Below, piece by piece: positions 1 to 36,871 of a stretch of DNA of 36,871 bases. The stretch spans positions 1 to 36,871 of the forward strand of contig NZ_REBW01000061.1 of assembly GCF_007692535.1 (NCBI RefSeq), read 5' to 3'. How positions within the stretch are numbered: the stretch's first letter is position 1; every line of letters begins with the position of its first letter. The position numbers were made by a program, and so were the translations under genes. This DNA comes from Thioalkalivibrio sp. Lineage in GTDB: Bacteria > Pseudomonadota > Gammaproteobacteria > Ectothiorhodospirales > Ectothiorhodospiraceae. The notes beneath the pieces were generated by a model. The model searched no databases. It was given only the letters and a program-made list of their open reading frames with translations, and was not told the origin of the DNA.

Positions 1-154
1 GAATGGCTCCGTGGCAGGGAAAACGGCGCGATGAAATGCCGCCATCCTGATGCCTGGCCGGCCCGCACTGCAAGCGTGCAACGCCCCGCCCCGGGCATGG
101 TCACCGACGCCCGGCCGCGATAGCGAGCGCTGGAAGAAGCTGGACCCAAGGCCG

Positions 155-1573
155 CTAGGGGAGGGTCTTGAACGCTTCCAGGGCGGCTTCGCGGCTGGTT
201 TTCAGGTCGACGACGGGGTCGGGGTAGCCGGGGGGCTTGCGGTCGCTTTGCCAGGGGGCGTGTATCTTCGCGTCGGGCATGGCTTCGAGTTCGGGCACGT
301 AGCGGCGCACGTAGGTGCCGTCCGTGTCGAAGCGCTGGCCCTGAAGCACGGGGTTGAAAATGCGGAAGTAGGGTGCGGCGTCGGCACCGCTGCCAGCGGC
401 CCACTGCCAGCCAAGGGTGTTGGAGGCCAGGTCTGCATCGACCAGGGTGTCCCAGAACCAGCGGGCGCCGTGCAGCCAGTGCAGGCGCAGGTTCTTGGTG
501 AGCAGCGAGGCGACGATCATTCGGGTGCGGTTGTGCATCCACCCCGTCTGCCAGAGTTCGCGCATGCCGGCATCGACGATCGGGATGCCCGTGCGACCCT
601 GTTGCCAGGCCTGCAGGTCCTGCTTCGATTCGCGCCAGGGGAAGTGCTGAAAACGTGGGTTCAGGGGTTCTTCGGTGGTCTGCGGGAAATGGTAGATCAG
701 GTGATGGCCGAACTCGCGCCAGCCGAGTTCGCGCACGAAATGCTCCGCGCCGCCGGCGTCCAGGTCCAGGCCCGCCTCGCGCAGGTTCCAGACGATCTGC
801 CGCGGTGAGATCTCGCCGAAATGCAGGTGCGGCGACAGCCGCGAAGTGCCGTCGCGGCCGGGCAGTTCGCGGCCTTTGGCATAGGCGCGGACCGAGTCCT
901 CGACAAAGGATTGCAGGCGTTCCAGGGCGCCCGCCTCTCCGGGTGTCCAGTGCTCGGCCAGGCCTTGGTCCCAACGGATGCGTGGCAGGAGATCGAGGGC
1001 CTCCAGATGTTCGGATCGCGGCCAGTCCTCGCCAGCGCGTGCCGCCGCACCCGGCCCAGGCAGGTGTGGCGGCACGGTCCCGGGGGCGGTGTCGATGCCG
1101 GCCTTCCGACAGGCCTTCCAGAACGGCGAGAACACCTTGTACGGGTCACCGCTACCCGTGGCGATCTGCCATGGCTCGTGCAGCAGAGCGGCATTGAAGC
1201 TGGTGGCCGTGAGGCCGGCTTCGCGCAGGGCCTTCTTGATCTCCTGGTCGCGGCGGATCACCGCCGGTTCGTATAGGCGGTTCCAGAAGACCGCATCGGC
1301 GCCGGTTTCGCGCGCCAGATCCAGCAGTGTCGCAAGGCTGGCTCCGCGGCGCAGGATCAGACGGCTTCCGGCCTGCGCCAGGGCCTCGTCCATCCGCGCA
1401 AGGCTGTGGTGCAGCCACCAGTTCGAGGCGGCACCGGGCTGCCACGGTGCCTCTTCTTCCGGCGCATGGATGAACACCGGGATCACCGGCAGGCCGCGCT
1501 CGGCGGCCGCGCTCAGCGCCGGCTGATCGGCCAGGCGCAGATCGCGGCGGAGCCAAACCAACGTCGCAGCCAT
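155..1573 (-). CDS. phrB: Deoxyribodipyrimidine (CPD class I) photolyase
   Basis: Translation from MAATLVWLRRDLRLADQPAL, with DGTSRLSPHLHFGEISPRQI, WQQGRTGIPIVDAGMRELWQTGWMHNRTRMIVASLLTK and DADLASNTLGWQWAAGSGADAAPYFRIFNP, typical of class I photolyases. Start set at 1573, where it overlaps the upstream SDR stop (TGATG). Confidence 0.94.
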   Translation of the reverse strand: MAATLVWLRRDLRLADQPALSAAAERGLPVIPVFIHAPEEEAPWQPGAASNWWLHHSLARMDEALAQAGSRLILRRGASLATLLDLARETGADAVFWNRLYEPAVIRRDQEIKKALREAGLTATSFNAALLHEPWQIATGSGDPYKVFSPFWKACRKAGIDTAPGTVPPHLPGPGAAARAGEDWPRSEHLEALDLLPRIRWDQGLAEHWTPGEAGALERLQSFVEDSVRAYAKGRELPGRDGTSRLSPHLHFGEISPRQIVWNLREAGLDLDAGGAEHFVRELGWREFGHHLIYHFPQTTEEPLNPRFQHFPWRESKQDLQAWQQGRTGIPIVDAGMRELWQTGWMHNRTRMIVASLLTKNLRLHWLHGARWFWDTLVDADLASNTLGWQWAAGSGADAAPYFRIFNPVLQGQRFDTDGTYVRRYVPELEAMPDAKIHAPWQSDRKPPGYPDPVVDLKTSREAALEAFKTLP

Positions 1574-2343
1574 CAGCGCAGACGTACCATCGGGCGCACG
1601 GCGGTGAAGCCGCCGTCCACCGGCAGGATCTGACCCGTGATCCAACCGGCCTCGTCCGACAGAAGCCATGCGGCGGCACGGGCCTGGTCCTCGGCCTGGG
1701 CGTAGCGGCCCAGTGGATACTGGGCGGTGATCTGCTCCTCTGCGCCCTTGGTGGCAAAAAGGCGCTCTGTGGCACCCGTGCGGGTCAGGCCCGGAGCAAT
1801 GCCGTTGATACGCAAGCCCTGTGCGGCATAGGTGGCCGCCGTGGCGGGGATGAGGCTGGCGACCGCCCCCTTGGCTGCCGCGATCGCCTCGTGGTTCGAC
1901 ACGCCAATCAGCGAGACGACGGAGCTGAACAGGACTGCGGCGCCGGCGGAATCGCTGGCCTTGACCCGCCCCTGGACCCATGCGCGCAGGGTGAAGAAGG
2001 CGCTGTCCAGGTTCGCGGCCAGGCAATCCCGGTACTGGGCGTCGGTGGTGCGGTGCAGGGGCGCGAGCAGCGTGGTTCCCGCGCAGTGTGCCAGGTGCGT
2101 CGGCGCCTCGCCGAGATGTTCGGTCGCCTCGGCGAAGGCCGCCTGTGCGCCTTCCGGAAGGCTCACGTCGGCTTCGATGGCGACGGCTTGCAGGCCTTTG
2201 GGCAGATCCGCCATGACCGCATCGAGGCGGCTTCGGTCACGGCCGACGAGGGCTACGTGGTAGGCCGTGGGTTCGATGGTATGCAACAGCGCACGGCCCA
2301 CTCCTCCGGTGGCGCCGGTGACGACGAGCGAGTTCGGGCGCAT
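1573..2343 (-). CDS. SDR family NAD(P)-dependent oxidoreductase
   Basis: TGATGGVGRA cofactor motif, LAHCAGTT, later AKGAV segment, C-terminal GQILPVDGGFTA; start/stop overlap with the photolyase. Confidence 0.9.
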   Translation of the reverse strand: MRPNSLVVTGATGGVGRALLHTIEPTAYHVALVGRDRSRLDAVMADLPKGLQAVAIEADVSLPEGAQAAFAEATEHLGEAPTHLAHCAGTTLLAPLHRTTDAQYRDCLAANLDSAFFTLRAWVQGRVKASDSAGAAVLFSSVVSLIGVSNHEAIAAAKGAVASLIPATAATYAAQGLRINGIAPGLTRTGATERLFATKGAEEQITAQYPLGRYAQAEDQARAAAWLLSDEAGWITGQILPVDGGFTAVRPMVRLR

Positions 2344-2426
2344 GGTCGACTCCTTCTGTCTCTGGTTGAGCGATATCCGTGGGGCAACGGGCCGGAAGCG
2401 CGAACGGCTTCCGGCTTCCCGGGTCC

Positions 2427-3425
2427 TCAGTGTGCTCGGGGATCGAGCAGTTGCCGGCTTAGCGTGTCGGCTGCCTGCAGCGGATCGGCAGGCAGCGTGA
2501 CCAGTTGGCGCGGGGTGTCCAGCCCGGCCAGCTCGGCAGCCCCGCTACCGGAAAGGTAGGCGGGCACTCCGTCTTCGGACAGCAGTCGGCGCAGGCGTTC
2601 GATTTCGTGGTCGTGGACCGAGCGTGCCGGGGTATGGACGACGAGCGCTGGCGAATGCAGGTGCCCGGTCAGCGCCTGCATTGCGGGCGCGGTGATGACG
2701 TCCTGCAGCGGCAGGAGCCGCAGACCCTGCCGCGCGCTGGCCAGCAGCACCAGCATGCCGCCGATGCGCCGATGGCCGGCACCCAGGACCACGCAGGGGC
2801 TGGGCGGTCCTTCGCAGAGCAGGAGCGCCGAGCGCAGTTGTTCGGTCAGGGACGACAGCGCCCAGGAGGCGAAAACCGCCAGACGAGCCTCGACAGCCGG
2901 GTCATGGCGTGCCTGGTCGCGAAGCGCGGTGTACGTCTCGAGAAAGGCTTTTTCGTGCACGCCCTCCCAGCCGTGGCGCATCACCAATCGGGCATGGGCG
3001 CGCTCGAGTTCCACCGTGCTGAGTTCCCGTGTGGCCTCCAGCAGTGCCTCCGAGAGCGGGTCGAGCACGTGCGGCGCGAGGCCACCCTGGACGGCTGGTG
3101 CGCGCTCGTCCGGCCGCGACGTCCCGGGGGCGCCCAGCGAGTCGTGGCCGTTCGGGCCGGGCCCGTGCAGGTCGTGCTGCAGGACCCGCCCCACTTGCGA
3201 GACGGCCACGCCTTCGTCGAGCAGCGACAAGATACGCCGGATGCGGGCAATATCGTCTGCACTGTAGAGCCGGTGCCCCTTGGGGGTCCGCAGCGGCTGG
3301 ATCAGCCCGTAGCGGCGCTCCCACGCACGCAGGGTGACCGGATTGATCCCGGTCTCTGCGCAGACGTGGCGGATCGGGAACAATCCGTCCGTTGGTGGGA
3401 TATCGCTGTCAGTAGGGTGAGGCAT
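2427..3425 (-). CDS. MerR family transcriptional regulator with C-terminal B12-binding-like domain (LitR/CarH/BluR-like)
   Basis: MerR HTH: FPIRHVCAETGINPVTLRAWERRYGLIQPLRTPKGHRLYSADDIARIRRI. C-terminal CVVLGAGHRRIGGMLVLLASARQGLRLLPL resembles a cobalamin-binding fold. ATG at 3425 preferred over the listed TTG at 3440. Confidence 0.88.
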   Translation of the reverse strand: MPHPTDSDIPPTDGLFPIRHVCAETGINPVTLRAWERRYGLIQPLRTPKGHRLYSADDIARIRRILSLLDEGVAVSQVGRVLQHDLHGPGPNGHDSLGAPGTSRPDERAPAVQGGLAPHVLDPLSEALLEATRELSTVELERAHARLVMRHGWEGVHEKAFLETYTALRDQARHDPAVEARLAVFASWALSSLTEQLRSALLLCEGPPSPCVVLGAGHRRIGGMLVLLASARQGLRLLPLQDVITAPAMQALTGHLHSPALVVHTPARSVHDHEIERLRRLLSEDGVPAYLSGSGAAELAGLDTPRQLVTLPADPLQAADTLSRQLLDPRAH

Positions 3426-3455
3426 ACAAGGATTGTACAATATCTGTACACAAAT
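3423..3455. promoter_or_regulatory. Candidate operator: three 11-bp direct repeats CATACAAGGAT / TGTACAATATC / TGTACACAAAT
   Basis: CATACA at 3423, TGTACA at 3434 and 3445, an exact 11-bp step. Overlaps the regulator start codon and lies between divergent genes. Confidence 0.55.
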
Positions 3456-3589
3456 GCCACGCCTCTTTCCAACTTATTCGCACGACAGTGTCGACAACGG
3501 TCCGGTCTGGTGGCCCCTATCTGGATCGAGGGGAATTTTTCCACTGCTGCGGGAATCCATCAACCATGGGCAACGACAAAGAGCAAGCA

Positions 3590-5467
3590 ATGTCGATCAT
3601 CACCGGGGTATCGGGTACACGCGGCGCTGGCTGGGGCGCCCTCGCGGGCCTGGCCCTGACCGGCGTCTTCTGGTTGGGTACGGCGCAGGTGCTGCTGGCG
3701 ACCGAATCACGCTCTGCCATGGCGGACAGCATTTCGCCCTACCTGCAGCTGCACGCCGACGACCCCGTGCAGTGGCGTGACTGGAGTCCTGCGCTGCTGG
3801 AGGAGGCGCGGGCCACGGGGCGCCCGCTGCTGATCTCCAGCGGCTATTACGCCTGCCATTGGTGCCACGTGATGCAGGAGGAGAGCTTCAAGGACGCGGG
3901 CATCGCGGAGCGTCTGAACCGCGACTACATCCCGGTGAAGGTCGACCGCGAGCTGAACGCCGCGCTGGACCAGTACCTCCTCGAATTCCTTCGCGCCACC
4001 CGGGGCAGCGCCGGCTGGCCGCTGAACGTGGTGGTCCTTCCCTCCGGTGACGCCCTGGCCGGCGTCGTCTACGCGCCGCGGGATGACTTCGCCAGGTTCC
4101 TCGACGGCATCACGGCACGCCTGCGTCAGGACGGCGACGCGTTGACGGCGCTGGCCCGGGAGGGGCGGCTGGAACTGACCGCCCGGCTGCGCGAGGGCGA
4201 ACGGCCGCTGTCTGAAGCACGGGCGGCGCGCCTGCCACAGGTTCTTTGGGCGGCGATGGAGCGTGACGCCGACTTCCTCGGGGGTGGGTTTGGTGACCAG
4301 TCGAAGTTTCCGCGTGCCCCGGCACTGGACGCTCTGCTGCAGGCACGGGAGCAGGGTCGGGCGCCGGAGTGGGCGGACGAGTTTCTGGAAGTGACCCTGG
4401 AGGAGATGGCGCGGGCGGGGCTGCGGGACGTGATCGGCGGAGGGTTCTTCCGGTACTCGGAGACGCCGGACTGGGGCCGGCCGCACTTCGAGATCATGCT
4501 GGACGACCAGGCCCAGCTGGCGCGGGTGTACCTGCGCGCGGGGCGGCAGTTCGATCGCCCGGACTGGACCGAGGTCGGCCGCGGGACGCTGGCCTTCGTG
4601 CTGCGCGAGATGGCGCTCGAGGACGCAGCGGTGTTCGCGTCGGGGCTGTCGGCGCTGGACGACGCGGGCCGCGAGGGGGGCGTGTATCTCTGGACGCCGG
4701 GGGAGGTGGATGACGCCCTGCAGGGGCATCCGCATCCGGATCTGGTCCGGGCCTGGTTCCGGCTGGAGGGCGCGCCGACCTTTGAAGGCCGCTTCCTGCC
4801 CCAGCATCAGGAATCCCTTGCTGCCCTGGCGGAGCGTTTCGGGCTGCCGCTGAACGAAGCCCGTGAGCAGGTCGAGCAGGGCCGGCAGGCGCTGCTGCAA
4901 TATCGGCAGGCCCGCGGGGTGCCGCGGGATGAAAAGCAGTTGACCGGTCTGCACGGCTTGCTGCTGTCCGCATTTGCGGAACTGCACGACGATCCCGCGA
5001 TCGGCGCGGCAGGCGAGGAGCTGGCCGCACGGCTTCGTTCGCTGGCGGCAAGGCCCGGAGAACTGTCGCAATTGCTGGATCTGCCTCGGGACGTTGCGGG
5101 CGGGGCGGATCTTTCCGATTACGCCTACCTGGCGCAGGGGCTGCACGACTGGGCCGTGGCCACCGGAACCGGCGGTGACCGGACCGTGACCGGATTGCTG
5201 GAGGTCGCGTGGGCGGATTTCACCGATGCCGACGGCTGGCGCGCGGCGCGGGAACAGCCCTTGCCGGGGATGGTGGCGCAGCGTTTCCACACCGCCGTCC
5301 ACAATCCGTCGCCGACCAGCCTGATCCTGACGCTGAGCCGGGAATACGTTGGCGACAGCGAGACACTGTCCGAGCGGCTGGCCGACTTCGACCTGCGACC
5401 CGGCCGGGGCGTCGAGACCAGCCCGCAGGAGCACGCGCAACTGATCCTCCTGCTGACCCGCGGCTGA
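3590..5467 (+). CDS. Exported or membrane-anchored DUF255 thioredoxin-fold protein (YyaL/SPATA20-like)
   Basis: N-terminal hydrophobic segment WGALAGLALTGVFWLGTAQVLLA, then SISPYLQLHADDPVQWRDW...GRPLLISSGYYACHWCHVMQEESFKD with the CHWCHVM motif, and QSKFPRAPALDALL. Confidence 0.85.
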   Translation: MSIITGVSGTRGAGWGALAGLALTGVFWLGTAQVLLATESRSAMADSISPYLQLHADDPVQWRDWSPALLEEARATGRPLLISSGYYACHWCHVMQEESFKDAGIAERLNRDYIPVKVDRELNAALDQYLLEFLRATRGSAGWPLNVVVLPSGDALAGVVYAPRDDFARFLDGITARLRQDGDALTALAREGRLELTARLREGERPLSEARAARLPQVLWAAMERDADFLGGGFGDQSKFPRAPALDALLQAREQGRAPEWADEFLEVTLEEMARAGLRDVIGGGFFRYSETPDWGRPHFEIMLDDQAQLARVYLRAGRQFDRPDWTEVGRGTLAFVLREMALEDAAVFASGLSALDDAGREGGVYLWTPGEVDDALQGHPHPDLVRAWFRLEGAPTFEGRFLPQHQESLAALAERFGLPLNEAREQVEQGRQALLQYRQARGVPRDEKQLTGLHGLLLSAFAELHDDPAIGAAGEELAARLRSLAARPGELSQLLDLPRDVAGGADLSDYAYLAQGLHDWAVATGTGGDRTVTGLLEVAWADFTDADGWRAAREQPLPGMVAQRFHTAVHNPSPTSLILTLSREYVGDSETLSERLADFDLRPGRGVETSPQEHAQLILLLTRG

Positions 5468-5528
5468 GAGCCCGGGCCCGCCGCAAATCGGCGATAATCA
5501 TCTTTTTTCGCAGAATGGTGTGCAGTGT

Positions 5529-5984
5529 ATGACGACGGAAGGCAAAAACGGGAGCGGTAAAGCCTTTCTCGAGGCGTTCAACGGGGGCTTCGCCGGGATC
5601 CTGCATTGGCGCCAACTCGATGCGCTCTGGGAACGGCTGCGCGGCGATGCCGATGGTGCCTGGTACGTCTATGCGGTGGGGGAGCCGCCGCCTGCCGAGC
5701 CGGCCAGTGCCGGGCAACTGGACCGGTTCATCGCCGGGGTCGACAAGCTGCTGCGCGCCGAGCACCATCACGACTACTGCGGTGTGGTGTATGCCGACCG
5801 CACGGATGCGCCACGCCTGATCAAGATTTTCGACCCCAATCACCTGGGCTCCAGCTGCGGTTCTTCGGGGACCCGGGTGTTCCCCGGCTGGGTGCTGTCA
5901 CGGAACCCACCGGTCGATCTGCCGGCCGCGATGCCCCCGACGCGCAGCCGCCGCCGCTGGTGGCAGGCCATCTTCTCCGGCTGA
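5529..5984 (+). CDS. Conserved hypothetical protein
   Basis: Coherent ORF from ATG 5529 with coding-like composition: FNGGFAGILHWRQLDALWERL...YCGVVYADRTDAPRLIKIFDPNHLGSSCGSSG. Confidence 0.75.
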   Translation: MTTEGKNGSGKAFLEAFNGGFAGILHWRQLDALWERLRGDADGAWYVYAVGEPPPAEPASAGQLDRFIAGVDKLLRAEHHHDYCGVVYADRTDAPRLIKIFDPNHLGSSCGSSGTRVFPGWVLSRNPPVDLPAAMPPTRSRRRWWQAIFSG

Positions 5985-6002
5985 CGCGCCCCGGTTTCCT
6001 GA

Positions 6003-6455
6003 TTACGATCCGCCGCGCGACCGGTCGGTGGACCTGCCTTCGAGACGGCGCAGACACTCCAGGTAGGCGGTTTCGTCGGGTTGGCTGCCCGCGCGCTGCG
6101 CTTCCCACAGCGCCCGGCCCAGGCACTCGATCATCCGGTGTTCCGCCTCCATCGCGCCGTGGCGCGCGCTGAGTCCCCGGTGGATGTCACGGATGCCGGC
6201 CGGCCGGTTGGTGGCGGCCTGCTCGCGGATGCTGAGGTGCATCGCCAGGTGCAGGAAGGGATTGCCCTGGCCTCCCTCGGGCGGAAACTCGGCGGTCAGC
6301 GCGTGTTCCCGGTCGGCCAGCAGATCGTGGTATTCGGGGTGTTCGCGGATGAGTTCGGCGAGAGCGGCCTCCAAGGGCTCCAGAGACTGGCCGCTGCGGG
6401 CCTTGTCCCAGGCCTGGATGAACTGCTCGCGTAGCTGGTCTCGGTTTCCGAACAT
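6003..6455 (-). CDS. DUF1841 family protein
   Basis: MFGNRDQLREQFIQAWDKARSGQSLEPLEAALAELIREHPEYHDLL...NPFLHLAMHLSIREQAATNRPAGI is typical of DUF1841. Confidence 0.85.
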   Translation of the reverse strand: MFGNRDQLREQFIQAWDKARSGQSLEPLEAALAELIREHPEYHDLLADREHALTAEFPPEGGQGNPFLHLAMHLSIREQAATNRPAGIRDIHRGLSARHGAMEAEHRMIECLGRALWEAQRAGSQPDETAYLECLRRLEGRSTDRSRGGS

Positions 6456-6476
6456 GGTTCCTCCCGTGGCGCCCGC

Positions 6477-7124
6477 TCAGCCGGTGCCGGCGGCGGGGGC
6501 CTTGCTGCGGTACTCGCAGAGATCGTGGATCACGCACTGATGGCAGAGCGGGCGCCGCGCACGGCAGGTGTAGCGTCCGTGCAGGATCAGCCAGTGGTGG
6601 GCGTCCCGGCGGAACTCGGCGGGCGTGAAGCGCAGCAGCTTGCGTTCCACCTCCAGCGGCGTCTTTCCGGGGGCGATGCCGGTGCGGTTGGCGACCCGGA
6701 AGATGTGTGTGTCCACCGCGATGGTGGACTCACCGAAGGCCGTGTTCAGCACCACGTTGGCGGTCTTGCGGCCGACGCCGGGAAGCGCCTCCAGTGCCGC
6801 GCGCTCACGCGGCACCTCGCCGCCGTGATCGCGGATCAGGAGGTCGCAGGTCTTGATGATGTTGGCGGCCTTGCTGTTGAAGAGCCCGATGGTGCGGATG
6901 TGGGACTTCAGCCCTTCCAACCCCAGTTCCAGGATCGCCTCGGGCGTGCTCGCGATCGGGTAGAGGCGACGCGTTGCGCGGTTCACGCCGACATCGGTCG
7001 CCTGGGCCGACAGGATCACCGCCACCAGCAGTTCGAAGGGAGTGCGGTATTCGAGCTCGGTCGTGGGGGCGGGATCGATCTCGCGCAGGCGCTCGAAGAT
7101 CTCGCGCCGTTTGGCGGCATTCAT
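6477..7124 (-). CDS. nth: Endonuclease III
   Basis: TPFELLVAVILSAQATDVGVNRATRRLYP, LPGVGRKTANVVLNTAFGESTIAVDTHIFRVANRTG, C-terminal Cys cluster CRARRPLCHQCVIHDLC (4Fe-4S). Confidence 0.97.
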   Translation of the reverse strand: MNAAKRREIFERLREIDPAPTTELEYRTPFELLVAVILSAQATDVGVNRATRRLYPIASTPEAILELGLEGLKSHIRTIGLFNSKAANIIKTCDLLIRDHGGEVPRERAALEALPGVGRKTANVVLNTAFGESTIAVDTHIFRVANRTGIAPGKTPLEVERKLLRFTPAEFRRDAHHWLILHGRYTCRARRPLCHQCVIHDLCEYRSKAPAAGTG

Positions 7125-7196
7125 GCGCGCGGCGCCGCCGGTGTCAACGGAGCCACGGTTTCCGCGATCGGCAACGGCGGCTGTCTGCCGGCAGCC

Positions 7197-7634
7197 TCAG
7201 ACGTGCCGGAACAGGCCGACATTCGGAGGTGCCTCGCGCGGATTTCCGGTGGCCTCCTCGCGCAGGGAGTCGAGCATGGCCTTGTGTTCTTCCTCGAGCT
7301 TGTGCATCGCGTCGGCATCCAGTTTCGGCAGAATCACGTTGCTGATGAACGAACCCAGCTCGTCCATGCTGACGGCCCAGAACTTGTCGTTCAGGTGGAA
7401 CGAGTGGCGGGCGTGGGTGCCCATCGGGTAGCTGCTGAAGCGCACGCCCATGGTTGCCGAGAGATCGTCGTCGTTGGTCACGAAGTCCTTGGCGAAGTCG
7501 TACCACCACTTGTAGTACTTCTCCTGCAACTCGTTGTTGAAACCCTGGTTCTCGAAAAAGGCCGCAATGGTGCCGCGCGGCGCGAGACCATAGCGTGTAC
7601 CGCGCTTGCCGGCGAAGGGGAAGTGTCCAGCCAT
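7197..7634 (-). CDS. Uncharacterised protein between rnfE and nth
   Basis: ORF from MAGHFPFAGKRGTRYGLAPRGTIAAFFENQGFNNELQEKYYKWWYDFAKDFV; no family recognised. Start set at the internal ATG 7634. Confidence 0.7.
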   Translation of the reverse strand: MAGHFPFAGKRGTRYGLAPRGTIAAFFENQGFNNELQEKYYKWWYDFAKDFVTNDDDLSATMGVRFSSYPMGTHARHSFHLNDKFWAVSMDELGSFISNVILPKLDADAMHKLEEEHKAMLDSLREEATGNPREAPPNVGLFRHV

Positions 7635-7755
7635 GCCATTCTCCTGCGATTGGGGACTTCGGGCCGTTGGCCCGGATCGGAACATTAAAGCATTCTTATT
7701 TTACGGCCGCGAGCATGCGCTTCCGCGATGACCACAATCGCAACCGGGAAGGCAT

Positions 7756-7825
7756 GGTGGGCCATGCGGAAAGTTCGGTACCAGATCGCTTCGCCAGAGA
7801 CGCCGAACTTCCCGCATGGCCCACC
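7756..7825. repeat. 23-bp inverted repeat (one mismatch) with 24-nt loop downstream of the rnf operon
   Basis: GGTGGGCCATGCGGAAAGTTCGG (7756-7778) pairs with CCGAACTTCCCGCATGGCCCACC (7803-7825). Confidence 0.85.
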
Positions 7826-7829
7826 AGGT

Positions 7830-8522
7830 TCAGGTGTGCGAGGTGGCGGGTTGGGACTCGGGCGCGCCGGAAGGGATCGGTTTTGCCTCCAGGCGCGCGT
7901 CGATCAGGTTCTTCACCGCGATCAGCAGACCCATTGCCAGGAAGGCACCGGGCGGGAGCAGGGCCAGCAGGAAGCCGTGTTCCTGGGGGAAGATTTCAAT
8001 CCGCAGCTCGTGGCCCCATTCGCCGAAGAGCAGGTGGGCGTTGTCGAGCAGGCTGCCTTGTCCGATTACCTCGCGCAGGGCACCGATCGCGACCAGTACC
8101 CCGGTGAACCCGACACCCATGGCCAGCCCGTCCAGGGCCGCCCGGGGTACCGAATTGCGAGAGGCGAAGGCCTCGGCACGGCCGATGATGGCGCAGTTGG
8201 TCACGATCAGCGGGATGAAGATGCCCAGCACCAGGAACAGGCCGTGGAACCACGCATTCATCACCAGCTCGATCGCGGTCACCGCGGAGGCGATGATCAG
8301 TACATAGACCGGGATGCGGATCTCCGGCCGGACGTGCTCGCGCAGCAGCGACACCAGCGAGTTGGACACGACCAGGGTCACGATGGTCGCGATGCCGAGA
8401 CCGAGGGCGTTGACGACGGTGCCGGAGATCGCGAGCAGGGGACACAGGCCCAACAACTGGACCAGCCCCGGATTGTTGGTCCACAGACCCTCGCGGATGA
8501 TGTCGAGATAGGTGCTGTTCAT
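7830..8522 (-). CDS. rnfE: Ion-translocating oxidoreductase complex subunit E
   Basis: [18 protein letters not shown]...[21 protein letters not shown]...[21 protein letters not shown]. Confidence 0.96.
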
Positions 8523-9265
8523 GGCGTGGCCTCAACGGGTGGCGCGGGTACTGGCTGGGGCTCCTGCACCGGTCCCGGTGGTGTCGTCGGGTCGGGTATC
8601 TCCGGTGACAAGGCCTCAATGGGCAGGAGTTCGCCGTCGACGGGCGGCGGCGTGGCCAGCAGGGCCTCGGCGTTCTCCTGAAAATAGACCAGTGCATTGC
8701 GCACCGCCTGCACGACCGCGCGCGGAGTGATGGTGGCGCCGGTGAACTGGTCGAACACGCCGCCGTCCTTGCGCACCCGCCATTGTTCGATCGGCGGGTT
8801 CCCGAGCGAACGGCTGCGGAAGCCATGGATCCAGTCGGAGCGATCGGCCTCGATGTCGTCGCCGAGTCCGGGCGTCTCGCGGTGCTGCGTGACCCGGACA
8901 CCGAGCACGTGTCCGTCGGCGCTGATCCCGATCAGCAGGTGGATGTTGCCACTGTATCCATTGGGCGCGATCGCCGAAAGCGCCAGGCCGACGACCGCAT
9001 CGCCGCGGCGGGCGAACCAGGCCGGCAGAGCCTCTCCGCCGAGACGCGGGTCGCTCAGCAGGGCGTGGTCGGCCACCGGTTCGTTGTCATGATCCAGCCC
9101 CTCGAGCACCTGCGTGATGCGTACGCGGGTCATCGCGACCCGGTTCTCCGCGATGCGCGCCTCGGTACCGGAGTGAATCCAGGCCACGATCCCGGTCCCG
9201 GTCGCGGCGAACAGGCCCAGCAGCAGGGTGGTGATCACCATATCCCGGACGACGATCCTAGCCAT
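8519..9265 (-). CDS. rnfG: Ion-translocating oxidoreductase complex subunit G
   Basis: N-terminal [41 protein letters not shown] with flavinylation motif DQFTGAT. Confidence 0.95.
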
Positions 9266-10301
9266 GGCCGTCCCGCGAGTGGCCGAAGATGCGCGGCCTC
9301 GTGTAATGATCGAGCGTGGGCGCCACCATGTTCATCAGCAGCACGGCGAAGGCCACCGCGTCCGGGTAGCCGCCCCAGGTGCGGATCACGTAGATCAGCA
9401 GGCCGATCCCGGCACCGAAGAGAATGCGTCCCGTTGGCGTGGTCGCCGCCGACACCGGGTCGGTGGCGATGAAGAAGGCGCCGATGATCGCGGCGCCGCT
9501 GAACACGTGGAACGCCGGCGAAGCGAAGTAGTCCGGGTCGATCACCCAGAAAACACCCGCGACCGTGGCCAGCGTCAGCAGCATGGACACCGGGATGTGC
9601 CAGGTGATCACGCGACGGTACAGCAGCCAGAGTCCGCCCAGCAGGAACAGGTTGCCCGCCCACTCCCACTCGGTCTGCGAGAACGACCCGAACACGGGGC
9701 TTTGGGTCACTTCGGTCACGGTCTGTCCGCTGACGATGCTCTCTCGCATCATGTCCAGCGGCGAGGCCCGCGTGATCGCGTCCCAGTCCATGCCCTCGGG
9801 CAGTCGCCCGGTAAGGGTCGTCTGCAAGGTCTGCAGCAAGCTCAGCGAGGCATTGGTCAGGCCCTCCGGCGAGGGCCAGAGCGAGAGTTCGCGCGGAAAC
9901 GAGACCAGCACCACCACGTAGCCGACCATGGCCGGGTTGAACGGGTTGTAGCCAAGCCCCCCGTACAGATGCTTGGCCACCACGATCGCAAAGGCGGTAC
10001 CGATCAGCAGGACCCAGACCGGCGCCAGCGGGGGAATCGCCAGCGCAAAGAGCCAGCCGGCCAGGATGGCGCTGGAATCACCGAGGGTCGCCAGGACCGG
10101 TCGCCCGCGCGCCGCCACCATCAGCGCCTCGAACGCGACCGAGAACAGGATGGCCAGGCTGACGTTGACCAGCACGCCCCAGCCGAAGAACCAGGTCATT
10201 GCCAGCGTGCCCGGCACCAGCGCGTACAGGACCTGGCGCATGACGCCGCCGACGCTGTGGCCGGGAATGAGGTGGGGGGAGGTGCAGGTCCGGAAGCGCA
10301 T
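9258..10301 (-). CDS. rnfD: Ion-translocating oxidoreductase complex subunit D
   Basis: LGDSSAILAGWLFALAIPPLAPVWVLLIGTAFAIVVAKHLYGGLGYNPFNPAMVGYVVVLVSFP, operon position. Confidence 0.96.
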   Translation of the reverse strand: MRFRTCTSPHLIPGHSVGGVMRQVLYALVPGTLAMTWFFGWGVLVNVSLAILFSVAFEALMVAARGRPVLATLGDSSAILAGWLFALAIPPLAPVWVLLIGTAFAIVVAKHLYGGLGYNPFNPAMVGYVVVLVSFPRELSLWPSPEGLTNASLSLLQTLQTTLTGRLPEGMDWDAITRASPLDMMRESIVSGQTVTEVTQSPVFGSFSQTEWEWAGNLFLLGGLWLLYRRVITWHIPVSMLLTLATVAGVFWVIDPDYFASPAFHVFSGAAIIGAFFIATDPVSAATTPTGRILFGAGIGLLIYVIRTWGGYPDAVAFAVLLMNMVAPTLDHYTRPRIFGHSRDGHG

Positions 10302-11872
10302 CAGCGGTCGGCCCGCTCGCGGTCAGCGGGGGATGCTTCCTCGTTCGCCTGTGCGCTCTTCTTCGCCCGTGCGCGCTCGATGGCGCCGTCGATGGCGGTC
10401 TTCCTGTCCGGGTCGGTATCCTTCTTTGCCAGCGCAGCTTTCTTGCGCGCGAGGCGTTCGGCCTTCTCCCGTTCCTCACGTTCCTGTCGCAACTGCCTGA
10501 ATTCGAAGCGTTCACGGGCGAGATCCGCCTTCTGACGCTCCTTCTCCCGGCCCCAGATCTCCTGCTTGGCGAAGCGGTAATACTGGACCAGCGGGATGTT
10601 GCTGGGGCAGACATGGGCGCAGCAGCCGCACTCGATGCAGTCGAACAGGCCGTAGTCCTGCACCGAGTCGAAGTCCTTGCCCTTCGCGAACCAGTACAAC
10701 TGCTGCGGGAGAAGGTTGGCCGGGCAGACACGGGTACATTCGCCGCAACGGATGCAGGGCATCACCGGGCCCGGCGCCGGGGTGTCCTCGACCCGCGTCG
10801 TCAGAAGACAGTTGGTCCCCTTGATCACCGGTACCGCGTCGTCGCCGATGGCGAAACCCATCATCGGGCCGCCCATGACCAGGCGGTCGACGCCGGGCGC
10901 GTACCCGCCGGCGGCCGCGACCACATCCGCGAAGGTGGTGCCGATCAGTGCCTCGACATTGCGCGGTTCGCGAATGCCCGGTCCGGTGACCGTGACGATG
11001 CGCGAGATTAGCGGCTGTCCGTGCAGCACCGCGTCGCGTATGGCCTTCAGCGTGCCCGCGTTCTGGCAGACGATCCCCAGGTCCGCGGGCAGTCCGGCAC
11101 TCGGGACCTCGCGCCCCGTCAGCACCTGGATCAACTGACGCTCACCGCCGGTCGGATAGATGCTGGGGATGGAGACGAGACGGATGAAGTCCGATTCCTC
11201 GCCGCGCCGGGCGTCGGTGAGCGCGCGCAGGGCCTCGGGCTTGTTGTCCTCGACCGCGAAAAGCACCCGCTCTGCGCCGAGGATGTGCGCGACGATGCGG
11301 GCACCCTCCAGGATCGCCTCGGGGTAGGTGCGCATCAGGATGTCGTCACAACTGATGTAGGGCTCGCACTCGGCGCCGTTCACCACCAGCGTGTGGATGC
11401 GCTTTCCGGCGCGCGGATTGAGCTTGGCCGCGGTCGGGAACGCCGCACCGCCCATGCCGACGATGCCCGCGGCGCGTACCCGTTCACGCAGGCTGCGCGC
11501 GTCCCGCTCCCGCCAGTCGGGCCAGGCCGGCAAGCGGGTGTCGCCCCATTGGTCGTGGGCATCGGATTCGATGACGATGCAGGGTGCGCTGAGGCAGGAG
11601 GGGTGGGGTATCGGGTGATCGACGATGTCCTTGATCCGGCCCGAGGTCGGCGCGTGCACATGCGCGCAGATGTAGTCCTTCGCCTGGCTGATCCGCTGCC
11701 CCTTGAACACATGGTCGCCGGGCTGGACCAGAGGCTCCGTCGGGGCGCCGATGTGCTGCGACAGCGGCACGTAAAGGTACTTCGGCACGCCCATTGTGAG
11801 CAGTGGATGGGCCGTGCTTTCCGCCTTGTGGTCGGGCAGTTTCAGGCCGCCGTGGAAGCGATGCAGTTGCAT
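10301..11872 (-). CDS. rnfC: Ion-translocating oxidoreductase complex subunit C
   Basis: FHGGLKLPDHKAES, GMGGAAFPTAAKLNP, NGAECEPYISCDD, two ferredoxin clusters CIRCGECTRVCPANLLP and CIECGCCAHVCPSNIPLVQYYR. Confidence 0.97.
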   Translation of the reverse strand: MQLHRFHGGLKLPDHKAESTAHPLLTMGVPKYLYVPLSQHIGAPTEPLVQPGDHVFKGQRISQAKDYICAHVHAPTSGRIKDIVDHPIPHPSCLSAPCIVIESDAHDQWGDTRLPAWPDWRERDARSLRERVRAAGIVGMGGAAFPTAAKLNPRAGKRIHTLVVNGAECEPYISCDDILMRTYPEAILEGARIVAHILGAERVLFAVEDNKPEALRALTDARRGEESDFIRLVSIPSIYPTGGERQLIQVLTGREVPSAGLPADLGIVCQNAGTLKAIRDAVLHGQPLISRIVTVTGPGIREPRNVEALIGTTFADVVAAAGGYAPGVDRLVMGGPMMGFAIGDDAVPVIKGTNCLLTTRVEDTPAPGPVMPCIRCGECTRVCPANLLPQQLYWFAKGKDFDSVQDYGLFDCIECGCCAHVCPSNIPLVQYYRFAKQEIWGREKERQKADLARERFEFRQLRQEREEREKAERLARKKAALAKKDTDPDRKTAIDGAIERARAKKSAQANEEASPADRERADR

Positions 11873-11899
11873 GGGCGCATTCTATGGGAATCACGGCCC

Positions 11900-12487
11900 T
11901 CAGGCGGATTCCCGGCGTTTCCCGATGGCATGGCGCCCTTCCCGGCGCGGGCGCTCGATTGGCGAGGGCTCCGGCTGCGACCAGCGCCAGTCGGTGATGT
12001 CCTGCTGCAGCGGAACCATGAAGATGCAGTCGACCGGGCAGGGTTCCAGGCACAGTTCGCAGCCGGTGCATTCCTCCTCGATCACCGTGTGCATCTGCTT
12101 GGCGGCGCCGACGATGGCGTCCACGGGGCAGGCCTGGATGCACAGGGTGCAGCCGATGCAGGTCTGCTCGTCGATCACCGCGACCGACTTTTCCCGGGTC
12201 TCGGCCTCGAGCGGCTTCGGGTCGCGGCCGAGCAGGTCCGCCAGCGCCAGTACCGTCGGCTCGCCGCCCGGGGGGCAGCGGTTGATGTCGGCCTCGCCAG
12301 CCGAGATGGCCTCGGCATAGGGCCGACAGCCCGGGTAACTGCACTGGCCACACTGCGTCTGCGGCAGCAGGGAATCGATCTGGTCTACGATCGGGTCGCC
12401 CTCGACCCGGAAGCGCTGCGCCGAGTAGCCCAGGATCAACCCGAAGGCGAGCGCGAGTCCGGCGATGGCAAGGATAGCGTGGAGCAT
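11900..12487 (-). CDS. rnfB: Ion-translocating oxidoreductase complex subunit B
   Basis: [28 protein letters not shown] plus [19 protein letters not shown] and [16 protein letters not shown]. Confidence 0.97.
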
Positions 12488-12489
12488 GA

Positions 12490-13068
12490 TCAGAGGCGCA
12501 CCAGGCCGGAGAAGCCCATGAAGGCCAGGGACATCAGTCCGGCCGTGATCATCGCGATCGCGCTGCCGCGGAAGGGCACCGGCACGTCCGCGGCGGCGAT
12601 GCGCTCACGGATCGCCGAGAACAGGATCAGCACGATCGAGAAACCGACCGCGGCGCCGAAGCCGTACAGGGCCGACTCGACGAACCCGTGCGCTTCCTGC
12701 ACGTTCAGCAGCGCCACCCCGAGCACGGCGCAGTTGGTGGTGATCAGTGGCAGGAAGATCCCCAGCACGTTGTACAGCAGGGGACTGGTCTTGTGCACCA
12801 CCATCTCGGTGAACTGCACCACCGCGGCAATGACCAGGATGAAGGCGATGGTGCGCAGGTATTCGAGGCCGAGCGGAGTCAGCAGATACTCGTTGATCAG
12901 GTAGCTGCTGACCGCGGACAGGGTCAGCACGAAGGTCGTCGCCAGACCCATGCCGGTGGCGGTCTCGACCTTGCGCGACACGCCCATGAAGGGACACAGG
13001 CCGAGGAACTTCACCAGGACGAAGTTGTTGACCAGAATCGTGCTGATAAGGATCAGGGCGTATTCCAC
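12490..13068 (-). CDS. rnfA: Ion-translocating oxidoreductase complex subunit A
   Basis: [52 protein letters not shown] start at 13068 preferred over the longer ORF. Confidence 0.95.
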
Positions 13069-13165
13069 GGCAATCCCGGGCGGTGCAATGAAACAAAGTA
13101 TCGGGCAGCGGGAGGGATTCACTCAACCGCGCCGGTGCCTGCACCTGGCTGTGCTCCCTAGGCAA

Positions 13166-13187
13166 CGAACTTCCCGCTTGGCCCACC
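13166..13187. repeat. Solo copy of the arm of the 7756-7825 inverted repeat, upstream of rnfA
   Basis: CGAACTTCCCGCTTGGCCCACC differs by one base from CGAACTTCCCGCATGGCCCACC at 7804-7825. Confidence 0.75.
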
Positions 13188-13256
13188 GGCTCCAACATAG
13201 CACCCCGGCGGAAGGGTTGCGTCTGTCTCCACAGGTCCAGCATGGACACGGGCGCC

Positions 13257-13952
13257 CTATCGCCCGCGGGCCATCGCCTCGGGCATCACGGCCGCAAAAT
13301 CCGGGAAGCTGCGGTGGTGGCCGAATGGCCCCTCGACGCCTTCACGGAGCACCGCCGCGGTGTGCATGCGCGTCAGCGCCGCAGCATCCAGTTCTTCCGG
13401 GCGGTCCGACAGGAAGAGGATCTGTTCCGGCGGCAGCCCGATTTCCGCCGCGATCCGGCGGTAGCTGTCGGCGTCGCGCTTGCCGCCGATGCGGGTGTCG
13501 TAATAACCGCTGAAAAGCGGATTCAGGTCCCCTGCGTCGGTGTGCCCGAAGAGCAGCTTCTGGGCATGCACGGACCCCGAGGAGAAGATGTACAGGTCGA
13601 TCCCCGCGTCCTTCCAGCGACGCAGGGCCTCGGGTACGTCGGGGTAGACGTGTCCGCGGAAGTCGCCCTTTTCGTAACCGTGTTCCCAGATCAGCCCCTG
13701 CAGGGCCTTCAGCGGGGTGATCTTCTGGTCGGCGTCCATCCAGGCCCGCATGCGCTCGATCAGCGCCGTGTCGTCGAGATCGCCGCCCGCGTAGGCGCGT
13801 GCATCGGCGAGCAGGCGCGCGACCCGAGGCTCGTCGCGATGCTCCCGCACGAATCCCGCGAGATGCGCCGCGGCATAGGGGAAGAGAATGTCATGGACGA
13901 ACGACAGGCTGGTGGTGGTGCCCTCGATGTCCAGCAGGACGGCCCTGGTCAT
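13257..13952 (-). CDS. mtnC: 2,3-diketo-5-methylthiopentyl-1-phosphate enolase-phosphatase (E1)
   Basis: MTRAVLLDIEGTTTSLSFVHDILFPYA; LYIFSSGSVHAQKLLFGHTDAGDL; HAD fold. Confidence 0.95.
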   Translation of the reverse strand: MTRAVLLDIEGTTTSLSFVHDILFPYAAAHLAGFVREHRDEPRVARLLADARAYAGGDLDDTALIERMRAWMDADQKITPLKALQGLIWEHGYEKGDFRGHVYPDVPEALRRWKDAGIDLYIFSSGSVHAQKLLFGHTDAGDLNPLFSGYYDTRIGGKRDADSYRRIAAEIGLPPEQILFLSDRPEELDAAALTRMHTAAVLREGVEGPFGHHRSFPDFAAVMPEAMARGR

Positions 13953-14509
13953 TGTGCCGATCCGGGCAGCTCGTCCAGCATCGGAAAACGGCGGGCGATC
14001 CCTTCACCGGTGAATTGCGCAACCCAGCCCTCGGTGTTGGTGAAGAGGCGGATCGCGGTGAAGTGCGGTGCCGGACCCATGTCGAACCAGTGCCGGGTGC
14101 CGGCCGGAACCGAGATCAGGTCGCCCGCCTCGGCGTGCAGGCCCAGCACCTCGCCGCCGATGTGCAGGCAGAAGAGCCCGCTGCCCTCGACGAAGAAGCG
14201 GACCTCGTCCTCGCTGTGGGTATGCTCGTCGAGGAATTTCTCGCGGAATTCCGCTCGCTGCGGGTGATCCGGCGTCAGGCGCACGACATCCGCGGTGGAG
14301 AACCCGCGTTCGCGCTTCAGGCGCTCGACGTCATCGGCATAGGCCGTGAGGATGGTCTCCTGGTCGGCGCCCGGGGGCAGGTCGCGGCTGGCATCCCAGC
14401 GTTCGAAGCCGATGCCGGCGTCGGCCAGGATCCGGGTGATCTCGGCGGTGTCTTCGATGTGCGTGCCCTCGCCGGGCGCGGAATCCGGGTAGACGTAGAG
14501 GGTGGTCAT
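13949..14509 (-). CDS. mtnD: Acireductone dioxygenase
   Basis: FLDEHTHSEDEVRFFVEGSGLF cupin motif; GTRHWFDMGPAPHFTAIRLFTNTEGWVA. Confidence 0.96.
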   Translation of the reverse strand: MTTLYVYPDSAPGEGTHIEDTAEITRILADAGIGFERWDASRDLPPGADQETILTAYADDVERLKRERGFSTADVVRLTPDHPQRAEFREKFLDEHTHSEDEVRFFVEGSGLFCLHIGGEVLGLHAEAGDLISVPAGTRHWFDMGPAPHFTAIRLFTNTEGWVAQFTGEGIARRFPMLDELPGSAQ

Positions 14510-15129
14510 GGGTTCAGCCTCCGGGAAAGGATCTCGCATTCGAACAGGAACTCGAAGGCCTCGATATGCTGCACGGCAGCTTCCACCGAGCGCCCCCAGG
14601 TGTACAGACCATGACTGCCGATCAGGTATCCGGACAGCGTGGGGTTGCGGTTCATGTAGTGGTCCACCTGCGCCGCCAGTTGCGGCATGTCCTGGGTGTT
14701 CGCAAAGACGGGCACGGGCAGCGAGGTCTCGTGGGTGGTGATCGCGGGAAAGGCCTTCAGCACCTCGTAGTCGTCCAGGGTCAGCCCCTGGGGGAACAGG
14801 CGCGACAGCACCGTCGCGTTCACCGAATGGGTGTGCAGCACGGCGCCGATGTCGGGGTCGCGCCGGTACATCACGATGTGCAGGAAGGTCTCCGCCGAGG
14901 GCTTCTTGCCGGGCGACAGGATGTTGCCGTCGAGGTCCACGACCATGAACCCGTTGTCGTCCAGGTGGCCCTTGTGGCGCCCGGAGACGGTGATCACGAT
15001 CTGCTCGTCGTTCAGCCGTGCGGAGAAGTTGCCCGCGGTCGCGGGTACCCAGCCGCGCTGGGCGAACAGGCGCCCCGCGTCGGCCAGCAGCCGGACCTGC
15101 GCCTTGAATTCCAGTGTATCTTCAATCAT
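14506..15129 (-). CDS. mtnB: Methylthioribulose-1-phosphate dehydratase
   Basis: Class II aldolase fold: FAQRGWVPATAGNFSARL, AVLHTHSVNATVLSRLFP, LIGSHGLYTWGRSVEAAVQHIEAFEFLFECE. Confidence 0.95.
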   Translation of the reverse strand: MIEDTLEFKAQVRLLADAGRLFAQRGWVPATAGNFSARLNDEQIVITVSGRHKGHLDDNGFMVVDLDGNILSPGKKPSAETFLHIVMYRRDPDIGAVLHTHSVNATVLSRLFPQGLTLDDYEVLKAFPAITTHETSLPVPVFANTQDMPQLAAQVDHYMNRNPTLSGYLIGSHGLYTWGRSVEAAVQHIEAFEFLFECEILSRRLNP

Positions 15130-15237
15130 TCCAATGCCGCGAAAAGTGGCGAAGCTTACGCCAGCCTGCGTTGTAAGGAAACTCCAGCTCCCGGTCAGAG
15201 ACCCCGATCATCCGCGTAAATTCGGTCGCAGCCCTGT

Positions 15238-15314
15238 GGAGTGCGGGAGCTTGCTCCCGCTATCGGACGGTCGGGCCGCCCTAGGGGAAAAGCGGCGGCA
15301 ATCCGCCGCACTCC
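15238..15314. repeat. REPIN-like element, copy 1
   Basis: GGAGTGCGGGAGCTTGCTCCCGC ... GCGGCGGCAATCCGCCGCACTCC: terminal IR GGAGTGCGG/CCGCACTCC with two internal hairpins. Confidence 0.85.
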
Positions 15315-15356
15315 ATAGTGGACCTGTGTTTTTACCGGGTGTCGCCGAAGGCCTGT

Positions 15357-15432
15357 GGAGTGCGGGAGCTTGCTCCCGCTTTGGAGCGTTCGGGCTGCCC
15401 AGGGCAAGAGCGGCGGCAATCCGCCGCGCTCT
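15357..15432. repeat. REPIN-like element, copy 2 (degenerate right end)
   Basis: GGAGTGCGGGAGCTTGCTCCCGC ... GCGGCGGCAATCCGCCGCGCTCT. Confidence 0.82.
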
Positions 15433-15477
15433 AGAGGTTCGGCGACGTCCCTTGGTGCCCTGCGGAGGCTGCGGACG

Positions 15478-17613
15478 CTACTTGACCCGCATGCCGGGAA
15501 GGGCGCCGTCGTCCGGGGCGAGCAGGAAGATGTCCTTCCCGCCCGGACCGGCGGCCAGGACCATCCCCTCGGAGACGCCGAAGCGCATCTTGCGTGGAGC
15601 CAGGTTCGCGACCATGACCGTGAGCCGGCCGGCAAGGTCTTCGGGCGCGTAGGCGGAGCGGATGCCGGCGAAAACCTGGCGCTGTTCGCCACCGAGATCG
15701 AGGGTGAGCCGCAGCAGCTTGTCCGCACCCTCGACGTACTCGGCGGCAGCGATGCGCGCCACGCGCAGGTCGAGGCGGGCGAAGGTTTCGTAGTCGATGG
15801 TTTCGGCGATGGGGTCCATGACGGGTTCCTGTGCTCCGGCGGACGTGCCGGCCGTGGCTGCATCGGCCGACGTCCCGGATCCAGGGGCGGCGCCTGGTGG
15901 CGCCGCATCGGCAGCACCCGCTCCTGTCGGTGCCATACCGGCAGGGCCTGCATCCGTCGGCGCCAGGCTCTCCCGGGAGGCCTCGAGCAGGGCCGTCACC
16001 GCAGCCGGCTCGATCCGGGTCATCAGCGCCTCGTAGGGCCGGATGGTTCCACCGATCAGCGGTTCTTCCCGGGCCGCCCAGGCGAGGTCCTCGCGGTTCA
16101 GGAAGCGGCCCGCCTGCGCGGCCAGGCGGGGCAGCACGGGAGCGAGGTAGATGATCAGGATGCGGAACAGATCCAGCCCCTGGGTGCAGGTCGCCTGGAC
16201 CTCGTCGGCGCGTTCCGGATCCTTCGCCAGCACCCACGGCCTGGCCTCGTCGATGTACTGGTTGGCCTGGTCGGCCAGCGCCATGATCTGCCGCATGGCC
16301 TGACTGTACTCACGGCCCTCGTAGTAGCGGGCGATCGTATCGCCGGCGACGACGAACTGCTGGTGCAGCTCGGGGCGCGGCAGCCGGGGGGACAGCGCGC
16401 CGTCGAAGCGCTTGGTCAGGAAACCGGCGCAGCGGCTGGCGATGTTGACCACCTTTCCGACCAGATCGGAGTTCACGCGCTGCACGAAGTCATCCAGGCT
16501 GAGGTCGATGTCGTCGACACCCGCGCCCAGCTTCGCCGCGAAGTAGTAGCGCAGGGCTTCGGGGTTCAGGTGGTCGAGGAAGTCGCGGGCGCGGATGAAG
16601 GTGCCGCGGGACTTCGACATCTTCTGGCCGTTCACGGTGAGGAAGCCGTGGCAGAACACCGCGGTCGGGGTGCGGAAGCCGGCGCCGTGCAGCATCGCCG
16701 GCCAGAACAATGTGTGAAAGTAGGCGATGTCCTTGCCGATGAAATGGTACATCTCGGTCTCGGAGCCCGCGCCCCACCAGGCGTCGAAGTCCAGCCCCTC
16801 CTGCTCCGCATAGGCCTTGAAGCTGGCCATGTAGCCGACCGGCGCGTCCAGCCACACGTAGAAGAACTTGCCCGGTGCGTCCGGAATCTCGAAGCCGAAG
16901 TAGGGCGCGTCGCGCGAGATGTCCCAATCCGCCAGGCCCGCCTCGAACCACTCGTTCAGCTTGTTGCGGATCGCGCTCTGCAGCCGCCCTGAACCCGTCC
17001 AATCGCGCAGGAAGGTCTCGAAGTCCGCGAGCTGGAAGAAGTAGTGCTCGGAGTCGCGGGGCACCGGGCGTGCTCCGCTGATGGCCGAGACCGCGTCCTG
17101 CAGATCCATCGGGCTGTAGGTGGCGCCGCAGGCCTCGCAGGAATCGCCGTACTGGTCGGTTGCGCCGCATTTGGGGCAGGTGCCCTTGATGAAGCGGTCG
17201 GGCAGGAACAGGCCTGCCTCCGGGTCATAGGCCTGCTGGATGGTGCGCACCGCGATGTGGCCGCCCGCCTTCAGCGCCTTATAGATAAAGGTGGCGCAAT
17301 AGCGGTTCTCTTCCGAGTGCGTGCTGTGATAGTGATCGAAGCCGACCAGAAATTCGGCGAAATCCGCCTCGTGCTCGGTGCGCACCCGGGCAATCAACGC
17401 CTCCGGCTCGATGCCCTCGGCTCGCGCCTTGAGCATGATCGGGGTCCCGTGGGCGTCGTCCGCGCAGACATAGATCGCCTCGTGACCCCGCGCGCGCTGG
17501 AAGCGCGCCCAGATGTCCGTCTGGATGTATTCGACCAGATGTCCCAGGTGGATCGGGCCGTTGGCGTACGGCAGGGCGCTGGTGATGAGGATCTTGCGGC
17601 GGGATTCGGTCAT
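15478..17613 (-). CDS. metG: Methionyl-tRNA synthetase with C-terminal tRNA-binding domain
   Basis: [31 protein letters not shown], zinc region [29 protein letters not shown]-terminal [28 protein letters not shown]. Confidence 0.98.
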
Positions 17614-17847
17614 CGCGGGCAGGCGGTCTCTTTTGGCGTGAGGCGGGCGGCGGCTAACCCATTATTCTCGGGGCTGGGCTGTGGCTTGTCGAGGCGTTGG
17701 TGCGCAGAAGGAGCCCGGCTTGACCGCCTCGGCGCGGTCGATCGCCCCTGTCGCCGCTATTGTGCCGCACGCCGTGGGTGATTTGGCGGGGCGGTTCCCG
17801 ATCGTTACTATGCGCGGTCTAGGCAAATCACAGGGAATCAGTCAACC

Positions 17848-18939
17848 ATGTCCGAGTTATCGCGTCTGCAGATCGAAACCGCCCTGAAAACGGTTCAGGA
17901 CAAGTACCTGGAGAAGGACCTGATGGCGGCGGGCGCCGTGAAGGACATCGGCATCGACGGCGCGCGGGCCACGGTCGCGATCGAACTGGGATATTCGGCT
18001 TCGGGCTATTTCGACGAACTGCGCGAAAATGTGGAGAAGGCGCTCGCGACCGTAGACGGCCTCGATCACGCCGATGTCACGATATCCAGCCGGGTGGTTT
18101 CGCATGCGGTGCAGAAGAGTCTGAAACCGATGGCCGGCATCAAGAACATCATCGCCGTGGCTTCGGGCAAGGGCGGGGTGGGCAAGTCGACCACCGCGGT
18201 CAACCTGGCGCTGGCCCTGGCTGCAGAGGGCGGCAAGGTCGGGATCCTGGACGCCGACATTTACGGCCCCAGCCAGCCGCGGATGCTCGGGATCACCGAC
18301 AAGCCGGAGTCCAAGGACGGCAAGAGCATGGAACCGCTGCGGAAATACGGTCTGCAGGCGATGTCGATCGGCTTCCTGATCGAGGAAGACACCCCGATGA
18401 TCTGGCGCGGACCGATGGTGACCCAGGCGCTGGAGCAGTTGCTGCGCGATACCAACTGGGAGGATCTGGACTATCTCGTGGTCGACCTGCCGCCGGGCAC
18501 CGGCGACATCCAGCTCACGCTGTCCCAGAAGATCCCGGTCAGCGGGGCGGTGATCGTGACGACGCCCCAGGACATCGCCCTGCTGGACGCGCGCAAGGGC
18601 CTGAAGATGTTCGAAAAGGTGGACGTGCCTGTGCTGGGCATCGTCGAGAACATGAGCATCCACATCTGCTCAAAGTGCGGCCACGAGGAGTACATCTTCG
18701 GTCAGGGCGGTGGCGAGAAGATGGCGACCGACTACAGCGTCGACCTGCTCGGCGCGCTGCCGCTGGACATCAGCATCCGCGAGCAGGCCGACGGCGGCGA
18801 GCCGACGGTGGTGCGCTCACCCGACAGCCGCATCGCGGAGATCTACCGCGAGATCGCCCGCCGCACCGGCGCCAAGCTGGCCGAGACGAGCAAGGATTAC
18901 AGCGGCAAGTTCCCGAGCATCGTGATCAAGAACACCTGA
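17848..18939 (+). CDS. apbC: Fe-S cluster carrier ATPase, Mrp/NBP35/ApbC family
   Basis: ASGKGGVGKSTTAVNLALALAAEGGKVGILDADIYGPSQPRMLG; LVVDLPPGTGDIQLTLSQ; GIVENMSIHICSKCGHEEYIFGQGGG. Confidence 0.97.
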   Translation: MSELSRLQIETALKTVQDKYLEKDLMAAGAVKDIGIDGARATVAIELGYSASGYFDELRENVEKALATVDGLDHADVTISSRVVSHAVQKSLKPMAGIKNIIAVASGKGGVGKSTTAVNLALALAAEGGKVGILDADIYGPSQPRMLGITDKPESKDGKSMEPLRKYGLQAMSIGFLIEEDTPMIWRGPMVTQALEQLLRDTNWEDLDYLVVDLPPGTGDIQLTLSQKIPVSGAVIVTTPQDIALLDARKGLKMFEKVDVPVLGIVENMSIHICSKCGHEEYIFGQGGGEKMATDYSVDLLGALPLDISIREQADGGEPTVVRSPDSRIAEIYREIARRTGAKLAETSKDYSGKFPSIVIKNT

Positions 18940-18942
18940 CCG

Positions 18943-19509
18943 ATGTCCATCAAGTCGGACCGGTGGATTCGTCGCATGGCCGAGTCCACCGGCATGATCG
19001 AGCCCTTCGAGCCGGGACAGGTGCGTTTCCGCGAGGATCTGCGCATCGTGTCCTACGGAACCTCGAGTTACGGCTACGATGTCCGCTGCGCGGACGAATT
19101 CAAGATCTTCACGAACATCAACAGCTCGATCGTCGATCCGAAGTCCTTCGATGAACGCAGCTTCGTCGACGTGAAGGCCGATGTCTGCATCATCCCGCCG
19201 AACTCCTTCGCGCTGGCGCGTACGGTGGAATACTTCCGGATTCCGCGCAACGTGCTGACGATCTGCCTCGGCAAAAGCACCTATGCGCGCTGCGGGATCA
19301 TCGTCAACGTAACGCCGCTGGAGCCCGAGTGGGAGGGGCACGTGACGCTGGAGTTCTCGAACACCACGCCGCTGCCGGCCAAGATCTACGCCAACGAGGG
19401 CATCGCCCAGATGCTGTTCCTGGAATCCGACGAGGTCTGCGAGACTTCCTACAGGGACCGAGGCGGAAAGTACCAGGGCCAGCGGGGCGTCACCCTGCCC
19501 AAGACCTGA
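18943..19509 (+). CDS. dcd: dCTP deaminase
   Basis: [77 protein letters not shown]. Confidence 0.97.
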
Positions 19510-19580
19510 GACGGGGCCTGCCGCGCACCAACGCGGGCGCACCGGGGGCGTATCAGCGTGAAAGTCATGGCCCCCGTTCT

Positions 19581-19610
19581 GTAGGTCGGGTTAGCGTAGC
19601 GTAACCCGAC
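19581..19610. repeat. Palindromic repeat GTAGGTCGGGTTAGCGTAGCGTAACCCGAC
   Basis: Same family as copies at 28482, 28534, 30122, 30253 and 30310; hairpin stem GTCGGGTTA/TAACCCGAC. Confidence 0.9.
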
Positions 19611-19628
19611 GTGCCGGGGACGACTCAT

Positions 19629-19707
19629 GGAGTGCGGGAGCTTGCTCCCGCCATTCGGTGCCGGGGATCACCCAGCTCCCGACAGCCGCGGCAAGCCGCC
19701 GCACTCC
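19629..19707. repeat. REPIN-like element, copy 3
   Basis: GGAGTGCGGGAGCTTGCTCCCGC ... GCGGCAAGCCGCCGCACTCC with the same terminal IR as the copies at 15238 and 15357. Confidence 0.83.
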
Positions 19708-19743
19708 ATAGGCGTTTCCGCTCAAACAGCGACAGATCGGGCG

Positions 19744-20256
19744 TCAGAAGTTCTCGGTGGAGGTGAACAGGCCGACGCGCAGATCCTTTGCGGTATAGAT
19801 CTCGCGACCGTCCACCTGCACCGAGCCGTCGGCGATGCCGAGCACCAGCTTGCGGGCGATCACCCGCTTCATGTCCAGATGGTAGGTCACCTTCTTCGCG
19901 GTCGGCAGCACCTGGCCGGTGAACTTCACCTCGCCCACGCCGAGCGCGCGCCCGCGTCCCGGGTTGCCCAGCCAGGCCAAGTGGAAGCCGACGAGCTGCC
20001 ACATCGCGTCGAGGCCGAGGCAGCCGGGCATCACCGGGTCGCCCGGGAAATGGCAGGCGAAGAACCAGAGGTCCGGATGGATGTCCAGTTCCGCGAGCAT
20101 CTCGCCCTTGCCGTACTTGCCGCCGTCGCTGTTGATCTTCAGCACCCGGTCCATCATCAGCATGTTCGGTACGGGCAGGCGGGCGTTGCCCGGACCGAAC
20201 ATCCTGCCGTAGCCGCAGTCCAGCAGTTCGTCGCGGTCGTAATGGTCTTTCTGCAT
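19744..20256 (-). CDS. fabA: 3-hydroxydecanoyl-[ACP] dehydratase/isomerase
   Basis: [87 protein letters not shown]. Start trimmed to ATG 20256. Confidence 0.96.
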
Positions 20257-20412
20257 GATGGAGTCCTGGTGCAAACCCGGTATTGGACCGAAACCGGTGG
20301 CCAAAAGCAATTCCGGTCCTGTCGGCGGCCGGTTCGGGCAACCAGCGCAGTTGCTGGACTTGGGTGATCGATCGGCCATACTTCGTGGTCTGTCCACGCG
20401 GGGGAGGGGAAG

Positions 20413-21774
20413 GTGACCGAAACGATCCTGATCTGGGTGGCCGCCATCCTCGTGCTCATCCTCGTGCTGGACTTCGCGCGGCAGCCGGTACGCCGGTTCC
20501 TCGTCGCCACGGCCAGCCTGATCGCGCGGATCACCTGCGGGCTGCGCGCACAACTGGTGCATCTGCGCGACGCCGTTGGGCGCTGGCAGAGTCTGCACCT
20601 GGCGCGGCTCGAGGCTGTGCGCCTGGCCGATGCGGTGGATGCGCTCGAGCGCAACTACGGTGATCTGATCGGGCACGACCTGGCGCTGTTACCGGATCTG
20701 CGCCAGCACACCTACGCCGTCCTCCGCGACCTCGAGTCGGCCTATGCCCGCGAGGAGACGGGTCTCACGAGTGAGCCGGCCTGGGTACGCCGCCTTGAGT
20801 CGCTCGCGCGTACCCCCTCCGGTGACCAGCCGCAGAGCCAGCGCCTGGCCCGTGACATGCAGGAGACCGTGCTGCGCATCGCCCGGATGGCTCTGGAGGA
20901 GCACCGCCAGAATGCCCGGGCGTTGTTGGCCACCCGGCGCAGGCTGCAGCAGCCGTTGCAGGATCTGGTGTCGCGTCTGGCGTCGCTGCAGGAGCGTCTG
21001 GCGAGCCTGGAGGGGCAGGCGCAGGGACTGGACGCAAAGCTGAAGCGGTTCGAACAGAACCGGACCAACCGTTCGCTGCGCATGCCGGTCTACGCGCGTG
21101 CCGGCGGGCAGTGGTTGCTCAGCGCCGCCGGCCTGGCGCTGGCGGCGCTTGCCGTCTACGTCTACCAGCAGGTCTTCCACGAGCCCTTCGAACTCCTGTT
21201 TCCGGCCCTGACCGACACCACACCCGATGTCTCGATGCTCGCGATCTGGACGCTGCTGGGCGTTTCGGCCCTGACCGGCTGGATCCTGGTCGAAACGCGC
21301 GCGGCTGCCGGCGCGGGCTTGACGCCACTGGCGCGCCTTGCCCCGTTCTCGCGCGCGCTGCTCACGGCCATCGCCGGAGCGATCCTGCTCGCCGTGGTGA
21401 TCGTCTCCATGATCAACGGCTATCTTCGGGAATGGTTTCTCTACCGGGCCGAACTGGTCGAGGTGCTGATGGCTGGTGGCGTCCAGCCACCGGGGCCCGA
21501 TGTGGATTGGGTCGCGCAGATTCTCGGGGGACTTCTCGGGTTGGTTTTGCCGCTGGTGGTCGCCCTTGCACCGCTATGGCTGCTCGGGCTGCTGGCGGCC
21601 ACGCGCGTGCTCTCCGGCGGCGCACTCTGGGTCCTGCTGGCACTGCTCGCGGGGCTGCTGCAGTGGCTGGCGGGAATTTCCATGCAGCTGCGCCGCTGGC
21701 TCCCGGCGGGCTTCGATCTCGTGATCTTCCTTCCCGAGGCCTTCAGACGCTGGCGCCGGCGCGACCCGGCCTGA
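20413..21774 (+). CDS. Uncharacterised membrane protein with coiled-coil region and several predicted TM helices
   Basis: N-terminal TM ([18 protein letters not shown]), Q/R/L-rich helical middle, then hydrophobic stretches [58 protein letters not shown] and later segments. Confidence 0.75.
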
Positions 21775-21879
21775 CGCGTCAGCCGGAGCGAGAAGTTCTC
21801 CGGGAGCACCCTTCGGCCGCGAGGACTGGTAAACTGCCACGCCGATTGACCGTTTCGCGAGAGCTGGGAGAAGGGCAGC

Positions 21880-22557
21880 ATGGGTTTCAGATTTGTCGGC
21901 ATCGTATTTGTCTTGGGTTTGCTCCTGGTCTTCACGACGCAGGCGGCGGCGCAAAACGTCACGCGCTACATCAGCGAGGAACTCGAGGTGGGCGTGCGCA
22001 CCGGGAAGACGCTGCAGAACCGAATCATCCGGAGCGCGCGCAGCGGCGAGCAGGTCACCGTGCTGCAACAGGATCCCGATGGTCACTCGCAGATCCGGTT
22101 CGCCAACGGCACCGAGGGCTGGATTCTCACCCGTTACCTGCAGAATCAGCCGCATTCGCGTGAACGGCTCGCGGCGGTGCAGGCGGAACTGGACGAGATC
22201 CGCTCCGGTTCCGACGACCAGGCCGGCCGTATTGCCCAGTTGCTGGATACGCGCCGGGGCCTGGAGGCCGAGCGCGAGACCCTGCAGCGTCAACTTGCCG
22301 ACCTCGAGAGTGAGCTCGAGGAGTTGCGGGATGTCGCCGCCCGTCCACAGGAAATCCGGGCTCAGAACGCGCAGCTGCGCAGTTCCCTGGTCGAGGCACA
22401 GGGCTCCGCCGAGGACTACCGCCGCCAGGTCGAGGTGATGCGGGCGGACAGCCAGCGCAAGTGGTTCATGACCGGCGCGCTGGTGACGGTGGGTTCGCTG
22501 ATTTTCGGAATCCTGCTGACGCGGCTTCCGCGCCGGCGTCGCAGCAGCGAGTGGTAG
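21880..22557 (+). CDS. TIGR04211-type SH3 domain-containing protein (YgiM-like)
   Basis: Signal peptide, RYISEELEVGVRTGKTLQNRIIRSARSGEQVTVLQ, coiled coil, C-terminal TM WFMTGALVTVGSLIFGILLTRLPRRRR. Confidence 0.87.
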   Translation: MGFRFVGIVFVLGLLLVFTTQAAAQNVTRYISEELEVGVRTGKTLQNRIIRSARSGEQVTVLQQDPDGHSQIRFANGTEGWILTRYLQNQPHSRERLAAVQAELDEIRSGSDDQAGRIAQLLDTRRGLEAERETLQRQLADLESELEELRDVAARPQEIRAQNAQLRSSLVEAQGSAEDYRRQVEVMRADSQRKWFMTGALVTVGSLIFGILLTRLPRRRRSSEW

Positions 22558-22717
22558 CCCGAACAGGAAGCCGATGGTTGCTTGCGCCCGAGGCACCGGG
22601 CCGGTAGCCTTCGCGCGGTTCCGTGTTGCCGTGTTGCGGCACTGCACCTGGCTCTGGATGCCAATCCGTGTGCGCATCGGGGTGCGCCCGCTTTCCTGAC
22701 CAAGGAGTCTTGACCGA

Positions 22718-25018
22718 ATGCTGTACGCGATTCTGTCGACATTCGTGCTGGCGGCGCTCGCGCCTTGGGTGCACCGGCTGACAGGGCGCTACAGCGGCTG
22801 GGTGCTGGCGTTGCTTCCCGCCGCGCTCTTCCTCTACTTCGCCAGCTTCCTCCCGGCCATCAATGCCGGCGAGGTGGTGATACTGGTCACGCCCTGGATG
22901 CCCGGGCTGGACATCCAGCTCTCGTTCCTGGTCGATGGGCTGTCCCTGCTGTTCGCATTGCTGATCTCGGGGATCGGCTTCTTCATCGTCAGTTACGCCG
23001 GGCGTTACCTCGAGAAGAGCCGTGACCTCGGGCGCTTTTACGTGCTCATCCTGTCGTTCATGGGCTCGATGCTGGGCCTGGTGCTGGCCGACAACCTGGT
23101 CGCGATGTTCGTCTTCTGGGAGCTGACCAGCGTCACTTCCTATCTGCTGATCGGTTACAACCACGAGGACCTGAAGGCGCGCAAGGCGGCGCTGCAGGGG
23201 CTGATCGTGACCGTTGGCGGCGGGCTGGCCCTGCTCGCGGGGATCGTGATGCTGGCCATCGCCGGCGGCAGCTACGAACTCTCGGAGATCCTGAATTCCG
23301 GCGATGCCGTGCGCGAACACGCGCTGTACCTGCCGCTGCTGATCCTGATCCTCCTCGGCGCCTTCACCAAGTCCGCACAGGTGCCGTTCCACTTCTGGCT
23401 GCCGAACGCGATGGCGGCGCCGACGCCGGTCTCGGCCTACCTGCATTCGGCGACCATGGTGAAGGCCGGCATCTACCTGCTGGCGCGGCTGAATCCGTCA
23501 CTGGGCGGCACCGAGGTCTGGTTCACGGTGCTCGCGCTGTTTGGCGCGGTGACGATGTTCGTCGGTGTGTTCCTGTCGTTCCGCAGCACCGGCATCAAGA
23601 GCGTGCTCGCGTATTCGACCGTGATGGCGCTGGGCATGCTGACCATGCTGATCGGCATTGGCACCGAGACGGCGCTGCTCGCGGCGATGGCGTTCCTGCT
23701 CGCGCATTCGCTGTACAAAGGCGCGCTGTTCCTGGTGGCCGGGATTCTCGATCACGAGGCGGGCGCGAAGGACTTCCTGCAGACGGGGGGGCTGCGGGCT
23801 GCGCTCCCGGTGACCTCGGCCTTCGCGATTCTTGCGGCATTGTCGATGGCCGGCGTGCTGCCGCTGTTCGGCTTCGTGGCCAAGGAACTGATGCTGGAGT
23901 CGGTGCTGGGTGCGCCGGGGCTGGTGCCGCTGCTGGCGTTGCTCGCGATCGCCTCGGCCATCCTCGGGGTTGGCGTGGCGGCGATCGTCGGCATCCGGCC
24001 CTGGTTCGGCCCGCGCGTCGAGACACCGAAGACGCCGCATGAGGCGCCGCCGGCACTGGTCGCCGGTCCCGTGGTGCTGGCCAGCCTGGGCCTGGTGTTC
24101 GGACTCGGGCCGGGTCTGGCGGAGGGCGGCATACTGGCCGCCGCGGCGCAGGCGGTGAACGGCGGCGTGCCGGTCGACGCCTACCTGGCGCTGTGGCACG
24201 GACTGAACTGGCCGCTCGCGATCAGCGTGCTCGCGCTGGTGGCCGGGCTGTTCCTGTACAGCCGCTGGGAGCGCGTGCGGGAGCTGCTGGCCTGGGTCGA
24301 CACCGCGTCCCGGTACGGGCCGGAGCGCGGCTACGACAAGATGATGGACGGGATCATCGGCTTTTCCGACTGGCAGACGCGCGTACTGCAGAACGGTTAT
24401 CTGCGCTTCTACATCATGTTCATCATCGTGGCCACCGCCCTGATGGTCGGCGTGACGGCGCAGATCTTCGGGGTGTCCGTGGGCCCGTTGGCGATCGCGG
24501 ACCTGCGCGTGTACGAAATGGCGATCGTCGCGATCATGGCGTTGTCCGCGCTGTTCGCGGTGCTCACCCGCTCGCGCCTGGGGGCGGTTGCGGCCCTCGG
24601 CTCCTTCGGCTTTACCGTGGCCCTGATCTTCGTTCTGTTCAGCGCGCTGGATGTGGGAATCACCCAGATCCTGGTCGAAACGCTGACGGTGATCCTGCTG
24701 GTGCTGGTGCTGTTCCGCCTGCCCGGCTTCCTCGGCCTGTCGCCCTGGTGGGTCAAGCTGCGCGATGCGACGATCGCGCTCGCCGCCGGGGGCATGGTGA
24801 CGCTGCTGATCCTCAGCACGCACAGTGCGCGCGAGTTCGATTCCATCGCACAGGAGCTGATCGAGTGGTCGGTGCCCGAGGGCTACGGCCGCAACGTGGT
24901 GAACGTGATCCTGGTCGATTTCCGGACCCTCGACACGCTGGGTGAGATTTTCGTACTCGCGCTGGCGGCCGTGGGGGTTTACGCGATGATCCGCTTCCGC
25001 GCGGAGGACCGCCGATGA
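22718..25018 (+). CDS. mrpA: Mrp Na+/H+ antiporter subunit A
   Basis: NuoL/ND5-like TMs: [64 protein letters not shown]-terminal MbhD/E-like region. Confidence 0.95.
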
Positions 25019-25440
25019 ACATGCACTCGCTGATCCTGCGTACCGCGGGGAACTTCCTGCTGCCGCTGCTGCTGCTTTTTTCGGTGTTTCTGCTGCTGCG
25101 CGGTCACGACGAGCCGGGCGGCGGGTTCATCGCCGGGCTGGTCGCGGCCGGTGCGATCGTGCTGTACGTGTTCTCGATGGATATCGCCTCCGCGCGCAGG
25201 CTGCTGCGCGTCGATCCGCGCGACCTCCTCGGCGCGGGGATGGTCATCGCGGTCCTGAGTGGCGCGCCGGCGGCGTTCCTGGGCCAGCCGTACTTCACCG
25301 CGCAGTGGTGGGAGTTCGGGCTGCCCGGGGGTGGGGAGCTGAAGCTGAGCACGGTGCTCATCTTCGACATCGGCGTGTACCTGGTGGTCGTCGGCGCGGT
25401 GCTGACGATCATTCTCAACCTGGCCGAGGCGGAGGACTGA
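25015..25440 (+). CDS. mrpB: Mrp antiporter subunit B
   Basis: [32 protein letters not shown] overlap with mrpA. Confidence 0.94.
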
Positions 25441-25442
25441 CG

Positions 25443-25790
25443 ATGGAAATCGTGATGGCCCTCGTAATCGGCTTCCTGTACGCGGCGGCGCTGTACATGA
25501 TGCTGCGCCGTTCCATCGTGAAACTCGTGATCGGCCTGGTGCTGCTCTCGAATGCGGCGAACCTGCTGATCTTCACTGCCGCCGGGCTGGTGCGCGGCGC
25601 GCCTCCGCTGATCTACCCGGGCGATCTCGTTCCGCCGGGCGTCAGCGCCGACCCGCTCGCGCAGGCGCTGATCCTGACCGCGATCGTGATCGGGTTCGGC
25701 GTGCTCGCCTTCGCGGTGGTGCTGATTCACCGCGCCTACGAGGTAGTGGGCGCCGATGACATGGATAAGATGAAGGATACGGATACATGA
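25443..25790 (+). CDS. mrpC: Mrp antiporter subunit C (NuoK-like)
   Basis: [44 protein letters not shown]...[25 protein letters not shown]. Start trimmed from 25305. Confidence 0.94.
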
Positions 25791-27322
25791 GCGCGTACAT
25801 GAACGCGCTGGTCGCGCTTCCTGTCATCCTCCCGTTACTTGCCGGGGCGCTGTCCCTGGCGTTCTGGCGTTCGAGCGCGGCGCAGAAACTGCTGGGTGTG
25901 TTCGGCACGTTGGCCCTGCTGGTGGTGTCGGTGCACCTGCTGTTCGAGACCTGGGAACACGACCACATCGTGATGCACATGGGGAGCTGGCATGCGCCGT
26001 TCGGCATCGTGCTGGTTTCCGACATGCTCGCCGCGATCATGGTGGTCCTGACCGGGATCATCGGCCTGGCGACCGCCGTGTACTCGCTGTCCGACATCGG
26101 CACCCGCCACGAGCGCTTCGGGTACTACCCGCTGTTCCACCTGTTGCTCGCGGGCGTGAACGGCGCCTTCCTGACCGGCGACATCTTCAACCTCTACGTG
26201 TGGTTCGAGGTGATGCTGGTCGCGTCCTTCGCGCTGCTGATCCTCGGCGGCGAACGGGCGCAGATGGAGGGCGCGATCAAGTACGTGACGCTGAACCTCG
26301 TCTCGTCGATGCTGTTCCTGACCGCGATCGGTCTGCTCTACGGCCTGACCGGCACGCTGAACATGGCCGACATCGCGGTGAGGCTGGCCGAGGTGGAAGA
26401 CACCGGCCTGGTGACCGTGATCGCGATGCTGTTCATGGTGTCCTTTGGCATCAAGGCGGCGGCGTTCCCGTTCTTCTTCTGGCTGCCGGCGTCGTATCAC
26501 ACGCCGAAGGTCGCGGTCTCGGCGCTGTTCGCGGGCATGCTGACCAAGGTGGGTGTGTACGCGCTGTACCGCGTGTTTACGCTGATCTTCAACCAGGACG
26601 TCGACTACACGCACGAGATCCTGCTCTGGATCGCGATGCTGACCATGCTGACCGGCGTGCTCGGCGCCGCGGCCCAGTTCGAGTTCCGGCGCATCCTGTC
26701 CTTCCACATCATCAGCCAGATCGGCTACATGATCCTGGGACTCGCGCTGTTCACGCCGCTCGCGATCGTGGGCGGGGTGTTCTACATCATGCACCACATC
26801 ATCGTGAAGGCGAATCTATTCCTGATCAGTGGCTTGACGTACCAATTGAAGGGATCGCACGAGCTAAGGGAGCTGGGCGGGCTGTACCGATCGCACCCGA
26901 TGCTCGCGGTGTTGTTCATGGTTCCCGCGCTGTCGCTGGCCGGCCTGCCGCCACTGTCCGGATTCTTCGCGAAGTTCATCATCATCCGCGCCGGCATCGA
27001 GGTCGAGGCGTGGCTGGCGGTGGCGGTGGCTTTGGTGGTCGGTCTACTGACACTGTATTCGATGGTGAAGATCTGGAACGAGGTGTTCTGGAAAGCGCAG
27101 CCCGCGGGCTTCGGGCAGACTCCCACGCCCGTCCGGCCCCTGTTCTGGATGTGGCCGCCGATCGTCGGCCTCGCGCTGATGACGGTAATGATCGGACTCT
27201 ACGGCCAGCCGATCTTCGAGATGGCAGAGTTGTCCGCCGAGCAGCTGCTTGACACCTCGCGGTACATCGAGGCGGTGCTCGGTGCGGACTACGTCGAGTC
27301 CCTGCAGGAGATGCGGCGATGA
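25787..27322 (+). CDS. mrpD: Mrp antiporter subunit D (NuoM/N-like)
   Basis: [73 protein letters not shown]. Confidence 0.95.
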
Positions 27323-27792
27323 TCGCGCTGATCTGGAACATCGCGCTGGCGCTGATCTGGATGGCGCTTACCGGTTCCTTCACCGGTGCCAACCTGTTGC
27401 TCGGTTTCGTGCTGGGCTACGTCGTGCTCGCGCTCACGCTTGGGCGCAAGCCGGCATTCCGGAAATACCTGTTGAAGGTGCCGCAGTTCTTCGCGTTTCT
27501 CGGCTATTTCTTCTGGGAACTGCTGCTCTCGAACCTCAAGGTCGCCTACGATGTGCTGACACCCACGCATCACATGTCTCCCGGCGTGATCGCGATGCCG
27601 CTGGACGCCGAGACCGATGGCGAGATCACCATCGTGGCGAACCTGATTTCACTGACGCCCGGGACGCTGAGCCTGGACGTGTCGAGCGACAAGAAAGTGC
27701 TTTACATCCACGTGATGTATCTGGACGACCGCGATGCGGTGATCCGGAGCATCAAGGTCCTGGAGGCCCGTGCGCTCCAGGTGCTGCGCTGA
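27319..27792 (+). CDS. mrpE: Mrp antiporter subunit E
   Basis: NLLLGFVLGYVVLALT, VANLISLTPGTLSLDVSSDKKVLYIHVMYLDD. Confidence 0.94.
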   Translation: MIALIWNIALALIWMALTGSFTGANLLLGFVLGYVVLALTLGRKPAFRKYLLKVPQFFAFLGYFFWELLLSNLKVAYDVLTPTHHMSPGVIAMPLDAETDGEITIVANLISLTPGTLSLDVSSDKKVLYIHVMYLDDRDAVIRSIKVLEARALQVLR

Positions 27793-27801
27793 GGGAACGG
27801 T

Positions 27802-28077
27802 ATGTTCGACTACGCGATCTTCGTCGCCTACGCGCTGCTCAGCCTGGCACTGGTGCTGAGTTTCGTGCGCCTCGTCCTGGGCCCATCGCTTCCCGACCGC
27901 GTGGTGGCGCTGGAGCTTCTCGCATCGCTGACCGTGGGCTTCATCGGTGTTGCGGTGGTGGCCACCGGCCGATCCGCTTTTCTGGACGTGGCGATGGTGC
28001 TGGCGCTGACCGCATTTCTCGCGGCGATCGCCTTCGCACGCTATCTCGAGAAGGGAGGACACCGCATTGATGATTGA
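27802..28077 (+). CDS. mrpF: Mrp antiporter subunit F
   Basis: VRLVLGPSLPDRVVALELLASLTVGFIGV...FLDVAMVLALTAFLAAIAFARYLEKG. Confidence 0.94.
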   Translation: MFDYAIFVAYALLSLALVLSFVRLVLGPSLPDRVVALELLASLTVGFIGVAVVATGRSAFLDVAMVLALTAFLAAIAFARYLEKGGHRIDD

Positions 28078-28495
28078 GTTGCTGACCGCCGTGTTTCTGG
28101 TGGGCGGGGCCGGCTTCATGCTGATCGCCGCACTTGGGTTGCTGCGCATGCCGGATCTGCTCACCCGCATGCATGCGACGACCAAGGCGGGCGTGCTCGG
28201 TGCCGGTCTGATCATGGTGGGCGCCGCGATCTTCATCGGGCAGCTGACGGTGGTGGTCAAGGCCGTGGCCGTGATCGCGTTCCTCATCCTCACCGCTCCG
28301 GTGGCTGCGCACGCGATCGGCAGGGCGGGGTACTTCATGGGCGTGCCGCTGTGGTCACAGACGCATACCGATGAACTCGAGGGGCGCTACGATCCAGAGA
28401 CCCACATCCTCGCCTCGTCGTCGGAAAAGCCGTCCGGGAACGATGACCAGCCGCCGCGCAAGACCTCAGACAGCGACTCCAGTAGGCCGGGTTAG
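28070..28495 (+). CDS. mrpG: Mrp antiporter subunit G
   Basis: FLVGGAGFMLIAALGLLRMPDLLTRMHATTKAGVLGAGLIMVG...LTAPVAAHAIGRAGYF. Confidence 0.94.
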   Translation: MIELLTAVFLVGGAGFMLIAALGLLRMPDLLTRMHATTKAGVLGAGLIMVGAAIFIGQLTVVVKAVAVIAFLILTAPVAAHAIGRAGYFMGVPLWSQTHTDELEGRYDPETHILASSSEKPSGNDDQPPRKTSDSDSSRPG

Positions 28496-28511
28496 CGCAG
28501 CGTAACCCGAC
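28482..28511. repeat. Palindromic repeat GTAGGCCGGGTTAGCGCAGCGTAACCCGAC
   Basis: One-base variant of the family at 19581; overlaps the 3' end of mrpG. Confidence 0.88.
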
Positions 28512-28533
28512 AAGCCCCTCATCCCCCCACCGC

Positions 28534-28563
28534 GTAGGTCGGGTTAGCGCAGCGTAACCCGAC
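28534..28563. repeat. Palindromic repeat GTAGGTCGGGTTAGCGCAGCGTAACCCGAC
   Basis: Same family; direct orientation relative to the 28482 copy. Confidence 0.9.
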
Positions 28564-28612
28564 AGATCCCGCCCCTCCTGTTTCCCATTAGGCCCGTTCG
28601 GCCTGAATGGCG

Positions 28613-28771
28613 TCACCCGATCACCTCGCTCAAAAGCCACGACACCAGCAGCCCGCGGGAATCACCGCCATCCACAACATCCTCCTGCTCGAGGATCACG
28701 ATCACCTCCTCGACGTAACGCTGCAGGGTCCCCGGCGCATCTGCGCCAACGCCGCCCCGACCCGACGACAC
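28613..28771 (-). CDS. Possible small CDS or decayed gene remnant
   Basis: Minus-strand reading VSSGRGGVGADAPGTLQRYVEEVIVILEQEDVVDGGDSRGLLVSWLLSEVIG* has high third-position GC and protein-like composition, but weak start and RBS. Absent from the ORF track, apparently because of its length. Confidence 0.3.
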   Translation of the reverse strand: MSSGRGGVGADAPGTLQRYVEEVIVILEQEDVVDGGDSRGLLVSWLLSEVIG

Positions 28772-28902
28772 AGGGTCCGCCAGGTCGATTGGTTTGTCCG
28801 CAGGGGCAGGGATACACTTTCCACCGGTGAGGATGGTCGTGGTTGCCCTCGAACGGCAGCCGTACGCCCGGCCGTCAAGCGCCGGACGGTGGTCGCAGCT
28901 TC

Positions 28903-29961
28903 ATGATCAACAACAAACGGCACACAGGGGGCAACGTGGAATTCAGCTTGGGTGATTTGGCCGAGAGACTGGGCGTCGAACTGAGTGGTGACCCCCGGCG
29001 TCCGATCCACGGGATCAGTGGCCTGGGCTCCAGCAAGCCCGGTACCATCAGCTTTCTGGCGCATTCCCGCTATCGTCACCATCTGCGCGGGACCCGTGCC
29101 GCTGCGGTCATCCTGACGCAGGAGGAACGTCAGCACTGTCCTGTCGATGCGCTGATCAGTGCCACCCCGTATCTCTGTTATGCCCGCCTCACCGCACTGT
29201 TTGCCCCGCGGTTTCCCGCCGCCGAGCCCATTCATCCAAGCGCCGTGGTCGATCCCGGCGCCAGCCTGGGCGCGGGGGTTCGGATCGGTGCCAATGCGGT
29301 GGTCGCCGACGGGGTGATACTGGGCGAGGGGGTTGAGATCGGCGCCGGGTCTGTGGTGTTGCAGGGCAGCCGTATCGGCGCCTCCAGCCGTCTGATGCCG
29401 AATGTCACCGTTTATCATGACTGCGTGATTGGTGAACGGGCCCTGATCCACAGTGGTGCGGTGATCGGCAGCGACGGCTTCGGGTTCGCCCCGGATGGCA
29501 AGGAGTGGGTCAAGATCCACCAGTTGGGCCGGGTGGTGATCGGCAATGACGTGGAGATCGGGGCCAACACCTGTGTCGACCGGGGCGCCATCGAAGATAC
29601 GCTGATCGGCGATGGTGCCAAGCTCGACAACCTGATCCAGTTGGCGCACAACGTAAAAGTGGGCGCCCGCACGGTGATGGCGGGCTGCGTGGGGATCGCC
29701 GGGAGCGTGGATATCGGCGAGGACTGTGCGCTGGGCGGTGGCGTCGGCGTTGCCGGCCACCTGAGTCTTCCTCCCGGTACCACGGTCATGGGGATGTCGC
29801 TGGTGAGCAGTTCGCCGCCCGAGCCGGGTGTCTATGCCGGAGGCCTGCCGGCCGCGAAGCGCGGGGAATGGCAGCGCAATGCGTTGCGCTTCCGTCAGCT
29901 CGATGGCATCGCGAAGCGTCTGAACAAGCTGGAAAAGGCGCTGGAAGAAGGGCGGACGTGA
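28903..29961 (+). CDS. lpxD: UDP-3-O-(3-hydroxyacyl)glucosamine N-acyltransferase
   Basis: FSLGDLAERLGVELSGDP, hexapeptide repeats, GSDGFGFAPDGKEWVKIHQLGRVVIGNDVEIGANTCVDRGAIEDTLIGDGAKLDNLIQLAHNVKVG. GTG 28936 is an alternative start with a better RBS (AGGGGG). Confidence 0.95.
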   Translation: MINNKRHTGGNVEFSLGDLAERLGVELSGDPRRPIHGISGLGSSKPGTISFLAHSRYRHHLRGTRAAAVILTQEERQHCPVDALISATPYLCYARLTALFAPRFPAAEPIHPSAVVDPGASLGAGVRIGANAVVADGVILGEGVEIGAGSVVLQGSRIGASSRLMPNVTVYHDCVIGERALIHSGAVIGSDGFGFAPDGKEWVKIHQLGRVVIGNDVEIGANTCVDRGAIEDTLIGDGAKLDNLIQLAHNVKVGARTVMAGCVGIAGSVDIGEDCALGGGVGVAGHLSLPPGTTVMGMSLVSSSPPEPGVYAGGLPAAKRGEWQRNALRFRQLDGIAKRLNKLEKALEEGRT

Positions 29962-30121
29962 CCCGCGTGCCGAAGGCCGGCAGCTTCGGTTCGCGTTCTG
30001 GAATAGAAACTCCCGGACGAACCACTGGCGGAGGCAGGAAGCCGGACCGGACCCGCGGCTGGCGACGGGGGCGTGTACGGACGACGAGGCCGTTGGCAGT
30101 CAGGCCGCAGGGCCAACCCCT

Positions 30122-30151
30122 GTCGGGTTACGCTGCGCTAACCCGACCTAC
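30122..30151. repeat. Palindromic repeat, inverted orientation (GTCGGGTTACGCTGCGCTAACCCGACCTAC)
   Basis: Reverse complement of GTAGGTCGGGTTAGCGCAGCGTAACCCGAC; inside tandem unit 1. Confidence 0.9.
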
Positions 30152-30252
30152 GCGACTGGCGGAGGCAGGAAGCCGGACCGGACCCGCGGCTGGCGACGGG
30201 GGCGTGTACGGACGACGAGGCCGTTGGCAGTCAGGCCGCAGGGCCAACCCCT

Positions 30253-30282
30253 GTCGGGTTACGCTGCGCTAACCCGACCTAC
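30253..30282. repeat. Palindromic repeat, inverted orientation
   Basis: Second copy, inside tandem unit 2. Confidence 0.9.
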
Positions 30283-30309
30283 GCGACCACGTGGCCACAC
30301 CGCATCACC

Positions 30310-30343
30310 GTAGGTCGGGTTAGCCCGAAGGGCGTAACCCGAC
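30310..30343. repeat. Palindromic repeat, variant centre (GTAGGTCGGGTTAGCCCGAAGGGCGTAACCCGAC)
   Basis: Same outer stem as the family; the centre is replaced by a self-complementary GCCCGAAGGGC. Confidence 0.88.
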
Positions 30344-30355
30344 ATCACGCTTGGC

Positions 30356-30805
30356 TCAGGCCGCGTACCGGGCCTTGGCTTCGCGGGCCGCCTTAGCCTC
30401 GGCCTCGGAGTAGGCCTTGCCCGACCACAGCATTTCGTAGGCGATCTCCTCGTTGCCATTCTCGCAGAGGTCGAGCACCTCGCGGAACAGCGGCTGGAAG
30501 GTCTCGCTGCGGTGCGATGCCTCGTGTTCCTCGAACGACTTCCAGAAGGTGATGATCAGGGCCTCCTTGTCCTTCAAGGGGCTGTCCACGGGCTGGCCGA
30601 TGGTCGAGCCCTCGTTCGAAACGGCACCGGAATTCATGGCCACGAACCCGCCGACAAAGCCGGTGTCGGAGTGGTAGGTCTTCACGTTCTCGCAGAGCAT
30701 CGCGACGCGCTCCTGAAGATCGTCCACCGTGTATTCCGGCTTGATGATCACGCGATTGAGGGTCACGACACCATCGGGCGGGAAGTTGCTGATGAGCTGA
30801 CTCAT
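30356..30805 (-). CDS. Half-size sulfur oxygenase reductase (SOR)-like protein
   Basis: GFVGGFVAMNSG...ALIITFWKSFEEHEASHRSETFQPLFREVLDLCENGNEEIAYEMLW parallels recalled archaeal SOR GFVGFQNHIQIG...[48 protein letters not shown]. HxxxH and the following E are retained. ATG 30805 follows a GGAGG RBS. Confidence 0.7.
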   Translation of the reverse strand: MSQLISNFPPDGVVTLNRVIIKPEYTVDDLQERVAMLCENVKTYHSDTGFVGGFVAMNSGAVSNEGSTIGQPVDSPLKDKEALIITFWKSFEEHEASHRSETFQPLFREVLDLCENGNEEIAYEMLWSGKAYSEAEAKAAREAKARYAA

Positions 30806-30865
30806 GACTGCCTCCTTTTCGGCAACAAGCCCCATGCGGGGCGTTTCAGTACTTGATTGACTGCT

Positions 30866-30893
30866 AATATAAATGACCTAGTAGAATAGTCAA
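30866..30893 (-). promoter_or_regulatory. Candidate sigma70 promoter of the SOR-like gene (TTGACT-16-TATATT), overlapping an IscR type-1-like box
   Basis: Minus strand: TTGACTATTCTACTAGGTCATTTATATT; AT-rich island in GC-rich DNA. Confidence 0.5.
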
Positions 30894-30932
30894 GAATTCC
30901 CCTGCGGCTTACGGACCATTACACTCTTCACC

Positions 30933-31751
30933 ATGGATATTCACGACTCCGATCCGCTGCGGCGCCTTCGCGCCATCATGGCGCGGCTGCGCGACCCGGA
31001 CGGCGGCTGCCCCTGGGATCGTGCGCAAACGCCCGGATCGATCGTCCCCTATACCCTGGAGGAGGCCTACGAGGTCGGCGAGGCCATCGCCAGCGCAGAG
31101 CCCGAAGCCATCCAGGGCGAGCTCGGAGACCTGCTCTTCCAGGTGGTTTTCCAGGCGCGTCTGGGCGAGGAGGCCGGGGATTTCGACTTCGACGACATCG
31201 CGCGCGCGATTGGCGACAAGCTGCTGCGCCGGCACCCGCACGTGTTCGGCGATGCCGAGTTCGCGCAGGACCACGAGCGGGAAGCGGCGTGGGAATCGGC
31301 CAAGGCCGACGAGCGCCGCGATCGCGACCGGCACAGCGCGCTGGATGACATCCCGCTGGCGATGCCGGCGCTGGCGCGTGCCCAGAAACTGCAGCGCCGG
31401 GCGCGGCGGGTCGGCTTCGACTGGGACGAAGCGGCTGCGGTCATCGACAAGATCCGCGAGGAGATCGGCGAGGTGCAGGCCGAGTTCGAGCAGGGTGCCG
31501 TGCCCGAACGCCTCACGGACGAGGTGGGTGACGTGCTGTTCACCGTGGTGAACTGGGCTCGGCACCTGGGCGTCGACGCAGAGACCGCGCTGCGCGGCAG
31601 CAACCGCAAGTTCGAACGCCGCTTTCGCGCAATGGAAACCCTGGCCGAAGCCGATGGTCCAGGGATGAACGATCTGAGCCTGGACGAACTCGAAGCCCTC
31701 TGGGCCGAGGCGAAGCGCTCGGAAGGAAAGGGTCCCCTGGACCACCTTTGA
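30933..31751 (+). CDS. mazG: Nucleoside triphosphate pyrophosphohydrolase
   Basis: LRDPDGGCPWDRAQTPGSIVPYTLEEAYEVGEAI, GELGDLLFQVVFQARLGEE, LTDEVGDVLFTVVNWARHLGVDAETALRGSNRKFERRF. Confidence 0.96.
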   Translation: MDIHDSDPLRRLRAIMARLRDPDGGCPWDRAQTPGSIVPYTLEEAYEVGEAIASAEPEAIQGELGDLLFQVVFQARLGEEAGDFDFDDIARAIGDKLLRRHPHVFGDAEFAQDHEREAAWESAKADERRDRDRHSALDDIPLAMPALARAQKLQRRARRVGFDWDEAAAVIDKIREEIGEVQAEFEQGAVPERLTDEVGDVLFTVVNWARHLGVDAETALRGSNRKFERRFRAMETLAEADGPGMNDLSLDELEALWAEAKRSEGKGPLDHL

Positions 31752-31765
31752 CGCAAGGATTCCCC

Positions 31766-32491
31766 ATGTCGCACGTACTGGAAGTACCCGAGCACTTCAT
31801 GCCGGCCCGGATCGAGCGGATCGAGCAGGTTACGCCGTTGATCAAGGTCTTCACCCTCGCAGCAGATCCACTGCGCTTCCGCGCGCGGGCGGGCCAGTGG
31901 GTGGATCTTGCGATCCCCACCGCCGGCGAGCCCCTGGTCGGAGGGTATTCGGTGGTCTCCGCGCCCAGCGCCGACGGTCGCCTGCAGCTCGCGATCAAAT
32001 ATGCCGATCACCACGACGCCACGCATCACCTGCACACCGTGAGCCGGGTCGGCGATGAAGTCTTCGTTACCGCCGGCCAGGGCCCGTTCTATTTCGAGCA
32101 CGGGATGAGTCGGGAAGTGGTGCTGCTGGGCGCCGGTATCGGCGTCACGCCCTTGATGAGCATCCTGCGTTTCATCCACGCCGAGGCGCCCGACGTTCAC
32201 GTGCACCTCGTCTACAGCGTGGCATCGCGGCGCGAGGTGCTGTTCGCCGAGGAACTCGCCCAAATCTCCCGCTCGCCCAACATCGACGTGACGCTCACGG
32301 TGACCCGCGATGCCGAGGACTGGCTCGGACACACGGGCCGCATCAGTCATCCGCTGCTCGAGTCCCTGAACCTGTCTCGGGAGGCGCTGTACTACTTCTG
32401 CGGCTCGCGCGAATTCATCGAGGACATGACCGATCTGCTCGGCGAGTGGGGCATCCCGGAGCAACAACTCAAGTACGAGAAGTGGTGGTAG
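31766..32491 (+). CDS. FAD/NAD(P)-binding oxidoreductase (ferredoxin reductase-like)
   Basis: RARAGQWVDLAIP, GGYSVVSAPS, GAGIGVTPLMSILR, YYFCGSREFIEDM, C-terminal EQQLKYEKWW. ATG 31766 preferred over TTG 31748. Confidence 0.88.
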   Translation: MSHVLEVPEHFMPARIERIEQVTPLIKVFTLAADPLRFRARAGQWVDLAIPTAGEPLVGGYSVVSAPSADGRLQLAIKYADHHDATHHLHTVSRVGDEVFVTAGQGPFYFEHGMSREVVLLGAGIGVTPLMSILRFIHAEAPDVHVHLVYSVASRREVLFAEELAQISRSPNIDVTLTVTRDAEDWLGHTGRISHPLLESLNLSREALYYFCGSREFIEDMTDLLGEWGIPEQQLKYEKWW

Positions 32492-32536
32492 CCCGAGGTG
32501 CCTCGGAGCCTGCGATCCACGTAGGCGACCCAGGGC

Positions 32537-33418
32537 TCAGATGAGCCGTAGCGAGAAGTCGGTTGCGCGCAGATGCTTGGTGAGGCTGCCCATCGAGATG
32601 TAGTCCACGCCGGTGGCGGCGATGCTGGGCAGGGTCTGCTCGCTCACGTTCCCGGACGCCTCGGAGACGGCGCGCCCCCGGATCCTTTCCACGGCTTCGC
32701 GCAGCGGTTCCAGTTCGAAGTTGTCCAGCATCACGATGTCGGCGCCGGCGTCCAGCGCCTGACTGACCTCATCCAGGGTCTCGGTCTCCACCTCGATCCA
32801 GCGACCCTTGCCCATCGCGCGGGCCCGTTCCACCGCGACCTGGATGGAGCCGCAGGCCAGGATGTGGTTCTCCTTGATCAGCACCGCGTCCCAGAGCCCC
32901 ATCCGGTGGCTGTATCCGCCGCCGCAGCGCACCGCGTACTTCTGCGCGACGCGCAGACCGGGAAGCGTCTTGCGGGTGTCCAGAAGACGCGTGCGGCCCC
33001 CGGCGAGGAGCTTGACCAGCCGCGCGGTCTCGGTGGCCGTTCCCGACAGCGTCTGGAGCAGGTTCAGGGCGCAGCGTTCGGCAGAGAGGATGGCCCGGGC
33101 AGGCCCGCTGATCTCGGCGACGATACCGGGCGTCTCCACGGTCGTCGCCTCGTCGACCGTCCACAGCACGCGTACCCCCGGCGCGAGGGCCCGGAAACAG
33201 GCGTTGAACCATGCCTGCCCGCAGATCACCGCGGGTTCGCGCAGGTGCAGCTCCGCGCGGGCCTGCTGCTCCGCGGGAACGAGTGTCGCGGAGAGGTCTC
33301 CGGAGCCGAGGTCCTCCCGCAATACCGCCTGGACCAGTGTCTGGATCTCTCCGGGATCCGGCGGCTCGGCCGGTTCGGCGAAGGGATCGAGCAAACGGCC
33401 TGTGCGGGCCTGATTCAT
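32537..33418 (-). CDS. nadC: Nicotinate-nucleotide pyrophosphorylase (carboxylating)
   Basis: VLREDLGSGDLSATLVP, LLDTRKTLPGLRVAQKYAVRCGGGYSHRMGLWDAVLIKENHI, ADIVMLDNFELEPLREAV. Confidence 0.97.
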   Translation of the reverse strand: MNQARTGRLLDPFAEPAEPPDPGEIQTLVQAVLREDLGSGDLSATLVPAEQQARAELHLREPAVICGQAWFNACFRALAPGVRVLWTVDEATTVETPGIVAEISGPARAILSAERCALNLLQTLSGTATETARLVKLLAGGRTRLLDTRKTLPGLRVAQKYAVRCGGGYSHRMGLWDAVLIKENHILACGSIQVAVERARAMGKGRWIEVETETLDEVSQALDAGADIVMLDNFELEPLREAVERIRGRAVSEASGNVSEQTLPSIAATGVDYISMGSLTKHLRATDFSLRLI

Positions 33419-33664
33419 CGCTGCCCCCGGTGACGGGCTGCGGACCGGCCGGATGCGTGGCCGCACCATATCCGGCTGGTTTTGCGGAGCGAAAATGTCT
33501 CGGTGCTGTTCACGGTTCCTTGTATAGCGGATTCGGCAGGTGGTGAGAAGCCCCGAACGATCGAAGATCGCGCCGGCCGCTTTGCCACAGGAGCGAGGGG
33601 CGCGCCGCCCGGTCCTGGCGCGTTACACTCCAACGCGTGATCCAGCGGTTGTGGAGGGCTTGCC

Positions 33665-34570
33665 GTGAGCGACGATCATCTGTCCCGCAGGGGCATGCTG
33701 AATGCCGGCATGCTCCTGGCGTTACTGGCATTGGCGGTATTCGTGGCGGCGACGGGGGCGATCTGGCCTGCCCTGCAGGTTTGGCTGGCCGATCTGAGTA
33801 CGCTGCAGTTGGGCGTCCTCGCGAGTTTCGTCGCCGGCATGTTCACTGCAGTCGGGGCGATCCCCATCTTCTTCCTGCGGCGCATATCGCGCGAGGTGGA
33901 GGACACCCTGATGGGATTCGGCGCCGGGGTGATGCTCGCGGCGACCGCCTTTGAGTTGGTGTTGCCGGCGGCCGCGATTGCCGAGGCAGACCTCGGCAAC
34001 TCCTGGCTGGCGGCGCTGCTGGTCGGTACCGGTATCGCGCTCGGCGGCGGCTTCCTGCTGGCGCTGCACCGGCTGGTGCCGCACGAGCATTTCGTGACCG
34101 GGCCACAGAGCGGCGCGGACCCGAAGAAGATCCGGCGGGTCTGGCTGTTCGTGTTCGCGATCGCCCTGCACAACCTGCCCGAGGGACTGGCCGTGGGCGT
34201 TGGCTTCGGCGGCGAGGATCTGAGCGACGGGGTCGCGCTCGCGATCGGGATCGGCCTGCAGAACATCCCCGAGGGCCTGGTGGTCGCGGTGGCGCTGATG
34301 ACCCTCGGATACAGCCGGCTGGCGGCCTTCGGCGTCACGCTGCTGACCGGCCTGGTGCAGCCTGTCGGCGGCCTGATCGGGGCCGGGGCGGTGACCCTGA
34401 TGGAGATGCTGCTGCCGTGGGGGCTGGCCTTTGCCGCCGGGGCGATGCTGTTCGTGATCAGTCACGAGATCATCCCCGAGTCCCATCGCAAGGGGCACGA
34501 AGGGAAAGCCACCTTCGGGGTTCTGCTGGGCTTCATCGTGATGCTCACCATCGATATGGTGCTGGACTGA
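33665..34570 (+). CDS. ZIP family metal transporter
   Basis: FAIALHNLPEGLAVGVGFGG and GIGLQNIPEGLVVAVAL, HEIIPESHRKGHE; GTG start. Confidence 0.93.
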   Translation: MSDDHLSRRGMLNAGMLLALLALAVFVAATGAIWPALQVWLADLSTLQLGVLASFVAGMFTAVGAIPIFFLRRISREVEDTLMGFGAGVMLAATAFELVLPAAAIAEADLGNSWLAALLVGTGIALGGGFLLALHRLVPHEHFVTGPQSGADPKKIRRVWLFVFAIALHNLPEGLAVGVGFGGEDLSDGVALAIGIGLQNIPEGLVVAVALMTLGYSRLAAFGVTLLTGLVQPVGGLIGAGAVTLMEMLLPWGLAFAAGAMLFVISHEIIPESHRKGHEGKATFGVLLGFIVMLTIDMVLD

Positions 34571-34684
34571 GCCAGGCCGTGACAGTTAGCGCGGTTGCGC
34601 AGATCATGGCTTGTCTGGATTCGCCCCCAGCGGGTTTTCGCGATCCCAACCCAATCCACAAATGACCGTACAGGAGGAACCACC

Positions 34685-35401
34685 ATGCCTGGCAAGCCAA
34701 TTCGTACCGCCCTGGTGACCGGCAATTCCAGCGGACTGGGCCTCGGCCTGACCCGCGTGCTGATGCGCGAGGGTGCCGCAGTGTATGGCCTCAGCCGCCG
34801 CGGCTGCCCCGAAGAGACGGCGGGCGACGTGCGCGTCGACCTGGCCCAGTACGAAGCCATTGCACCTGCCATGGCGCAGCTGCTGGACGGGGTCGAAAGC
34901 CTGGACCTGGTGGTCCTGAACGCGGGCCTGCTCGGGCAGATCCAGAGCATGCAGGAGGCGGACATCGCCGAGCTCCGGCAGTTGATGGACGTGAACGTTT
35001 GGGCGAACAAGCCGATTCTCGACCATCTCTTGGCGCATGGCATCGAGGTGGGCCAGATCATCGCCATCTCCTCCGGGGCCTCGGTATCCGGCAATTTTGG
35101 CTGGAGCGGCTACTCGATCTCGAAGGCGGCCCTGAACATGTTCGTGCAGCTGTACGCGCACGAGTTTCCGGACACGCACATGCACGCCCTTGCGCCCGGT
35201 CTGGTCGACACCGCGATGCAGGAATTCATCTCCGATGCAGTCGACCTCGAGCGCTTTCCGGCCCTGAAGCGCCTGAAGGAGGCGCGCGGCACCGACGCGA
35301 TGCCCGACAACGAATCCGCCGCGCAACAGATCCTCGGCAGTCTGGCACGACTCCGCGACGCCCCCAGCGGACGCTTCGTCGACCTGCGCGACTTGTCCTA
35401 G
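34685..35401 (+). CDS. SDR family NAD(P)-dependent oxidoreductase
   Basis: ALVTGNSSGLGLGLTRVLMREGAAVYGLSRRG, IIAISSGASVSGNFGWSGYSISKAALNMFV; strong AGGAGG RBS upstream. Confidence 0.93.
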   Translation: MPGKPIRTALVTGNSSGLGLGLTRVLMREGAAVYGLSRRGCPEETAGDVRVDLAQYEAIAPAMAQLLDGVESLDLVVLNAGLLGQIQSMQEADIAELRQLMDVNVWANKPILDHLLAHGIEVGQIIAISSGASVSGNFGWSGYSISKAALNMFVQLYAHEFPDTHMHALAPGLVDTAMQEFISDAVDLERFPALKRLKEARGTDAMPDNESAAQQILGSLARLRDAPSGRFVDLRDLS

Positions 35402-35440
35402 CCGTAGGGAGCAGCCAGGCAACCCGAGGGTGCAATGAGC

Positions 35441-35634
35441 GGCGCGCATTGCATCGCTGGAGGCCTCGCGCCTGCGGGCTGTCCCCGCTCTGGAAGCGGT
35501 GCGGTTCGGCTGCGCTTCAGGGCACCCTGCGAGAGTCTTACGGGCCAGGGCATCACGGGGGGAAGGGTTGCACCGCGGGCGCTTGGAGCCCTGTTCGTCT
35601 TGACATCCTCCCCGCCATGAACGGCTGGCTTGAC
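35441..35634 (+). mobile_element. Possible remnant of an IS200/IS605-type right end, without tnpA/tnpB
   Basis: CTTGACATCCTCCCCGCCATGAACGGC resembles the recurrent IS605-family end CTTGACATCCTCCCCGCCCTGAAGGGC. Upstream CGGCTGCGCTTCAGGGCACCCTGCGAGAGTC lacks any intact gene. Confidence 0.35.
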
Positions 35635-35664
35635 GCGCCTTTTGGCCATAAACCGGTTTTTCGG

Positions 35665-35679
35665 CATATTCCGAATATG
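35665..35679. promoter_or_regulatory. Inverted repeat CATATTC-C-GAATATG
   Basis: Perfect 7-bp arms with 1-bp centre in an AT-rich stretch. Confidence 0.4.
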
Positions 35680-35806
35680 GCGATATAAAAGATTTTCATC
35701 GCGGGTCATCAAAAAAAAATAAGCTACTAGAGCGCTGGGACATTGTTCCCGCGGCTCTGTTGCGGGAGTCCAGTGCGGGCAAGGGCTGGGTCACTTCTCG
35801 CCCAGC

Positions 35807-35815
35807 TTTTCCACA
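35807..35815 (+). promoter_or_regulatory. DnaA-box-like site TTTTCCACA
   Basis: Fits TTWTNCACA; lies upstream of nrdA. Confidence 0.4.
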
Positions 35816-35843
35816 GGTTGCTCAGCCTCTTTGCACAGCAATG

Positions 35844-35859
35844 ACACAACATATTGTGT
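35844..35859. promoter_or_regulatory. NrdR box ACACAACATATTGTGT
   Basis: Close match to recalled NrdR consensus ACACWATATATWGTGT, upstream of a ribonucleotide reductase gene. Confidence 0.75.
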
Positions 35860-35925
35860 CTAGGAATGCCCGGACACACGCCCTATAGTATCTCGCCGTA
35901 ACCCCCGGTTCAGCGCGAGGTCCTT

Positions 35926-36871
35926 ATGCACAGCGAAGCCCAGCCCCTCTCTCCGTCGGTTCCCGCCGAAGTCTCCCACGCCGTCGACGCAGGCCCGAGT
36001 GCCGAGATCCTCGCGACCTCGCCGGGACGGCACCAGGTGATCCGCCGCAATGGCAAGGTCACCCATTTCGACGGCGCGAAGATCGGTGTCGCAATCACCA
36101 AGGCCTTTCTGGCCGTGGAGGGGGGTGGCGCCGCGGCCAGCCGCCGCATTCACGAGATCGTCGAGGACCTGACCGGGCAGGTCACGGACAACCTGTTCCG
36201 CCGCGCGGGCGGTAGTGGCGTCCAGGTGCACATCGAGGACATCCAGGACCAGGTCGAACTGGTGCTGATGCGCGGCGGCCACCACAAGGTCGCCCGGGCC
36301 TATGTGCTGTACCGCGAGAAACAGGCAGAGAAGCGCGCCGCCGAGGCCGCGAAGAAGAAGCCGGCGCCCGCTGCGGCGGATGTGCTGCACGTCACCCGCG
36401 CCGACGGCACCCGCGTGCCGCTCGACGAGGCGCGTATGGCTGCGGTCGTCGACGAGGCCTGTCGAGACCTGGAGCAGGTGGACGCGGCCAGGGTGCTGGC
36501 CGAGGCCCGGCGCAACCTGTTCGACGGCGTCGCCGAGAAGGACGTCGGCACCGCCCTGGTGATGGCGGCCCGCGTACAGATCGAGCAGGAGCCGAATTAC
36601 TCGCAGGTCACCGCGCGCCTGCTGATGGACAACCTGCGCCGCGAAGCGCTGAGCTTCCTGGCCGGTCTGCCGCAGGAGGCCACCCAGGCCGAGATGGGCG
36701 CACGCTACCCCGAGTACTTCCACGCCTACATCAAGCGCGCGGCCCAGCTCGAGCTGGTCGACTCCGAACTCACCCGCTACGATCTCGACGCCTTGGGCAA
36801 GGCAATGAAGCCCGAGCGCGACCTGCAGTTCACCTACCTCGGCCTGCAGACCCTGTACGACCGCTACTTCA
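35926..36871 (+). CDS. nrdA: Ribonucleoside-diphosphate reductase alpha subunit, 5' portion (truncated by window end)
   Basis: MHSEAQPLSPSV...HQVIRRNGKVTHFDGAKIGVAITKAFLAVEG (ATP cone), a second cone-like region, and NYSQVTARLLMDNLRREAL. Open to the window end. Confidence 0.9.
   Translation, partial: MHSEAQPLSPSVPAEVSHAVDAGPSAEILATSPGRHQVIRRNGKVTHFDGAKIGVAITKAFLAVEGGGAAASRRIHEIVEDLTGQVTDNLFRRAGGSGVQVHIEDIQDQVELVLMRGGHHKVARAYVLYREKQAEKRAAEAAKKKPAPAAADVLHVTRADGTRVPLDEARMAAVVDEACRDLEQVDAARVLAEARRNLFDGVAEKDVGTALVMAARVQIEQEPNYSQVTARLLMDNLRREALSFLAGLPQEATQAEMGARYPEYFHAYIKRAAQLELVDSELTRYDLDALGKAMKPERDLQFTYLGLQTLYDRYF

Follow-up and report, generated by a model that had tools for sequence, protein, structure and literature searches.

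What binds the repeated TGTACA words in front of a MerR-like regulator gene of this soda-lake Thioalkalivibrio sp., and which molecule connects that promoter to light? The window (the whole stretch of 36,871 nucleotides analysed here) encodes a 332-aa regulator (2427..3425, minus strand) in which a MerR helix-turn-helix (HTH) is joined to a CarH-like helical cap and a Rossmann domain. Downstream on the same strand follow a short-chain dehydrogenase (SDR; 1573..2343, Pfam adh_short_C2 2.2e-42) and a phrB-like DNA photolyase (155..1573, Pfam FAD_binding_7 and DNA_photolyase) that overlaps the SDR end. The regulator-SDR synteny is kept in loci L004-L006, L010 and L100, and in the majority of the loci checked a photolyase is adjacent or close to the regulator. 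On the plus strand, a thioredoxin-like DUF255 gene (3488..5467, Pfam Thioredox_DsbH 4e-41; start uncertain, possibly the ATG at 3590) runs divergently, and is conserved as a neighbour of the regulator, in which role alone we consider it. The first-pass annotation had located CATACA, TGTACA and TGTACA at 3423, 3434 and 3445, which is where they start, and had read them as three 11-bp repeats bound by a light- and B12-dependent CarH/LitR-type repressor at its own promoter. Our comparison points to a modified answer: the hexamers are likely the autoregulatory operator of a MerR/CarH-family repressor which is probably B12-free and to which light would be relayed by a short LOV protein, encoded on contig C52.

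Hexamer 1 (TGTACA, 3445..3450, minus strand) and hexamer 2 (TGTACA, 3434..3439, minus strand) form a pair that is both rare and conserved. The proposed genome scan for exact TGTACA-N5-TGTACA found one copy only in 3.13 Mb, at the regulator promoter, against none for the reversed-pattern control and an order-1 Markov expectation of 6e-5 per window, or about 0.005 per genome. All 29 orthologous regulator promoters score at least 11/12 at spacing 11 (shuffles about 0), and eight out of eight further genomes show the same spacing, giving 37/37; among the other spacings from 6 to 25, this score was reached in the 29 promoters 13 times at 22, which is simply two units, and once at 21. The annotation had itself named a lack of repeats in orthologous promoters as an objection to its reading, and given their presence in all 37 promoters read this objection falls away. 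The word TGTACA as such is over-represented in the window (8 copies versus 1.4 expected), with single copies at 12771, 13589, 14601, 23712, 24255 and 25492 that look like coding sequence.

The third word did not survive this comparison. CATACA (3423..3428; TGTATG on the minus strand) matches TGTACA at 4/6 positions and contains the start codon, 3423-3425 being CAT; TGTATG occurs at this place only in the window and in the orthologue of L004, whose protein is 89% identical, whereas CCAATG, GCCATG, CTCATG and other words take its place in the remaining orthologues. We therefore rejected it as an operator unit, given its overlap with the start codon and its lack of conservation beyond L004; it is probably a start-codon coincidence. 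Three genuine 11-bp units do exist in relatives, to judge from their aligned promoters, displaced upstream relative to the set first proposed: in the sister clade L013-L026 (for example TTGTACA-TGCGC-TGTATA-AATGT-CGTACAATTATTTCATG) an extra unit lies upstream of the pair and the array ends at the -10.

The pair is embedded in a putative sigma-70-like promoter on the minus strand, GTGGCA-N17-TACAAT, with no other promoter-like match beside it in 3350-3650 (a mean of 0.2 in shuffles). Its -35 (GTGGCA, 4/6, 3455..3460) and -10 (TACAAT, 3432..3437) are separated by a 17-nt spacer, with hexamer 1 inside this spacer and hexamer 2 across the -10, which lies 6 nt from the ATG. Between the end of the operator and the ATG lie 8 bp, so that the site, earlier said to overlap the start codon, overlaps the -10 and stops just short of the codon itself. 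Of the 29 orthologous promoters, 24 have a gap of 6 nt between -10 and ATG and five a gap of 7 nt; the eight additional ones again have 6-7 nt (37/37). With a gap this constant, the predicted first transcribed nucleotide is the A of the ATG or its neighbour, which suggests that the regulator mRNA is leaderless throughout the family, in contrast to the gene behind the second operator described below, which has an ordinary leader. A TTG start at 3440, giving the 337-aa mechanical ORF, was rejected in favour of the ATG at 3425, which in every orthologue lies at the same 6-7 nt from the -10 and is where the aligned proteins start. Chance, or a TACAAT kept just as a -10 box, is scarcely credible, for although hexamer 2 does overlap the -10, neither would account for the invariant 11-bp distance of hexamer 1 upstream of it in 37/37 promoters or for a three-unit array in a different promoter.

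This other array, TTTACA-GGTAT-TGTACA-ACTCG-TGTATAAAT, is the one other strong cluster in the genome (search with up to 3 mismatches; G000:C245:4427-4458, L054). The array itself, at C245:4429-4456, consists of three 11-bp units of the form TTTACA-N5-TGTACA-N5-TGTATA and is shared by two divergent operons, one with glutathione-peroxidase-like (GPx), DUF3429 and folE genes and the other with FAD oxidoreductase, DUF1365 and cyclopropane-synthase-like (Cfa) genes; its first unit may serve as a -35 and its last as an extended -10. As TGTACA is its own reverse complement, direct and inverted arrangements are indistinguishable from the cores, and the outer units here (TTTACA, and TGTATA, the reverse complement of TATACA) are equally compatible with an inverted arrangement. 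Weaker motif matches (3 mismatches) number 23 per strand versus 9 and 6 in controls and are in part at control level; several of them are the two known arrays in other registers. The genes at the second array are homologues of the light regulon of class II LitR (PplR/PmlR) in Pseudomonas, where light-inducible regions include phrB, SDR, FAD oxidoreductase, UfaM and folE (PMC9758184). Together with SDR-phrB downstream of the regulator they match that regulon (phrB, SDR, FAD oxidoreductase, Cfa/UfaM-like, folE) in gene content and through a shared motif, which is consistent with the light-response context proposed at first pass.

The second array also follows the regulator across genomes. It is kept in all 36 regulator-bearing genomes whose promoter was read (L058-L086 and eight more), and it is also present in G028, a 77%-complete MAG with no regulator seen. 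On the other hand, two genomes about 99% complete (G003, G007) keep the FAD gene and lack both the regulator, for which the search returned just short generic MerR matches (E 9e-6 and 9e-5), and an intact second array; in G003 an apparent decayed array, TTTGCA-N5-TGCATA-N5-GGTATA, can be read by eye, with the -10 kept. This co-loss gives a Fisher p=0.0014, a value that ignores relatedness, with both negatives coming from one genus. Separately, L212, L213, L214 and L215 (G016, G017, G022) hold further tandem TGTACA arrays, whose surroundings include a flagellin-adjacent region and genes resembling those for a PAS/chemoreceptor, CheY and pntB, and some species may have a larger regulon. One could argue from these extra copies near chemotaxis, flagellin-adjacent and pntB-like genes, and from the fact that binding of the hexamers by the regulator is a sequence-based prediction, that the site belongs to a different transcription factor. 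We regard this as quite improbable: in genomes without the regulator the array is gone or decayed, and the hexamers lie both in front of the regulator gene itself and at the gene set known from class II LitR. The comparison supports the autoregulation suggested at first pass, as well as a CarH/LitR-type regulator and a CarH-like 11-bp operator.

The family assignment of the regulator is supported by both sequence and predicted structure. Its closest named relatives, at 89% to 50% identity, belong to isolates and MAGs of Thioalkalivibrio, followed by Ectothiorhodospira; its HTH matches Pfam MerR_1 (1.5e-15) and is homologous to that of CarH (phmmer versus 5c8d, 8e-15, residues 17-81). An AlphaFold model built with 29 orthologues (pLDDT 82) shows the HTH, a four-helix cap and an alternating alpha/beta domain, and its top Foldseek matches are all T. 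thermophilus CarH (TtCarH), with a TMt of up to 0.78 and an rmsd of 3.5 A to crystal structures of the TtCarH cobalamin-binding domain. Neither the Wx9EH motif of the cap nor the lower-ligand His (E/DxHxxG) was found in the alignment with CarH or in that of the 29 orthologues. A GxGH[RQ][RQ]xxG motif is conserved in one clade near the place of the lower-ligand His, but its spacing is wrong, and GH[RQ][RQ] is absent in the Ectothiorhodospira regulators. Given a kept CarH fold and missing B12 motifs, the modelled regulator has the fold of CarH without its ligand site. On the basis of these motifs we reject sensing of vitamin B12, an ability that the protein has apparently lost.

This bears directly on the control by B12 or AdoCbl that the first-pass annotation had assumed, and for which we find no support. 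In a class I CarH/LitR system, an AdoCbl-bound tetramer would bind all three 11-bp repeats in darkness and be split directly by light. The homologous HTH, the C-terminal CarH fold, the promoter overlap and the CarH-type 11-bp spacing (PMC9304148) all suit such a mechanism. Nevertheless, it is improbable here, since Wx9EH and the lower-ligand His are missing in 29 orthologues, the NCBIfam CarH model is far from passed (60.2 bits versus a cut-off of 400) and the third repeat is unconserved. No second CarH was seen in the genome.

If the repressor does not sense light, another protein probably does, and the genome encodes two short LOV proteins, on contigs C52 and C156. The C52 LOV scores 175-204 bits against the top PDB cluster of short LOVs (including 3sw1), with the next protein at 119. 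We take 3sw1 to be a Pseudomonas putida short LOV and the entries of this top cluster to be Pseudomonas short LOVs, which makes the C52 protein an apparent orthologue of Pseudomonas SB-LOV (PpSB/PmSB-LOV). It is preceded by a Tll0287-like gene (L088:2012-3289, G000:C52), an arrangement conserved in L090, L094, L210, L211 and L238-L241. Among 13 genomes read, eight carry a tandem TGTACA-N5-TGTAYA (at least 11/12) upstream of this operon; the repeats are degenerate (10/12) in the window's genome and its sister, and absent in G013, G043 and G044. Of 38 regulator-positive genomes, 33 have a C52-type LOV; the four near-complete regulator-negative ones all lack it. The C156 LOV (L055:4261-4722, G000:C156) carries GHNCRFLQ and is 48% identical to the C52 LOV. 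We favour it less as the regulator's partner, because its type is absent in the regulator-positive G013 and G014 and present in the regulator-negative G003, and keep it as a candidate.

The five regulator-positive genomes without a C52-type LOV are all of Ectothiorhodospira type (G001, G004, G005, G006, G010): G001, G004 and G010 have another short LOV type and a LOV kinase, and G005 and G006 have the regulator and its operators with LOV proteins of multi-domain type only. As formulated, therefore, the LOV step cannot hold universally. The regulator might then bind the repeats and respond to a signal other than a short LOV, for example a different ligand held in the degenerate B12 pocket, or light sensed intrinsically, as reported for class III LitR. 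We consider this unlikely though worth serious attention, as the Rossmann domain is kept and conserved (with GxGH[RQ][RQ]xxG in one clade) and as G005 and G006 have no short LOV beside their regulator and operators. The co-occurrence with short LOVs, the operator common to the LOV operon in many species and an experimental precedent in P. mendocina (PMC9758184) speak against it.

Under the preferred reading, that of a B12-free repressor informed by the C52 short LOV, the repressor would lie in the dark on tandem 11-bp units over the -35/-10 and block RNA polymerase. Its targets would be its own apparently leaderless promoter (regulator-SDR-phrB) and the three-unit operator between GPx-DUF3429-folE and FAD oxidoreductase-DUF1365-Cfa. 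As it has no B12-binding residues, light would most likely be sensed by the C52 LOV, a separate blue-light protein on which the repressor probably depends. The blue-light state of this LOV would bind the repressor and release it from DNA, by analogy with Pseudomonas mendocina, for which experiments showed that the lit PmSB-LOV binds the repressor PmlR2 and releases DNA (PMC9758184).

Comparison with known systems, with LitR classes defined after PMC9758184, places this one between two of them. Like class II LitR/short LOV pairs (PmlR2/PmSB-LOV; PplR1-3 of P. putida), it combines a B12-less CarH/LitR repressor with a TGTACA core (PMC9758184), an overlapping gene set (phrB, SDR, FAD oxidoreductase, Cfa/UfaM-like, folE) and a related short LOV in the genome. 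Class II operators in Pseudomonas, however, are TRTACA-N12-TGTAYA with a spacing of 18 bp (PMC9758184), whereas here the spacing is 11 bp (N5) in 37/37; sites of the N12 type showed no enrichment in the window's genome (2 versus 6 in the control). Here, in addition, the LOV gene sits in the Tll0287-LOV pair away from the regulator, the regulator promoter is apparently leaderless and the Rossmann fold is retained in the model, whereas class II proteins are described as having kept just the helix bundle (PMC9758184). Class I CarH (T. thermophilus, Bacillus megaterium; PMC9304148, PDB 5c8d/5c8e) shares the HTH, cap and Rossmann fold as well as operators of 11-bp units (PMC9304148), here predicted as tandem TnnACA-type units over promoter elements and numbering three at the second operator. 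It differs from our system, in which the B12-ligand motifs are missing, the regulator promoter has two clear units and the targets are photolyase, folE and FAD oxidoreductase instead of carotenoid genes. The system is thus a CarH/LitR-family variant that belongs to neither class I nor class II, because one tested defining feature of each fails to appear (the B12 motifs and the N12 spacing, respectively).

Other relatives broaden this picture. In Myxococcus xanthus, CarA is a CarH paralogue that works independently of B12 and is inactivated by a partner protein made or activated in light (PMC9304148), as we infer for the regulator here; the CarA partner, CarS, is no photoreceptor (PMC9304148), whereas the partner proposed here would be a LOV protein. 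MerR/ChrR of Vibrio cholerae likewise places a blue-light photo-oxidative response under MerR-family control (PMC5241685). Among Halomonas/Vreelandella homologues (L114, L123, L126-L178), 17 out of 20 promoters that were read carry TGTACC-N14-TGTACA with a 20-bp period, and for the Pseudomonas homologues returned, the region upstream of the gene contained no pair of this kind; both observations come from single-word scans of 220 bp and serve as a lead only.

Overall, our analysis offers a concrete light-response circuit for haloalkaliphilic sulfur oxidisers. We put forward, as a proposal whose chances are evenly balanced, that Ectothiorhodospiraceae carry a CarH-fold repressor intermediate between classes I and II, which has lost B12, kept its tandem 11-bp operators, passed sensing to a LOV protein that in many species is itself a member of the regulon, and is made from a leaderless autoregulated transcript. 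Here CarH-like 11-bp operators persist without the B12 motifs, and across lineages the spacing varies (11 bp here, 18 bp in Pseudomonas, mostly 20 bp upstream of the Halomonas homologues). The loss of the regulator together with the apparent decay of its operator in G003 represents a natural experiment. The system provides a route to study the conversion of a B12 photoreceptor into a repressor under LOV control.
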